Shown here: positions 1 through 64,000 of the stretch, in pieces
How the letters are laid out: each line of letters starts with the position of its first letter
Numbering within the stretch: position 1 is the stretch's first letter
DNA from: Rhodobacter sp.
GTDB taxonomy: Bacteria; Pseudomonadota; Alphaproteobacteria; Rhodobacterales; Rhodobacteraceae
Assembly (NCBI GenBank): GCA_020250445.1
Contig: JADCEF010000008.1
Coordinates: 36,697-100,696 of the forward strand
Reading direction: 5' to 3'
DNA: 64,000 bases
The notes under the pieces: model-generated
The model's input: only the letters and a program-made list of their open reading frames with translations
Told to the model about the DNA's origin: nothing
Databases searched by the model: none
Translations under genes and position numbers: made by a program

Positions 1-5
1 AGCTG

Positions 6-2585
6 GTGTTCGACTGGTGGGGCACGGGCCCCGGTCTGCAGGTGGCCGTGGTGGCCCGCGAAACCCTGGCCGAGGCGGAAGCTTTTGCCACGGCACACCG
101 GCTGAACCCGCTGTCCTTCGTGGCGATTCCGGGGGCAGGGCAATTCGGGGCCGAACCGTGGTTCGGACCGACAGTGCTGTCCGAAAGCCTGCTTGCCCCG
201 GGCGAGAAGGTGGACCGCGACCAGGATCCGGTCCAGATCGCCGGGCATCTGCCGCGCGCGCAAGTGCCTGAAGCAACAGCATCTGCCCGGCAGGCTGACG
301 TTTCGGTCGCCGCGGTGGATGATCCGGGACCGCTGCCTGCCGACGGGATCGCTGCAGAGGAACCGGCCAAGACGATGACGCCGCCGGATGCCGCCTTAGA
401 GGGGCTTGCGCTGTCAGAACCGCCCGATGCTGCGGATGAACCGGCAAAGGCGATGACGCCGCAGGATGCCGCCGCAGAGGCACCTGCGGCGGCAGAACCG
501 CCCGAAACCGGGGCACAGGCAGAATCTGCACCGGCAGCAGGTGATGCCCCCCGGATGGATGCCGGGACGTTGGAATCAGGGGTTGTCCAAGGCCCTGCCC
601 CCGGCACCGCCCCGGTGCAGACCATCGCTGCCGAGGTTACGGCCGACAGAATCCCGGATGAGGCCGAAAGCAGCCCGCCGGTGGAACGCGCCCCGCAGAT
701 CACCCCGGCACTACCTGCGGCAAAGACCGATGCCGTGCGCATGGCCACCGATCCCCGGCCTGGCAGGAAAGCGGTCCCGCTGCCGCGCCCCGGTGCCAGA
801 CCCCCCGCGCAAAAGGAACCGGACGCAGCCCGTATCAGCGGCGCCGGACCGGCGCGGCTGGTCTCCGTTTCGGCGGGCGGCACCTACAGCGCCAGGTCGG
901 TTGCGGCGGGCAGGGACCGGCCGGTCGAAGCGCGCGATGGTCCGGCGCGGACAGGCGCGATGATCACCGCAGCCGGGACTGCGCCGCCGCGCGAACGCAA
1001 ACTGGCGGTCGTAACAAAGCGGGAGCCTGACTCAGGCCCGGACAGCGCGCGTGCCCGGACAGCGGCAAATCCGTCAGTGGCGAAGTTCGGCACTCGGGCC
1101 GTGAGTCGCGGCAGGCCCCGGTTCCTTGGCCTGATCCTGACGGGCATCCTGCTGCTGCTGCTTGTCGCTGTTGCTGCTTGGTCGTCTTACCTCATCGCCT
1201 CGACCCTTGGCGAAGACGAGCCCGCCGTTGCGGTTGCAGCGGTCGAAGCACCGGCACCGCGTTGGGCTGCACTGGCGGCACCCGCCCTGATACGCATTCC
1301 CGCCACGACCCCCGAGGTGCTGGCATATCTGCGCGATCCGGCAGATGTCGCAAATGCCCGGGCTGCAAGGGAAGATACCGGACCGTTTGCCGCATCTTTG
1401 CCCGAATCCGTCGGCGCGACAGCGGAGGCCGTTGCGCTGCCTGTGATTGTGGCGGCAACCATGGTGCATCCGGCCACGACAGCCGTCTACCGGCGCAACC
1501 CGGGCGCGGAACCGCAGGACGAGATTCTGCTTGCAGGGATTGACCCTGTCATTCCGAAAGGCGATGTCGCGGCTCTTGCCGCGCCAGAGACCGCGACCGA
1601 CCCCGCCCCCCCGACGCAACCCGCGCCGCCGCCGTTCGGGACGCGGGATCAGGTTGATGCGGGCAGCCGGATCATGCAAACCTCGGCGGTCAGCGTGACG
1701 CCGGGGGGTGTCCTGATCATGGCCGGTCCGCCGCCGCGCACCCCGCCGCCGCGCCCCGGGGCGACGGTGCAGCCCGTGACCGACGATGCCGGGGGTATAG
1801 CGCCATTGCCTGCAGCCGCTGGCGCTGCGGGCGCTGTGCCGGCGGTCTATGCCGACCCCGCCCTGCAAGATGCAAGGCCCCGCCTGCGCCCGGCAGATCT
1901 GGTGCCGCCTGAAATCGCACTGCCGGATGGTGCAGCAGAGGTGACGGATGCTGCGGCAGGCCCTGTGAGCAGCCTCAGGCCACGCGCCCGCCCGCCCGGG
2001 CTTCTTGCCGCAGAGGCTGTGCCGCAGGCCGACAGCGCCGCCGCTCAGGCGGCCGGGGCATCGCTTGTGGCGATGGCCGGCGGGGGTGCCGCCAGTCCGC
2101 TGGCCATCGCCGTTTCCCGCAAGCCGGCCGCGCGTCCGGCGCAGCCCGATGCCGCCATCGAAGCCGCCGTTTCCGTGGCTGCCGCCGATGCCTCTCTTGT
2201 GCCCGATACGGGAATGCTTGCGCCGGCCGTGCCCGCGCCCGAGCCGCAGCCCGAGCAGGCCGCCAGGCCGGACGCAGATGACCCCGAAGCGGCAGAGATT
2301 GACGAACCCGAGATTGCGTCAGCCGCACCTTCGGTGCCGACGCGCGCGTCTGTCGCCAAACAGGCGACCTACAGGAATTCGATCAACCTGTCGAGGATCA
2401 ATCTGATCGGTGTCTATGGCAGTTCGTCCAACCGCTATGCCATGGTCCGGCAGGCCAATGGCCGCTTCGTCAGGGTCGAGGTCGGTGATCGCGTTGACGG
2501 CGGCCGTGTGGCGGCGATTTCCGAGCGCGAATTACACTACGTCAAGAACGGCACCACGCACAAGCTGGCAATGCCCAAGGGTTGA
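6..2585 (+). CDS. Ala/Pro-rich single-TM protein with small C-terminal GspC/PilP-like domain; probably 5'-truncated by the window edge
   Basis: Long ORF; hydrophobic segment RFLGLILTGILLLLLVAVAAW; low-complexity A/P linker; conserved-looking C-terminus INLIGVYGSSSNRYAMVRQANGRFVRVEVGDRVDGGRVAAI. Frame is open to the window start. Confidence 0.7.
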   Translation: MFDWWGTGPGLQVAVVARETLAEAEAFATAHRLNPLSFVAIPGAGQFGAEPWFGPTVLSESLLAPGEKVDRDQDPVQIAGHLPRAQVPEATASARQADVSVAAVDDPGPLPADGIAAEEPAKTMTPPDAALEGLALSEPPDAADEPAKAMTPQDAAAEAPAAAEPPETGAQAESAPAAGDAPRMDAGTLESGVVQGPAPGTAPVQTIAAEVTADRIPDEAESSPPVERAPQITPALPAAKTDAVRMATDPRPGRKAVPLPRPGARPPAQKEPDAARISGAGPARLVSVSAGGTYSARSVAAGRDRPVEARDGPARTGAMITAAGTAPPRERKLAVVTKREPDSGPDSARARTAANPSVAKFGTRAVSRGRPRFLGLILTGILLLLLVAVAAWSSYLIASTLGEDEPAVAVAAVEAPAPRWAALAAPALIRIPATTPEVLAYLRDPADVANARAAREDTGPFAASLPESVGATAEAVALPVIVAATMVHPATTAVYRRNPGAEPQDEILLAGIDPVIPKGDVAALAAPETATDPAPPTQPAPPPFGTRDQVDAGSRIMQTSAVSVTPGGVLIMAGPPPRTPPPRPGATVQPVTDDAGGIAPLPAAAGAAGAVPAVYADPALQDARPRLRPADLVPPEIALPDGAAEVTDAAAGPVSSLRPRARPPGLLAAEAVPQADSAAAQAAGASLVAMAGGGAASPLAIAVSRKPAARPAQPDAAIEAAVSVAAADASLVPDTGMLAPAVPAPEPQPEQAARPDADDPEAAEIDEPEIASAAPSVPTRASVAKQATYRNSINLSRINLIGVYGSSSNRYAMVRQANGRFVRVEVGDRVDGGRVAAISERELHYVKNGTTHKLAMPKG

Positions 2586-2603
2586 AGCCGGGCTGTGCCG
2601 CCC

Positions 2604-3614
2604 CTATCCGGCGGCCACGCCCGCTTCGGCAAAGGTGGCCATGCCGGAATGACAGGCGACGGCCGCCTGAACCACGCCGATCGCCAGCGCTGCGCCCGAT
2701 CCTTCGCCCAGCCGCAGCCCAAGCGACAGCAGCGGAACCTTGCCCAGCGCCTGCAGCAGGCGTCCATGGGCGCTTTCTGCGCTTTGATGGCCCGCGATGC
2801 AGTGATCCAGCGCGCCCGGCACCTCTGCCTCCAGCACGCCGGCGGCGGCGCAGCAGATGAACCCGTCCAGAATGACCGGAATGCGTTCGGTCCGGGCGCG
2901 GGCAATCGCCCCCGTCATGGCGGCAATCTCGCGCCCGCCAAGGCGGCGCAGCGCCTCCAGCGGGGTGGACCCGGCGTGCAGGGCGATGCCATCGGCGACT
3001 GCTTGCGTCTTCAGCGCCAGACCGGCGTCATCGACACCGGTCCCGCGCCCGGTCCAGTCTGCGGCAGCGCCACCGAACAGGGCACAGGCAAGGGCGGCGG
3101 CAGAGGTGGTGTTGCCGATGCCCATCTCGCCCGTCACCAGAAGATCGGCGGCCGGATCGACCGCGTTCCAGCCTGCGGCGAGGGATGCAACGACTTCGGC
3201 CCCGGTCATCGCCGCCTCTGCGGTGAAATCGGCAACGGGCCGGTCAAGGTCCAGCGCATGCACTTCCATCCGCGCCCCGAAGGTGCGGGCAAGCTGGTTG
3301 ATCGCCGCCCCGCCTGCGCGGAAGTTTGCCACCATCTGCCCTGTGACCTCTGCCGGAAATGCCGAAACCCTGCGCGCGGTGATGCCGTGATTGCCGGCAA
3401 AGACCAGGACCAGGGGGTGATCAATGCGCGGTTGCGCCCGGCCTTGCCAGGCGGCGACCCACTGCGCCACCTCCTCCAGCCGGCCAAGAGAGCCGGCGGG
3501 CTTGGTCAGTACCGCGTCGCGTGCCAGCGCCTGCGCCCGCGCCGCCGCATCCGGTTGGGGAAGCGTTTGCAGAAGGCTGCGAAAGGCGTCAAGGCTGGCA
3601 AAGGGGGCAGGCAT
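2604..3614 (-). CDS. cobT: nicotinate-nucleotide--dimethylbenzimidazole phosphoribosyltransferase
   Basis: 336 aa; [38 protein letters not shown] motifs; divergent from cobS. Confidence 0.95.
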
Positions 3615-3695
3615 GACGATATCCCTGATTGTGTTCCGGCGCGGGCCTGATTAGCGGTTGGCGGCGGCGGGGACCAGCACGGAAGGGGCATTCCT

Positions 3696-4469
3696 GTGAC
3701 AAGGCGCGACAGTTGGCGGCCGCAGGTCTTTGATGTTCTTGCCGCGCTCGGGCTGCTGACCCGCCTGCCGCTGGATCTGGACGGCGCGCGGGCACAGGCG
3801 CGGGGCGCAGCGGCGGCCTGGGCCTGGCCGCTTGCCGGGGTGGCCGTGGGCCTGCTTGGTGCCGCATCGGGCGGGCTTGCGCTGTGGCTGGGTGTGGCAC
3901 CGGGGGCGGCGGCGGCAATTGCGATTGCCGCCCAGATCTTTGTGACGGGTGCCCTGCATGAGGACGGCCTTGCCGACAGCGCCGACGGACTGTGGGGCGG
4001 ATGGAACAAAGAGCGGCGGCTGGCAATCATGAAGGACAGCCGGATCGGAACCTTTGGGGTGCTGGCGCTTGTGCTGGTGACGCTGCTGCGCTGGGTGGCA
4101 CTGGCCGGGCTGTTTGCCGCCGGCACGCCCTGGGGCGCGCTGGCAGCGGCGGGGGCGCTGTCGCGCGTGCCGATGGCGGTGCTGACGGCAGCCCTGCCCA
4201 ATGCGCGCGGATCAGGCCTGGCACACAGCGTCGGTCGCCCCGAAGGGGCGGTTGTTGCCCTGTCCTGCGCCACGGGCCTGATGTGCGGGTTTCTTTCCCT
4301 GGGACCCGCGGCGTTCGGCGCCGCCTTTTGGGTGGGGGGTGTATGCCTTGCCGTCGGCCTTGTGGCCCGGGCCAAAATTGGCGGTCAGACCGGCGACATT
4401 CTGGGCGCATCGCAGCAGATATCCGAGGCCGTCGTGCTGACCCTGATTGCGGCAAGCCTTCGGCCATGA
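3696..4469 (+). CDS. cobS: adenosylcobinamide-GDP ribazoletransferase
   Basis: 257 aa membrane protein; LLTRLPLDLDGA, GALHEDGLADSADGLWGG, RLAIMKDSRIGTFG motifs. Confidence 0.95.
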   Translation: MTRRDSWRPQVFDVLAALGLLTRLPLDLDGARAQARGAAAAWAWPLAGVAVGLLGAASGGLALWLGVAPGAAAAIAIAAQIFVTGALHEDGLADSADGLWGGWNKERRLAIMKDSRIGTFGVLALVLVTLLRWVALAGLFAAGTPWGALAAAGALSRVPMAVLTAALPNARGSGLAHSVGRPEGAVVALSCATGLMCGFLSLGPAAFGAAFWVGGVCLAVGLVARAKIGGQTGDILGASQQISEAVVLTLIAASLRP

Positions 4470-4499
4470 AAAAACCGCAGCGGCAAGGCTGCGGCTTTT
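4469..4499. terminator. hairpin between convergent cobS and carD
   Basis: aaaaaaCCGCAGcggcaaggCTGCGGctttt: 6-bp stem with A tract on one side and T tract on the other. Confidence 0.6.
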
Positions 4500-4518
4500 C
4501 CCACTTGCATCAGATCAA

Positions 4519-5028
4519 TCAGGCGGCGCGCGATACCAGGACATCGTCCACGGTCTTGGCGGCCCCGGCCTCGTCCACACCGCTGACGGCGGCCACCTCG
4601 CGGGTCAGGCGTTCCAGGGCGGCCTCGTAAAGCTGACGCTCGGAATAGCTTTGCTCGCGCTGGTCATCGGTGCGGTGCAGGTCACGGACCACTTCCGCGA
4701 TCGACAGCAGGTCGCCCGAATTGATCTTCTGTTCATATTCCTGCGCCCGGCGCGACCACATCGCACGCTTGACCTTGGCCCTGCCCTTGAGGGTATCCAG
4801 CGCCTTGGTCACGACATCGGGCGACGAAAGCTGACGCATGCCGATTTCGGTTGCCTTGTGGGTGGGCACCCGCAGGGTCATCTTGTCCTTTTCAAAAGAG
4901 ATGACGAAAAGTTCCAGGGTCAGTCCCGCGATCTCCTGTTCTTCGATCGAAATGATCCGGCCGACGCCATGCGCCGGGTAAACCACGAATTCGTTCGGGC
5001 GGAATTCAGCTTTCTTGGACTTGGTCAT
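4519..5028 (-). CDS. CarD family transcriptional regulator
   Basis: 169 aa; FRPNEFVVYPAHGVGRIISIEEQEIAG N-terminus, MWSRRAQEYEQKINSGD. Confidence 0.93.
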   Translation of the reverse strand: MTKSKKAEFRPNEFVVYPAHGVGRIISIEEQEIAGLTLELFVISFEKDKMTLRVPTHKATEIGMRQLSSPDVVTKALDTLKGRAKVKRAMWSRRAQEYEQKINSGDLLSIAEVVRDLHRTDDQREQSYSERQLYEAALERLTREVAAVSGVDEAGAAKTVDDVLVSRAA

Positions 5029-5321
5029 TCAGGTCGCTTCCTAAAGGGCACATCCATCATCCGACGACAATTTCCCTTGCCGGGGCTGCGCGCCCCGGTG
5101 AAAGAGAATATGGCAGTCGCAGGAAATCCTGCCCCCGGAGCCGCCGGTCCAAGGCCAGTGTCAGGCTTTCGTGCACGTTTATCTGGGATATATAGCACGG
5201 ATTCGCCCGGATTCCAACGGTGCCAGACCGCCATAAACAGCGGAATCCCGCAGGAAAGTTCCACGGATTAAGGATTTCTTGCATCCGGGCCCGGTTGCCG
5301 CGCGAATCGCCTGCACAGACG

Positions 5322-5660
5322 TCAGCCGCCCAGCCCGGGTGCCTCGGAAAAGTGTGTCTCAAGCTTGCCGGGCTTGCCGTCCATCGCATCGGCGCCGGGC
5401 AGGGGGTCTTTGCGCGTCACGATGACAGGCCAAGCTTCGGAATACTTGCGGTTGAACGCAACCCATCTTTCCGTGTCCGGCTCCGTATCCGGCCGGATGG
5501 CGTCCGGCGGACATTCCGGTTCGCACACGCCACAGTCGATGCATTCATCCGGATGAATGACGAGCATGTTCTCGCCCTCGTAAAAGCAGTCGACCGGGCA
5601 AACCTCGACACAGTCGGTATACTTGCAGGCGATGCAGTTGTCCGTCACCACATAAGTCAT
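5322..5660 (-). CDS. fdxA: ferredoxin (3Fe-4S/4Fe-4S, FdxA type)
   Basis: [51 protein letters not shown]; start trimmed from ORF start 5687. Confidence 0.95.
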
Positions 5661-5714
5661 CGCAGGCCCAGGCTCCCTCGCAGTCACCGCGCTTTGCTAG
5701 AGCAGGTTTCTGCA

Positions 5715-6017
5715 TCATTCAAGCGGTGACGATGCCGCAACGTGTGGCAGATCAAGGTCAAGGTACAACTTCTGCGCCTCGGGGGCGGAGCCGCGCCGGG
5801 GCGCGGTCTGCAGGATGCGGATCAGCCGGATTGCGGCCCCCTGCGGAAAGGTCAGCGTATCGCCCGCGCCAACGGCATGGGCGGGCTTTGCCGTGCGCGT
5901 TCCATTCACGCGGACATGGCCTGCGGCAACCTCGGCGGTGGCAAGGCTGCGTGTCCTGAAAAAACGCGCGTGCCACAGCCATTTGTCCAGCCGGACGGTC
6001 ACGCGCGGGCCGGTCAC
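5715..6017 (-). CDS. RNA-binding S4 domain protein (HslR-like)
   Basis: VRLDKWLWHARFFRTRSLATAEVAAGHVRVNG. Confidence 0.92.
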   Translation of the reverse strand: MTGPRVTVRLDKWLWHARFFRTRSLATAEVAAGHVRVNGTRTAKPAHAVGAGDTLTFPQGAAIRLIRILQTAPRRGSAPEAQKLYLDLDLPHVAASSPLE

Positions 6018-6032
6018 GCCACCCGCCCCCGG

Positions 6033-9000
6033 TCAGATCCGGGTCCTGAGTGCCGCAAGAACGGCAAAGGGGCTGTCCGGATCAACCTTCTGCTCGCGCG
6101 GGGGGCGCGCCTCGAACACCTTGGGCTGGGCGTCGCGCGGGCGATCAGAACGTTCGGGGCGGTCGGGGCGGTCGTCCCGGTCAGCGGGCTTGCCGCCTTT
6201 TGGCCTGGGCTTGCCCTTGAAACCGTCGCCACGCCCGCGCGGGCCGTCCTTCTGCCGCTCGCCGCCCCCGGGACGGTCATTGCGGGGGCGGTCTGGGCGT
6301 GACGGGCGATCCCCCGCCGTGGCCGGTGCCGCCGCATCTTCCTGCGCCGTCGCCGGTGCCGGGGCGGCGGACTTCGGGCCATGTCCGCGCGCTTCCGGGC
6401 GCGCGCGCCGGGGGCCACGGCTTTCGCCGCCGCGCGCGCGCGGTGCCCAGACGAAGGTGTAGAAGCTTTCCATTTCCACCGCCGTTGCCGGGGCGGCATC
6501 TGCCTTACCGGGGGGCGGCGCAGCATCAGGCGCGGGAACATCTGCCCCGGCCCCATGCGGGGCCGTCGGCCCGGCGTCTGCCGCAGGCGGTGCGGCACCT
6601 GCATCGGGACCCGCAGGATCGGGCGCAACCCCTGCGGCACCTTCGGCAGGCACATCCGCAGCAGCCGAGGGTGCGGGCACCGCAGCGGCCGCCTCGGGCC
6701 TGACTTTCGGTCGTTCCGACCTGTCGCCGCGATAGCCAAGCCCCGCCATCAGATCGGCGAACTGATCCAGGGTCATGCCGGTGATCGACAGCATCTCGGG
6801 TGTCGCCTCAAACCCTGCGCGGCTGTCCTTTGCGCGCAGCAGGTCTGCCAGCCGTTCCAGCATGTCGATCCGGATCGCGCGGCTGCCCGCCGGGTGATAG
6901 CCCGCCAGCGTGTAGTGAGTCTTCGGAACCTCTGTCAGGTAAGGGATCGTCACCAGGCCGGGCGGCGGGCTTTCGGGAAACTCGTGCAGCCCCTTCGCCA
7001 GCGACCACAGCACCAGGCGCAGCCGCGTCGGCGCGGGCTTGAGCAGCGGCGGCAGGAAAATCGTGAACTGGCCAAAGCGCACGCCATGCCGGCGCAGAAC
7101 CGCGCGCATTTCCTGGTCAAGCGATTTCACATCACCCGCCACCTCATCGCGCGGCAAGATGCCCATGCCTTCGACAAGACGGAAGGCAAGACCACGGGCC
7201 AGACCCTGGATGGAATCGTCCCGGCCCATCGCCAGAAGCGGTTCGAACTGTGTGGCCACCTTGCGGTCGATGAAATGCTGCAGGCGGCGACGAACCTTGT
7301 CGGCCACGTCGAACCCGGCCTCTTCATCGACAAAGGCTTCGACCTGCGGCTTCATCGCTTCGGCCCCGGCAATCAGCTTGCCCACGACCGAGGACCCCCA
7401 CATCAGGCCGCCCTGTTCGGTGAAATCAAGCTCGGTATCCGGCGCGTTGTAAAAGCGGTCTGCGCGCAGATGGAATTCCGGTTTCAGCGCCTCGTAGGCC
7501 GCCTGACGCAGTGTGCGCGCCCCGTCGGGCGAGGCCGACGCATCCTGACGAAAACGGAACCCTTCCAGACGGCCCGCGAATTCGCCTTCCACCGCCACTT
7601 CGCCCTTGTCGTTCACCTCGGCCACAAGGCTCTCCTTCTGTTTCAACCGGCGCAAGAGCACACTGGTGCGCCGGTCTACAAATCTTTGGGTCAGGCGGGC
7701 GTGCAGCGCGTCCGACAAGCGGTCTTCTACCGCGCGGGTCCCGTCACGCCAATGGCTTTCATCAGCGACCCATCCCTTGCGCTGCGCGACATATGTCCAG
7801 GTGCGGATATAGGCCAGACGTTTCGAAAGGGCGTCGATATCGCCGTCGGTCTTGTCGATGCGGGCGATGTTTGCGGCAAACCAGTCGGTCGGCACCTGCC
7901 CCTTGTCGGCAAGAAAGCCGAAGATGCGCGCAAGCAGCCCCGCATGTTCGCCTTCGGAAATTGACCGGAAGTCGGGAATGCGGCAGACATCCCACAGCAG
8001 CCGTACCGTCTGGGGGCCGCGCAGCCTGTCGCGGATCTCGGGCATCGCGGACAGGGCTTTCAGCGCCAGCACATCATCGCTGTCACGCGCCCGCGTCAGC
8101 CAGTCGTTCGAAGTGGGTGCCTCAAGGCTGCCGATCAGCCGCTCGGGCGTGCCGAAATCCGGGACATCGTTGCGCCAGTGCAGTTTCCTGACCGGTGCGA
8201 AGCGGTGGTTTTCGATGGCATCGATCAGCTCTTCGTCAAAGGGGCGCGCCTCGCCCGTGACACCGAAAGACCCGTTGTCGGTATGCCGCCCCGCCCGGCC
8301 GGCGATCTGGCCGATCTCGTGGGGGAACAGCGGGCGCATGCGGCGGCCGTCAAACTTGGCCGTCGCGGCAAAGGCGACGTGCCGGATATCCAGATTAAGC
8401 CCCATGCCGATGGCATCGGTGGCCACCAGATAGTCGACATCCCCGTTCTGATAAAGCGCCACCTGAGCATTGCGGGTGCGCGGCGAAAGCGCCCCCATGA
8501 CCACGGCGCAACCGCCCTTCTGGCGGCGGATCAGTTCGGCGATCGCATAGACATTCTCAACCGAAAAGCCGACGATCGCACTGCGCGGCGGCATGCGGCT
8601 TATCTTTTTTGAACCTGCCCAGCTGAGGTGCGACAAACGGTCCCGTTTGACGAAGGTCGCGTTCGGGACCAGCGCCGCAATCGCGCCGCGCATCGACTCG
8701 GACCCTAGAAACAGCGTCTCGTGCAGCCCGCGCGCCTTCAGCAGGCGGTTGGTAAAGACATGGCCCCGCTCGGGGTCTGCGCAAAGCTGTATCTCGTCGA
8801 TGGCGACGAAATCCGCCCCGATTTCCAGCGGCATCGCCTCGACGGTGCAGACCCAGTACTGGGTGCGGTCGGGGACGATGCGTTCTTCGCCGGTGACCAG
8901 CGCCACCACAGACGGCCCGCGCGCCACGACGATGCGGTCATAGACCTCACGCGCAAGCAGACGCAGCGGCAGGCCGATCACCCCGGTGCGGTGCGCCAGC

Positions 9001-9077
9001 ATCCGTTCGATGGCATAATGAGTCTTGCCCGTATTCGTCGGGCCAAGGACCGCGACGACCCTCGCTGATGCGCGCAT
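6033..9077 (-). CDS. SUV3-like DEAD/DEAH RNA helicase with long disordered basic C-terminal tail
   Basis: LGPTNTGKTHYAIERML, AIDEIQLCADPERGHVFTNRLL, GSESMRGAI, QIAGRAGRH; last ~200 aa A/P/R/K/G-rich. Confidence 0.92.
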   Translation of the reverse strand: MRASARVVAVLGPTNTGKTHYAIERMLAHRTGVIGLPLRLLAREVYDRIVVARGPSVVALVTGEERIVPDRTQYWVCTVEAMPLEIGADFVAIDEIQLCADPERGHVFTNRLLKARGLHETLFLGSESMRGAIAALVPNATFVKRDRLSHLSWAGSKKISRMPPRSAIVGFSVENVYAIAELIRRQKGGCAVVMGALSPRTRNAQVALYQNGDVDYLVATDAIGMGLNLDIRHVAFAATAKFDGRRMRPLFPHEIGQIAGRAGRHTDNGSFGVTGEARPFDEELIDAIENHRFAPVRKLHWRNDVPDFGTPERLIGSLEAPTSNDWLTRARDSDDVLALKALSAMPEIRDRLRGPQTVRLLWDVCRIPDFRSISEGEHAGLLARIFGFLADKGQVPTDWFAANIARIDKTDGDIDALSKRLAYIRTWTYVAQRKGWVADESHWRDGTRAVEDRLSDALHARLTQRFVDRRTSVLLRRLKQKESLVAEVNDKGEVAVEGEFAGRLEGFRFRQDASASPDGARTLRQAAYEALKPEFHLRADRFYNAPDTELDFTEQGGLMWGSSVVGKLIAGAEAMKPQVEAFVDEEAGFDVADKVRRRLQHFIDRKVATQFEPLLAMGRDDSIQGLARGLAFRLVEGMGILPRDEVAGDVKSLDQEMRAVLRRHGVRFGQFTIFLPPLLKPAPTRLRLVLWSLAKGLHEFPESPPPGLVTIPYLTEVPKTHYTLAGYHPAGSRAIRIDMLERLADLLRAKDSRAGFEATPEMLSITGMTLDQFADLMAGLGYRGDRSERPKVRPEAAAAVPAPSAAADVPAEGAAGVAPDPAGPDAGAAPPAADAGPTAPHGAGADVPAPDAAPPPGKADAAPATAVEMESFYTFVWAPRARGGESRGPRRARPEARGHGPKSAAPAPATAQEDAAAPATAGDRPSRPDRPRNDRPGGGERQKDGPRGRGDGFKGKPRPKGGKPADRDDRPDRPERSDRPRDAQPKVFEARPPREQKVDPDSPFAVLAALRTRI

Positions 9078-9095
9078 GGGCCTGGTGCCTGTTCG

Positions 9096-9656
9096 TTAAA
9101 GTTCCTGCCCGGCCGCTTCGGCCTGAAGCCGTTCCACCGATGCTTTTACGCCCTGAAGCTGGGGATGTATAGCAAGAGCCGCCTTATAGGCGGCAAGGGC
9201 ACCTTCGTTGTCGCCAAGCTCTTCAAGGATCATCCCAAGCCCCGACAAAGCCCCGAAGTGACGGGGATTGAGGGTCAGCGTCTTGCCGATATCCGTGATC
9301 GAGGGGCCGTATTCCCCCGCCTGGAAATAGGCGGTTGCCAGCGCGTTCCAGCCTTCCGCAAAGTCAGGCGCATGGTCTGTCAGGGCGGTCAGATGTTCGA
9401 TGGCAGCCTGCGGATCGCCCTCGCGCAGGGCGGTGCGGCCGCGTTCCAGCAAAAGGTCCATTGCTGCAGAGCCGGATTTGGACCATTCCGCCACGATTTC
9501 CCGTTCGATCCGCTGTGCCGAGGCTTCATCAGCCGTCGACAGCGCGATGAACAGCTCGTCCAGCTTTGGTGTCTGCGCCACCGACGGGCCGCAAAGCGGC
9601 ACGATCAGCAAAAATGCCGCAACGATCCGATTGCAGAGCCATGTTCGCGCTTTCAT
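9096..9656 (-). CDS. tetratricopeptide repeat protein with N-terminal signal
   Basis: PDFAEGWNALATAYFQAGEYGPSITDIGKTLTLNPRHFGALSGLGMILEELGDNEGALAAYKAALAIHP. Confidence 0.88.
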   Translation of the reverse strand: MKARTWLCNRIVAAFLLIVPLCGPSVAQTPKLDELFIALSTADEASAQRIEREIVAEWSKSGSAAMDLLLERGRTALREGDPQAAIEHLTALTDHAPDFAEGWNALATAYFQAGEYGPSITDIGKTLTLNPRHFGALSGLGMILEELGDNEGALAAYKAALAIHPQLQGVKASVERLQAEAAGQEL

Positions 9657-9723
9657 AACGTCGCCACTCTAGCGCACGGCGGGAGAAGGTCCATATCCCG
9701 CACAATCACAATCGGAGGATCGC

Positions 9724-10011
9724 ATGAGCAGTGTCATCAAGGCCGCCGTGGCCGCGTTGCAGGAAAAGGTGCCGAACGGGTTCGACGGTGTCGTCAAGTT
9801 CGTGGTGGCCGGAGAGGGCGCGATCATCATCGACCGGACCGGGGTGCGCGCCGCCGATGAAGAGGCGGGCGTGACGCTGACCGCCGACGCCGCCGTGTTC
9901 AAGGCCATTCTTGACGGGAACATGAACCCGATGACCGCCTTCATGAGCGGGAAGCTGGCTGTGGACGGATCGATGGCGCTGGCGATGAAACTCGGCTCGG
10001 TGCTGTCGTGA
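9724..10011 (+). CDS. SCP2 sterol-binding domain protein
   Basis: 95 aa; FDGVVKFVVAGEGAIIID, KAILDGNMNPMTAFMSGKLAVDGSMALAMKLGSVL. Confidence 0.92.
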   Translation: MSSVIKAAVAALQEKVPNGFDGVVKFVVAGEGAIIIDRTGVRAADEEAGVTLTADAAVFKAILDGNMNPMTAFMSGKLAVDGSMALAMKLGSVLS

Positions 10012-10015
10012 TGTC

Positions 10016-10951
10016 ATGATGCCCGCCGCCCCCTTCTTTGCCGATCTTGCCGATGGCCCGGACGGGGGGCATGCGCTTTGGCTGACGGCCGGGGACGGGG
10101 TGCGCCTGCGGGTCGCGGTCTGGCCGCAGGGCAGCAAGGGCACGGTGCTGATCCTGACCGGCCGCACGGAAAGCGTCGAAAAATACGGTCGTACCGCTGC
10201 CGAACTGGCGCGGCGCGGTTACGCCAGCCTGGCGATTGACTGGCGTGGCCAGGGCCTTTCAGACCGGCTGACTGCAATGCCGATGGCGGGGCATGTCGCC
10301 CGGTTCAGCGACTATCAGCGCGATCTTGGCGCTGTCAGGGTGGCGCTGGATACCCTGCATCTGCCGCAGCCGCTGTTTCTGCTGGCCCATTCGATGGGTG
10401 GCACGATTGCCCTGCGCGCCCTGATCGACGGCTTCCCGGTGCAGGCCGCCGCCTTTACCGGGCCGATGTGGGGCATCCACATCGCGCCCACGCTGCGCCC
10501 GCTGGCCTGGGCAATTGCCACTGGCGCACGCGCCGCCGGGCGCGGCCTGTCGCTTATGCCGGGGACCGGCCCGGACTGCCATCTGGTGGTGACACCCTTC
10601 GACGGCAATCTGCTGACGACGGACGCCGAAATGTACGGCTGGATGAAAAGCCATGTCCTGCGTCACCCGGAACTGGGTCTGGGCGGCCCCACCCTTCACT
10701 GGCTGCACGAGGCGCTGCTGGAGTGCCGCCGGTTGCGGGCGGCCCCGTCGCCTGCCGTGCCCGCCGTGGTGTTCCTGGGGTCAGAAGAAAGGATCGTCAC
10801 CGTGAAAGAAATCTGCCGCCGCATGGGCCGCTGGCCCGGCGGCACGCTGGAGCTTGTGCCAAAGGCAGCGCATGAGGTGCTGATGGAGACGCCCGCGATC
10901 CGCGCCCGCGCCTTTGACCGGATTGCAGCCCTGTTTGACGCGCAGCGCTGA
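10016..10951 (+). CDS. alpha/beta hydrolase (lysophospholipase-like)
   Basis: GRTESVEKYGRTAAELARRGYASLAIDWRGQGLS, LLAHSMGGTIALRA. Confidence 0.92.
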   Translation: MMPAAPFFADLADGPDGGHALWLTAGDGVRLRVAVWPQGSKGTVLILTGRTESVEKYGRTAAELARRGYASLAIDWRGQGLSDRLTAMPMAGHVARFSDYQRDLGAVRVALDTLHLPQPLFLLAHSMGGTIALRALIDGFPVQAAAFTGPMWGIHIAPTLRPLAWAIATGARAAGRGLSLMPGTGPDCHLVVTPFDGNLLTTDAEMYGWMKSHVLRHPELGLGGPTLHWLHEALLECRRLRAAPSPAVPAVVFLGSEERIVTVKEICRRMGRWPGGTLELVPKAAHEVLMETPAIRARAFDRIAALFDAQR

Positions 10952-11325
10952 CAGCGCGCCGAAAGCGCATGGCCCTTTCCCGCGGGACAGGAAGATCTTC
11001 CCGATCCTTGAAAAATGGAGGGGTGCCGTTCCGGGCGGACCCCGAAACGCACTGCATTTCCCCGCCCGGTCAGGGACCCCGGCGTGTTCATCACCGTCGC
11101 GCCTGCGGCCCGCGCGGGCGGCAATCGGAATATCGGCCACCCCGGTTCCATGCCCGGAGATTGCCGTGAGACCGGCAAGCGCCTGTGGCGGGACCGCCCG
11201 CCTGCGCACCGGCCGCGCCTGTGCCGGGACAGGCGCGGCCCCCAGGCCTTCGATGGTGCGGCCTGCATCGCGCGGCAGGGCAAGCGCATTATCATGCACC
11301 GGCCCTGTCACGATCGCCTGCGGCA

Positions 11326-12051
11326 TCAGAGGGGAATCCGCGTGAACCCGTCGCGCAGGGCCGTTGACCAGGCCTCGCTCATCGCCTTGAACTGCGGATC
11401 GCCCGCTTCGATCCGGCAGCGCATGGCGACACGGCACTGATCCTTTTCCACCGTCAGCAGGTCCAGAGGCATGCCGACGGACAGGTTGGAGCGCAGCGTC
11501 GAATCCATCGACAGAAGCACGGCCTTCTGCGCGTCCGCCAGACTGGTCGAAGGCTTGACGACGCGGTCGAGAATGGGCTTGCCGTACTTGTGTTCGCCGA
11601 TCTGAAGGAAGGGGGTGTCTTCGGTGGCTTCGATGAAGTTGCCTTCGGGATAGATCAGGAACATGCGCATCGCCCCGTTGCGCCGCTGGCCGGCCACGAT
11701 CATCGTGGCCAGGGCACCCTGGTTCATCGGTGCCAGCTTTTCTTCGATGTCGCGGCGCACCGCCGACAGGGTGTTGCCCACCGTTTCGGCCACCTTCAGC
11801 ATCGTCGGGGCCTTCATGACAGAAGTGGCTTCGGTCGCATCCGGGTCTTCGATGGCCTCGCGCAGCCGTGCCAGGGTGGTCTGCGTCACCGAAAGGCTTC
11901 CTGCGGTCAGGATGACGATCACCCTTTCGCCCGGATCCTCAAAGACGAACATCTTGCGGTAGGTCGCGATATTGTCGAGCCCCGCATTCGTGCGCGTGTC
12001 CGACAGCAGGACCATCCCCTGGTTCAGCAGCAGTCCGACGCAATAGGTCAC
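11326..12051 (-). CDS. Anbu-type proteasome-like peptidase (bacterial proteasome homologue)
   Basis: MTYCVGLLLNQGMVLLSDTRTNAGLDNIATYRKMFVFE: Ntn-hydrolase proteasome-type start; encoded next to transglutaminase, alpha-E and ATP-grasp genes. Confidence 0.9.
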   Translation of the reverse strand: MTYCVGLLLNQGMVLLSDTRTNAGLDNIATYRKMFVFEDPGERVIVILTAGSLSVTQTTLARLREAIEDPDATEATSVMKAPTMLKVAETVGNTLSAVRRDIEEKLAPMNQGALATMIVAGQRRNGAMRMFLIYPEGNFIEATEDTPFLQIGEHKYGKPILDRVVKPSTSLADAQKAVLLSMDSTLRSNLSVGMPLDLLTVEKDQCRVAMRCRIEAGDPQFKAMSEAWSTALRDGFTRIPL

Positions 12052-12080
12052 GGTTCCATCCCCTGGCTTTGGGGCAAACC

Positions 12081-12890
12081 CTATTGCTGCACGGCCTGGA
12101 CCGCAACGGCAACGTCCAGAACTTCGGCGGCCGGACCGCGGGCGGTTCCCCGGATCGGCGCCGCGTCCTGTGCATCAAGGCCGGACCCCAGCCGGATATA
12201 GCGGTCATCCGGGCAGCAGGTATTGGCCGGATCAAACCCGATCCAGCCCAGCCCCTGCACCCAGATTTCGGCCCAGGCATGGGCTGCCTCGCCCAGGCTG
12301 CCGTCGCCGCCCGACATCAGGTAGCCCGACACATAGCGTGCGGGCAGGGCGGCGTGGCGCGCTACGGCGATCAGGGCATGGGCATGGTCCTGGCAGACGC
12401 CTTCGCCCAGCGCCAGCGCTTCGGCCGCCGTCGTATGGGCCCGGGTCGCCCCGGGTTTGTAGGCAATGGCCCCGGCCACGGCGGTCGAAAGGCGGTGTGC
12501 GGCATCCAGCGGGTCTGACGCGCCGTCGGTGCTGCGGGCCAGTTCGGCCAGGGCCGCATCAACGCGGGTCGGCGCAGTATCGTTGAGATAGGCCTCACGC
12601 GGGATGGCTTCCCTGTGGCCCCTGAGCAGGCCGGCCAGATCCTGCGTCCTGACCGTGCCGCGGACGGTGACGGTGATCCCGCTCACCGGCCCCGGCACCG
12701 ACCAGCCTTGCACCCAGTCGCCCGCCCCGTCGCGAAAGCCGCCCCCCTTCAGCCCGTCACTGACACTGACCGACCAATCAAGCGCCGTCTGTCCGTCAAA
12801 GACCGACGGCGTCAGGCGGTGGCTTTGCACCACGCCCCGCACCGGCTGGGCATAGCGGTAGCTTGTCACATGATCGACCGTCAGGATCAT
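12081..12890 (-). CDS. transglutaminase-like cysteine peptidase family protein
   Basis: Bact_transglu_N-like N-terminus MILTVDHVTSYRYAQPVRGVVQSHRLTP; GEGVCQDHAHALIAVARHAALPARYVSGYL; HAWAEIWVQGLGWIGFDPAN catalytic C/H/D context. Confidence 0.93.
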   Translation of the reverse strand: MILTVDHVTSYRYAQPVRGVVQSHRLTPSVFDGQTALDWSVSVSDGLKGGGFRDGAGDWVQGWSVPGPVSGITVTVRGTVRTQDLAGLLRGHREAIPREAYLNDTAPTRVDAALAELARSTDGASDPLDAAHRLSTAVAGAIAYKPGATRAHTTAAEALALGEGVCQDHAHALIAVARHAALPARYVSGYLMSGGDGSLGEAAHAWAEIWVQGLGWIGFDPANTCCPDDRYIRLGSGLDAQDAAPIRGTARGPAAEVLDVAVAVQAVQQ

Positions 12891-13840
12891 CGCACGTCCC
12901 CGCTGAGATAGCCGTCATGCACCAGGGCCGCGACTGCGGCGATTTCGCCGATGAACCGCGTCAGAAACTCGTGCATGCCTTCGTCAAAGACGCCGTCAAC
13001 GGTGCCGTCCGTCAGTTCTGCCAGAACCGCACGGGCCTTGGTCTGCGCCCTTGTGCTGCGCCCATAGCCGCGTGCCAGCCGGTCAAGATGGGTGTTCAGC
13101 CCGTCAACACAGGCAATCAGCGACCGGGGGCATTGCGGATTGAGGATCAGGAAATGGGCGATCTTGCGCGCCGTCACCTCGCCGCCATAGGCCCAATGAA
13201 AGGCGCGGTGCGCCGACATGGCGCGCAACAGCGTTGTCCACTGGTAACTGTCCAGCCCCGATCCGACATAGTCGACGCCCGGCAGCAGGACATAGTATTT
13301 CACATCCATCAGCCGCGCCGTGTTGTCGGCCCGTTCCAGGCAATAGCCCAGATTCAGGAAATCCCAGCCGTCGTTGCGCAGAAGCGTGGCGTCGATCGCC
13401 CCGCGCAGCATCGCGGTATGGCGCATGGTCCAGTCGGTCAGCTGCGTCAGCTCCAGCTCGCTGCGCGGGCGGCGTTCAAGGCTGCGCAATTCCTGAAAGG
13501 CGGTGTTGATGGCATCCCAGACCTGCGTTGTCAGGGCGGTGCGCACGATCCGCGCGTTTTCCCGGGCGCGCAACAGGCAGGAGGCGACCGAAGACGGGTT
13601 GTCGCGGTCGAAGAACAGGTAGCTTTCGATGTTGCGCTGCACCGGATCGCCGTATTTGCGCGCAAACCCGCTGGCGGTGCCGCTGGCCTGCAGCAGGGAC
13701 TCCCATTCGCTGCGGTATCCGGTGCCCGAAGACGGCAGCAGCGCGATGCGCGATCCCACTTCCAGCAGGCGCGCCATGGTTTCGGCGCGTTCGGCATAGC
13801 GGGCGATCCAGTACAGATTGTCGGCGGTCCTGCTCAGCAT
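12887..13840 (-). CDS. alpha-E domain (DUF403) protein
   Basis: MLSRTADNLYWIARYAERAETMARLLEVGSR; ATGA-type 4-bp overlap with the next gene. Confidence 0.93.
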   Translation of the reverse strand: MLSRTADNLYWIARYAERAETMARLLEVGSRIALLPSSGTGYRSEWESLLQASGTASGFARKYGDPVQRNIESYLFFDRDNPSSVASCLLRARENARIVRTALTTQVWDAINTAFQELRSLERRPRSELELTQLTDWTMRHTAMLRGAIDATLLRNDGWDFLNLGYCLERADNTARLMDVKYYVLLPGVDYVGSGLDSYQWTTLLRAMSAHRAFHWAYGGEVTARKIAHFLILNPQCPRSLIACVDGLNTHLDRLARGYGRSTRAQTKARAVLAELTDGTVDGVFDEGMHEFLTRFIGEIAAVAALVHDGYLSGDVR

Positions 13841-13844
13841 GGCG

Positions 13845-15236
13845 TCACTCTGCCAGCACCCAGGTGTCCTTGACCCCGCCGCCCTGCGACGAGTTCACCA
13901 CCAGGCTGCCATCCTTCAGTGCCACGCGCGTCAGCCCGCCCGGCACCAGTTCGATCCGTTCGCCCACCAGACAATAGGGGCGCAGGTCGACATGGCGCGG
14001 CGCCACGCCGTCTTCGACAAAGGTCGGCACGGTGGACAGGGCCAGCGTGGGCTGGGCGATGTAGTTGCCGGGGTCGGCCCTGATGCGCGCGGCAAAGCCC
14101 GCAATCTGTTCGGCGGTGGACCCGGGGCCAATGAGCATGCCGTAACCGCCCGAGCCATGCACCTCTTTCACCACCAGTTCACCCAGGTTTTCCAGCACAT
14201 AGGCGCAGTCATCCGCCTTGCCGCATTGCCAGGTCGGCACATTCTGCAGGATCGGCTCTTCGCCCAGGTAGAAGCGGATCATGTCGGGGACATGGGTGTA
14301 AACCGCCTTGTCATCCGCCACGCCGGCCCCCGGTGCCGAACAGATGCTGACCCCGCCCGAACGGTAGACATCCATCAGCCCCGGAATGCCAAGCATGGAA
14401 TCGGGGCGGAAACACAGCGGGTCGATGAAGGCATCGTCGATCCGCCGGTAGATCACATCGACCCTGCGCGGACCTTCGGTGGTGCGCATCCAGACGAATT
14501 CACCTTCGACAAACAGGTCCTGCCCTTCGACCAGTTCCACGCCCATAAGATCGGCCAGAAAGGAATGCTCGTAATAGGCGCTGTTGAAATGGCCCGGCGT
14601 CAGGATGACGACCGTCGGCTCGGTGTCGCATTTCACCGGTGCCACGCTGGCCAGGGTGCGGCGCAGCAGCTGCGGATAGCTGTCCACCGGTTCGATCCGG
14701 TTTTCGCGGAACAGGCCGGGGAACATGCGCATCATGATTTCCCGGTTTTCCAGCATGTAGCTGACCCCGCTGGGCGTGCGGCAGTTGTCTTCCAGCACAA
14801 AGAAGTCATCCGGGCCGGTGCGCACCAGGTCCACGCCCACGATATGGCTGTAGACCCCCTTCGGCGGGACAAAGCCCGCCACGGCCTTTTCATAGGCTTC
14901 GTTCCGGTAGACAAGGTGCGCGGGAATGCGGCCTGCCCGCACAATCTCTCCGCGCCCGTAGACATCGACCAGAAAGGCGTTCAGCGCGCGGGCACGCTGC
15001 TTGATCCCGCGTTCCAGCCGGGCCCATTCGGCCCCGGTGAAGACACGGGGGAACATGTCGAAGGGGATCAGCCGGTCCGGATCGCCGCCCTCGCCGTAAA
15101 CGGCAAAGGTGATGCCGATGCGCCGGAACAGCGCTTCGGCCTCGGCCTGCTTCATCTGCCGCAATTCGGCCGGCATCGCCTTTGTCCAGTCTTCCAGCCG
15201 GGCATAGGGGGGGCGCACGGTGCCGTTGTGATACAT
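13845..15236 (-). CDS. circularly permuted ATP-grasp protein
   Basis: Start trimmed to MYHNGTVRPPYARLEDWTKAMPAELRQMKQAEAEALFRRIGITFAVYGEGGDPDRLIPFDMFPRVF; VLTPGHFNSAYYEHSFLADLMGVELVEGQDL; LVVKEVHGSGGYGMLIGP. Confidence 0.93.
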   Translation of the reverse strand: MYHNGTVRPPYARLEDWTKAMPAELRQMKQAEAEALFRRIGITFAVYGEGGDPDRLIPFDMFPRVFTGAEWARLERGIKQRARALNAFLVDVYGRGEIVRAGRIPAHLVYRNEAYEKAVAGFVPPKGVYSHIVGVDLVRTGPDDFFVLEDNCRTPSGVSYMLENREIMMRMFPGLFRENRIEPVDSYPQLLRRTLASVAPVKCDTEPTVVILTPGHFNSAYYEHSFLADLMGVELVEGQDLFVEGEFVWMRTTEGPRRVDVIYRRIDDAFIDPLCFRPDSMLGIPGLMDVYRSGGVSICSAPGAGVADDKAVYTHVPDMIRFYLGEEPILQNVPTWQCGKADDCAYVLENLGELVVKEVHGSGGYGMLIGPGSTAEQIAGFAARIRADPGNYIAQPTLALSTVPTFVEDGVAPRHVDLRPYCLVGERIELVPGGLTRVALKDGSLVVNSSQGGGVKDTWVLAE

Positions 15237-15419
15237 CTCGTTGAAACTGCTGATCACAACAAGGGGCTCCCCGTCACGCGGCCTGAGGGCACTTAAACAG
15301 CGGGCTTCACCCGGGGGAAGCCCTGCCGTCTGTTTCCGGGCAGGGACGATGGGCCTGTGCCCGATATTTGGGCGCATCGGTCCCGTGACCTTGGCCCGCC
15401 GGCGCGCTAGCTTGGCTGC

Positions 15420-16457
15420 ATGGCGCGTGCACCCGTCCTGACCTTTACCGACCGGGGCATCTTCTGCCCCGCCGGCGGTTTCCACATTGATCCCTGGCGC
15501 CCGGTGGACCGCGCCCTGATCACACACGGGCATTCCGACCATGCCCGCCCCGGACATGGCCGCTATCTGTGCACCCGCCAGGCCGCGCCGGTGATCCGCC
15601 ACCGCCTTGGGCCGGTCCGGCTGGAGACGATCGCCTATGGCGAGACCCGCCGGATCGGCGGGGTCACCGTTTCGTTCCATCCGGCGGGGCATGTTCCGGG
15701 GTCGGCACAGATCCGGGTGGAACAGGACGGCGAGGTCTGGGTGGCCTCGGGGGATTACAAGGTCTGCGCCGACGGGCTTTGCGAACCCTTTGAGCCGGTG
15801 GCCTGCCACACGTTCATCAGCGAATGCACCTTTGGCCTGCCGGTATTCCGCTGGGAACCGCAGGAGGAGGTCCTGGCGCGGATCAACCGCTGGTGGGCCG
15901 CCAACGCCGCCGAAGGGCGCATCTCGATCCTGGGTGCCTATGCCCTGGGCAAGGCGCAGCGCATCCTGTCGGGTCTGGACACCGGGATCGGCCCGATCCT
16001 GACCCATGGGGCAGTCGAAACCACGACCGAAATCCTGCGGAGCCAGGGCTACGTCTTGCCCGCAACCGTCGCCGTGACAGCCGGGGTCAGCGCAAAGTCA
16101 CATCCGCGCGCCATCGTGATCGCCCCGCCTTCGGCACAGGCCACGCCCTGGGCGGCCCGGTTCGGCCCCACCGCCGCTGCCGCCTTCGCCTCGGGCTGGA
16201 TGCGCCTGCGCGGGGTGCGCCGCAGGCGGGGGGCCGAAACCGGGTTCGTGCTGTCGGATCATGCCGACTGGCCCGGGCTGAACGCCGCGATCCGTGAAAC
16301 AGGGGCCGAGCGGGTCTTTGTCACCCATGGCTACACTGCCGTCTTCCGCCGCTGGCTGGAAAGCCAGGGCTATGACGCGGGCATCGTGCAGACCGAATAC
16401 CAAGGTGACGGCATTGACAGCGCACAGCCCGAAACCGAAGGGGATGCGCCCGAATGA
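15420..16457 (+). CDS. ligase-associated DNA exonuclease (metallo-beta-lactamase/beta-CASP fold)
   Basis: FCPAGGFHIDPWRPVDRALITHGHSDHARPGHGRYLCT; followed by DNA ligase gene. Confidence 0.92.
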   Translation: MARAPVLTFTDRGIFCPAGGFHIDPWRPVDRALITHGHSDHARPGHGRYLCTRQAAPVIRHRLGPVRLETIAYGETRRIGGVTVSFHPAGHVPGSAQIRVEQDGEVWVASGDYKVCADGLCEPFEPVACHTFISECTFGLPVFRWEPQEEVLARINRWWAANAAEGRISILGAYALGKAQRILSGLDTGIGPILTHGAVETTTEILRSQGYVLPATVAVTAGVSAKSHPRAIVIAPPSAQATPWAARFGPTAAAAFASGWMRLRGVRRRRGAETGFVLSDHADWPGLNAAIRETGAERVFVTHGYTAVFRRWLESQGYDAGIVQTEYQGDGIDSAQPETEGDAPE

Positions 16458-16600
16458 AACACCCTGACCATGACCTGTTCGGGAATATCCCCGGGGGGGA
16501 CGAGCGGTCGGAATCCCCCACCTGGCGCGTCCGGGCGAAAAGCGCCCGGCCCGTGGCCGGGCCGGGGGGGCAGACAGAACCCCGCCGGGGCCGGTCATGA
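16454..16600 (+). CDS. 48-aa hypothetical small protein, possibly translationally coupled on both sides
   Basis: ATG(16454) overlaps the exonuclease TGA (ATGA) and its TGA(16598-16600) overlaps the ligase ATG (ATGA). Translation MKHPDHDLFGNIPGGDERSESPTWRVRAKSARPVAGPGGQTEPRRGRS. Below the size cutoff of the supplied ORF track. Confidence 0.5.
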   Translation: MKHPDHDLFGNIPGGDERSESPTWRVRAKSARPVAGPGGQTEPRRGRS

Positions 16601-18222
16601 ACCGCTTTGCCCGCCTCTTCGCGGCCCTCGACGGCACCACGAAGACCACGGCCAAGACCGCAGCCCTTGCCGCCTATTTTCGGGACGCCCCGGAAGAGGA
16701 TCGTCTATGGACCATCGCCCTGCTGTCGGGCCGCCGGCCGAAACGCGCCGTTACCGCCACCGAACTGCGGGAATGGGCGGCAGGGGCGGCGGATTTGCCG
16801 CATTGGCTGTTTGAAGAGGCCTATTCGGTGACCGGCGATCTGGCTGAAACCATCGCGCTGGTCCTGCCGCCGCCGACGCGCGACAGCGCCGAGACGCTGG
16901 GCGGCCATATGCGCGCGCTGGTCGCGCTGGTCGGCCGCCCGGCCCCGCAGCGGCAGGCCGCGATCCTTGCGGCCTGGGACAGCCTGGGGCCGGACGAGCG
17001 GTTCCTGTTCAACAAGCTGATCACCGGCGGCTTCCGCATGGGGGTCAGCCAGGGGCTGATGACGCGGGCCCTGGCACAGGCCACGGGCCTGGAAGAGGCC
17101 ACCCTGGCGCATCGCCTGATGGGCGACTGGACACCGGCAGGCACAAGTTACGCCACGCTGATCGGGTCGGACGATCCGGCGGCGGCGGGCAGGCGGCCGT
17201 ATCCCTTTGCGCTGGCATCGCCTTTGGAAGACCCGCCCGAAGCGCTTGGCGACCCGGCAGACTGGCTGGCGGAATGGAAATGGGACGGAATCCGCGGCCA
17301 GCTCATCCATCGCCCCGGTGCCTTTGCCCTGTGGTCGCGCGGCGAGGATCTGATCACGGACCGCTTTCCGGAATTTGCGCTGCTGGCAAATCTTCTGCCG
17401 CCCGGCACGGTGATCGACGGCGAGGTCGTGGCCTGGGGCGGCGACACCCCGCTGCCCTTTGCAGACCTGCAAAAGCGGATCGGACGCAAATCGGTCCCGA
17501 AAAGGCTGCTGGCCGAAGCCCCGGCGCGGCTTTTGGCCTATGATCTGCTGGAAGAAGGCGGGCAGGACCTGCGCAGCGCGCCGCTTGGCCTGCGCCGTGC
17601 CCGGCTGGAACAGCTTGTGGGTGCCTTGCCCGCCGGGGGGCTGCTGGGCCTGTCGCCAGCCCTGCCGGTCACCGGCTGGGCGGCGCTGGCAAGTCTGCGC
17701 GCCATGGCGCGGGGGGCAGCGGCAGAGGGGCTGATGCTCAAGCGGCTGTCCTCGGCCTATCATGTCGGGCGCAAGCGGGGCGACTGGTGGAAATGGAAGC
17801 TCGATCCCTTCACCGTCGATGCCGTGATGATCTATGCCCAGGCCGGACATGGCAGGCGCGCAACGCTTTATACCGATTTCACCTTCGCGGTGCGGGACGG
17901 CGACGATCTGGTCCCCTTTGCCAAGGCCTATTCCGGCCTGACCGATGACGAATTCCGCAGGATCACCGACTGGGTGCGCAGGCACACGCTGGAACGGTTC
18001 GGCCCGGTGCGCCGGGTGGTGCCGGAACTGGTGTTCGAGATCGCCTTTGAAGGCATTCAGGCCAGTCCCCGGCACAGATCCGGCATTGCCTTGCGCTTTC
18101 CGCGCATGCTGCGCTGGCGCCAGGACAAGACAGTGGCCGAGATTGACACGATCCAGACGCTGCGCGTGCTGCTGGCCGGGCAGCGGGGGTTTTGCACCCC
18201 CGCCCCCCCGGAAGAAATCTGA
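16597..18222 (+). CDS. cisplatin-resistance/ligase-associated type ATP-dependent DNA ligase
   Basis: EWKWDGIRGQLIHRPGAFALWSRGEDLITDRFPEF (ligase motif I KWDG), VIDGEVVAW, EGLMLKRLSSAYHVGRKRGDWWKWKLDPFTVDAVMIYAQAGHGRR. Confidence 0.95.
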   Translation: MNRFARLFAALDGTTKTTAKTAALAAYFRDAPEEDRLWTIALLSGRRPKRAVTATELREWAAGAADLPHWLFEEAYSVTGDLAETIALVLPPPTRDSAETLGGHMRALVALVGRPAPQRQAAILAAWDSLGPDERFLFNKLITGGFRMGVSQGLMTRALAQATGLEEATLAHRLMGDWTPAGTSYATLIGSDDPAAAGRRPYPFALASPLEDPPEALGDPADWLAEWKWDGIRGQLIHRPGAFALWSRGEDLITDRFPEFALLANLLPPGTVIDGEVVAWGGDTPLPFADLQKRIGRKSVPKRLLAEAPARLLAYDLLEEGGQDLRSAPLGLRRARLEQLVGALPAGGLLGLSPALPVTGWAALASLRAMARGAAAEGLMLKRLSSAYHVGRKRGDWWKWKLDPFTVDAVMIYAQAGHGRRATLYTDFTFAVRDGDDLVPFAKAYSGLTDDEFRRITDWVRRHTLERFGPVRRVVPELVFEIAFEGIQASPRHRSGIALRFPRMLRWRQDKTVAEIDTIQTLRVLLAGQRGFCTPAPPEEI

Positions 18223-18307
18223 GAACAGGTCATGGAATGGGGCGGGATGGCTTGCGCTTGCCCCTGCCCGAGACCTACATCGGATGCACCACAGCAAGAG
18301 GTTTCCC

Positions 18308-20134
18308 ATGACGCTGCCCCTTTCCCGCCCTGTCTTTGATGCCAATGCCGCCTCGGGCGGTCTGGGCAACCTGCCGGACTGGGACCTTTCGGATCTGTAC
18401 CCGGCACCCGACGCGCCCGAGGTTTCGCGCGACATGGCCTGGCTGGGCACGGCCTGCACCGGTTTTGCCGCCCGCTACGAAGGCAAGCTGGCAACGCTGG
18501 ATGCCGCCGCGATGCTGGACTGCGTGAAGGCCTATGAGGCGATCGACATCGTCGCTGGCCGGCTGATGTCCTTTGCCGGGCTGCGCTATTACCAGAACAC
18601 CACGGATAGCGACCGCGCCAAGTTCATGGCCGATACGCAGGACAAGGTGACAGACCACACCACCGCGCTGGTGTTCTTCAGCCTCGAGGTCAACCGCCTG
18701 GACGAAGACCGGCTTGCGCACCTGATGGCCGGGAATGCCGATCTGGCACGCTACAAGCCGGTGTTCGACCGGCTGCGGGCGATGCGGCCCTATCAGCTGT
18801 CGGACGAGCTGGAGAAATTCCTGCACGATCAGTCAACGGTGGGTGCTGCGGCCTGGAACCGGCTGTTTGACGAAACGATGGCCGGACTGATGTTCGATGT
18901 CGCGGCCGAGGCGGAGCCGCTCAACCTGGAAGCCACGCTGAACCTGCTGACCGATGCCGATCGCAGCAGACGCGAGGCGGCGGCGCGGGCGCTGGCCGCC
19001 GTCTTTGACAGGAACATCAAGCTTTTCGCCCGGGTACACAACACTTTGGCCAAGGAAAAGGAGATTTCCGACCGCTGGCGCAAGATGCCGACCCCGCAGA
19101 CGGGGCGGCACCTGTCGAACCATGTCGAGCCGGAGGTGGTCGAGGCCTTGCGCAATGCCGTGGTCGCCGCCTACCCCAGGCTGTCGCACCGCTACTACCG
19201 CTTGAAGGCAAAATGGTTGGGGCTGGACAGGCTGCAGGTGTGGGACCGCAATGCACCGCTGCCCATCGAGGTGCCAAGGACCGTGGACTGGGCCGAGGCG
19301 ACCGACACGGTGCTGGCGGCCTATGGTGCCTTCTCGCCCCGGATGGCCGAACTGGCGCAGCCCTTTTTCACCAGGGGCTGGATCGACGCGGGCGTCAAAC
19401 CCGGCAAGGCCCCCGGTGCCTTCGCCCACCCGACGGTCACGACGGTGCATCCCTATGTGATGCTCAACTACCTGGGCAAGCCGCGCGATGTGATGACGCT
19501 GGCGCATGAGCTGGGTCACGGCGTGCATCAGGTGCTGGCGGCGGGCCAGGGCGAACTTCTGTCCTTCACCCCCCTGACGCTTGCGGAAACTGCCAGCGTC
19601 TTTGGGGAAATGCTGACCTTCCGCAAGCTGCTGGATGCTGCCGGGACCCCTGCCGAACGCAAGACCCTGCTGGCCGGCAAGGTCGAGGACATGATCAACA
19701 CCGTGGTCCGGCAGATTGCGTTCTATGATTTCGAATGCAAGCTGCATGCCGCCCGCCGCGAGGGCGAGCTGACCCCCGATGACATCAACGCGCTGTGGAT
19801 GAGCGTGCAGGCCGAAAGCCTGGGCGATGCCTTCGAATTCATGGACGGCTACGAAACCTTCTGGGCCTATATCCCGCATTTCGTGCATTCACCCTTCTAC
19901 GTCTATGCCTATGCCTTTGGCGACGGGCTGGTGAACGCACTTTATGCCGTCTATGCCGATGGCAAGCCCGGTTTTGAAGAGATGTATTTCGACATGCTGA
20001 AGGCCGGCGGATCAAAGCACCACAAGGACCTTCTGGCACCGTTCGGGCTGGACGCGAGCGACCCGGAATTCTGGGACAGGGGCCTGAGCATGATCGCCGG
20101 TTTCATCGACGAACTTGAAGCGATGGAAGACTGA
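18308..20134 (+). CDS. pepF: M3 family oligoendopeptidase F
   Basis: HELGHGVHQVLAAGQGELLSFTPLTLAETASVFGEML zinc motif HExxH; start trimmed to MTLPLSRPVFDANAASGGLGNLPDWDLSDLYP. Confidence 0.94.
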   Translation: MTLPLSRPVFDANAASGGLGNLPDWDLSDLYPAPDAPEVSRDMAWLGTACTGFAARYEGKLATLDAAAMLDCVKAYEAIDIVAGRLMSFAGLRYYQNTTDSDRAKFMADTQDKVTDHTTALVFFSLEVNRLDEDRLAHLMAGNADLARYKPVFDRLRAMRPYQLSDELEKFLHDQSTVGAAAWNRLFDETMAGLMFDVAAEAEPLNLEATLNLLTDADRSRREAAARALAAVFDRNIKLFARVHNTLAKEKEISDRWRKMPTPQTGRHLSNHVEPEVVEALRNAVVAAYPRLSHRYYRLKAKWLGLDRLQVWDRNAPLPIEVPRTVDWAEATDTVLAAYGAFSPRMAELAQPFFTRGWIDAGVKPGKAPGAFAHPTVTTVHPYVMLNYLGKPRDVMTLAHELGHGVHQVLAAGQGELLSFTPLTLAETASVFGEMLTFRKLLDAAGTPAERKTLLAGKVEDMINTVVRQIAFYDFECKLHAARREGELTPDDINALWMSVQAESLGDAFEFMDGYETFWAYIPHFVHSPFYVYAYAFGDGLVNALYAVYADGKPGFEEMYFDMLKAGGSKHHKDLLAPFGLDASDPEFWDRGLSMIAGFIDELEAMED

Positions 20135-20144
20135 GCACGCCACA

Positions 20145-20174
20145 GCCGGGCCACCCCGCATGGGGTGGCCCGGC
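20145..20174. terminator. perfect 13-bp hairpin between convergent genes
   Basis: GCCGGGCCACCCC-gcat-GGGGTGGCCCGGC; no clear T tract. Confidence 0.65.
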
Positions 20175-20179
20175 CCCGT

Positions 20180-21022
20180 TCAGTTCGTCATCCGCCCCGG
20201 GGCCCGGGCAGTCTCAAGATGGTTCACCATCTGGGACAGCGCCGCTTCTGCATCCCCTGCCACCCCGTCGGCATCGACCAGTGTCAGGATGTCCGGCACC
20301 AGGTCGATGATCTTGCCGCTGACCATGATCCATGCGGCGGGGCTGGTGATGCGAAGCGCCACGATCAGGCGCGCCAGCGGAAACACCATCCGTTCGCTGC
20401 CCGCAGAGACGCCGATGATCGGATAGGCAACCCCTTCGGCTGCAGAAAGCAGTTCGTGATGCGCAAGGCCCGTGCACAGATCGATCTGCCAGCCACGCCG
20501 CCGGAAGAAATCTGCAGCCATTGTCACGCCCAGCGTATGGGTTTCGCCCGGAGTGGCGGCGAACATCGCGCGCGCCGCGCCGGCGTTGGGGTATTGATCC
20601 GAGGCGAAGGCCTGCCGCAGGCCGCGCATGATGGCATAAATCCGGCCCGCTGCGACGGTCATCTGGGCCGATGTCGTGCGGTCTTCGTCCCAGCGTTCGC
20701 CCAGCCTGCGCGCCGACGCGGCCAGATAACCAAGATAGACCATGTCAATCGACATGCCGCCAAGGCGCGCGTCCAGCACCAGGTCTGCCGCCGCCTCTTC
20801 CCGGGGGGAAACAAGCGCATCACACAGCGCCTCAATGTCAGCATCGGGAGGCAGCCGTTCGACCGCCGCGCTGCCCCTGCGTTCCAGCCGGGTGATCACC
20901 TCTGCCGCCAGGGCGTGCACTGCCGTATCGGGCATGAAACCGGCGCGCTTCGTGAAAAGGCCACGCGCCTTGTCGAAAGCTTCCCTGTCTAGGCCGCCAT
21001 CACCTTGGGGCTTGCGAGGCAT
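20180..21022 (-). CDS. cobalamin B12-binding domain regulator, PpaA/AerR-like
   Basis: LVDARLGG-type helical region DARLGGMSIDMVYLGYLAASARRLGERWDEDRTTSAQMTVAAGRIYAIMRGLR, then TPGETHTLGVTMAADFFRRRGWQIDLCTG B12-fold. Confidence 0.85.
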   Translation of the reverse strand: MPRKPQGDGGLDREAFDKARGLFTKRAGFMPDTAVHALAAEVITRLERRGSAAVERLPPDADIEALCDALVSPREEAAADLVLDARLGGMSIDMVYLGYLAASARRLGERWDEDRTTSAQMTVAAGRIYAIMRGLRQAFASDQYPNAGAARAMFAATPGETHTLGVTMAADFFRRRGWQIDLCTGLAHHELLSAAEGVAYPIIGVSAGSERMVFPLARLIVALRITSPAAWIMVSGKIIDLVPDILTLVDADGVAGDAEAALSQMVNHLETARAPGRMTN

Positions 21023-21152
21023 GTCATCCTGCTTTCAGGGGGAGGCGTTGCGCAAAGGATTCCGCCCCAGGTGTGCTGCCTGCCTGCGAGCGAACGCCGT
21101 TTCCCGGTGGCTTCCTTTCGTGCTCCCCCCGATCACCTTAGCAAACAATCTC

Positions 21153-21170
21153 TGTCAATCAAGCCTGACA
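21153..21170. promoter_or_regulatory. PpsR/CrtJ-type box TGTC-N10-GACA
   Basis: TGTCAATCAAGCCTGACA, 131 bp upstream of the PpaA/AerR-like start codon. Confidence 0.55.
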
Positions 21171-21185
21171 GTTCCTGCGGGCGTT

Positions 21186-21200
21186 TTGCAAAATTTGCAA
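21186..21200. promoter_or_regulatory. 15-bp palindrome TTGCAAA-A-TTTGCAA
   Basis: Perfect 7-bp arms, in the same promoter region as the TGTC-N10-GACA box. Confidence 0.45.
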
Positions 21201-21281
21201 GCGATTGGGGATCGTTGCGCCGGAATGCATCGGGGTCATCCGTCTGACCGCGCAGGCTGGCCTCCGGCGCGGTCACGAATT

Positions 21282-21322
21282 TGAGAGAATCCCCCGGCGC
21301 ATCCCGCGCAAGGATTCTTTCA
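21282..21322 (-). terminator. stem-loop downstream of Gfo/Idh/MocA oxidoreductase gene
   Basis: TGAGAGAATCC ... GGATTCTTTCA, 10/11 paired. Confidence 0.35.
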
Positions 21323-21333
21323 AAAGGGCGCGA

Positions 21334-22326
21334 TCAGATCGGCTGCGCCACCGCAAAGACCCGGTCGATCATGGCCTGGCTGGCCCTGGCCTGTTCCAGC
21401 GGCCAGGCATAGGGGGCACCGGTCAGGGCGCTGCGGCAGAAGGCTTCGACCTGAAGCTTGTAGTGGCGGGCATCGGGGAACCTTTCCACCGTGACCGACA
21501 GACCGGGCCGGTGCAGTTCCACCCGCGCCTCGCCAAAGACATTGGCGTTATAGGGGGCGGTCAGGCGGATCAGACCGGTTTCGCCCTGAAACACAATCTC
21601 CTGCCGGGGGAACAGCCGCATCGAGGTGATCGAGGAATAGGTGAACGGCCCCGCAGGCCCGTCGAACCGGCCGGTGACCTGGGCATAGACATCCACCCCG
21701 TTTTCAAACCGGATGCGCGATTGCAGGCTGTCCAGCTCCGGCTCTGCCCCGGTGACGAAACGGGCCGAGCCAAAGGTATAGACCCCGATATCAGGCAGGC
21801 TGCCCCCGCCGGTTTCGGGGCGGTTGCGGATGTTGGTCGTGTCTTTGCGGTTGTCATAGGTGAAGGCGACATCGACATGTTCGATGCGCCCGATCGCGCC
21901 GTCCTGCACCAGTTGCCTGGCACGCAGGAACTGCGGATGATGCACGATCATGAAGGCTTCGGCGGCCATCAGGCCGGTCCGGTCACGCAACGCGATCAGA
22001 TCATCAATCTCTGCCGCCGCCATGGCGATGGGCTTTTCGGTCAGCACATGCTTGCCGGCCAGCAGGGCCTTTTTCGTCCATTCGACATGCAGGGTATTGG
22101 GCAGGGGAATGTAGACGGCATCAATGGCAGGGTCCGCCAGCAGCGCGTCATAGCTGGAATGAACGCGCAGCGACGGGCAGAACGCCTGGAACCGCAGCGC
22201 CTTTTCCGGGTGCGGGGTTGCAAGGGCGGCAAGCTCCGCCCCTTCCGCCGCATGAATGGCCGGGGCCATCTGTTCCCAGGCGAAATTCGATGCCCCCAGC
22301 ACACCCCAGCGCAGAACCTTGACCAT
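21334..22326 (-). CDS. Gfo/Idh/MocA family oxidoreductase
   Basis: VLRWGVLGASNFAWEQMAPAIHAAEGAELAALATP; VYIPLPNTLHVEWTKKALLAGKHVLTEKPIAM. Confidence 0.95.
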   Translation of the reverse strand: MVKVLRWGVLGASNFAWEQMAPAIHAAEGAELAALATPHPEKALRFQAFCPSLRVHSSYDALLADPAIDAVYIPLPNTLHVEWTKKALLAGKHVLTEKPIAMAAAEIDDLIALRDRTGLMAAEAFMIVHHPQFLRARQLVQDGAIGRIEHVDVAFTYDNRKDTTNIRNRPETGGGSLPDIGVYTFGSARFVTGAEPELDSLQSRIRFENGVDVYAQVTGRFDGPAGPFTYSSITSMRLFPRQEIVFQGETGLIRLTAPYNANVFGEARVELHRPGLSVTVERFPDARHYKLQVEAFCRSALTGAPYAWPLEQARASQAMIDRVFAVAQPI

Positions 22327-22413
22327 GATCCTGTCCTTCCCCGTTGTTCTGACGGGGCAAGGCTATCGCAGGGCCGGGGCAGGGGAAACGCAAAAAACAG
22401 GGCCGTGCGGGGC

Positions 22414-22442
22414 AAAAAAGAACCCCGCCGGGCGGGCGGGGT
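22414..22442 (-). terminator. intrinsic terminator downstream of rpoH
   Basis: ACCCCGCC-gggcg-GGCGGGGT with T6 on the minus strand. Confidence 0.8.
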
Positions 22443-22476
22443 CCTGGCGACAGGCGGATTGCGGGATGCGCCGCTG

Positions 22477-23373
22477 TCAGGCGGGAATGAGCATCCCCTT
22501 GCCGCGCGCCAGTTCGCGCATGCGCGATTGCAGCTTTTCAAAGGCGCGCACCTCGATCTGGCGGATGCGTTCCCGGCTGACGCCGTAGCTTTCCGACAGT
22601 TCCTCCAGCGTTACCGGCTGATCTGACAGGCGGCGCTGCACCAGAATGTCCTTTTCGCGGTCATTCAGCGCTTCCATCGCGGTCATCAGCAACTCGCGCC
22701 GCGCGTCAAGCTCATCGCGCGCCTCGTAATCTGCGGCCTGGTCGGCTTCGGTGTCTTCCAGCCAGTCCTGCCACTGGGTCACCGAATCGCCGTCCGACCC
22801 CACCGTCGCGTTAAGCGAGGCATCGCCACCCGACAGGCGGCGGTTCATATCCACCACCTCATCCTCGGTCACGTTCAGGTCGCGGGCAATCTGGGCCACA
22901 TTTTCGGGGCGCAGGTCGCCTTCTTCCAGTGCGCCCAGCTTTGCCTTGGCCTTGCGCAGGTTGAAGAACAGCTTTTTTTGCGCGCTGGTGGTGCCCAGCT
23001 TGACCAGGCTCCAGGACCGCAGGATGTATTCCTGGATGCTGGCGCGGATCCACCACATCGCATAGGTCGCAAGGCGAAAGCCCTTTTCGGGGTCAAACCG
23101 CTTCACCGCCTGCATCAGGCCCACGTTGGCTTCGGAAATCACCTCGGCCTGGGGCAGGCCGTAACCGCGATAGCCCATGGCGATCTTGGCCGCCAGACGC
23201 AGGTGCGAGGTGACCATCTTGTGCGCCGCCGCCGTATCCTGATGGTCGACCCAGCGCTTGGCCAGCATGTATTCCTCTTCCGGTTCCAGCAGAGGAAACT
23301 TGCGGATTTCCTGCATGTAGCGGTTCAACCCCTGCTCGGGGCTTGGTGCGGGAAGATTGGCATAGGTGCTCAT
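22477..23373 (-). CDS. rpoH: RNA polymerase sigma-32 factor
   Basis: [94 protein letters not shown] (RpoH box). Confidence 0.97.
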
Positions 23374-23532
23374 GTAAGACCCTCCTGGCCCGCCACGGTC
23401 AGTGCCGCAGCGGAACCCGCAATTTATGTCCCTGCCGTCTGGCGTTCAAGACCATTCTGAACTGAACGGTTCATTTATGCTACGCGCCGCCGCCGCCGGG
23501 CGAAAGCGGATGTCACCCGGCTCACGCGAATG

Positions 23533-24570
23533 TCACGGGATGCGAAGCTGCGCGATCAAATCCGCCATATCTGGCGGCAGGGCCGAGGTGAATTCCAGCA
23601 TCTCGCCGGTCACCGGATGCCTGAACCCCAGTGTGGCGGCATGCAGGGCCTGGCGGGGAAAGGCGTTGGCGGCCCCGGCCCCGGTGGCCTTGCCCCCCAG
23701 CCGCCGCCGCCCGCCATAGGTCTGGTCCCCCAGCAGTGCATGGCCGACATGCGCCATATGGACCCGGATCTGATGGGTGCGGCCCGTCTCCAGCCAGCAT
23801 TCCACCAGCGCCGCCGCCGGGGGCGTGCCAAAGGCCTGCACCACCCGGACCCGCGTCACCGCATGCCGCCCGCCTTCGGCCCGCACAGCCTGCCGCTGGC
23901 GGTCGGTGCGGTGGCGCGCCAGCTGCGTGGCGATGCGCAGGATGCCCCCGGCCTCAAAGCTGACCCCGCCGATCCCCCGCAGGCGCGGGTCAGAGGCGTC
24001 GGGCACGCCGTGGACGATGGCCAGGTAGCGGCGGTTGACGCTGTGCGCTTCGAACTGCGCGGCCAGCCCGTGATGGGCGCGGTCCGACTTGGCGACGACC
24101 AGAAGGCCCGAGGTATCCTTGTCGATCCGGTGGACGATGCCGGGGCGCTTTTCGCCGCCCACGCCCGATAGGTTGCCGCCGAAATGGTGCAGCAGCGCGT
24201 TGACCAGCGTACCCGAATACGACCCCGGCGCAGGGTGGACCACCATGCCCACGGGCTTGTCCACCACGATCAGGTCGGCATCTTCCCACAGGACGGTCAG
24301 GGGGATGTCTTCGGCGATGGTCGCGCTGTCTTCCGCACCGGCCACCAAAACATCCAGCACGTCGCCTGCCGCCACCCGCGCCTTGGGGTCCGTCACGACC
24401 GCCCCGTTCAGCGTCACCGCCCCGTCGGCGATCAGCCGCGCCAGCCGAGAGCGCGACAACGCCGCCTCCTCTGGCACGTCGCGGGCAAGCGCCTTATCAA
24501 GGCGTTCGGGGGGGGCCGTGCCGATGGTCACGGAAACGGTGCGGCCCGGCGGATTGGAAGGATGGCCCAT
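23533..24570 (-). CDS. RluA/RluD family pseudouridine synthase
   Basis: HRIDKDTSGLLVVAKSDRAHHGLAAQFEAHSVNRRYLAIVHG; GRTHQIRVHMAHVGHALLGDQTYGG; start set to MGHPSNPP. Confidence 0.93.
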   Translation of the reverse strand: MGHPSNPPGRTVSVTIGTAPPERLDKALARDVPEEAALSRSRLARLIADGAVTLNGAVVTDPKARVAAGDVLDVLVAGAEDSATIAEDIPLTVLWEDADLIVVDKPVGMVVHPAPGSYSGTLVNALLHHFGGNLSGVGGEKRPGIVHRIDKDTSGLLVVAKSDRAHHGLAAQFEAHSVNRRYLAIVHGVPDASDPRLRGIGGVSFEAGGILRIATQLARHRTDRQRQAVRAEGGRHAVTRVRVVQAFGTPPAAALVECWLETGRTHQIRVHMAHVGHALLGDQTYGGRRRLGGKATGAGAANAFPRQALHAATLGFRHPVTGEMLEFTSALPPDMADLIAQLRIP

Positions 24571-24883
24571 GAACTCGGCTCCGGCACCGGAAGGGCTTCC
24601 GCCCGGCCTGCGGTTTCTGAAATTCCTCGTGATCGTCCTGACGCTGACGATGATTGTCGGGGTCATAACCATCGTCTGGGTGATTGTCACCCGGATGCCG
24701 CAGGCAATGCAGCGGCCGGCTGACCTGCCCGACAGCATCACCCTGCCGGACGGCACCCGCGCCACGGCCTTCACCCAGGGGTCTGACTGGTATGCGGTCG
24801 TGACCGCCGACGATCGGATCCTGATCTTTGACCGGGCGACGGGCGCCTTGCGCCAGACGGTGACATTGCGGGGCGGGACCTGA
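24569..24883 (+). CDS. small single-TM protein (DUF6476-like)
   Basis: MNSAPAPEGLPPGLRFLKFLVIVLTLTMIVGVITIVWVIVTRMPQAM...; start codon shares a CATG with the divergent RluD-like gene. Confidence 0.8.
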   Translation: MNSAPAPEGLPPGLRFLKFLVIVLTLTMIVGVITIVWVIVTRMPQAMQRPADLPDSITLPDGTRATAFTQGSDWYAVVTADDRILIFDRATGALRQTVTLRGGT

Positions 24884-24973
24884 CAGAAGGCCTGTTTCCG
24901 ACCCGCAGGGGGCGGGAACGGTGGCGCGTGGGCACCCGGCCCGCCGCAGCATGGCAGCGCAAAGGCGGAGAGG

Positions 24974-26422
24974 ATGATGACCCAGGGATACGGCGCGGAT
25001 GCCACCGAAACGGCCCGGAACATTGCGCGCGGGGATGTGTCGCCCGAAGAACTGCTGGATGCGGCCCTGGCGGCGGTTGACCGGATCAACCCGGTCCTGA
25101 ACGCCGTTGTGCTGGTCCAGGAAGGTGCGGCGCGCAAAGCCATTGCCGAAGGTCTGCCGCGCGGGCCGTTCCGGGGCGTGCCGTTCCTGATCAAGGATCT
25201 GGGTTGCGAGGCGGTCGATTTCCCGTCGCACAACGGCTCGCGCCTGTTGGCCAATACCCGGTACCGGCGCGATTCGGCGATTTTCCAGCGGATGCGGGCC
25301 ACGGGCGTTGTCACCTTCGGACGCACCACATCGCCCGAAGGCGGCATCGGGCCTGCGACCGAAGCCGCCGTTTACGGCGGCCCCACCCGCAACCCGTGGA
25401 ACCCGGACCATACCTCGGGCGGGTCGTCCGGCGGGGCCGGGGCGGCGGTGGCGGCCGGGATCGTGCCCTTTGCGCATGGCTCGGACGGCGGCGGGTCGGT
25501 GCGCATTCCGGCCTCGTCCTGCGGTCTGTTCGGGTTCAAGCCCACCCGTGCCCGCCTGCCGGACGGCCCCTATGCGGGCGAAGGCTGGGCGGGAATGGCG
25601 ATCGACGGGTTCCTCACCCGGTCGGTGCGCGATACTGCCATCATGCTGGATGCCTGCGAAGGGGCCGATCCGGGGGCACCCTATTGCGCGCCGCCATTGC
25701 TGCGCGGCCATGCCGATGCCATCAGCCGCCCCCCGCGCCGCCTGCGCGTGGCCCTGTGCGATACGACGCTGACCGCGGAGCCCATTCACGCGGACTGCAG
25801 GGCGGCGGTCCATCAGGCCGCCCGGCTGCTGTCGGATCTGGGGCACCATGTGGAACCGGCCCGCCCGATGGCGGACGTCGCCCGCATGATGCGCGCCTGG
25901 ACCGACATCGTCGCCTGCGGCACGGCGCTGGGCATTCATTCGGCGCTGCGCGGGCGCGCCCTGGAGGCGGGGGAAGTCGAAGGCGTCGGGCGCGGGGCCA
26001 TTGCCCATGCCGCCACGCTGCCGGGGGAACGCTATCTGCAGGCAGTGGGTGAAATCCACGCCTTCGGCCGGGAAATGGCAGCCTTCTTTGACCCCGAAAC
26101 GGGGCCGCCCCGGGATATCCTGCTGACGGCGACCCTGGCCGAGCCGCCCGCGAAAGTGGGGCGGTTTTCCCATGTGACCGAAGATTACGTCGCCTTCCGC
26201 ACCGGCCCGGACGGGGTGTTCGCCTATTCGCCCTTCTGCGCGGCCTTCAACGCCTCGGGCCAGCCGGCCGCGTCGCTGCCGCTGCACAGAACGGCAGAGG
26301 GGCTGCCTGTCGGGGTGCATCTGGCCACCCGGTTCGGGGCGGATGAAGAACTGATCGCGCTCTGCGCCGAGATCGAGGCCGCCCGCCCCTGGATCGGGCT
26401 GCGCCCCGCGATCCACGCCTGA
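24974..26422 (+). CDS. amidase signature family protein
   Basis: [52 protein letters not shown] (Ser-Ser-Lys signature). Confidence 0.95.
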
Positions 26423-26494
26423 GCGCGTGACAGGGGCTTGCATTTGCCAAACGCTGCCCCTTACGATCCGGGCAGGGCAGCGGGGGGTTGGCTT

Positions 26495-27565
26495 GTGAGC
26501 AAAGACGTCGCGGTGGAAGTCCGCAACGCTGTAAAGGCCTTTGGCCAGGGCGACAGCGCCGTGCGGGCGCTTGACGACGTGTCGGTGGACATCCGCAAAG
26601 GCGAATTCTTTACCCTTCTGGGGCCTTCGGGCTGCGGCAAGACGACGTTGCTGCGTCTGATCGCCGGATTCGAGACGCCCTCCTCCGGGCAAATCCTGCT
26701 GGATGGCAAGGACATTACCCGCGATCCGCCAAACCGCCGCCCCGTCAATACCGTGTTCCAAAGCTATGCCCTGTTCCCGCATCTGACGGTGGCGCAGAAC
26801 ATCGGTTTCGGGCTTGAGATGCAGGGTCGCCCCAAAGCCGAAATCGCGGCCGTTACCGCAAACATGCTGGCGCTGGTGCAGCTTGGACCGATGGCGCAGC
26901 GCAAGACCAGCCAGTTGTCGGGCGGCCAGCAACAGCGTGTCGCGCTGGCCCGCGCGCTGGCACCCCGGCCCAAGGTTCTGCTGCTGGACGAGCCGCTGTC
27001 GGCGCTGGACCTGAAGCTGCGCAAGGAAATGCAGATCGAACTCAAGCGGTTGCAGCTTGAGACCGGGATCACCTTCATCTTCGTGACCCATGATCAGGAA
27101 GAAGCCCTGACGATGAGCGACCGCATCGGAGTGATGAGCGCGGGCAGGATCCGGCAGATCGGGACGCCGCGTGACATCTATACAAGGCCCGTGAACCGGT
27201 TCGTCGCCTCGTTCATCGGAGAGTCGAACTTTCTGTCCGGCGCGGTCGAAACCGGCGGCGTGCGCCTGTCCTGCGGTGATCTGGTGGAAGCGGCGGGAAC
27301 CGAAGGCCGGTCAGGCAAGGTGACGCTGGCCGTGCGCCCCGAACAGGTGCGGCTGACGCGGGCGGGTGAACCGGGGGCCCTGCCCGCAACCATCACGGAC
27401 TGGGTCTATTTCGGCACCGATACCCATTGCCATCTTGCCCTTTCGGACGGGACAGAGGTTGTTGCCCGGCTGCAAAGCCCGGCCACCGGTGATGCCGGGC
27501 TGGAAAAGGGCAAGGCGGTGGCGCTGCGATTTGCCCCCGGGGCGGCGCAGGTTCTGGGGGATTGA
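26495..27565 (+). CDS. ABC transporter ATP-binding protein (spermidine/putrescine type)
   Basis: [54 protein letters not shown]-like C-terminus; GTG start VSKDVAVEV. Confidence 0.93.
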
Positions 27566-27567
27566 CC

Positions 27568-28476
27568 ATGCCGTCGAACGAGAACCGCCAGCGCGCCGCC
27601 AGCGCCCGGACAGGATGGGCCCTGTCGGCACCGGCGCTGCTGCTGCTGGGCTTTGCCGCCTCGGGGCCGCTCTTGATCGTGCTGGTCTATTCCTTTCTGA
27701 CGCCGGGCGATTATGGCAATGTCGTCTGGAAATTCTCGCTGGACGGCTGGCGCGGCATCCTGTTCACCCGCGACATTTTCGACGGCACGCTGCACCTGGC
27801 CGATGCCAACTTGACGATCTTCTGGCGGTCGGTGAAGCTTTCGCTGCTGACCACGGCCATCACCTTTGCCGTGGGCTTTCCCACCGCCTGGTTCATTGCA
27901 ACCCGGCCGGCGAAATCGCGGGCGCTGTGGCTGTTCCTGATCACCATTCCATTCTGGACCAACCTCTTGATCCGCACCGTCGCGATCAACGAGGTGATCC
28001 GCAACGAAGGCATCATCAACACGCTGCTGATATGGACCGGCCTGATCACCGAGCCGCTGCGCATCATCTACACCGACACGGCCGTGCTGATCGGCATGGC
28101 TTATGTCTATCTGCCGCTGATGGTCTTGCCCCTGTTTGCGGCGATCGACCGCTTTGACATGAAGCTGCTGGAAGCGGGGTATGATCTTTATGCCAGCCGC
28201 TGGCAGGTGTTGCGCCGGGTGATCCTGCCCATCGTCAAGCCGGGCATCGTGGCGGGATCGATCCTTGTCTTCGTCCCCTCGCTGGGGGCCTATGTCACGC
28301 CGCGCGTTCTGGGCGGCGGCAAGAACATGATGATCGGCAATTTCATCGAGCTGCAATTCGGTGCCGGCCGGAACTGGCCGCTGGGGGCGGCCCTGTCGAT
28401 GACCCTGCTGATCATCGTCACGGTTGCCCTGCTGTTTTACGTGCGCGCCGCCAACCGGGGGTCCCCGCATGGCTGA
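27568..28476 (+). CDS. ABC transporter permease (PotB-like)
   Basis: EAGYDLYASRWQVLRRVILPIVKPGIVAGSILVFVPSLGAYVTPRVLGGGKNMMIGN. Confidence 0.93.
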   Translation: MPSNENRQRAASARTGWALSAPALLLLGFAASGPLLIVLVYSFLTPGDYGNVVWKFSLDGWRGILFTRDIFDGTLHLADANLTIFWRSVKLSLLTTAITFAVGFPTAWFIATRPAKSRALWLFLITIPFWTNLLIRTVAINEVIRNEGIINTLLIWTGLITEPLRIIYTDTAVLIGMAYVYLPLMVLPLFAAIDRFDMKLLEAGYDLYASRWQVLRRVILPIVKPGIVAGSILVFVPSLGAYVTPRVLGGGKNMMIGNFIELQFGAGRNWPLGAALSMTLLIIVTVALLFYVRAANRGSPHG

Positions 28477-29272
28477 GCGCGCCTTTTCCGCCACCCGCCT
28501 TCCGGGCTTTGCCATGATCGCCGTCGCGGTCTTTCTGGTGCTGTATCTGCCGATCTTCACGCTGGTCATCTTTTCCTTCAACGATGCCAATTCGGTGGCG
28601 ATCTGGGGCGGGTTTTCGTTGCGCTGGTATCAGATCGCCTGGGCGAATGACGCGGTGAAGGAAGCTGCGGTCCGGTCCCTGATCATCGCGACTTCGGCCG
28701 CGCTGATTGCCACCACGGTCGCAACCATGGCAGCCCTGGGCACGACGCGCCGCGCGGCGTTCAAGGGGCAGACCCTGATCTATGTGATCATCAACCAGCC
28801 GCTGATGGTGCCGGAAATTGTCACCGCCGTGGCGCTGCTGATCTTCTTCGGCTTCATCAAGGTGACAACCGGTTACCAGGGCCTGGGCTATCTGATTGCG
28901 GCCCATTCGGCCTTTTGCGTGCCCTTTGCCTATCTGCCGATCCGGGCGCGGCTGGAGGGGATGGACCTGAGCCTGGAAACAGCGGCGGCCGACCTTTATG
29001 CCACGCCCTGGCAGACCTTCCGCAAGGTGACCCTTCCAATATTGCTGCCGGGCATCATCGCCGGGGCGATGCTGGCCTTTGTGATTTCGCTGGACGACGT
29101 CGTGATCACCGAATTCGTCAAATCCGGCGGACAGGATACGCTGCCCACCTATATGCTGGGCCAGATCCGCCGCGCGGTGACGCCGGATGTCAACGCCATT
29201 TCCACAGCCCTGCTGGTGCTGACCGTTCTTCTGCTGACCGCCTTCTTCCTTCTGACCAGAAGGCGGGACTGA
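28469..29272 (+). CDS. ABC transporter permease (PotC-like)
   Basis: LETAAADLYATPWQTFRKVTLPILLPGIIAGAMLAFVISLDDVVITEFV; overlaps the preceding gene. Confidence 0.93.
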   Translation: MAERAFSATRLPGFAMIAVAVFLVLYLPIFTLVIFSFNDANSVAIWGGFSLRWYQIAWANDAVKEAAVRSLIIATSAALIATTVATMAALGTTRRAAFKGQTLIYVIINQPLMVPEIVTAVALLIFFGFIKVTTGYQGLGYLIAAHSAFCVPFAYLPIRARLEGMDLSLETAAADLYATPWQTFRKVTLPILLPGIIAGAMLAFVISLDDVVITEFVKSGGQDTLPTYMLGQIRRAVTPDVNAISTALLVLTVLLLTAFFLLTRRRD

Positions 29273-29316
29273 CCCCGCCTGCCCTGCCGACCCGTCTTCC
29301 AACAAGGAGCCTGACC

Positions 29317-30342
29317 ATGAAGACACTGATGACCGCAACCGCCCTGCTGCTGGCGACATCCTCGCTGGCCAGCGCCGAAGGGGTTCTGAACCTTTACAAC
29401 TGGGGCAACTACACCAGCCCCGAACTGCTGGCGAAGTTCGAGGCCGAGACCGGCATCAAGGTAACCGTCACCGATTACGACAGCAACGAAACGGCGCTGG
29501 CCAAGGTCGAGGCCGGTGGCAGCGGCTTCGACCTTGTCGTGCCTTCGGCCAATTATGTGCCGATCTTTGTCGAAAAGGGGCTGATCCAGGAGCTTGACCT
29601 GACCAGGCTTGCCAACCACGGCAACATCGCGCCCGAATGGGTGGATGTGCCCTGGGACAAGGGGCGCAAGTTCACCATTCCCTGGCAGTGGGGTTCGACC
29701 GGGATTGCCGTGAACACCTCGGTCTACAAGGGCGACCCGAACACATCGGCGGTCTTTCTTGAGGTGCCGGACGAGCTGAAGGGCAAGATCAACGTCGTTC
29801 CCGAAATGAATGACATCGTGAACCTGGCCATCATGTTTGTCGGCGGCGAACCCTGCACCGAAGACACCGAAGTGCTGAAGAAAGCCCGCGACGCGCTGCT
29901 GGCCGCCAAGCCCGACTGGCTGTCGATGGACTATGGCGCAACCGAGAAGATGTCGAACAACGACTGGGCGGCTTCGGTGAACTGGAACGGCTCCACAATG
30001 CGGATCCGCCTGGCGAACCCGGATGTGGTCTTTGGCTTTCCAAGGGAAGGCTATCCGCTGTTCATGGATTCGGTGGCCCTGCTGAAGGACGCCCAGAACG
30101 TCGATGAGGCCTACAAGTTCCTGGATTTCATCATGATCCCGGAAAACGCGGCGATGATTTCCAGCTTTGCGCGCTATGCCAACGGCATCGCCGGGTCTGA
30201 ACCCTTCATGCCGGAAGACATGAAGACCGCACCCGAGGTCGTGGTGCCCGAAGAGTTCCGCGCGGCGGGCCGCTTTCTGCCCACCTGTTCGCCCAAGGCC
30301 ACGGAATACGTGACCGCGATCTGGACCGAACTGCAGAAGTAA
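29317..30342 (+). CDS. extracellular polyamine-type solute-binding protein (PotD/PotF-like)
   Basis: Signal peptide then GVLNLYNWGNYTSPELLAKFEAETGIKVTVTDYDSNETALAKVEAGGSGFDLVVPSANYVPIF. Confidence 0.95.
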   Translation: MKTLMTATALLLATSSLASAEGVLNLYNWGNYTSPELLAKFEAETGIKVTVTDYDSNETALAKVEAGGSGFDLVVPSANYVPIFVEKGLIQELDLTRLANHGNIAPEWVDVPWDKGRKFTIPWQWGSTGIAVNTSVYKGDPNTSAVFLEVPDELKGKINVVPEMNDIVNLAIMFVGGEPCTEDTEVLKKARDALLAAKPDWLSMDYGATEKMSNNDWAASVNWNGSTMRIRLANPDVVFGFPREGYPLFMDSVALLKDAQNVDEAYKFLDFIMIPENAAMISSFARYANGIAGSEPFMPEDMKTAPEVVVPEEFRAAGRFLPTCSPKATEYVTAIWTELQK

Positions 30343-30351
30343 GCGTCGGCC

Positions 30352-30441
30352 TGGGATGCCGGGGGCCGCGCCCCCGCATCCGCAGCCGAAAGCGGGGGGC
30401 CAGCCCCCCCGCGCCCCCCGGGATATTTGTGAACAGATAAT
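30352..30441. repeat. C/G-rich hairpin-containing REP-like intergenic element
   Basis: ccGGGGGCcgcGCCCCCgc plus ggggggccagccccccgcgccccccGGGATATTTgtgaacagata. Confidence 0.45.
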
Positions 30442-30451
30442 GGGGGTGGGC

Positions 30452-31876
30452 ATGTCCGTGATCAATCTGTCGGCATCCGAGCTTTCCCGGCGCATCGCGG
30501 CGCGTGATCTGGCCCCGTCCGAGGTGATGGCGGCGTTTCTGGGGCAGATTGCGGCGCTGAACCCCGAAATCAACGCGGTTGTTTCCCTGCGCGACCCCGA
30601 TCTGCTGATGGCCGAAGCGCGGGCGGCAGATGATGCGCCGCGCCGGGGCTGGCTGCACGGCCTGCCCTTTGCCGTGAAGGACCTGCAGGCGGTGGCCGGG
30701 CTGCGCTGCACCTCGGGATTTCAGGGGTTTGCCGATGTGGTGCCCACGGCCGATGACATGCTGCCGCGCCGGCTGCGCGCGGCGGGGGCGATTTTCATCG
30801 GCATGACCAATGTGCCCGAATTCGGCCTTGGCTCGCACAGTTTCAACCCGGTCCACGGGGTGACGGGCAATCCCTATGCGCCGTCGCGCAGCGCGGGCGG
30901 ATCATCGGGCGGGGCGGCGGCGGCGCTGGCGGCGCGGATGGTGCCGGTCGCGGACGGGTCCGACGCGATGGGATCGCTGCGCAACCCGGCCGCCTTTTGC
31001 AACGTCTACGGCTTTCGTCCCAGCGTCGGTCTGGTGCCGTCCGACCCGCTGGGTGACACATTCCTGCACCCGCTGGCCACGGATGGCCCGATGGCGCGCT
31101 GCCCCGAGGACCTGGCCCGGCTGCTGGAAGTGCTGGCGGTGCCGTCGCCCGCCGATCCGCACGCCCGCCCGTGGGAGCCCTTTGCCTCGGCGCTGGACGC
31201 GGATGTTGCGGGACTGCGCATCGGCTGGCTGGGGGACTGGGGCGGGGCCTATGCCACCGATCCCGGCATTCTGGAAACCTGCGAGGCGGCCCTTGGCACC
31301 TTTGCCGATCTGGGCTGCCGGGTGGAGCCTGTCAGCCCGCCCTTTCCCGCCGACCTGTTGTGGGACGCGTGGATCACCCTGCGCACGTGGTCACGTGTTG
31401 CCGGTCTTGGGGACCTTTACCGGGACGCTGCGATGCGGCCCCTGCTTAAGCCTGAAATCATCGCCGAGATCGAGGCGGGACTGGCCCTGTCAGCCGCCGA
31501 TGTGCAGGGGGCCAGCGTGATCCGGTCGGCCTGGTTCACGGCGCTGGCCGGGCTTTTCGCGCGCTATGACGCCCTGGTGCTGCCTGCGGCCCAGGTCTGG
31601 CCCTTTCCCAAGCTGTCGCGCTACCCCACCGAGATCGCCGGGCGCGCCATGGACAGCTATCACCGCTGGATGGAGATCGTGGTGCCGGTCAGCCTGGCGG
31701 GGTTGCCCGCGCTGGCCGCCCCGGCCGGTTTCGGCCCGCAGGGGCTGCCCACCGGCCTGCAGATTTTCGGACCGCGCGGCAGTGACCGGCACCTTCTGCG
31801 GCTGGGTCAGGCGTGGCATCGGGCCACAGACTGGCCAAACCGCAGGCCGCCGCCGGGTGTTCAGACCAGTGGATAG
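30452..31876 (+). CDS. amidase signature family protein
   Basis: LPFAVKDLQAVAGL, NPYAPSRSAGGSSGGAAAALAARMVPVADGSDAMGSLRNPAAFCNVYGFRPS. Confidence 0.94.
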   Translation: MSVINLSASELSRRIAARDLAPSEVMAAFLGQIAALNPEINAVVSLRDPDLLMAEARAADDAPRRGWLHGLPFAVKDLQAVAGLRCTSGFQGFADVVPTADDMLPRRLRAAGAIFIGMTNVPEFGLGSHSFNPVHGVTGNPYAPSRSAGGSSGGAAAALAARMVPVADGSDAMGSLRNPAAFCNVYGFRPSVGLVPSDPLGDTFLHPLATDGPMARCPEDLARLLEVLAVPSPADPHARPWEPFASALDADVAGLRIGWLGDWGGAYATDPGILETCEAALGTFADLGCRVEPVSPPFPADLLWDAWITLRTWSRVAGLGDLYRDAAMRPLLKPEIIAEIEAGLALSAADVQGASVIRSAWFTALAGLFARYDALVLPAAQVWPFPKLSRYPTEIAGRAMDSYHRWMEIVVPVSLAGLPALAAPAGFGPQGLPTGLQIFGPRGSDRHLLRLGQAWHRATDWPNRRPPPGVQTSG

Positions 31877-32403
31877 CGCGCCAGCGCGCTGTAGCGCACG
31901 GCATCGCGCAGGCGGGTCGATTCGAACAGGATGATCTCGCGCACCGGCACGGGTCCGGCGCGGAACCCGCCCTGATCCACCACCGCGCGCTCCAGCCGCA
32001 TCGCCGCCTCTGGCCCCGGGGGGCGAAAGCGGCCCAGCGTGATGTGCGGGACAAAGCGGCGCGCGCCGGTCTGCACGCCGGCCCGGCGTGCGGCCCCTTC
32101 CACCTTGCGCTGAAGCCGCAGCAGCGGCGCATCCGGGACCACCCGTGCAAAGACCAGACGGGGACGGTCGCCGCCGAACATGTCCAGACCCGACAGCGAC
32201 AGGGAAAACGCCGGCAGGCGCAGGTCCGAAAGCGCCTCGTGCACCTGTTCCAGCTGGCGTTCGGGCACCTCGCCCAGAAAGGTCAGCGTCAGGTGCAACG
32301 TCTCTACCGGTTCCCGGCGCGGCAGCGGCAGCAGGAACTGCTGCACAGCCAAAGCCGACCGCGTCGCATCGTCGAGGTCGGCGGCAACGAAGGCCCGGAT
32401 CAT
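31861..32403 (-). CDS. thpR: RNA 2',3'-cyclic phosphodiesterase
   Basis: MIRAFVAADLDDATRSALAVQQF; HLTLTFLGEVPE and HITLGRFR (two HxTxx motifs). Confidence 0.92.
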   Translation of the reverse strand: MIRAFVAADLDDATRSALAVQQFLLPLPRREPVETLHLTLTFLGEVPERQLEQVHEALSDLRLPAFSLSLSGLDMFGGDRPRLVFARVVPDAPLLRLQRKVEGAARRAGVQTGARRFVPHITLGRFRPPGPEAAMRLERAVVDQGGFRAGPVPVREIILFESTRLRDAVRYSALARYPLV

Positions 32404-33566
32404 CGGCGCGCCAGTGCCGCCAGCCGGTCGGCGACCTCGGGGCGGACCGGCCCTTCGCGCGGAACGTCGCGCAGGGTTGTCATCATATGCGGTGCCGGTG
32501 GTCTGCGCCCCGGCGCCAGCGCCTGCAGGACATCCTGCGCCGCCGCCGGAAGCCTGTCCGGAATTTCCTGCCCGCACAGCGTTGCCCAGACGCCGGTCCA
32601 GCAGCGCCCCACCGACCAGGGGTCATAGCCGCCACCGCCAAGGACAAGATAGCGCGGGCTGAGCGGGCGAAGCGCGGCCACGACGGACCAGTGCGCGTTG
32701 TTGGACAGCGACAGGCGCGACAGGGGGTCTTCTTCCAGCGCGTCCGCCCCGCATTGCAGCACGATGGCCCCGGGCCGGAAGGCCGCGACCCGGGGCAGGA
32801 TCAGCCGGTCAAGCACCGCGCGCATCTCGGTGTCGTTGAAGCCGCGCGGCACCGGCAGGTTGAAGCAGTTGCCACAGCCGTCATCGCAAAGATGCCCCGT
32901 AAAGGGCCAGCGCCCTTCCTCATGGACGGAAATCAGCAGCGCTTCGGGGTCTTCGGCAAAGGCGGCTTCCACGCCGTCGCAATGATGCGCATCGATATCG
33001 ACATAGGCGATGCGCCGGACCCCTGCCCGCCGCAACACCAGCATCGCCAGCACCGGATCGTTGGTATAGCAAAAGCCGTTCGCGCGACCGGGCAGGCCAT
33101 GATGCGTGCCACCGGCAGGCACATAGATGACCCCGGCGTGGCGCAGCAGTTCGGCGGCCAGCATCGCGCCCCCGGCAGAGGTTGCCGGACGGCGGAAAAC
33201 CTCGGGGAAGACCGGGTTCGACACCGTGCCCAGATGAAAGCGCGCCCGGTCTTCGGGCGTGGCGACGCCGCGCTGTTCTGCCGCCTGAAGGGCGGCGAGA
33301 TAATCGGGGTCGTGCCACAGGGCCAGTGCCGCCGGCTTGGCACGGGGGCTGCGGCGGAACCGCGAGGCCGGCAGCCATCCCAGGGCATGGGACAGGTCCA
33401 TCACCGTCGACACGCGCGGAATCGACAGCGGGTGCCTGTGCCCATAGCTTGAGGCGCGGTAGATGTCCGAGCCGACCAGAAAGGGGCCGACGGCAGAGGT
33501 CAGTTCAGAAGGGGCTCGATCTTCGAGGTGATTGCCGCCGAGGTCGGATTTGTCATGGAACCCCAT
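32400..33566 (-). CDS. histone deacetylase family protein (acetoin utilization AcuC-like)
   Basis: YVPAGGTHHGLPGRANGFCYTNDPVLAMLVLRRAGVRRIAYVDIDAHHCDGVEAAF; start uncertain (ORF overlaps the preceding gene). Confidence 0.92.
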   Translation of the reverse strand: MGFHDKSDLGGNHLEDRAPSELTSAVGPFLVGSDIYRASSYGHRHPLSIPRVSTVMDLSHALGWLPASRFRRSPRAKPAALALWHDPDYLAALQAAEQRGVATPEDRARFHLGTVSNPVFPEVFRRPATSAGGAMLAAELLRHAGVIYVPAGGTHHGLPGRANGFCYTNDPVLAMLVLRRAGVRRIAYVDIDAHHCDGVEAAFAEDPEALLISVHEEGRWPFTGHLCDDGCGNCFNLPVPRGFNDTEMRAVLDRLILPRVAAFRPGAIVLQCGADALEEDPLSRLSLSNNAHWSVVAALRPLSPRYLVLGGGGYDPWSVGRCWTGVWATLCGQEIPDRLPAAAQDVLQALAPGRRPPAPHMMTTLRDVPREGPVRPEVADRLAALARR

Positions 33567-34027
33567 GTTGCAACCACGTCTCCCTCAGGCCCCAGCAGCA
33601 CCTTGTTGAAATTCCAGCCAGGGACAAAGCCGTATTCCTTTTTCAGCCAGAGATAAAAGGGGTGTGCTGCGCTGCCCGTGACCGATGTGATCTCTGTCAT
33701 CGGCAGGGTCAGATCGAAGTTGGCCGCACAATACTCTTTCACGGCGGCATCATCCGCCAGTTCCTGGTTGAAGTCATTCGACGGCACGGCCAGAACAACC
33801 AGCCCCTGCGCGCCATAGGTATCCTGAAGGGTCTGCAGATCATCATACTGCCCGGAAAACCCGCAAAGCGACGCCGTGTTGACGACCAGCACCGGCTGCC
33901 CGGAAAAACTGCCCAGATCGATCATGCCGCCATCGATCGAGTTGAACCGGAAACCTGCCCCGGCCTGCGGCCCGGTGACAAGTGCAGCCGAAAAAGCGGC
34001 AACGGCAGCGATCAGTCTGAAGGTCAT
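33500..34027 (-). CDS. glutathione peroxidase family protein with signal peptide
   Basis: MTFRLIAAVAAFSAALVTGPQAGA then FSGQPVLVVNTASLCGFSGQYDDLQTLQDTYGAQGLVVLAVPSNDF; WNFNKVLLGPEG. Confidence 0.92.
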   Translation of the reverse strand: MTFRLIAAVAAFSAALVTGPQAGAGFRFNSIDGGMIDLGSFSGQPVLVVNTASLCGFSGQYDDLQTLQDTYGAQGLVVLAVPSNDFNQELADDAAVKEYCAANFDLTLPMTEITSVTGSAAHPFYLWLKKEYGFVPGWNFNKVLLGPEGDVVATWGSMTNPTSAAITSKIEPLLN

Positions 34028-34051
34028 CCCTGTCTTCCCCGGCACATAAGG

Positions 34052-34071
34052 GTGATGTGACATCACATCAC
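34052..34071. promoter_or_regulatory. palindromic operator-like site GTGATGTG-acat-CACATCAC
   Basis: Perfect 8-bp arms, 25 bp upstream of the GPx-like start, in a divergent intergenic region. Confidence 0.5.
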
Positions 34072-34196
34072 AGGATGTAGGGGTAGTCTTTTTCGCGGCA
34101 AGGTCAATCTTGTCGCCACTGGGTTCCGGTTGAACCGGGATCTTGCAACAGATAACCCCTGCCGCAGATGCAGGACCTTGATCCGAGGACGTCGCC

Positions 34197-34712
34197 ATCC
34201 CTTCAAGACGGAAAGACACGGCGCGGCTTGGCCGAAACCCGGGCGCGGTCGGCATCCAATGCGGGGCGCTGTGCTGGCGGTGGCAGGGCAGCGATCTGAA
34301 GGTTCTTCTGGTCACCAGCCGGGATACCGGGCGCTGGGTCATTCCCAAAGGGCACCTGATCCCCGATCTGACACCCCAGGCATCGGCGGCGCGCGAGGCC
34401 TGGGAGGAGGCGGGGGTTGAGGGCGCTGTCGCCGACCTTCCGATCGGCGTGTTTACCTATGACAAGATCATGGGTCCGGGGCAGGCCATTCCCTGCACTG
34501 TCACAGTCTATCCGCTTGAGGTTACGCGCCTTCGCGACCGGTATCCGGAAAGGGTACAGCGGCAACGCAAATGGTTCGCACCCGATAGGGCCGCCGCGAA
34601 GGTGGCCGAACCCGGGTTATGCGACATCCTCATGGCATTTTCCGCCCCGCAGCCGCCACCGGGCGGGCAGGGCAGGGCCGCAAGCGCTGCGGTCAAGACC
34701 GCACCGAGTTGA
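34197..34712 (+). CDS. NUDIX hydrolase; no canonical start codon found in frame
   Basis: Frame open from 34182 to 34712: RNPGAVGIQCGALCWRWQGSDLKVLLVTSRDTGRWVIPKGHLIPDLTPQASAAREAWEEAGVEGAV (Nudix box). Start is a guess (ATC). Confidence 0.7.
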   Translation: MPSRRKDTARLGRNPGAVGIQCGALCWRWQGSDLKVLLVTSRDTGRWVIPKGHLIPDLTPQASAAREAWEEAGVEGAVADLPIGVFTYDKIMGPGQAIPCTVTVYPLEVTRLRDRYPERVQRQRKWFAPDRAAAKVAEPGLCDILMAFSAPQPPPGGQGRAASAAVKTAPS

Positions 34713-34771
34713 ATCCGGACCGCAGCCGGCATAGGTCTTGGGGAAGACAGGTTATCGGACATCGCGGCATC

Positions 34772-35200
34772 ATGATCAGATACGCCATAAAATGCTCGGC
34801 CGATCATAGCTTCGACAGCTGGTTTCAGTCTGCCGCAGCTTATGAGGCACTGATCGGCGCGGGCCGCGTCACCTGCCCGATCTGCGGCAGCGCCAAGGTG
34901 GAGAAAGGCCTGATGGCCCCCGCCGTCCGCCTGTCCGATGCGGCAACGGCCGCAGACCGGCCGCTGGATGCGCCCGGTACGGCTGTAGAGACGGCCCTTG
35001 CGGCGCTGCGCCGCCAGATCGAGGCCAATTCCGACTATGTCGGCCTGAACTTTGCCGCCGAGGCGCGGCGCATCCACGCAGGGGATGCGCCCGAACGCGC
35101 GATCTATGGCGAGGCCCGCGCCGACGAGGCGCGCGCCCTGATTGAAGAGGGCGTGCCGGTTGCCCCCCTGCCTTTCGTGCCGGGACGCAAGACCAACTGA
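34772..35200 (+). CDS. DUF1178 family protein
   Basis: MIRYAIKCSADHSFDSWFQSAAAYEALIGAGRVTCPICGSAKVEKGLMAP. Confidence 0.93.
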   Translation: MIRYAIKCSADHSFDSWFQSAAAYEALIGAGRVTCPICGSAKVEKGLMAPAVRLSDAATAADRPLDAPGTAVETALAALRRQIEANSDYVGLNFAAEARRIHAGDAPERAIYGEARADEARALIEEGVPVAPLPFVPGRKTN

Positions 35201-35320
35201 ACGCCGCAACAGGCGGGACAGATCAGCGGCAGGCCAGGGCGGCATCCAGACCCTGCGGCCCCGGCATCCTGCCCAAGGGCTGCGCCGCAAGCCACGCCGC
35301 CGGCACAGGCCCGCAGCGGA

Positions 35321-36145
<825 letters not shown>

Positions 36146-36164
36146 ATCCCGACCCTTACCGACG

Positions 36165-36187
36165 GAAAAGGGCGCCCGAAGGCGCCC
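36165..36187 (-). terminator. intrinsic terminator downstream of the Do-type protease gene
   Basis: GGGCGCC-cgaa-GGCGCCC; T4 on the minus strand. Confidence 0.85.
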
Positions 36188-36211
36188 TGATCCTTGACCG
36201 GTGGCTGTCCG

Positions 36212-37681
36212 TCACTTTTCGACGGACAGGGCGACAAAGCGCGGGTCACCATCGCGGCGGACCAGCAGCAGCAGCGACTTGCGCCCGGCCTCGCGGGCTT
36301 CGGTGATGCGGCTTTCCAGATCACCGGTTGTTTCGACCTTGCGCTGGCCGGCTTCGGTGATCAGGTCGCCTTCACGCAGACCCTTGGCATAGGCCTCGGA
36401 AGCGGCGTCAACCGCCATCACGACAAGGCCTTCGGACCCGGATGGCAGACCCATGCTTTCGGCGGCCTCCGGCGTCAGCGTTGCAACCGTCAGGCCAAGC
36501 AGATCCTGCACTTCCGGTTCTGCCGGCGGCGCCGCAGCGGCGGGCATCGCTTCGGCCTCGGCCTCTTCGCGGCGGCCCAGGGTGATGGTCAGCGTTTCGG
36601 TCTTGCCGTTGCGCAGCACGATCACCTCGGTGGCCTTGCCAACTTCGGTGTCGGCAACCTTGCGGACCAGTTCGCGGGTATCGGCCACGTCAACACCATC
36701 AAAGGTGGTGATCACATCGCCCGCCTGCATGCCGGCGTCCCTGGCCGGGCCTTCGGGAACATCCGTTACCAGCGCGCCCTTGGCATCGGCCAGCCCCATG
36801 GCTTCGGCGACATCCGGTGTCACATCCTGAATGCGCACGCCCAGCCAGCCGCGGCGGGTTTCCCCGAATTCGCGCAGCTGATCGGTGACCTTCGACACGA
36901 CATTCGACGCCATCGAGAAGCCGATGCCGATCGATCCGCCGTTGGGCGAAAGGATTGCTGTGTTCACGCCGATCACCTGACCGTCCATGTTGAACAGCGG
37001 CCCGCCCGAGTTGCCCCGGTTGATCGCGGCATCGGTCTGGATGAAATCGTCATAGCTGCCGCTGAGCGCGCGGTTGCGGGCCGAAACAATGCCGGCCGAC
37101 ACCGAGAAGCCCTGGCCAAGCGGGTTGCCCATGGCCATCACCCAGTCGCCCACCCGCATCAGGTCACTGTCGCCGAACTGCACGAAGGGCAGCGGTTCGT
37201 CACTTTCAACCTTCAGCAGGGCGATATCGGTTTTGGGGTCGGTGCCGACCAGTTTGGCATCCAGGGTTTCGCCCGAATAGAACTCGACCTTGATCTCGTC
37301 GGCCCCTTCGATGACGTGGTTGTTCGTCACGATGTAGCCGTCCTCGGAAATCACGAAGCCAGACCCCAGGGCCTCGCTCCGGCGCGGTTGCCCATTGTCG
37401 CCCTGGCCGTTGCGGTTCTGGAAATCCCGGAAGAATTCTTCGAACGGCGATCCGGGCGGCACCATGGGCCCGTCTTCGATGGATGCGGAAACGACGGAAG
37501 AGGTGGTGATGTTCACCACCGAAGGGCTGATCTGCGTTGCAAGATCGGCAAACGTGTCGGGCGCGCCCAGCGCTGCCGCCTCGATTGCCGGGGTGACCGC
37601 CAGGGCCAGACCCAGAACGGCGGCGGCGGCAAAGCGCTGCGCGGCATTCGGCCGGGCGATAGACAGGGCGTTGGACTGCAC
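36212..37681 (-). CDS. Do family periplasmic serine endoprotease (DegP/MucD-like)
   Basis: GSGFVISEDGYIVTNNHVIEGA (His), TDIALLKVES (Asp), QTDAAINRGNSGGPLFN (Ser); two PDZ domains. Confidence 0.96.
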   Translation of the reverse strand: MQSNALSIARPNAAQRFAAAAVLGLALAVTPAIEAAALGAPDTFADLATQISPSVVNITTSSVVSASIEDGPMVPPGSPFEEFFRDFQNRNGQGDNGQPRRSEALGSGFVISEDGYIVTNNHVIEGADEIKVEFYSGETLDAKLVGTDPKTDIALLKVESDEPLPFVQFGDSDLMRVGDWVMAMGNPLGQGFSVSAGIVSARNRALSGSYDDFIQTDAAINRGNSGGPLFNMDGQVIGVNTAILSPNGGSIGIGFSMASNVVSKVTDQLREFGETRRGWLGVRIQDVTPDVAEAMGLADAKGALVTDVPEGPARDAGMQAGDVITTFDGVDVADTRELVRKVADTEVGKATEVIVLRNGKTETLTITLGRREEAEAEAMPAAAAPPAEPEVQDLLGLTVATLTPEAAESMGLPSGSEGLVVMAVDAASEAYAKGLREGDLITEAGQRKVETTGDLESRITEAREAGRKSLLLLVRRDGDPRFVALSVEK

Positions 37682-37819
37682 TCCGAACTCCTTTTCAGAT
37701 GTTGAACAGGTCCGGCAGAGGTGCCGGGAATGGCTGTGTTACACAGCTAAGATCGCCGCACCGCAATGCAATCCCGGTCGCAATGGCTCAATTGGATGTG
37801 ACTGTACCGTGACGTTCCG

Positions 37820-38017
37820 TCAGGCCCCAAGACGGCGCGCAAGCCAGATCGGGCTGACGCCGATCGCCACTGCGGCCAAGCCCGGCTGGCGTCGCCTTTC
37901 ATGCGGCATCCGTACAAACTGCGCCAGCAGGTCTTCCGCGCGCGAAGGGGCCAGCGCAAGCGCCAGCCCCTCCACCACAAGCACCAGCCCAAGGGCCAGG
38001 GCGACAAAGCCCGTCAC
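37820..38017 (-). CDS. DUF2065 family protein
   Basis: 65 aa; FVALALGLVLVVEGLALALAPSRAEDLLAQF; next to hflC. Confidence 0.88.
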   Translation of the reverse strand: MTGFVALALGLVLVVEGLALALAPSRAEDLLAQFVRMPHERRRQPGLAAVAIGVSPIWLARRLGA

Positions 38018-39012
38018 TCGGTCGCGGCAGGGGCCACCGCCGGCGCGGACCCGCCCGCGTCCGGCGCAACGGGCAGGGCAGTGCCGTCACCCACAGTATC
38101 CCCCGCCGGGGCGACGGGCACCCCGGCAGGGGCAATCGCGGCGCTGGGTGCGCCATAGCTGCGGAAGTACTCGAAGAAGGCTGTGTCCGGCTTGACCACG
38201 ATGGATGAATTCGTCCCCTTCAGCGCCCGCTCGTAGGAGGTCATGGAGCGGGAAAAGGCGAAGAATTCGGGGTCCCGTCCAAAGGCCTGTGCGTAAATCC
38301 GGTTCCGCTCTGCATCCGCCTCGCCCCGGATGACTTCGGCCTGTCGGCGCGCATCCGATGTCAGCTCGACCACGGTCCGGTCGGCACTGGCCCGGACCCG
38401 GCTTGCCGCCTCGTTTCCGCGGGCGATCTCGTCGGTCGCCTCGCGTTCACGTTCCGCCCGCATCCGGGCATAGGTGGCGGCCAGGTTCTGTTCGGGCAGA
38501 TCGGTGCGGGTCAGGCGCACGTCGATCACGTCAACACCCAGCGAAGCCGCCTCGCGCCGCGACAGATCGCGGATCTGGTTCATCAGCCCGGTCCGGTCTT
38601 CGGACAGCACCGCCTGGGACGGCACCGATCCCAGCACATTGCTGATCGCGTTATTGACGATCCCCTCCAGCCGCGTCTGCGCGGCGCGCACGCCTTCGGC
38701 CCCGACCGCCTCGCGGAATTCGACAACGTTGACGATCTGCCAGCGCGCGAAGGCATCAACCACAAGTCGGCGGTCGTCCAGCGGTGTCACTTCCAGCGGC
38801 TGCGTCGGCAAGCCAAGGATCCGGCCGTCGTAGCGCACGACCTGCTGGAACACCGAGAATTTGAAACCAAGACCCGGATCTTCCTTGACAGCCGTGACTT
38901 GACCAAATTGCAGCACCAGCGCCTTTTCGCGTTCATCCACGATAAAAACGCAAGACAGGGCCAGCAGCACCACGGCGGCGATCGCGGGCAGGATAAAGGA
39001 TGTGCGGTCCAT
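38014..39012 (-). CDS. hflC: protease modulator HflC
   Basis: SPFH domain; FIVDEREKALVLQFGQVTAVKEDPGLGFK; adjacent to hflK. Confidence 0.95.
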   Translation of the reverse strand: MDRTSFILPAIAAVVLLALSCVFIVDEREKALVLQFGQVTAVKEDPGLGFKFSVFQQVVRYDGRILGLPTQPLEVTPLDDRRLVVDAFARWQIVNVVEFREAVGAEGVRAAQTRLEGIVNNAISNVLGSVPSQAVLSEDRTGLMNQIRDLSRREAASLGVDVIDVRLTRTDLPEQNLAATYARMRAEREREATDEIARGNEAASRVRASADRTVVELTSDARRQAEVIRGEADAERNRIYAQAFGRDPEFFAFSRSMTSYERALKGTNSSIVVKPDTAFFEYFRSYGAPSAAIAPAGVPVAPAGDTVGDGTALPVAPDAGGSAPAVAPAATE

Positions 39013-40214
39013 CAGTTGGTCCCCCCGGTGCCGCTGGTCGAAGCTGCGGCAGCACCCTGCTGCATCCGTCCCAGTTCGTTCAGCGGCAGGAAGGGCACCA
39101 CGCCCTGCCCGGCCTGTTCCCCGCCCACGCCATCGAGGATGACCTTGTTCATGTCGCCGAAGACCCGTTCCATTGTTTCCAGATACATGCGCCGCCGCGT
39201 CACGTCGGGCGCCTTCACATATTCCTCGTAGACCGAAAGAAACCGGCTTGCCTCGCCCTGGGCGTTGTTCACGACCTGGGCGCGGTAGGCTTCGGCTTCC
39301 TCCATCAGACGTGCGGATTCGCCGCGCGCGCCTGCCGTCACCCGGTTGGCATAGGCGTCCGCCTCTTTCTCAAGCCGGTCGCGTTCCTGCTGGGCAGCCT
39401 GCACTTCGCGGAAGCTGTCGATGACTTCGCGGGGCGGATCGGCCCTGTTGAAGTTCACCCGCACCACGTTGATCCCGGCATTGTAGCTGTCAAGCGTGCC
39501 CTGCACCGCCGCCCGCAGATCCGATGCGATGACGCCCCGGTCCCGGTTGAGGATGGGCGAAAGTTCGGACCGGGCGATGATGTCGCGCATGGCGCTTTCC
39601 GACACGGCCTTGATGGTGTCGGTGGGGTCGGCAAGGTTGAACAGGTACTTCGCCGGATCGGTGACGTTCCAGACCACCTGGAATTCGATGTCCACGATGT
39701 TCTGGTCGCGCGTCAGCATCAGACCCGTATCCAACTGACCGTCCTGGCCGGTGCCGACATCTGTCTGCCGTTCGCCGGTGACCTGAACGATTTCCGCCGT
39801 GACAATGGGCCAGGGCGCAATGTTCAGGCCCGGCTCGCCCACGGCCGAGAACTTGCCCAGGAACAGCTCGACCGACCGTTCTTCCAGGCGGACCTGGTAA
39901 ACCGACATGTAGGCCCAAAGCGCTGCAGCGGCCAGAACAGCCAGGGCAATGCCCTGGCGCGTGAACAGCGGGGCGGCACCAAGGCCGCCGCCACCACCGC
40001 CACCGCCACCGCCGTTCTTGCCACGACCGCGCCCGCCGATCAGGACGCGCAGCTGTTCCTGGCCCTTCTTGACGATGTCGTCGATCTCGGGAATCTGCGG
40101 CCCCTCTCCGCCGGGCTTGCGCCCGCCGCGATTGTCGCTGCCGCGATTGTCGCTGCCGCGATTGTTGTCACCCGGGCCGCCACCGCCGCCCCAGGGCCCT
40201 CCGTTACCAGCCAT
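39012..40214 (-). CDS. hflK: FtsH protease activity modulator HflK
   Basis: Gly/Asn-rich N-terminus; YQVRLEERSVELFLGKFSAVGEPGLNIAPWPI; QNIVDIEFQVVWNVTDPAKYLFNL. Confidence 0.95.
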   Translation of the reverse strand: MAGNGGPWGGGGGPGDNNRGSDNRGSDNRGGRKPGGEGPQIPEIDDIVKKGQEQLRVLIGGRGRGKNGGGGGGGGGGLGAAPLFTRQGIALAVLAAAALWAYMSVYQVRLEERSVELFLGKFSAVGEPGLNIAPWPIVTAEIVQVTGERQTDVGTGQDGQLDTGLMLTRDQNIVDIEFQVVWNVTDPAKYLFNLADPTDTIKAVSESAMRDIIARSELSPILNRDRGVIASDLRAAVQGTLDSYNAGINVVRVNFNRADPPREVIDSFREVQAAQQERDRLEKEADAYANRVTAGARGESARLMEEAEAYRAQVVNNAQGEASRFLSVYEEYVKAPDVTRRRMYLETMERVFGDMNKVILDGVGGEQAGQGVVPFLPLNELGRMQQGAAAASTSGTGGTN

Positions 40215-40269
40215 CCCGTCATACCCCTTGTTTTCGCTGTAACGCTAACTGGTCATTCCGCCGGAGATT

Positions 40270-41628
40270 TCAAGCTTTCCGCGTGGGATGGCGCAACGTA
40301 ACCAGCTCTTCCGCCAGTGTGGGATGCACTGCAACAGTGCGGTCGAAATCGTCTTTCGTGGCCCCCATACGGATGGCGACTGCCGCAAGCTGGATCATTT
40401 CCCCGGCCTGCGGGCCGACAATGTGGCAGCCCAGCACCCGGCGGGATGATTGGCTTACAATGAGTTTCATCAAGGCGCGGTCGCTTCGCCCTGCAAACTG
40501 CGTCTGCATCGGCCGGAAAGAGGTGGCGTAAACCTCGATCGGTTCCTGCGCGCGCGCCGCATCCTCTGTCAGGCCCACCGTACCAAGTTCCGGCCGGGTG
40601 AAGACGGTCGACGGCACAAGATCATATGACATGGTCCGTGCCGTGCCGCCAAATACAGTATCCGCAAAAGCATGCCCTTCACGGATTGCAACCGGTGTCA
40701 GATTGATCCGGTCGGTCACGTCGCCGACGGCAAAGACCGACGGCACGGCAGTCTGACTGTAGCGATCCACCACGATCTGGCCGCGTTCGCCGATGCCGAC
40801 GCCCAGCGCGGCAAGACCCAGACCCTCGGTGTTGGGCACGCGACCGGTGGCGTAGAGGACCGCGTCAACCTCAATGGTGTCGCCATCGGCCGATGTTGCC
40901 AGAATGCCGCCCGGGCAGCGTTCAAGGCGCGTCACCGTGACGCCGCACCTGATCCTGATGCCGCGGTCCTGCATCGCGTCCGCCACCAGATTGCGCGCCT
41001 CATCGTCGAAGCCGCGCAGGATCTGCGTGCCCCGGTAGACCAGCGTCACACGGGCCCCCAGCCCATGCAGGATACAGGCAAACTCCGAGGCGATGTAGCC
41101 GCCCCCCACCACCATAACGCGCCCTGGAAAGTCGGCCATGCCGAAGACGTCGTTCGAGGTGATCGCAAGTTCGGACCCGGAAAATTCGGGGACGAACGGG
41201 CGGCTGCCGGTGGCCACCAGGATGTGTCTTACGCGCAGCAGCTCTCCTGAAGACAGACGGACCGTATGCGGATCAACCAGTGTGGCCCGCGCATTGAAAA
41301 CGGTGACACCGGCCCCCGACAGGATCGCGCGGTAGGCCGCCTCTAGCCGGTCCAGTTCGGCATTCAGCCGGCTGCGGAACCCTGGCCAGTCAAAGTCCCC
41401 TGCCGTGGCGTCCCAGCCATAGCGGGCGGCATCGCGGATCTGGTCCGGATAGGCCGAGGCGAAGACCATGATCTTCTTGGGCACGCATCCCCGGATGACG
41501 CAGGTGCCGCCCATGCGGTCTTCCTCGGCCAGCGCCACCCGCGCCTTGTATTCGCCCGAGGCGATGCGGGCCGCGCGCACGCCGCCCGATCCGCCGCCGA
41601 TGACGAACAGGTCATAGTCAAAGGACAC
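40270..41628 (-). CDS. gor: glutathione-disulfide reductase
   Basis: DLFVIGGGSGGVRAARIASGEY; GGTCVIRGCVPKKIMVFAS redox motif. Confidence 0.95.
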   Translation of the reverse strand: MSFDYDLFVIGGGSGGVRAARIASGEYKARVALAEEDRMGGTCVIRGCVPKKIMVFASAYPDQIRDAARYGWDATAGDFDWPGFRSRLNAELDRLEAAYRAILSGAGVTVFNARATLVDPHTVRLSSGELLRVRHILVATGSRPFVPEFSGSELAITSNDVFGMADFPGRVMVVGGGYIASEFACILHGLGARVTLVYRGTQILRGFDDEARNLVADAMQDRGIRIRCGVTVTRLERCPGGILATSADGDTIEVDAVLYATGRVPNTEGLGLAALGVGIGERGQIVVDRYSQTAVPSVFAVGDVTDRINLTPVAIREGHAFADTVFGGTARTMSYDLVPSTVFTRPELGTVGLTEDAARAQEPIEVYATSFRPMQTQFAGRSDRALMKLIVSQSSRRVLGCHIVGPQAGEMIQLAAVAIRMGATKDDFDRTVAVHPTLAEELVTLRHPTRKA

Positions 41629-41632
41629 CGGA

Positions 41633-42421
41633 TCAGTCCCCAGTATCGGCGAAGATATTGGACAAATCAGGCAGGTCGCTCCTGTCTTCGGCCTGGGTGG
41701 CCCCGGTCCTGTCGCGCACTATTACCCTGCCGTCAGCGTGACCGATGATCACCGTGTCGCAGATGTCGATGAACAGACCGTTTTCCACCACGCCCGGAAT
41801 CTGGTTCAGAAGCATGGCCAGGTGCCGGGCATTTCCGATGCGGTTCAGGTAAAGGTCGATGATGTGGTTCGATTCGTCCGTCAGCAGCGGATTGTCATCG
41901 GCAAGGCGCAGGTGACAGCGATTGCCAAGCACGTCCATGCCGACCAGCATGTCTTCGATCAGGTAACGGGTTGTCTGCCAGCCAAAGGGAATCACCTCGA
42001 CCGGCAGGGGAAAGGCACCAAGCTGCGCCACTTCCTTGGCGGCATCGGCGATCACGATCATTCGGTCCGATGCTGTGGCCACGATCTTTTCCCGCAAAAG
42101 CGCTGCCCCACCGCCCTTGATCAGATTGAGGTCTGCGTCGAATTCATCGGCCCCGTCGATGGTCAGATTTAGCCATTTCACCTCGTCCAGCGTCGCCAAA
42201 GGAATGCCCAGATCTGCGGCAAGGTCGGCGGTGCGGCGCGATGTCGGCACGCCGATCACGCGCAAACCTTCGGTGTGCACCCGTTCGGCCAGGCAGCGCA
42301 GCATCCAGTCTGCGGTCGATCCGGTGCCAAGACCCACGCGCATCCCCGACTCCACCATCCCCGCCGCATGCCGGGCCGCCACAAATTTTGCCGTTTCGAT
42401 GGGCGAAAGGTCGTGGGCCAT
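41633..42421 (-). CDS. rpiA: ribose-5-phosphate isomerase A
   Basis: VGLGTGSTADWMLRCLAERV, IDGADEFDADLNLIKGGGAALLREKIVA. Confidence 0.95.
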   Translation of the reverse strand: MAHDLSPIETAKFVAARHAAGMVESGMRVGLGTGSTADWMLRCLAERVHTEGLRVIGVPTSRRTADLAADLGIPLATLDEVKWLNLTIDGADEFDADLNLIKGGGAALLREKIVATASDRMIVIADAAKEVAQLGAFPLPVEVIPFGWQTTRYLIEDMLVGMDVLGNRCHLRLADDNPLLTDESNHIIDLYLNRIGNARHLAMLLNQIPGVVENGLFIDICDTVIIGHADGRVIVRDRTGATQAEDRSDLPDLSNIFADTGD

Positions 42422-42512
42422 GCGCGTCTCCCAGGTTGCTGTCCTGCTTATAGGCAATCCTGCAGGAACCGGCGAGGGGCAATCGCACCCGGGCCGGGGC
42501 ACCCTTGACAGA

Positions 42513-43145
42513 TCAGAGGTCGGCCTTGCGGGGAGTGCCCGGGGTTCCGGCCACCTGATCGGCGGTTGCACGGGCGACGGCGGCAACGCGTGCCACTTCA
42601 GCCAGCGACACCAGGCCATCCTGGTCGACATCCAACAGGGGCAGACTGCGCAGGGCAAGTTCGCGGTTCTGGCTGATCACCTTCCGCGCGCCGACATCGG
42701 CCTCGGCGCGCAGTTCTGCCGCAGGCACCGTCGAATCTCGGTTCGCATCGGCACGGTCGAACAGCCGGCGCAGCTGGCCGCGCTGAAAGGCGGACAGGGC
42801 CTGACCCAATGCCTCCACCTCGGTGCGCCGGATGGTACTGTCATTGTCCAGATCCGCCTCCATCAGCCGCGCCGTGGTGCGCGACCGCGCCGCCGCCCGG
42901 GTCACGTCGATGAACAGGTCGATGCCCGCAGGATCGATGCCGTCGGGGCCGCCGTACCCGCCGATGACGTCCGCGGCGTTCTCGACAAAACGCTCCGGTG
43001 CCTCGATCAGGCTGTCCTGCACGGCTTGCGGCAGTGTCTGGATCAGCCGGACAATCTGCGCATCGTCCGGGGGCGAAACCTGTTGCGCCTGACCGGCACC
43101 GGCCGCCCAGGACAGGCAAAGCACCATCATCGCTGTCCGACCCAT
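42513..43145 (-). CDS. secreted EF-hand domain protein
   Basis: Signal peptide; Ca-binding loops DLDNDSTIRRTE, DANRDSTVPAAE, DVDQDGLVSLAE. Confidence 0.82.
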   Translation of the reverse strand: MGRTAMMVLCLSWAAGAGQAQQVSPPDDAQIVRLIQTLPQAVQDSLIEAPERFVENAADVIGGYGGPDGIDPAGIDLFIDVTRAAARSRTTARLMEADLDNDSTIRRTEVEALGQALSAFQRGQLRRLFDRADANRDSTVPAAELRAEADVGARKVISQNRELALRSLPLLDVDQDGLVSLAEVARVAAVARATADQVAGTPGTPRKADL

Positions 43146-43234
43146 CGCTGTTCCCCCTTTGGCGCAAGCCACGCATCGCGGGCATATTCTGGTCCGGGAT
43201 GGTTAATCCGGCGTAAACCGCGATGCCCCTCTGC

Positions 43235-43262
43235 TTGACACAGCGCAGGGACGGCACATATT
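43235..43262 (+). promoter_or_regulatory. sigma70-like promoter of mntH-like gene
   Basis: TTGACA-N16-CATATT. Confidence 0.5.
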
Positions 43263-43282
43263 GCGACTAATTATCATTATCA
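43262..43282. promoter_or_regulatory. Fur/Mur-like box upstream of NRAMP transporter
   Basis: TGCGACTAATTATCATTATCA: A/T-rich quasi-palindrome with TAAT..AT..ATTA core. Confidence 0.55.
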
Positions 43283-43285
43283 GGA

Positions 43286-44647
43286 TTGCGAAACGTGCAG
43301 GACAAGTTCCGCATCAATGACGTCGGCACCGTTGCCGGGCCGGCCGGCAACTGGCGCACCCTGCGCGGCGATCCGGCTTTGGCCGACGTGCACCGGTCGG
43401 TGGCTGTTCCGCGATCGGGCTGGCGCAGGTTCTTTGCCTTTGTCGGGCCGGGCTATATGGTTGCGGTCGGCTATATGGACCCCGGCAACTGGGCCACCAG
43501 CCTGGCCGGCGGGTCAACCTTTGGCTATGCCCTGCTGTTTGTGGCGCTGATGTCCAATATCATGGCCATTGTGCTGCAGTCGCTGTGCGCCCGGCTTGCC
43601 ATTGCCTCGGGCCGTGATCTGGCGCAAGCCTGCCGCGATGCCTATCCGCGCTGGGTCAGCATTCCGCTGTGGTTCCTGGCAGAGCTGGCCATCATCGCCA
43701 CCGATATCGCCGAGGTTATCGGCACCGCCATCGGCCTGAACCTGCTGTTCGGCATTCCGCTGGAAATCGGCGTCATCATCACGGCGCTGGATGTGTTCCT
43801 GATCCTGTGGCTGCAAACCAAGGGTTTCCGCTGGCTTGAGGCCTTCATCATCGTTCTGCTGGGCGTGATCGCCGTCTGCTTTGCCGTTCAGATCGCCTTG
43901 GCAGACCCGGAATGGGGGGCGGTGATCCGGGGCTTTGCGCCGACCACGGAAATCGTGACCAATCCGGACATGCTCTATCTGGCGCTGGGCATCCTTGGGG
44001 CCACAGTGATGCCGCACAATCTGTATCTGCATTCGGCCATCGTCCAGACGCGCAACTATGGCGATACCCTGCCGGAAAAGCGGCAGGCGCTGCGCTTTGC
44101 CACCATCGACAGCACCGTGGCGCTGATGTTCGCGCTGATGGTCAATGCCTCAATCCTGATCCTTGCGGCGGCCAGTTTCTATGCCACCGGCAACCGCGAG
44201 GTCGCCGAACTGGGCGATGCGCATCAATTGCTGGGGCCGCTGCTGGGCTATGCCATTGCGCCGACGCTGTTTGCCATTGCGCTGCTGTGCTGCGGGCTGA
44301 ATTCCACGGTCACGGCCACCCTTGCGGGGCAGGCGGTGATGGAGGGGTTTCTGCATCTGCGCCTGGCGCCCTGGCTCCGCCGGCTGATCACGCGCGGCAT
44401 CGCCATCATCCCGGCGGCTGGGGTGACGATCCTGTACGGGGAAAGCGAAACCGCGCGCCTGCTGATCCTGACCCAGGTGGTGCTGTCGCTGCAGCTCAGC
44501 TTTGCGGTGGTGCCGCTGGTTATGTTCACCACCGACCGGCGCAAGATGGGCGCGCTGACCGCGCCGCCCTGGCTTGCGATTCTGGCGGTGGCGATCGCCG
44601 CCGTCATCGTGGTGCTGAACGTGAAGCTTCTGTACGACTTCCTGTAG
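43286..44647 (+). CDS. mntH: NRAMP family divalent metal (Mn2+) transporter
   Basis: [48 protein letters not shown] or downstream GTG start. Confidence 0.94.
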
Positions 44648-44747
44648 GCCTTGCCGCACAGGGCGGCGTTTCAGGCCACGGCATGTCGCTTTTCGCGTGA
44701 CCCCCGGCTGTGGCCGGCTGATACTGCGCAGAAAGGGGGGGACTGCC

Positions 44748-45413
44748 ATGTACGTTTTGCATACGATGCCCGACAGTGCCGGGGTTGCCGTGCATCTGGT
44801 GCTGCAGGAGCTTGGCCTGCCGTTCACCCTGCACATCGTCAGCCGCGACACCGGCGAACGCGACACGCCGGAATACCGCGCGCTGCATCCGCTTGGGCTG
44901 GTACCGGCGCTGGAGACACCCGACGGCCCGATGTTTGAGACGGCGGCGATCCTTTTGTGGCTGGCAGACCGCCACAACACCCTTGCCCCCCTGCCGGCCG
45001 ACCCCGACCGGGCCGCCTTCCTGACATGGTATTTCTTCACCAGCACCAACCTGCACACCACGCTGATGCATCTGTTCTACCCCGGCCGTTACACCGGCAC
45101 CCCCGAAGGTGTTTCCGCCTTCATGAAGGCCGCAGCAGCCCGCATGGCCGATCAGCTGACGCTGCTGGACGGCATGGCAGCGACCATTCCGCGCTGGTGC
45201 AGCCCGCAGACCCCGTCGATCCTTGGCTTCTACCTGGCGATGCTGCTTCGCTGGATCGGCTCTTACGAACATGGCCACCCCGGACGCATCGATCTTTCGG
45301 CCTTTCCGGCGCTGATGGCGCTGGCGAGGGGCCTGGAACAGCGCCCGGCGGCGCTGCATGTGGCCGAAGCCGAAGGGCTGGGGCCGACGATCTTCACCAA
45401 CCCGACCCCGTGA
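44748..45413 (+). CDS. glutathione S-transferase family protein
   Basis: MYVLHTMPDSAGVAVHLVLQELGLPFTLHIVSRDTGERDTPEYRALHPLGLVPALETPDGPMFETAAILLWLADRH. Confidence 0.92.
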   Translation: MYVLHTMPDSAGVAVHLVLQELGLPFTLHIVSRDTGERDTPEYRALHPLGLVPALETPDGPMFETAAILLWLADRHNTLAPLPADPDRAAFLTWYFFTSTNLHTTLMHLFYPGRYTGTPEGVSAFMKAAAARMADQLTLLDGMAATIPRWCSPQTPSILGFYLAMLLRWIGSYEHGHPGRIDLSAFPALMALARGLEQRPAALHVAEAEGLGPTIFTNPTP

Positions 45414-45431
45414 TGCGAAAGGCCCCGGCGC

Positions 45432-46811
45432 ATGTTTCTTTCGGTCTTCGACATGTTCAAGGTGGGGATCGGCCCATCATCTTCGCATACGATGGGGCCG
45501 ATGGTGGCCGCCGCGCGCTTTCTGGACAGGCTGCGCGCCAGCCCGTTCCACCCGGCGGGGTTGCGCGCCTCGCTCCACGGCTCGCTTGCCTTCACCGGGG
45601 TCGGCCATGCCACGGATCGGGCCACGATCCTGGGTCTGGCCGGCTTTGAGCCGGCCACCTATGACGCACAAAAGGCCGAAGCCGCGCTGGCGGCGATCCG
45701 CGAGACAAAGGTGATCCACCCGCCGGGTCTGCCGCCGCTGCGGTTCGATCCCGCGGCGGACCTTCTGTTTGACTATGGCCCGGCCCTGCCCGGCCATGCC
45801 AATGCGATGATCCTGCGCGCCACGGATGCGCAGGGCGACGTCCTCCTGTCAGAGACCTATTATTCCATCGGGGGCGGCTTCGTTTTGACCGATGCCGAAC
45901 TGGCCGACGCGGCCGAGGGCAAGGCAAAGGCCCGCGCCAACGTGCCCTTTCCGTTTGAGACGGCGGAAGAGATGCTGGCGATGGCCAGATCATCGGGCCA
46001 GTCGATTGCCGGGATGAAGCGCGCGAATGAGCTGACGGTCCGGTCTGCCGCCGATCTTGATCAGGGCATGGCGCGCATCTGGCAGGTGATGAATGCCTGC
46101 ATCGACCGGGGCATAACCGGCGAAGGCATCCTGCCCGGCGGGCTGAAGGTGCGCCGCCGCGCCAAAGGCATCCATGATGCGCTGCTGGCCGAACGCGGGC
46201 TGAACATGACGCCGCCCCATACGATCAATGACTGGATCAGCCTTTACGCCATGGCGGTGAACGAGGAAAACGCCGCCGGCGGGCAGGTGGTGACCGCACC
46301 CACCAACGGGGCGGCGGGCGTGGTGCCTGCCGTCATCCGCTATTGGCAGGATCATGTGCCGGGGGCGGTGCCGTCCCGGATCGGAGAGTTCATGCTGACA
46401 GCCGCCGCCATCGGCGGGCTGGTCAAGCACAACGCCTCGATCAGCGGGGCGGAATGCGGCTGTCAGGCCGAAGTGGGCAGTGCCGCCGCCATGGCTGCCG
46501 CCGGACTTGCCGCCGTGCTGGGCGGCACGCCGGAACAGGTCGAGAATGCCGCCGAAATCGCGCTGGAGCATCACCTTGGCATGACCTGCGATCCGGTGCG
46601 CGGCCTGGTGCAGGTTCCTTGCATCGAACGCAACGGCCTGGGTGCGATCAAGGCGGTTTCTGCCGCATCGCTTGCCCTGCGCGGCGACGGCATCCACCTC
46701 GTCAGCCTTGATGTCTGTATCGAGACGATGCGCCAGACCGGGCGGGACATGCACGAGAAATACAAGGAAACCTCGCTGGGCGGGCTTGCGGTGAACGTGC
46801 CCAACTGCTGA
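45432..46811 (+). CDS. sdaA: L-serine ammonia-lyase, single-chain
   Basis: [73 protein letters not shown]. Confidence 0.96.
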
Positions 46812-46863
46812 ACCGCTTTCCGGGCCGGACGGTGCCCGCCCGCACCCCCGAAAGGCAGCCGCC

Positions 46864-47793
46864 ATGACAACCGATCGCATTCTTCCCGGCGTCGCGCTGA
46901 TGCTGGCCTTCTGCATGCTGGCCCCGCTGCTGGACGTGTCATCGAAACTTGCCGCCGCGACCATCCCGGTCGGGCAGATCACGGCGGCGCGGTTCCTGGT
47001 GCAGGGGGCCCTGATGCTGCCCGTGGCGCTGATGATGCGGCTGGCCTGGGCGGTACCGCCCAAGATGGCGGGCCTGATCCTGTTGCGCGCGATCTTCCTG
47101 ATCCTGTCGACCTACTGTTTTGTCGCCGCCATCCGGGTCATGCCCATTGCCGATACGCTGGCGATCACCTTTGTCGAACCCTTCATCCTGCTGCTGCTGG
47201 GGCGCCTGCTGTTCGGGGATGAGGTGGGGCCGCGCCGCATCGCGGCCAGCCTGGTGGGGTTTGGCGGCGCGCTTCTGGTGATCCAGCCGTCGCTGGCGGT
47301 GTTTGGCGAGGTGGCCCTGTACCCGCTGGGCACGGCCTTTTTCTTTGCCTTTTACATGCTGATCACCCGGTTCATCTCGACCGGGGTGCATCCGGTGACG
47401 ATGCAGATGCACACCTCGATCGCGGGCACGCTGATCTGCATTCCGGGCATGGTGCTGCTGGACGGCAGCGCCATCCCCTCACTTGATCCGGTGATGCCGC
47501 AGGGCATCGCCTGGCTGTGGCTGTTCGGGGTGGGGTTCTGGGCGGCGGTCAGCCATATCTGCATGACCTATGCGCTGAAATTCGCGCCCTCGGCCACGCT
47601 GGCACCGCTGCATTATGTTGAAATCGTCGCGGCTGTGGCGCTGGGCTATGCCGTGTTCGGCGATTTTCCCAATGCAAAGACCTGGGCCGGAATTGCCGTG
47701 ATCGTCGCGTCCGGCCTGTACATCATCCACCGCGAGCGCATCGTGGCCCGCAGCCGCCGCGCAACGGCGGCCACGGCGGAACCCCTGCATTGA
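46864..47793 (+). CDS. DMT/EamA family transporter
   Basis: Ten hydrophobic segments; C-terminal TWAGIAVIVASGLYIIHRERIVARS. Confidence 0.93.
   Translation: MTTDRILPGVALMLAFCMLAPLLDVSSKLAAATIPVGQITAARFLVQGALMLPVALMMRLAWAVPPKMAGLILLRAIFLILSTYCFVAAIRVMPIADTLAITFVEPFILLLLGRLLFGDEVGPRRIAASLVGFGGALLVIQPSLAVFGEVALYPLGTAFFFAFYMLITRFISTGVHPVTMQMHTSIAGTLICIPGMVLLDGSAIPSLDPVMPQGIAWLWLFGVGFWAAVSHICMTYALKFAPSATLAPLHYVEIVAAVALGYAVFGDFPNAKTWAGIAVIVASGLYIIHRERIVARSRRATAATAEPLH
47679..47755 (+). repeat. 77-bp direct repeat copy 1 (inside the 3' end of the EamA gene)
   Basis: 75/77 identical to 48970-49046. Confidence 0.9.
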
Positions 47794-48141
47794 CCAGCGC
47801 GCCCCGCGCCGCTGCCGCCGGATATCGCACCGCCCTGGCCCTTCACCGGGCTTGCGCATCACCGCCATGGGGCCATCCGAACCGCCCCGCGCGCCCCGAA
47901 ACCCGACCGCATGGGGCGGTCGCAACAGACCCGGTCATCCCGGTCCGGGCCCATATCCTGCGGGTGATCGGCGCAACATCTCGACGGCTGTCAAGACCGT
48001 GACTGTCATCGGCAAGACCAGGGCGTGAACAGGAAGATCAGCAGGCTTGCCGGGCAATGCGGGCACAATCACAGGGGCGGCCCGGCAGACCCTGATCCAG
48101 CCGGAATGCGCGGCGTCGGGACGGCTGCGTTGAAACTGCTG

Positions 48142-48792
48142 TCAGTTGCCAGAAAAACGATACAACAATTGTACACTTATCCTGCCGTCATTGTTGGCCC
48201 CAATCCCGGTCGTATCTGCCGTTCTGCATGCGGTCATGGCCTGATCATAGGATGTACTCCCAGACACCCCTGCAAAGGTTACGAAAGGCATGCCTTCATA
48301 GGCGGCTCCTTGAACGTAGCCGTGCATAACAACGTTCCGTCCGACGGTATTGGATGCCAACAGGCGCGTGCATATCTCAAATGAAAGGTTGGTCAAAAGC
48401 ACCGAAACCTGAAACACTCCCCCGCTCGGGCCCGTAATGAATCCAGCCGACAACTGAATGAAACCGCCCCATGGGTTCCGGATTTGTTCATTGGCGGGCT
48501 TTGACGTGTCAAGCCAGGCTCCAGGGACGGCCCCTCTGGTGACGAGGTATCCGCTTAAGGCTTCGTAGGCGGGCAACACCCTGCTCTCCGCTGCGACAGC
48601 TTGTGTTTCCGAGATCAGAGATGACACCATCGAAACAGTGGCATTCATCCTGGACGCTGTTGATGCCTGCTGGTAAAATACCAGCCCGCCCACGATCAGC
48701 GCCAGTGCGATCGCGATGTACAGCACGGCCTCGATCAGCGTCACGCCCCGCCGCCGCCGGGCCCGTTGAGGCACCTTGAGGGTCCCTGTCAC
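48142..48792 (-). CDS. orphan type IV pilin-like protein (PilS/type IVb-like)
   Basis: RRRRG^VTLIEAVLYIAIALALIVGGLVFYQQASTASRMNATVSMVSSLISETQAV prepilin signal; GTG start at VTGTLKV preferred, ORF extends to 48876. Confidence 0.72.
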   Translation of the reverse strand: MTGTLKVPQRARRRRGVTLIEAVLYIAIALALIVGGLVFYQQASTASRMNATVSMVSSLISETQAVAAESRVLPAYEALSGYLVTRGAVPGAWLDTSKPANEQIRNPWGGFIQLSAGFITGPSGGVFQVSVLLTNLSFEICTRLLASNTVGRNVVMHGYVQGAAYEGMPFVTFAGVSGSTSYDQAMTACRTADTTGIGANNDGRISVQLLYRFSGN

Positions 48793-48969
48793 TTCATCAC
48801 CTTTGCGCGCAAAACGCCCTGCGGCCACCACCGGCACGGCCCGGAACCACATGTCACCCATGCGCGATCGAACCACGGAACGGTAAAGTTAGTCTTCTTT
48901 CGATCCGCAAGCAAGCCATGTGCCGCAGGCGGATGTCCGGTGCCCCGCCAGCGGCCCCGGCCCCGCGAT

Positions 48970-49046
48970 GACCCGGGCCGGAATTGCCGTGATCGTCGCG
49001 TCCGGCCTGTACATCATCCACCGCGAACGCATCGTGGCCCGCAGCC
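48970..49046 (+). repeat. 77-bp direct repeat copy 2 (orphan EamA 3'-end fragment)
   Basis: Encodes RAGIAVIVASGLYIIHRERIVARS out of context; 75/77 identical to 47679-47755. Confidence 0.9.
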
Positions 49047-49208
49047 CTGCAGGCAAAGCCCCGGCCAGGGATTCCATCCGTGTCAGACGAAAACCGCACA
49101 GGGGATGACGACCATCCGGTCGGCCTGATTGCCGTGCAAGTTCCTTGTTCAACCCCCGGCGGATAGGCAAGGCTTGCGGACCGGCGGTTCGGCTGCCATT
49201 CCTGCCGC

Positions 49209-49715
49209 ATGACGCTTGGCCCGCTGCTTGACGCACCCGCCCTGATCCAGCTGCATGTCGCGGCGGCCTTGCCTTCGGTCGTGCTTGGGCCGGTGGCGAT
49301 CCTGCGGCGCAGCCGCGACATCGTGCATCGCGTGGTCGGTCGTGCCTGGGTGGTCAGCATGGCAGTCACCGCCGGGTCTTCTTTCTGGATCAGTGAGACG
49401 CCGATGATCGGGACGTTTTCGATCATCCACATCCTGTCGGTTGTCACCCTTGCCAGTTTGGTCGGTGCCCTTCGCGCCATCCGTTCGGGCGCTGTGGCAA
49501 GGCACGGGGCGATAATGCGCGCGCTTTATGCCCAGGCGCTGATGCTGGCCGGGGCCTTTACCTTTCTTCCGGGGCGGCGGATGAGCGAGGCTGTCTTTCC
49601 CGGCACACCATGGCTGGGTCTTGCGGCAATGCTGGCCGTGGCCGCCGCTGCGGTCTGGCTGCTTTGGCGCGATGGCCGCAGAAACCCCCTTCCCTTCACC
49701 GGGGGGCTTCGCTAG
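49209..49715 (+). CDS. DUF2306 domain membrane protein
   Basis: IQLHVAAALPSVVLGPVAILRRSRDIVHRVVGRAWVVSMAVTAGSSFWI. Confidence 0.88.
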   Translation: MTLGPLLDAPALIQLHVAAALPSVVLGPVAILRRSRDIVHRVVGRAWVVSMAVTAGSSFWISETPMIGTFSIIHILSVVTLASLVGALRAIRSGAVARHGAIMRALYAQALMLAGAFTFLPGRRMSEAVFPGTPWLGLAAMLAVAAAAVWLLWRDGRRNPLPFTGGLR

Positions 49716-49740
49716 AAGGCCGGAAATCACCCGGACACAT

Positions 49741-49827
49741 GCGGATGTGGCGGAATTGGTAGACGCGCAGCGTTGAGGTCGCTGTGGGGTAACTCCCGTG
49801 AAGGTTCGAGTCCTTTCATCCGCACCA
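49741..49827 (+). tRNA. tRNA-Leu (anticodon GAG)
   Basis: gcggatg...catccgc acceptor stem, anticodon arm agcg-ttGAGgt-cgct, ggttcgagtcc T arm, encoded CCA. Confidence 0.96.
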
Positions 49828-50084
49828 TATCGCTGCCTTGAAGGCGGGCGGGTCGGCCCGCACGGGCCGCTGCTGCGGTGTCGGGCACAGGCTGCCGCAT
49901 CCTTATCTCTGCCCGGCCCGCCCTTTCCAGATCAGACGCACGCCCAAGAAAGCGCCGCTTGATCAGACCAGGCCCGCCGGATGCCGCAAGGCGTGACAAG
50001 TCCGTTGCAAACTGCACAGGTTTCGGTTTAGTCGGCTTAACAAAAGGCGCAGGGCATCCTGCCATATCCGACCGGGAGACGTCC

Positions 50085-51185
50085 TTGGCTGTTACCGCCG
50101 GCACCGATACCTTCGTGGAATTCGACCGCGTCCAGAAAAGCTATGACGGCGAAACTCTGGTCGTAAAAGAGTTGAACCTGACCATCGCCAAGGGCGAATT
50201 CCTGACGATGCTGGGGCCTTCGGGGTCCGGCAAGACCACCTGTCTGATGATGCTTGCCGGGTTCGAAACAGCGACCAGCGGCGACATCCGGCTGGCGGGG
50301 CGCCCCATCAACCAGGTGCCGCCGCACAAGCGCGGCATCGGCATGGTTTTCCAGAATTATGCCCTGTTTCCGCATATGACCGTCGGCGAAAACCTGTCCT
50401 TCCCGCTGGAAGTGCGCGGGCTGGCCAAGGCCGAGCGCGAGGTGAAGATCGCCCGCGCGCTGGACATGGTGCAGATGGGGGCCTTCATCAGCCGCCGCCC
50501 GTCCCAGCTTTCGGGGGGCCAGCAGCAGCGCATCGCGCTGGCGCGCGCGCTTGTGTTCGACCCCGCCCTGGTGCTGATGGACGAGCCGCTTGGCGCGCTG
50601 GACAAGCAGCTGCGCGAACACATGCAATTCGAGATCAAGCACCTGCACGAATCGCTGGGAATCACCGTGGTCTATGTCACCCATGACCAGGGCGAGGCGC
50701 TGACGATGAGCGACCGCATCGCGGTGTTCAACGACGGCCGCATCCAGCAGCTTGCCCCACCGTCAGATCTGTACGAGCGCCCCGAGAACAGCTTTGTCGC
50801 CAGCTTCATCGGCGAGAACAACAAGCTGCAGGGCACGATCAAAGAGCTTTCGGGCGACAAGGCCCTTGTCCGCCTGCCCACGGGTGAACTGATCGACGCA
50901 ACTGCGGTCAACGTGAAGGAAAAGGGCGCACGCACCCTCGTCTCGATCCGCCCCGAACGGGTGGAATTCAAGCCCGAGATGATGCCGCCCGGCGCCCATA
51001 CACTCGACGCCGAGGTGGTCGAGGTCATCTACATGGGCGACATCCTGCGTACCGTCCTCAAGGTCGCAGGCTCTGATGACTTCGTGATGAAGATGCGCAA
51101 TACGCTGGGGCAGACCAGGCTTGCCCCGGGACAGAAGATCAAGGTGGGCTGGCATCCCCAGGATGCCCGCGCGCTGGATCCTTGA
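50085..51185 (+). CDS. ABC transporter ATP-binding protein (polyamine type)
   Basis: [53 protein letters not shown] start with gggag RBS. Confidence 0.93.
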   Translation: MAVTAGTDTFVEFDRVQKSYDGETLVVKELNLTIAKGEFLTMLGPSGSGKTTCLMMLAGFETATSGDIRLAGRPINQVPPHKRGIGMVFQNYALFPHMTVGENLSFPLEVRGLAKAEREVKIARALDMVQMGAFISRRPSQLSGGQQQRIALARALVFDPALVLMDEPLGALDKQLREHMQFEIKHLHESLGITVVYVTHDQGEALTMSDRIAVFNDGRIQQLAPPSDLYERPENSFVASFIGENNKLQGTIKELSGDKALVRLPTGELIDATAVNVKEKGARTLVSIRPERVEFKPEMMPPGAHTLDAEVVEVIYMGDILRTVLKVAGSDDFVMKMRNTLGQTRLAPGQKIKVGWHPQDARALDP

Positions 51186-51241
51186 TGAACGGGCCGGGAG
51201 GACCGGCCGTCAAACGAAAACCAAACAGGGAGACCTTGAAC

Positions 51242-52315
51242 ATGAAGAAGACCCTCATCCTCACGACCGCCCTTGTCGGCCTGGCCTTCCCGGCTCTCGC
51301 CGACGTGACGGTGATGTCCTGGGGTGGTGCCTATGGCGCGGCCCAGACCGAAGGGCACCTCAAGCCTTTCACCGCCGCGACCGGCATCGCCACCACCATG
51401 GTCGACAGCGACAACCCCGCCACCCCGATCAAGGCGATGGTCGAGGCGAACAACGTCACCATCGACGTGGCCAGCCTTGAATATGCCGACGCAGTCCGGC
51501 TTTGCGACGAAGGCGTGCTCGAACCGTTCGACGCGTCCATCCTGCCCGCCGGCAAAGACGGCACCCCCGCTGCCGAGGACTTCCTGCCCGGCGCGGTGAC
51601 CGAATGCGCCGTGTCGACCGACATTTGGGCCACCGTCTTCGCTTACGACATCACGAAGTTCCCCGATGGCGGGCCGACGACTGCGGCTGATTTCTTCGAC
51701 ACGACCAAGTTCCCCGGCAAGCGCGGCGTGAAGAAGGGTGCCAAGGCGGTTCTGGAGTTCGCGCTCATGGCCGACGGCGTTGCTCCGGCGGATGTCTACG
51801 CGACCCTCTCGACCCCCGAAGGCGTGGACCGCGCCTTTGCAAAACTCGACTCGATCAAGGCCGATATCGTCTGGTGGGAAGCCGGCGCCCAGCCGCCGCA
51901 GCTTCTGGCCGATGGCGAGGTGGCGATGACCATGGCCTACAACGGCCGGATCTTCAATGCCGCCATCGCCGAGGCGAAGCCTTTCCAGATCGTCTGGGAT
52001 GGCCAGATCTACGAAAACGAGATGTACGCGATCCCCAAGGGGGCCCCGAACATGGAAGAGGCCAAGCAGTTCATCGCATTTGCCACCTCGACCGACGGTC
52101 TGCGCCAGCAGGCCCAGTGGATCAGCTACGGCCCGGCCCGCAAGTCGGCCCTGGCAGAGCCTCTGATCTTCAACGACGGCAAGACCGAGATGGCACCGCA
52201 CCTGCCGACCGCGCCTGAGAACATGAAGAACGCACTCGAATCGAACTGGGAGTTCTGGGTCGACCGGGACGCCGAGCTCAACGAGCGCTTCAACGCCTGG
52301 CTGTCTGCCGGCTGA
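51242..52315 (+). CDS. extracellular solute-binding protein
   Basis: MKKTLILTTALVGLAFPALADVTVMSWGGAYGAAQTEGHLKPFTAATGI. Confidence 0.94.
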   Translation: MKKTLILTTALVGLAFPALADVTVMSWGGAYGAAQTEGHLKPFTAATGIATTMVDSDNPATPIKAMVEANNVTIDVASLEYADAVRLCDEGVLEPFDASILPAGKDGTPAAEDFLPGAVTECAVSTDIWATVFAYDITKFPDGGPTTAADFFDTTKFPGKRGVKKGAKAVLEFALMADGVAPADVYATLSTPEGVDRAFAKLDSIKADIVWWEAGAQPPQLLADGEVAMTMAYNGRIFNAAIAEAKPFQIVWDGQIYENEMYAIPKGAPNMEEAKQFIAFATSTDGLRQQAQWISYGPARKSALAEPLIFNDGKTEMAPHLPTAPENMKNALESNWEFWVDRDAELNERFNAWLSAG

Positions 52316-52372
52316 CGACACCTGGCGCGGGGGGTGAAGGCCCCCCGTGCCGCTTCCCGAACGGACAGAACG

Positions 52373-53632
52373 ATGGCCGACACCGCCCCGATTGCTGCCG
52401 CCCCCCTGACCACCGCCGACGGCCGCCCGCTTGCCGAGGCGCTGGTTGCCGCGCAGGCGCGATCGCGCCGCAGGGCCTTTCTTCTGGTGGTACCGCTGCT
52501 TCTGTTCGTGATCCTGAGTTTCATCCTGCCCATCGGGCAGATGCTGCACCGCTCGATCTACCACGACGGCTTTTCCTCGAACGCCCCCAGCGTCTCGGCC
52601 TGGTTTGCCGCCAACCCGCAAGGCACCGAGCCGGACGAGGCCGCCTTTGCTGCGCTGGTCGAAGATCTGCGGACGATGCAGGCCAACCGCACCGCTGGCG
52701 AGGCCGGGACGCGGATCAACTATGTCCTGCCGGAAAGCCGGTCGCTGTTCACCAAGGCGGCGCGGGAAGCCAAGGACCTGCAGCCGCCCTACAGAGAGGC
52801 TTTCCTTGCCCTGGACCCGAAATGGGGCGACCCGGTGCTGTGGGAGGCGATGCGCGCTTCGGCTTCGCCCTACACTTTCGACTTCTACATTGTTGCGACC
52901 GATTTCGAGAGGGCGGGCGACGGCAGTATCGTCCGGGTGACCGAGAACCGGCAGATCTATGTCTACCTCTTCATCAAGACCTTCCTTCTCTCGGGCCTCA
53001 TCACGCTGATCTGCCTCGTGATCGGCTTTCCGGTCGCGCATCTGCTGGCGACCCTGCCGATGGCTAAGGCTAACCTGCTCATGATCCTCGTCCTTCTGCC
53101 GTTCTGGACATCGCTTCTGGTGCGCACGACCAGCTGGATGGCGCTTTTGCAGGGCGAAGGCGTCATCAACGACCTGCTCGTTTGGATCGGCGCGATTTCG
53201 CAAGAGGGGCGTCTGCGGATGATCAACAACCAGACCGGCACCATCATCGTGATGACGCATATCCTGCTGCCCTTCATGATCCTGCCGCTCTATTCGGTGA
53301 TGAAGGTCATCCCGCCCAGCTATGCGCGGGCCGCGCGGTCGCTGGGGGCGACAAGCTGGACCACGTTCCGGCGCATCTATCTGCCGCAGACCCTGCCCGG
53401 TATCGGGGCGGGTGCGCTGCTCGTGTTCATTCTGGCCGTGGGCTATTACATCACGCCGGCCCTGGTCGGCGGGGCCGACGGGCAGCTCATTTCCAACCTG
53501 ATCGACTTTCACATGGACAAGTCGAACTGGTCGCTGGCCGCCGCCCTGTCGGCCATGCTGCTGGTCGGGGTGCTGGTGCTGTATTGGCTGTATGACCGGC
53601 TGATCGGCATCGACAATCTGAAGCTGGGTTAA
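52373..53632 (+). CDS. ABC transporter permease (PotB-like, long N-terminal insert)
   Basis: YARAARSLGATSWTTFRRIYLPQTLPGIGAGALLVFILAVGYYITPALVGG. Confidence 0.93.
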   Translation: MADTAPIAAAPLTTADGRPLAEALVAAQARSRRRAFLLVVPLLLFVILSFILPIGQMLHRSIYHDGFSSNAPSVSAWFAANPQGTEPDEAAFAALVEDLRTMQANRTAGEAGTRINYVLPESRSLFTKAAREAKDLQPPYREAFLALDPKWGDPVLWEAMRASASPYTFDFYIVATDFERAGDGSIVRVTENRQIYVYLFIKTFLLSGLITLICLVIGFPVAHLLATLPMAKANLLMILVLLPFWTSLLVRTTSWMALLQGEGVINDLLVWIGAISQEGRLRMINNQTGTIIVMTHILLPFMILPLYSVMKVIPPSYARAARSLGATSWTTFRRIYLPQTLPGIGAGALLVFILAVGYYITPALVGGADGQLISNLIDFHMDKSNWSLAAALSAMLLVGVLVLYWLYDRLIGIDNLKLG

Positions 53633-53643
53633 GGGAACGCGCC

Positions 53644-54597
53644 ATGGCCTTACCCACCTATGCTACCCCGCTGGAACGGCTTTGGTACTATGCCTTCCGC
53701 GTGATCTGCGTGCTGATCTTCATCTTCCTGATCGCGCCGGTCCTGGTTGTGATTCCGCTGTCCTTCAACGCCGAGCCCTATTTCACCTTCACCCCGAAGA
53801 TGCTGGCCCTTGATCCCGAAGGCTATTCGCTGCGCTGGTACGATGCGCTGCTGACCCTGGGCATGCCCGCCCCGGACGGGGTGCGCGACAGCGCCTGGTG
53901 GGCACAGGCCTGGGAAACCTCGACCTGGATCAGGGCCGCGAAGAATTCCATCATCATCGGCTTCTGGTCCACCATTCTGGCAACCGTTCTGGGCACGCTG
54001 GCCGCCCTTGGCCTGTCGCGGCCGGAAATGCCTTATCGCCGCCTGATCATGGCGATCCTGATTTCGCCGATGATCGTGCCGATCATCATCATCGCAACCG
54101 GGCTGTTCTTCTTTTACTCCAACCCCTGCGCGCCCCTGGCCATCGTCGGGATCGAGGCGCAATGCGGGCGCCTGACCAGCACCTATCTGGGGGTGATCCT
54201 GGCCCATGCCACGCTGGGCATTCCCTTTGTGATCATCACCGTCACGGCCACCCTTTCGGGCTTTGACCAGTCGCTGACCCGTGCCGCAGCCTCGCTGGGG
54301 GCAAATCCGCGCGTGACCTTCTTCAAGGTGATCCTGCCGCTGATCCTTCCGGGCGTCGTCTCTGGCGCGTTGTTCGCCTTTGTCACCTCGTTCGACGAGG
54401 TGGTGGCGGTGCTGTTCATTGCCGGGCCGGAACAGCAGACGATTCCGCGCCAGATGTGGAACGGCATCCGCGAGGCGATCAGCCCGGCCATTCTGGCGGT
54501 GGCGACGATTCTTGTGATCATCTCGATCCTGCTGCTGGCCACGGTGGAACTGCTGCGGCGCAGGTCGGAACGGCTGCGCGGGGTTTCGCCGCACTGA
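53644..54597 (+). CDS. ABC transporter permease (PotC-like)
   Basis: LTRAAASLGANPRVTFFKVILPLILPGVVSGALFAFVTSFDEVVAVLFI. Confidence 0.93.
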   Translation: MALPTYATPLERLWYYAFRVICVLIFIFLIAPVLVVIPLSFNAEPYFTFTPKMLALDPEGYSLRWYDALLTLGMPAPDGVRDSAWWAQAWETSTWIRAAKNSIIIGFWSTILATVLGTLAALGLSRPEMPYRRLIMAILISPMIVPIIIIATGLFFFYSNPCAPLAIVGIEAQCGRLTSTYLGVILAHATLGIPFVIITVTATLSGFDQSLTRAAASLGANPRVTFFKVILPLILPGVVSGALFAFVTSFDEVVAVLFIAGPEQQTIPRQMWNGIREAISPAILAVATILVIISILLLATVELLRRRSERLRGVSPH

Positions 54598-54642
54598 GGA
54601 CGGGACGCGCGGGTCAGGTTTTGCCGCGTCACGCGCGGGTGC

Positions 54643-54698
54643 GAATTTTCTGCGAAAATTCATCAGGGTCCGGGCGGTGGATTTTTCGCAGAAAAATC
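54643..54698. repeat. paired nested A/T-rich palindromes between convergent genes
   Basis: GAATTTTC-TGC-GAAAATTC (54643-54661) and GATTTTTC-GCA-GAAAAATC (54680-54698); each self-palindromic and mutually inverted. Confidence 0.8.
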
Positions 54699-54703
54699 GT
54701 CCG

Positions 54704-55642
54704 TTACGGCAAGATGTGGAGCCAGCCCCAGACGGTAAGGATCGACGCGGCCGTGGCCAGCAGCACGGCCGAGGCCGCCACCCGCGTTGCCACGCCGTAA
54801 AGGTTGGCAAAAAGATAGGCATTGACCCCGGGTGCCATGGCCGCCGTCACCACGGCGGATCGCAGCTGATCGGTGGAAAGCCCCAGTACAAAGCGGCCCA
54901 GCCCCCACGTGACCGCCGGATGGAAGACCAACGATATTGCACAGACCATGGCGATGGTCTTCATGTCGCCTTCCGGGCGATAGCGCACCATCACCCCGCC
55001 CAGCCCGAAAAGGGCGGCCGGAATCGCGGCTGCGGCCATGATGTTGACCGCACTGAACAGGAAACCGGGCAGGGGCAGATGCCCAAGGTTGACGGCAAAC
55101 CCCAGAAGGATGCCGATGACCAGCCCGTTGGAAAAGATCGCCCGCAGCACCTGCCGGGCCAGTGCCGCCGGGTGCAGGCCGGTGCCATGGCTGCGCACCA
55201 GTTCCATCAGCGTGATGCCGAAGGCATAGAACAGCGGTGCATGGATGGACAGGATTGCGAAGTTGCCCTGCAGCGCATCCGGGCCATAGGCGCGTTCGGT
55301 GATCGGCAGGCCAAGCAGCAGGGAATTCGAAAACAGGCAGACAAAGCCGATGGCCACCGAATCCGTGACAGGGCGGGCAAACAGCAGGCGCGCCCCGGCA
55401 AAGCCAAGCGCGAAGGCGGCAAAGGCCCCCAGATAGAAGGCAAGGAACAGGCGCGTGTCATAGACCGAAGCCAGATCAAGGGTCGCGATCGACCGGAACA
55501 GCAGGCAGGGCACGGCAATGGTTTGGGCAAAGCGCATCAGCCCGTCGACAGCACCCCTGTCCAGCAGCCCCGCCCGGGCGGCGGCATAGCCCAGACCAAT
55601 CACCGCGAAGACCGGAAGGATAACGTCAAGAAGCGCGTTCAT
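54704..55642 (-). CDS. AEC family (auxin efflux carrier-like) transporter
   Basis: LLDVILPVFAVIGLGYAAARAGLLDRGAVDGLMRFAQTIAVPCLLFRSIA. Confidence 0.93.
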   Translation of the reverse strand: MNALLDVILPVFAVIGLGYAAARAGLLDRGAVDGLMRFAQTIAVPCLLFRSIATLDLASVYDTRLFLAFYLGAFAAFALGFAGARLLFARPVTDSVAIGFVCLFSNSLLLGLPITERAYGPDALQGNFAILSIHAPLFYAFGITLMELVRSHGTGLHPAALARQVLRAIFSNGLVIGILLGFAVNLGHLPLPGFLFSAVNIMAAAAIPAALFGLGGVMVRYRPEGDMKTIAMVCAISLVFHPAVTWGLGRFVLGLSTDQLRSAVVTAAMAPGVNAYLFANLYGVATRVAASAVLLATAASILTVWGWLHILP

Positions 55643-56436
55643 CCGACGGGCAGGTCGATGGTCATGCCGTCATGCGCGGGGCGGACATGGGGGGGAAGCT
55701 CTGCCTCCAGCGTGCGGTAATCAAGGTCGATGTGCATGTTGGTCAGCACCGCACGGCGGGGGGCGGCGCGGGCGATCCATTCCAGCGACAGCGCCAGATG
55801 GGCATGGGTCGGATGCGGGGCGCGGCGCAGGGCATCAAGGATCCAGCAGTCCAGCCCCTCCAACTCCGGCCAGGCCTCGTCGGGAATGGCCACCACATCG
55901 GGAAGATAGGCCATGTCTGCGACGCGGAATCCCAGTGCCGTGGTCGATCCGTGATCGACCTTGAAGGGCGCAAGCCGGATCACGCCGCCGGGGCCGGAAA
56001 TCTCGAAGGGTCCGGTGATGGTGTGCATGTCCAGGATCGACGGATAGGGCGAGCCTTCGGGCTGGATGAAGGCATAGCCGAAGCGCGCATAAAGCGCCTC
56101 CTGCGTGGGATGGTCGGCCCAGATCGGCAGGCGGCGGCGCATGTTGTAGACGATCTGGCGCAGATCATCGATGCCATGCACATGATCGGCGTGGGAATGG
56201 GTGTAGACCACCGCATCCAGCTCGCCCACGCCCGCGTCGAGAAGCTGGTCGCGCATGTCGGGCGATGTATCGATCAGCACGCGGGTCGTGCCGCCGGGGC
56301 CGGTCTGTTCCAGCAGCAGCGAGCAGCGGCGGCGGCGGTTGCGCGGCTCTGCCGGGTCGCAGTCGCCCCAGTGCCCGCCAAGGCGCGGCACGCCGCCCGA
56401 TGATCCGCAGCCCAGGATGGTGGCGCGCAGACCCAT
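55639..56436 (-). CDS. MBL-fold metallohydrolase (PhnP-like phosphodiesterase family)
   Basis: ATILGCGSSGGVPRLGGHWGDCDPAEPRNRRRRCSLL; DAVVYTHSHADHVHGIDDLR. Confidence 0.93.
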   Translation of the reverse strand: MGLRATILGCGSSGGVPRLGGHWGDCDPAEPRNRRRRCSLLLEQTGPGGTTRVLIDTSPDMRDQLLDAGVGELDAVVYTHSHADHVHGIDDLRQIVYNMRRRLPIWADHPTQEALYARFGYAFIQPEGSPYPSILDMHTITGPFEISGPGGVIRLAPFKVDHGSTTALGFRVADMAYLPDVVAIPDEAWPELEGLDCWILDALRRAPHPTHAHLALSLEWIARAAPRRAVLTNMHIDLDYRTLEAELPPHVRPAHDGMTIDLPVG

Positions 56437-56449
56437 CAGACCCGCCCCG

Positions 56450-57256
56450 TCACGCGGCAGCGGCGGCGCGCGCCGCCTTGGTGAACAGCCGGTCGAAATT
56501 GGCGGATGTCCGCGCTGCGAAGTCTTCCGGCGTCAGGCCATACAGCGCGGCACCGGCGGCGGCGGTATGGGCGGCATAGGCAGGCTCGTTGCGCCGCCCC
56601 CGGTGCGGCGGCGGGGCAAGATAGGGGCTGTCGGTTTCCAGCAGAATCCGGTCCAGCGGGGCCGCGCGGAAGATGGCGCGCAGATCGTCCGATTTGGGGA
56701 AGGCCGCGATGCCGGACATCGACAGGTAAAACCCAAGATCAAGGGCCGCACGCGCCAGCCCGGCGCCGGACGAAAAACAATGCATCACACAGGCATAGGC
56801 ACCATTCCCGAACTCGTCAGCAAGGATGGCCGCCACGTCTTCATCCGCCGCACGGGCATGGATGATCAGCGGCAGCCCGGTGATCCGGGCGGCGGCGGCA
56901 TGGATGCGCAGGCTGTGCTGCTGCACGGCTTTGGTATCGGCGGTGTAATGATAGTCGAGCCCCGATTCGCCAATGCCGACACATTTGGGGTGCCGCGCCA
57001 GGGCGACCAGATCCTCGACCCTTGCCAGGGGTTCTTCCGCAACGCTCATCGGATGGGTGCCGACGGCGTAAAAGACGCCCTCATGCGCCTCGGCCAGGGC
57101 GCGCACACGCGGTTCAAGGCGCAGCCGGGTGCAGATGGTGACCATCCGCGTCACGCCGGCCGCACGGGCGCGCGCCAGGACAGCGGGCAGCTCGCCGTCG
57201 AAATCGGGGAAATCAAGGTGGCAATGGCTGTCGACGAGGCACGGGGGGACAGGCAT
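56450..57256 (-). CDS. TatD family hydrolase
   Basis: LVDSHCHLDFPDFDGE, GIGESGLDYHY, LETDSPYLAPPPHRGRRNEPAY. Confidence 0.94.
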   Translation of the reverse strand: MPVPPCLVDSHCHLDFPDFDGELPAVLARARAAGVTRMVTICTRLRLEPRVRALAEAHEGVFYAVGTHPMSVAEEPLARVEDLVALARHPKCVGIGESGLDYHYTADTKAVQQHSLRIHAAAARITGLPLIIHARAADEDVAAILADEFGNGAYACVMHCFSSGAGLARAALDLGFYLSMSGIAAFPKSDDLRAIFRAAPLDRILLETDSPYLAPPPHRGRRNEPAYAAHTAAAGAALYGLTPEDFAARTSANFDRLFTKAARAAAAA

Positions 57257-57263
57257 GGATGGC

Positions 57264-58412
57264 TCACCTCGGGGCAAGCGTGCCCGCCGTCTCGTCGATC
57301 TTCAGCACCATATCCATGAGAAGCGAGGCAGGGTCAAGGTTGACCGCCCGGCCCCGGCGCGCCCGCGCCGACAGGCCCTGTGCCAGATCGGCCCAGACAA
57401 GGGCTGCCGCGGCATCCGGGGCAAGGCGGGCAATCAGCGCCGCTTCGCCGGAAGCGGCCTCGGGCGGGGGGGGCCCGGTGACGCCGGCCCGCGCGAGGCG
57501 CGCCAGAAACAGGTCCACCAGCCGCAGGATCAGATCAAAGCTGGCCTCAGCCCCGCGTCCTGCGCCGGCTTCGGCCAGGGCCAGCGCGCGGGGCCGGTCG
57601 ATCCGGGGCAGGGTGGCGAAAAGGGCAAGAAGCTGCGCATAAAGCTTCATCCCGTCCAGGTTGGCAATGCGGATCGCCTCGCCGACCGAGCCGCCGCTGA
57701 GTTCGGCCATGGCCCCGGCCCCGTCCACCTCCACGCCGGCGGCGGCCAGGGCCTGCGCCAAGTCGGGGGCGGACAGCGGGCCAAGCCGCAGCTCGCGGCA
57801 GCGCGAACGGATGGTCGGCAAAAGGCACCAGGGCTGATGGCTGACCAGTAGCAGTGTGACACCCCGGGGCGGTTCTTCCAGAAGTTTCAGCAAGGCATTG
57901 GCGGCATTCGTGTTCAGATCGTCCGCCGCATCGACGATCGCCACGCGCCGCCCGCCGTCGGCGGCAGAAAGACTGAAGAAGTTCTTCATCCGGCGGACCT
58001 CGTCCACCGTGATTTCCTGCCGGTGGCGCGGCGGGGTCGCCTTGTCATCCCAGGGTCGGCGCAGCAGGAACAGGCGCGGCTCCGACAGGGCCAGCATCCT
58101 GCGGCTGACCGGATGGTCGGGCGGGATATCAAGGCTGGCGGGCGGGGGCGGGGCAAACAGGCCGCCGTCCTCTTCGGGCCTGGCCAGCAGAAAGCGCGCG
58201 ATGCGCCAGGCCAGGGTGGCCTTGCCGACACCGCGCGGTCCGGTCAGCAGCCAGCCATGCGGCATCCGTCCCTGACGGTACGCCTCCAGAAAGGCGGCCT
58301 CTGCCGCCGTCTGCCCGATCAGCCGCAGCGTTTCGCGCGGGTGCGGCGCGCCTTCGACCCGGTCGGGTTCCGGGACGGGGTCTTCCGTCAGGTCGGCGGG
58401 GGCGCGGGCCAT
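57264..58412 (-). CDS. holB: DNA polymerase III subunit delta'
   Basis: GWLLTGPRGVGKATLAWRIARFLLA; EITVDEVRRMKNFFSLSAADGGRRVAIVDAADDLNTNAANALLKLLEEPP. Confidence 0.94.
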   Translation of the reverse strand: MARAPADLTEDPVPEPDRVEGAPHPRETLRLIGQTAAEAAFLEAYRQGRMPHGWLLTGPRGVGKATLAWRIARFLLARPEEDGGLFAPPPPASLDIPPDHPVSRRMLALSEPRLFLLRRPWDDKATPPRHRQEITVDEVRRMKNFFSLSAADGGRRVAIVDAADDLNTNAANALLKLLEEPPRGVTLLLVSHQPWCLLPTIRSRCRELRLGPLSAPDLAQALAAAGVEVDGAGAMAELSGGSVGEAIRIANLDGMKLYAQLLALFATLPRIDRPRALALAEAGAGRGAEASFDLILRLVDLFLARLARAGVTGPPPPEAASGEAALIARLAPDAAAALVWADLAQGLSARARRGRAVNLDPASLLMDMVLKIDETAGTLAPR

Positions 58413-59041
58413 CAGCGGGGCAGGCGGGCCAGGGCACTACGCAGAATATCTTCCGCCACAGCTTCGGGCGGGCGGGCCCCGTCAATCACGGCAAAGCGGG
58501 CAGGGTTGGCCTGCGCCAGCGCCAGAAACCCGGCCCGCATGGCCGATTGCATCGCCAGGCCCATATCCTCGAACCGCCGTTCGCTGGTGCGCCGGGCAAC
58601 GGCGCGCGACAGGCCCGTTGCCGGGTCGATGTCGATCAAAAGGGTCAGGGCAGGCTCGGTTGCGATCATCAGATCATGCAGCCGGTCCACGGTGGCGCGC
58701 AGATCGCCGCGCGTGATGCCCTGATAGACCCGCGTCGAATCTGCGAAACGGTCGGTGATCACGGTTTCGCCGCGGGCCAGGGCGGGGCGGATGATCTTTT
58801 CCAGATGATCGCGGCGGGCGGCGGTAAACAGCAGGATTTCGGTCTCGGCCGACCAGCGCCCGGGATCGCCTTCCAGCACCAGGCGGCGGATCTCTTCGGC
58901 ACCGGGGCTTCCGCCCGGCTCGCGCGTCAGGGTCACGACATGACCCGCATCGCGCAGGTTCTGCGCCAGAAGCCGGGCCTGGGTCGATTTGCCCGAACCG
59001 TCGATGCCCTCGAAACTGATGAAGTGCCCCCGACCCGTCAT
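58412..59041 (-). CDS. tmk: thymidylate kinase
   Basis: GHFISFEGIDGSGKSTQARLLAQNL, TREPGGSPGAEEIR. Confidence 0.96.
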   Translation of the reverse strand: MTGRGHFISFEGIDGSGKSTQARLLAQNLRDAGHVVTLTREPGGSPGAEEIRRLVLEGDPGRWSAETEILLFTAARRDHLEKIIRPALARGETVITDRFADSTRVYQGITRGDLRATVDRLHDLMIATEPALTLLIDIDPATGLSRAVARRTSERRFEDMGLAMQSAMRAGFLALAQANPARFAVIDGARPPEAVAEDILRSALARLPR

Positions 59042-60187
59042 TCAGCTTGCCGGTGCCTCTGGGGCGAAGCGGGCGTAAAGGACCCGCGCCGCCGTCGCCA
59101 ACCGCCCGAAAAAGCCGGCCCGGTTGACGGCGGCTTCGGTGACCAGCGGAATGCGCGCGTCGGGAAGATCGGGAACGCGGATGATCAGTTCCGCAACAGG
59201 CTGACCCGCGCTCAGGGGGGCCGCTAGGGGCCCGGTGTAGCTGACTTCGGCCGAAACGCCGCCCTGCAACCGGGCAGGCAAAAGCACCGCCACATCCCGG
59301 GCCGGGACCAGCCCGACAGTCCGCTCACGGCCCATCCAGACAGGGGCCTCGGCCACACGCGCGCCGGCCTTGGCGGCTGTCTTCAGAACGAACTGACGGA
59401 AGGCCCAGTTGACGATGCGCTCGGCCTCTTCGGCGCGGGCGGCGTCGCTTTCCAGCCCGGTGATGACGAAGATGACCCTGCGGTTGCCCTGAACGGCAGA
59501 CCCCACAAAGCCGTATCCGGCCTCTTTCGTATGCCCGGTCTTCAGGCCGTCGGCCCCGATGCCGAGTTTCAGCAGCGGATTGCGGTTGAACCGGTTCGCT
59601 TCGGACCGATCAGCAAAGTTGAACTCGGTTTCCCTGAAGATCACGTATTCTTCGGGAAACTCCTCGATCAGGCGCCGGGCGATCAGGCCCAGATCATGCA
59701 TGCTCATGCGGTGGTTCGGATCGGGCCAGCCCGTGGAATTGACAAAGTTGGACCGGGTCATGCCAAGCGCCCTGGCACGTTCCGTCATCTGCGCGGCAAA
59801 AGCCTCTTCGCTGCCTGCAAGACCTTCGGCGACCACGACACAGGCGTCGTTGCCGGAATTGATGATGATGCCATGGATCAGGTCGCGCACCGTGGGGCGG
59901 TCCCGTTCGTTCAGGAACATCGTCGATCCGCCCATGCTGCGGGCCCTGGTGGACACGGCAAAGGTCGTGTCCATGGTCACGCGGCCGTCCTGCAGCGCCT
60001 CGAACAGCATGTTCAGGGTCATCAGCTTGGACATCGACGCCGGGGGCAGCGGCACGTCCGCGTTCTTGGCCAGCAGGACGGTCTGGGTTGTTTCGTCAAA
60101 GACCCAGGCGGCCGTCGCGCGCGTGTCAAAGGCCTGGGCAGGAAGGCCCAGCAGGGTGACGAAAATCAGGATCAGGCGGTACAGCAT
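59042..60187 (-). CDS. D-alanyl-D-alanine carboxypeptidase (penicillin-binding, DacA/PBP5-like)
   Basis: PLPPASMSKLMTLNMLFEAL (SxxK), IINSGNDACVVVAEGLAGSEEAF (SxN), LKTGHTKEAGYGFVGSA (KTG). Confidence 0.95.
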   Translation of the reverse strand: MLYRLILIFVTLLGLPAQAFDTRATAAWVFDETTQTVLLAKNADVPLPPASMSKLMTLNMLFEALQDGRVTMDTTFAVSTRARSMGGSTMFLNERDRPTVRDLIHGIIINSGNDACVVVAEGLAGSEEAFAAQMTERARALGMTRSNFVNSTGWPDPNHRMSMHDLGLIARRLIEEFPEEYVIFRETEFNFADRSEANRFNRNPLLKLGIGADGLKTGHTKEAGYGFVGSAVQGNRRVIFVITGLESDAARAEEAERIVNWAFRQFVLKTAAKAGARVAEAPVWMGRERTVGLVPARDVAVLLPARLQGGVSAEVSYTGPLAAPLSAGQPVAELIIRVPDLPDARIPLVTEAAVNRAGFFGRLATAARVLYARFAPEAPAS

Positions 60188-61047
60188 GGGGCAGTGGCAT
60201 CCTTTACCGGAAGGTCATCGGGAAACGAAACAGGCATCAGAAGGACCGGTCCATTGACTGTCTTCACCAGGGCGTTGCTGTCTGCCCTGTCGGCCGCAGG
60301 GTTGACAGCGATGCTCTGACAGGTCTTGCCCGTGCGATCCTTTTTGCGCGCGGTGGCGCTTGAACCGGCTGTAGGTGCGGCATCGACCGTGCGCCTAGGC
60401 CTGGCTTTGACGCCGAAGATCAGGATGCCCGGCTGGATACCGGACGCGCTGCCCCTGGCAGGGGCAAAGGCGGCAAGCGCGGCCCCGGCCCTGGCCCTGG
60501 CCATGCCGGTCACCGCCGTGACGGTCCCGGCATCACCCCGGTCGGTTTCGACGCCCTCGGTCCGGGCGGGTGCGGCGGCAGCCCCGGGTGCGACGGGCGT
60601 CTCTGCTTGCCGGCACAGCGCTGTGATCAAGACCATTGCGGGCCGTCTGGCCGGAAGGCCGCCCACCCTGCCCGTGTCAGAGGAAACCTGAATCGACGGG
60701 CCGGGGTTTGCGCGCTTGCGCCCCAACAGGGTGGCGGTCACCGTCCTGCCGGTTGCATCGTTGCGGATGATCCCCCATCCGTGCCTGCTGGCACCGGGCA
60801 AGGCAGCCCGGACGCGGGCCGACGGCGGGCACCCGGCCCACAGCCCCGGCACGCCTTGCGTGAAGAGCTTGGGCACCTGCGCCTCCGCGCCCGTGGTGCG
60901 ACCGGTGCGGGCGGGTGTCGCCGCCGTGCCGGGCGCGGCTTGCGTTGCCGGTCCGCAGGTGGACGGGGTTGTGCCGACGTCGCAGACCGCCCGTGCGGGC
61001 AGGCCCGGAGTCAGGATGGCCACGAGCCGATGTTCCGCAGATGCCAT
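60172..61047 (-). CDS. RlpA/SPOR-associated-type hypothetical protein upstream of the carboxypeptidase gene
   Basis: QVPKLFTQGVPGLWAGCPPSARVRAALPGASRHGWGIIRNDATGRTVTATLLGRKRANPGPSIQVSSDTGRVGGLPARRPAMVLITALCRQ; overlaps the next gene by 16 nt. Confidence 0.55.
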   Translation of the reverse strand: MASAEHRLVAILTPGLPARAVCDVGTTPSTCGPATQAAPGTAATPARTGRTTGAEAQVPKLFTQGVPGLWAGCPPSARVRAALPGASRHGWGIIRNDATGRTVTATLLGRKRANPGPSIQVSSDTGRVGGLPARRPAMVLITALCRQAETPVAPGAAAAPARTEGVETDRGDAGTVTAVTGMARARAGAALAAFAPARGSASGIQPGILIFGVKARPRRTVDAAPTAGSSATARKKDRTGKTCQSIAVNPAADRADSNALVKTVNGPVLLMPVSFPDDLPVKDATAPCCTA

Positions 61048-61407
61048 AGCAAAAACTCGCCCTGTCTGCGCAGTCTCTATCGCGCCTGTCCCGCCCGCCG
61101 CCAAGGCAATCCTTGGCCATCCCGGTGCCGTGCGGACCATACCGCCACAACGGCCCAAGGAAAAGACCGCGAACCCGTGTCGGCACATTTCCCCTGTGCG
61201 CCGCCCGGTCTGCACGGATCGTGCCGCGACGACCCGGGCGGGCCGGGGATGGGTTTGCAGCACTGCGGGACCGTTCTGCGACAGGCCGCACGGTCATTGC
61301 TGGACGGGCCAGGGGGAATTCTGCTACACGCACCTGCCAGCCGGTGCGGATCGGGGCTTGCCGGGTGCCATGCCCGACCCCGTTCGCGACATCACCGGAC
61401 GGGGCAT

Positions 61408-61497
61408 GGAAGTGTGGCCGAGTGGTTTAAGGCTCTAGTCTTGAAAACTAGCGTACGGGGAACCGTACCGTGGGTTCGAATCCCACCGCTTCCGCCA
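61408..61497 (+). tRNA. tRNA-Ser (anticodon TGA)
   Basis: ggaagtg...cgcttcc acceptor, anticodon arm ctagt-ctTGAaa-actag, long variable arm gtacggggaaccgtac, encoded CCA. Confidence 0.96.
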
Positions 61498-61524
61498 ACG
61501 CGACTCCGGTCGAACCTTCTCTGG
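61497..61524 (+). repeat. 28-bp inverted repeat, left arm
   Basis: AACGCGACTCCGGTCGAACCTTCTCTGG; 27/28 complementary to 63417-63444. Confidence 0.88.
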
Positions 61525-61928
61525 CTTGGAAGATTGCGGCAGGAGCGTTAACAACGTCTTGACTTCGAGCGCGTTGAATGATGCCCAAGTTTTGGGGGCG
61601 AACGCAGAATGCGGCACGAGAGCAAGTTCTCAACCTGGATCAGATCAGGTGGGCAAAGCACATTCGTTTTGCCGTTGACCGGCCCTTTTGACCTGGAAAC
61701 GAAGTTTTCGGTGGTGCCCGACCGACTCCTCGACAGCATCATTGATGATGCGCTTGCAGCTGCCGTCGGTCGCCTGAACCAACACCTGCCAGAAGGTGTG
61801 TCTATCGACATCAGCGCGATCGATCTGTCTCCTATCCGTGATCAACTTCGGAGCGAGGTTGCAGACCGGCTGACCGAAATCGGGGTGGCCGTAAACCCGA
61901 ACGACCCGGTCATCACCTCGATCATTGC

Positions 61929-61948
61929 CCGATATGCCGATATGCCGA
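61929..61948. repeat. tandem 8-mer (CGATATGC)x2.5 causing a frameshift
   Basis: c-cgatatgc-cgatatgc-cga; period 8. Confidence 0.9.
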
Positions 61949-62063
61949 GATACTGAACGGTCTGTTCCAGACGGATGCCCTTCAAGTCGAGAGATACATT
62001 TGGCGAAGCAGCGACGATTCCCGGGTTCGCGCTGCCCATGCCGAATACGACGACCGCGTCTTC

Positions 62064-62891
62064 TTGTGGTCGGATCCCCCTGAAGGCGGGCATCCGGGTC
62101 AGGGGTGGAATTGTCGATGCACTGCGGAACCGATCATTGTCCCGACCGGCATTCCCGAAGGCTCTGTGTGCGACATCCTGACGGGTGATCGACTGACATC
62201 CGTTTTCCCTGATGCTGATACGGACCGTCTGGCGCGGATAGCACGAGAAATCGACCTTCAACGTGTAACCGCTCGCCTGGACAGCCCGGATCGCCTCGCA
62301 CACTTCTTCGGCCAGGTGCAACAGGAAGTCGGACCGCGCCTGCGCCTTGTAGAGAGCCTTGATTACCCTCCCGACAAACTTGGTGTAACTTTTCGCTACT
62401 TCCGTCGTCATCCCGACGAAGCCTTGCGTTTTGGAAGAACTGACGAGCATCCTGCGGATCAGGAAGCGATTGCAAACCGCGCCTATGCTGATCGAAATGG
62501 CAATGGTGATATCGTAAGCGGTGACGGGTGGAGGTACCGTGGTCGCGGGTTGAAACAGGTCACCGGACGGGCGAATTACCGGGCCTTTACCGAAGATCAT
62601 GCGAAACTGTTTGGAGATTTGATCGACTTTGAAGCCGAGCCGGAACTGCTTGGAACTCCTCGTTATGCGGTGCGATCTGCTCTCTGGTTCTGGCGCGCGA
62701 ACAACCTTTTCTCGCTCGCGGACGCCGGAGGTAACCAAGCTGCCGCCGACAGCATTACTGCAATCATTAATCCGGGAACGAAATCGTACGTTCAACGCTG
62801 GGACAACGTCCGAGACCTGAATGGATCTGCGGTTTTCGCCAGTATCTGTCGATTCTCGGTTGCGAGGCCGCGCTTTGAGGACGCCGAATGA
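62064..62891 (+). CDS. GH19 chitinase/lysozyme-domain protein (C-terminal part of the MuF-GH19 gene)
   Basis: FGQVQQEVGPRLRLVESLDYPPDKL; ADQEAIANRAYADRNGNGDIVSGDGWRYRGRGLKQVTGRANYRAF; ALWFWRANNLFSLAD. Confidence 0.85.
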   Translation: MWSDPPEGGHPGQGWNCRCTAEPIIVPTGIPEGSVCDILTGDRLTSVFPDADTDRLARIAREIDLQRVTARLDSPDRLAHFFGQVQQEVGPRLRLVESLDYPPDKLGVTFRYFRRHPDEALRFGRTDEHPADQEAIANRAYADRNGNGDIVSGDGWRYRGRGLKQVTGRANYRAFTEDHAKLFGDLIDFEAEPELLGTPRYAVRSALWFWRANNLFSLADAGGNQAAADSITAIINPGTKSYVQRWDNVRDLNGSAVFASICRFSVARPRFEDAE

Positions 62892-63403
62892 AACGCAGGC
62901 TGCGATGTTCAGTGCTGATCCTTCTGCTGGGCAGTGCCACCCAGTCGGCAGGTCAGACGACATACAACGGTTCAACAGTAGAGACGCCTGAACTCCGAAT
63001 CGAACACCGGCCCGTTGGCGATGACTGGTTTGAAATTGGCCTAACTGACAAAGTGGCGGGCCTGCGAGTGGGCCATGAGTTTGAGGGAGAAGGGGCGAAT
63101 GATCCAAGCCCCTTCTTGCTTGCCCATGGCCGGTATTGCGACACATCCGTCATCATGCTCACCGTGGAATACCCGTGGCGCCACGATCTTCCCGAGTTTC
63201 AGCGGGTTCTTTCAACTTTCGCTTTCAGCCAATCCGATTTTGCGTTTATTGACGAGGCCTACGGCACGCTGACTGACATCGCGTTAGCCGAAGAAACGGC
63301 GTATGATCGGGCAGATCTCGACATGCTGCCCCCGATACGGGTGCGCTGCCTCACCGGTCAGGATGAAAAGCCCTTTGAATTCTTTCGCCAAGAAACCAAG
63401 TAA
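62888..63403 (+). CDS. exported hypothetical protein; candidate periplasmic immunity protein
   Basis: MKRRLRCSVLILLLGSATQSAGQ signal peptide; ATGA overlap with the GH19 gene; no family recognised. Confidence 0.65.
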   Translation: MKRRLRCSVLILLLGSATQSAGQTTYNGSTVETPELRIEHRPVGDDWFEIGLTDKVAGLRVGHEFEGEGANDPSPFLLAHGRYCDTSVIMLTVEYPWRHDLPEFQRVLSTFAFSQSDFAFIDEAYGTLTDIALAEETAYDRADLDMLPPIRVRCLTGQDEKPFEFFRQETK

Positions 63404-63416
63404 CGATCCATCGAGC

Positions 63417-63444
63417 CCAGAGAAGGTTCGACCGCAGTCGCGTT
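63417..63444 (-). repeat. 28-bp inverted repeat, right arm
   Basis: CCAGAGAAGGTTCGACCGCAGTCGCGTT; one mismatch to the reverse complement of 61497-61524. Confidence 0.88.
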
Positions 63445-63605
63445 CCGTCCGCCAAACAAATCTAACAAACAAATGAAATATATAGAAAATTGTCGGTTGG
63501 AAATCGCTCAACCCACATTCCGCCTCGCAATCTGCCCCGGATACCCTTCTGTTTTCCCGGTCCTGCCTTCGCGGGCCGGTCACTCGGATCGGAAGGAACC
63601 GACCA

Positions 63606-64000
63606 TGGGCTCTGTTGCAGAAATCCACTTCTGAGGGGACTCCCCCTTTCGCGGCCGGACTTATCCTTCGGCTTCAGTGACAGGGATACCGGGCGCGGTG
63701 AAGCCGTTGAGGACGGCGACATGGACCTGGAACTCTGCGACCTGACGGTCGATGTCCCGCGCCATGAGGCGCTGGCCCGGCAGTTTCCCACAATGCATCT
63801 TGGTTTCGACGCGGCTCTGGCGGTGGCAGCCGCTCCACCGTCGCCAGATCGGTCGACCGAAGCGGCGTGATGCGCGCAGGGCCTCGTTGCGTGTGATCGC
63901 CCCGACGGTATCAGGCTTTCGGGGCTTGGCGTTCTTGCGGGGCGGGATGATTGCAGGGGCCCCGCGGGCGGCGATGGCGTCGTGGCACTTGCGCGTGTCG
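63606..64000 (-). mobile_element. IS5-like insertion sequence, truncated by the window end
   Basis: Probable terminal sequence ggctctgttgcagaaat adjacent to the transposase C-terminus; other end outside the window. Confidence 0.7.
63661..64000 (-). CDS. IS5 family transposase, C-terminal part
   Basis: Reverse translation DTRKCHDAIAARGAPAIIPPRKNAKPRKPDTVGAITRNEALRASRRFGRPIWRRWSGCHRQSRVETKMHCGKLPGQRLMARDIDRQVAEFQVHVAVLNGFTAPGIPVTEAEG*. Confidence 0.82.
   Translation of the reverse strand, partial: DTRKCHDAIAARGAPAIIPPRKNAKPRKPDTVGAITRNEALRASRRFGRPIWRRWSGCHRQSRVETKMHCGKLPGQRLMARDIDRQVAEFQVHVAVLNGFTAPGIPVTEAEG

Follow-up and report, generated by a model that had tools for sequence, protein, structure and literature searches.

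Orphan type IVb pilin genes in Rhodobacter carry fragments of neighboring genes and appear to be mosaics

How does the 3′-end of an intact transporter gene come to lie on both sides of a single, oppositely oriented pilin gene? The question is posed by a 64,000-nt stretch of a Rhodobacter sp. draft genome (the window; contig JADCEF010000008.1 of assembly GCA_020250445.1, hereafter G000). A sequence-only reading of this stretch had reported a 77-bp direct repeat of the 3′-end of an EamA transporter gene around a lower-GC type IV pilin gene. It offered two explanations, an element that integrates into the gene's 3′-end and carries a replacement end (attL/attR) or a duplication-insertion. Our comparison with related genomes favors, with a probability of roughly 0.8, a history in which a pilin gene arrived at this site, units containing it were amplified in tandem, the front and back parts of the pilins were exchanged, and the 77-mer is what remains of a truncated next unit.

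Results

The repeat and its surroundings

Realignment reproduced the repeat as described: 47679-47755 and 48970-49046 lie in the same orientation and differ at 2 of 77 bases (47683 T/C and 47736 G/A), and the exact core is 52 bp at its longest, for which about 2e-30 pairs would be expected by chance in the window. The fuller repeat spans 82 bp at 95% identity, with starts 1291 bp apart. The features of the locus are as follows.

46864-47793 (+): EamA-family transporter gene, intact, donor of the duplicated 3′-end (Pfam PF00892, E 9.9e-24)
47674-47755 (+): EamA 3′-end, copy 1, native, from the repeat comparison
47794-48141 (no strand): spacer from the EamA stop to the pilin stop, within the repeating unit
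48108-48141 (−): conserved block right after the pilin stop codons, TGACArCA...CCGTCCCGACgCCG, from a listing of 15 units
48142-48792 (−): type IVb pilin gene W, 216 aa, GTG start
~48720 down to 48142 (−): variable body of pilin W
48721-48773 (−): breakpoint interval in pilin W, covering signal-peptide and first mature codons
48774-48964 (−): pilin upstream block shared with array pilin E
48965-49046 (+): EamA 3′ fragment, copy 2, probably the beginning of a further tandem unit, truncated at 49046
49047-49144 (no strand): sequence ~78% similar to an intergenic stretch elsewhere in G000 and in two relatives
49209-49715 (+): DUF2306 gene; sequence of the DUF2306 locus starts at ~49161
49741-49827: tRNA-Leu(GAG), intact

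The description of the insert also held. The pilin has a G+C content of 0.53-0.60, compared with 0.63-0.69 in its surroundings, and is the only gene in the 1.3 kb between the copies, on the antisense strand. No integrase or recombinase was recognized among the open reading frames of 44-52.5 kb. The tRNA-Leu is where it was said to be, ~700 bp past the second copy, and shows no sign of involvement; we considered it as an integration target and rejected it, as it is intact, distant, and has no repeat matching it. The DUF2306 locus sits elsewhere in the relative G004. The stretch at 49047-49144 has its counterpart on contig C33 of G000 (L011:4570-4680) and others in G003 (C18) and G004 (C27), and may be a small dispersed repeat.

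Pilin W is a type IVb pilin

The reading frame of W opens as far upstream as 48876, and the GTG at 48792 is its likely start because related frames converge there. The protein has a class-III prepilin signal (RRRG^VTLIEAVLYIA...), in which a G^xxxxE processing motif leads into a long hydrophobic N-terminal helix; the motif, RRRG^VTLIEAVLYIAIALALIVGG in W, is carried by the other copies with small changes. The Bundlin profile (PF05307) matches W above its cut-off (E 1e-7), and among 23 pilin copies 8 match Bundlin and 5 match PilS. With the AF2 model of W (pLDDT 81.5, pTM 0.72), Foldseek returned the CofA type IVb pilus (9iuf) as its top match, at a modest score (E 8.7e-4, TM 0.58-0.60), and nothing but CofA-like type IVb pilins stood above noise. 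By signal, profile, and fold, pilin W is a type IVb (PilS/bundlin-like) pilin.

The upstream block of W contains a Shine-Dalgarno sequence (AAGGTGA) and a TTG...TAT/TAA-like motif that is conserved as judged by eye; a promoter scan of the pilin strand gave no sigma-70 match. The block after the pilin stop codons, ~35 bp long, is a candidate 3′ homology for exchange of the variable domain. A single weak G4 motif at 48974 (−), with loops of up to 8, is one of five such motifs on that strand of the window and is unremarkable in sequence this rich in GC.

The pilin family of W is rare, being present in 12 of 298 sampled genomes of the taxonomic family. Two further genera of that taxonomic family each have six to nine such pilins spread over many contigs (G214: L103, L114, L117, L120, L123; G030: L104, L115, L118, L121, L124). 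As origins for the orphan pilin, plasmids and phages were both considered and set aside: PLSDB gave no match to it, and no related pilin was confirmed among 2.9 million viral contigs. PilN-type secretins are common on plasmids, but at less than 60% identity.

Pilins lie in arrays together with fragments of their neighbors

Within the genus, W-family pilins occur in G000 (3.48 Mb in 125 contigs, 97.2% complete), G003, G004, and G005, all drafts, the last three apparently MAGs. G000 has eight copies, seven of which are open frames and one of which (pilin B) is truncated. An overlap of exactly 124 bp connects its contigs C5 and C66, and the join that we infer from this yields an array of pilins in direct repeat. 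The first half runs TPK, pilin A, truncated pilin B, a second TPK 3′-end, a short EamA fragment, and pilin C; the second half runs a lipB 5′ fragment, a short EamA fragment, pilin D, a 130-bp EamA fragment, pilin E, and lipB. In G005, a single contig holds TPK, an EamA remnant, pilin1, a lipB fragment, pilin2, an EamA fragment, and pilin3.

A search for other copies of the repeat, which the sequence-only reading had recommended, led to EamA 3′ fragments preceding other pilins both in G000 and in G005. Those in front of pilins C, D, and E of the G000 array range from ~25 to 130 bp and have one common junction; the fragment before E, at 130 bp and 96% identity, includes the stop codon. Because the fragments share a start point in EamA (...GGGCCGGAATTGCCG) and are all joined to the same pilin upstream block, we take them to be of single origin. 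TPK 3′ and lipB 5′ fragments occur in the arrays in the same manner as those of EamA, indicating that nothing sets the EamA end apart as a site. The native gene at 47692-47793 and the fragment before pilin E (L009:1332-1461) share a 102-bp exact match, which suggests conversion between gene and fragment.

The spacer between EamA and W links these fragments to the window. It is 93% identical at the equivalent site of G003 and 82% identical in the G005 array, where it lies between pilin2 and an EamA fragment. The G005 unit (L058) consists of the EamA fragment at 9138-9009, a W-type spacer at 9037-8658, and the W-like pilin2 (75.9% over 28-244); a G000 unit (L009) combines the EamA fragment at 1461-1332 with a different spacer and pilin D. 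The conservation of the spacer together with a W-like pilin and an EamA fragment in the G005 array indicates that EamA 3′-end, spacer, and pilin form a tandem unit of ~1.3 kb, and hence that the 77-mer of the window opens a further unit, which breaks off at 49046. This join is seen in G000 only: the contigs of G005 end there, and in G003 an IS lies upstream of the pilin.

In G003, a 415-bp intergenic stretch beside rpsT (L049:6253-6667) is duplicated at 92% identity (L048:5889-6302), upstream of the lipB-proximal pilin near rimO, and is another neighbor fragment copied with a pilin.

The ancestral site is an overlap of two convergent genes

Relatives that lack the pilin, a comparison also called for by the earlier reading, have a single EamA 3′-end. 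In G001, G002, and G006, members of the same genus in which we searched for and found no pilin of W's family, EamA and TPK converge and their coding ends overlap by 52, 43, and 52 bp, respectively, constituting an empty site. The order in G001 and G006 is rpiA-mntH-SDH-EamA / TPK-(gene of ~690 aa)-purA-secG-pyrG, the beginning of which is visible on the G002 contig. All four pilin-bearing genomes have this block split between EamA and TPK, and pilins lie at either broken end. In G005, TPK still ends within an antisense remnant of EamA, which is the ancestral arrangement, and a whole EamA gene lies elsewhere. We conclude that the arrival of the pilin duplicated the EamA 3′-end and that both overlapping genes were preserved.

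Gene orders around the pilins (REARRANGEMENT) differ between genomes. TPK is followed by pilins and lipB in G000 and G005 (a lipB fragment in G005); in G003 and G004 the orders are TPK-pilin-rpsT and rimO-pilin-lipB. These gene-order breakpoints are marked by pilins. Lone pilins, located beside fucU, beside rimO, beside TPK in G003, and on contig C67 of G005, are not flanked by direct repeats, which is evidence against a unit that transposes or integrates.

Pilin fronts and bodies have separate histories

Among 15 pilins, identity of the upstream region and identity of the body were uncorrelated (Mantel r 0.10, p 0.13), and the nearest upstream relative differed from the nearest body relative in all 15. 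Pilin W and its counterpart at the same locus in G003 (G003_W) have bodies that are 91% identical in amino acids, mostly 90-100% per 60-nt window, whereas the informative upstream stretch is only 50-67% identical (56% by a figure that includes some IS sequence). W and array pilin E are 97% (95-98%) identical in the upstream block and only 25% identical in the protein body. Pilin E and the lipB-proximal pilin of G003 (G003_L) are 98% identical in the body and 53% upstream. In G005, pilin2 has an upstream region 95% identical to that of pilin C of G000, with a body identity of 32%, and its body is 75% identical to that of W.

The segment upstream of G003_W had been considered a native flank and proved to be an ISAs1-like insertion, a multi-copy sequence identified from its protein, whose edge lies 171 bp before the G^VT codon. 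The chimera test of W against G003_W is therefore confined to the 171 bp inside it, of which ~100 bp are informative. The cases of E with G003_L and of G005 pilin2 are independent of this insertion. Single-breakpoint chimera tests gave p ≤ 5e-5, the permutation limit, with breakpoints falling between −26 and +87 nt relative to the G^VT codon; the interval in W, 48721-48773, was obtained at this same limit. Pilin W is, as judged from sequence comparison, a chimera.

The ISAs1-like transposase gene also occurs on contig C67 of G000 (L137:4658-5287), at 1-164 of G003 contig C64, and on G004 contigs C4, C19, C22, and C65; several copies in G003 and G004 lie at contig ends, and one is the copy just upstream of G003_W.

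Discussion

The comparisons raise the question of how a pilin could acquire both a piece of its neighbor and an upstream region with a history different from its own. We propose that a type IVb pilin settled at the overlapping tails of EamA and TPK. Its arrival would have duplicated ~130 bp of the EamA 3′-end while sparing both neighbors, as the one junction shared by the fragments suggests. The unit of EamA 3′-end, spacer, and pilin was then amplified in tandem, as the arrays of G000 and G005 show. Recombination in the conserved upstream and signal-peptide block would have swapped the front and back halves of pilins, yielding the chimeras described above; the exchange was probably RecA-dependent homologous recombination. 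Recombination between pilin blocks would also have tied pilin loci to different neighbors in different genomes, consistent with the gene orders, and the 77-mer would be a remnant of one such rearrangement that fused a pilin upstream block to the DUF2306 locus. The likely outcome is a set of alternative pilins that each have an upstream region of their own and that combine variable, interchangeable surface-exposed domains with a constant assembly helix.

The front/back mosaicism may have come mainly from whole pilin alleles imported from related strains, by transformation or in gene-transfer-agent packets, and recombining at the conserved block. Gene-transfer agents are common in Rhodobacterales, and pilin bodies match those at other loci of other genomes, as in the 75% identity of G005 pilin2 to W. 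Nevertheless, the closest match found to the upstream block of W is that of E in the same genome, and the EamA fragment before E has its 102-bp exact match in G000's own EamA gene. Both suggest intragenomic exchange, and we consider import unlikely to have been the main route.

Whether the pilins still serve a pilus bears on a further explanation, in which the orphan genes are what is left, now in decay, of a type IVb pilus that has been lost, and their recombination is incidental. The G000 assembly gave no match to T2SSE, T2SSF, or the PilN secretin, and no pilus-assembly genes were found in it; they were also looked for and not found in G003. A single missing contig could explain this in G000, or the pilus could have been lost. 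The truncation of pilin B also fits decay. By contrast, 7 of the 8 G000 copies are open frames, upstream blocks and signal sequences are conserved, and dN/dS stays below 1 in the pilin pairs compared (0.26-0.72), as expected of rapid change under constraint and not of decay. Moreover, pil clusters are complete in two relatives that have the same arrays: G005 encodes an R64-like type IVb cluster (TcpQ, PilN secretin, PilO, T2SSE, T2SSF, and PilS, by Pfam), with orthologues in G004. Decay is thus, in our estimation, an unlikely explanation for the family. The prepilin peptidase profile (PF01478) was uninformative, as it was also missed in genomes with a full pil cluster. A similar cluster, read by eye, and dispersed pilins are present in G030, of another genus. 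In the R64-like clusters of G005 (L126, contig C122), G004 (L127, contig C6), and G030 (L129, contig C56), a large PilV-like protein (~520-680 aa) is encoded divergently from pilS.

An artifact of assembly, with an EamA-pilin contig falsely joined to a DUF2306 contig or pilins made chimeric through the repeated 5′ block, is improbable. It draws on the draft state of G000, on 95% identity of the 5′ block between loci over 385 bp, and on contigs of relatives that end in pilin repeats. However, the longest exact match between the pilin region of the window and the array is the 102 bp inside the EamA end, which is shorter than the 124-bp contig overlap (suggesting the assembly k-mer) and makes a repeat-induced false join unlikely. 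Independent assemblies also contain arrays, fragments, and chimeras of the same type, and specific orders recur between them: TPK-pilin-lipB fragment-pilin in both G000 and G005, and TPK-pilin-rpsT in both G003 and G004.

Of the two explanations first offered, duplication-insertion at the EamA 3′-end is supported, whereas a small, possibly non-autonomous element inserted site-specifically with a replacement end, the 77-mers being attL and attR, is very improbable: it shares with known gene-3′-end integrative elements the direct repeat around an insert, and it would account for the lower-GC gene and the empty sites, but empty sites are equally expected under tandem duplication, the supposed att repeat recurs before other pilins of G000 at inconstant length, spacer and EamA fragment belong to a tandem unit, lipB and TPK fragments behave similarly, lone pilins lack flanking repeats, no recombinase was recognized among the open reading frames of 44-52.5 kb, the insert's upstream block and body differ in history, and the EamA 3′-end looks native (99.7% aa identity to the G003 gene).

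The history of amplification and exchange that we favor has partial parallels in known systems. In Neisseria pilE/pilS variation, a constant front and variable back recombine in shared blocks (PMC3547852), and G4 and Sma/Cla elements are needed for or enhance the process (PMC4023411). The Rhodobacter pilins likewise combine a constant N-terminal region with a variable C-terminal body in several copies per genome, and their mosaics have crossovers in conserved blocks beside the variable part. They differ in that Neisseria uses truncated silent cassettes and one expression locus, whereas most copies here are full-length and each of these comes with an upstream block and a signal peptide. They are also type IVb pilins, are scattered over several loci, occur in units carrying fragments of neighboring genes, and, with one weak motif, apparently have no distinctive G4 trigger. 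The family resembles pilE/pilS variation but is not a member of it.

R64/TP114-type thin pili (PilL-V) also use PilS/bundlin-like type IVb pilins, and the relatives carry an R64-like cluster. In the IncI shufflons, a recombinase inverts 3′ segments of the minor pilin gene pilV (PMC9045228). Variation there is in the pilV 3′-end, whereas here it affects several PilS-like genes, with no recombinase among the open reading frames of 44-52.5 kb, no inverted recombination sites at the locus, and array pilins in direct repeat. The closeness to ordinary tandem gene amplification lies in the unit joins, which run from the pilin 5′ region to the 3′- or 5′-end of a neighbor and leave partial neighbor copies between units; here, however, units were later dispersed and recombined between distant loci. 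Our literature search found papers on Neisseria variation and IncI shufflons and none on pilin arrays of Rhodobacterales.

We tentatively suggest that the family constitutes an alphaproteobacterial pilin diversification system, analogous to gonococcal variation and built from dispersed full-length type IVb genes with their own upstream regions. The upstream/signal-peptide and post-stop blocks would serve as homology arms, rearrangements at pilin loci would be a by-product, and recognition by phages or partner cells may be the driving force. Most of what is known of recombinational variation in pilins comes from host-adapted pathogens such as Neisseria. If the proposal is correct, it would suggest that phages or neighboring cells, besides immune systems, can drive pilin variation. 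It would also identify a surface-protein gene family that marks the breakpoints of chromosome rearrangements, with the fragments of neighboring genes serving as tags from which the history of copying may be read.
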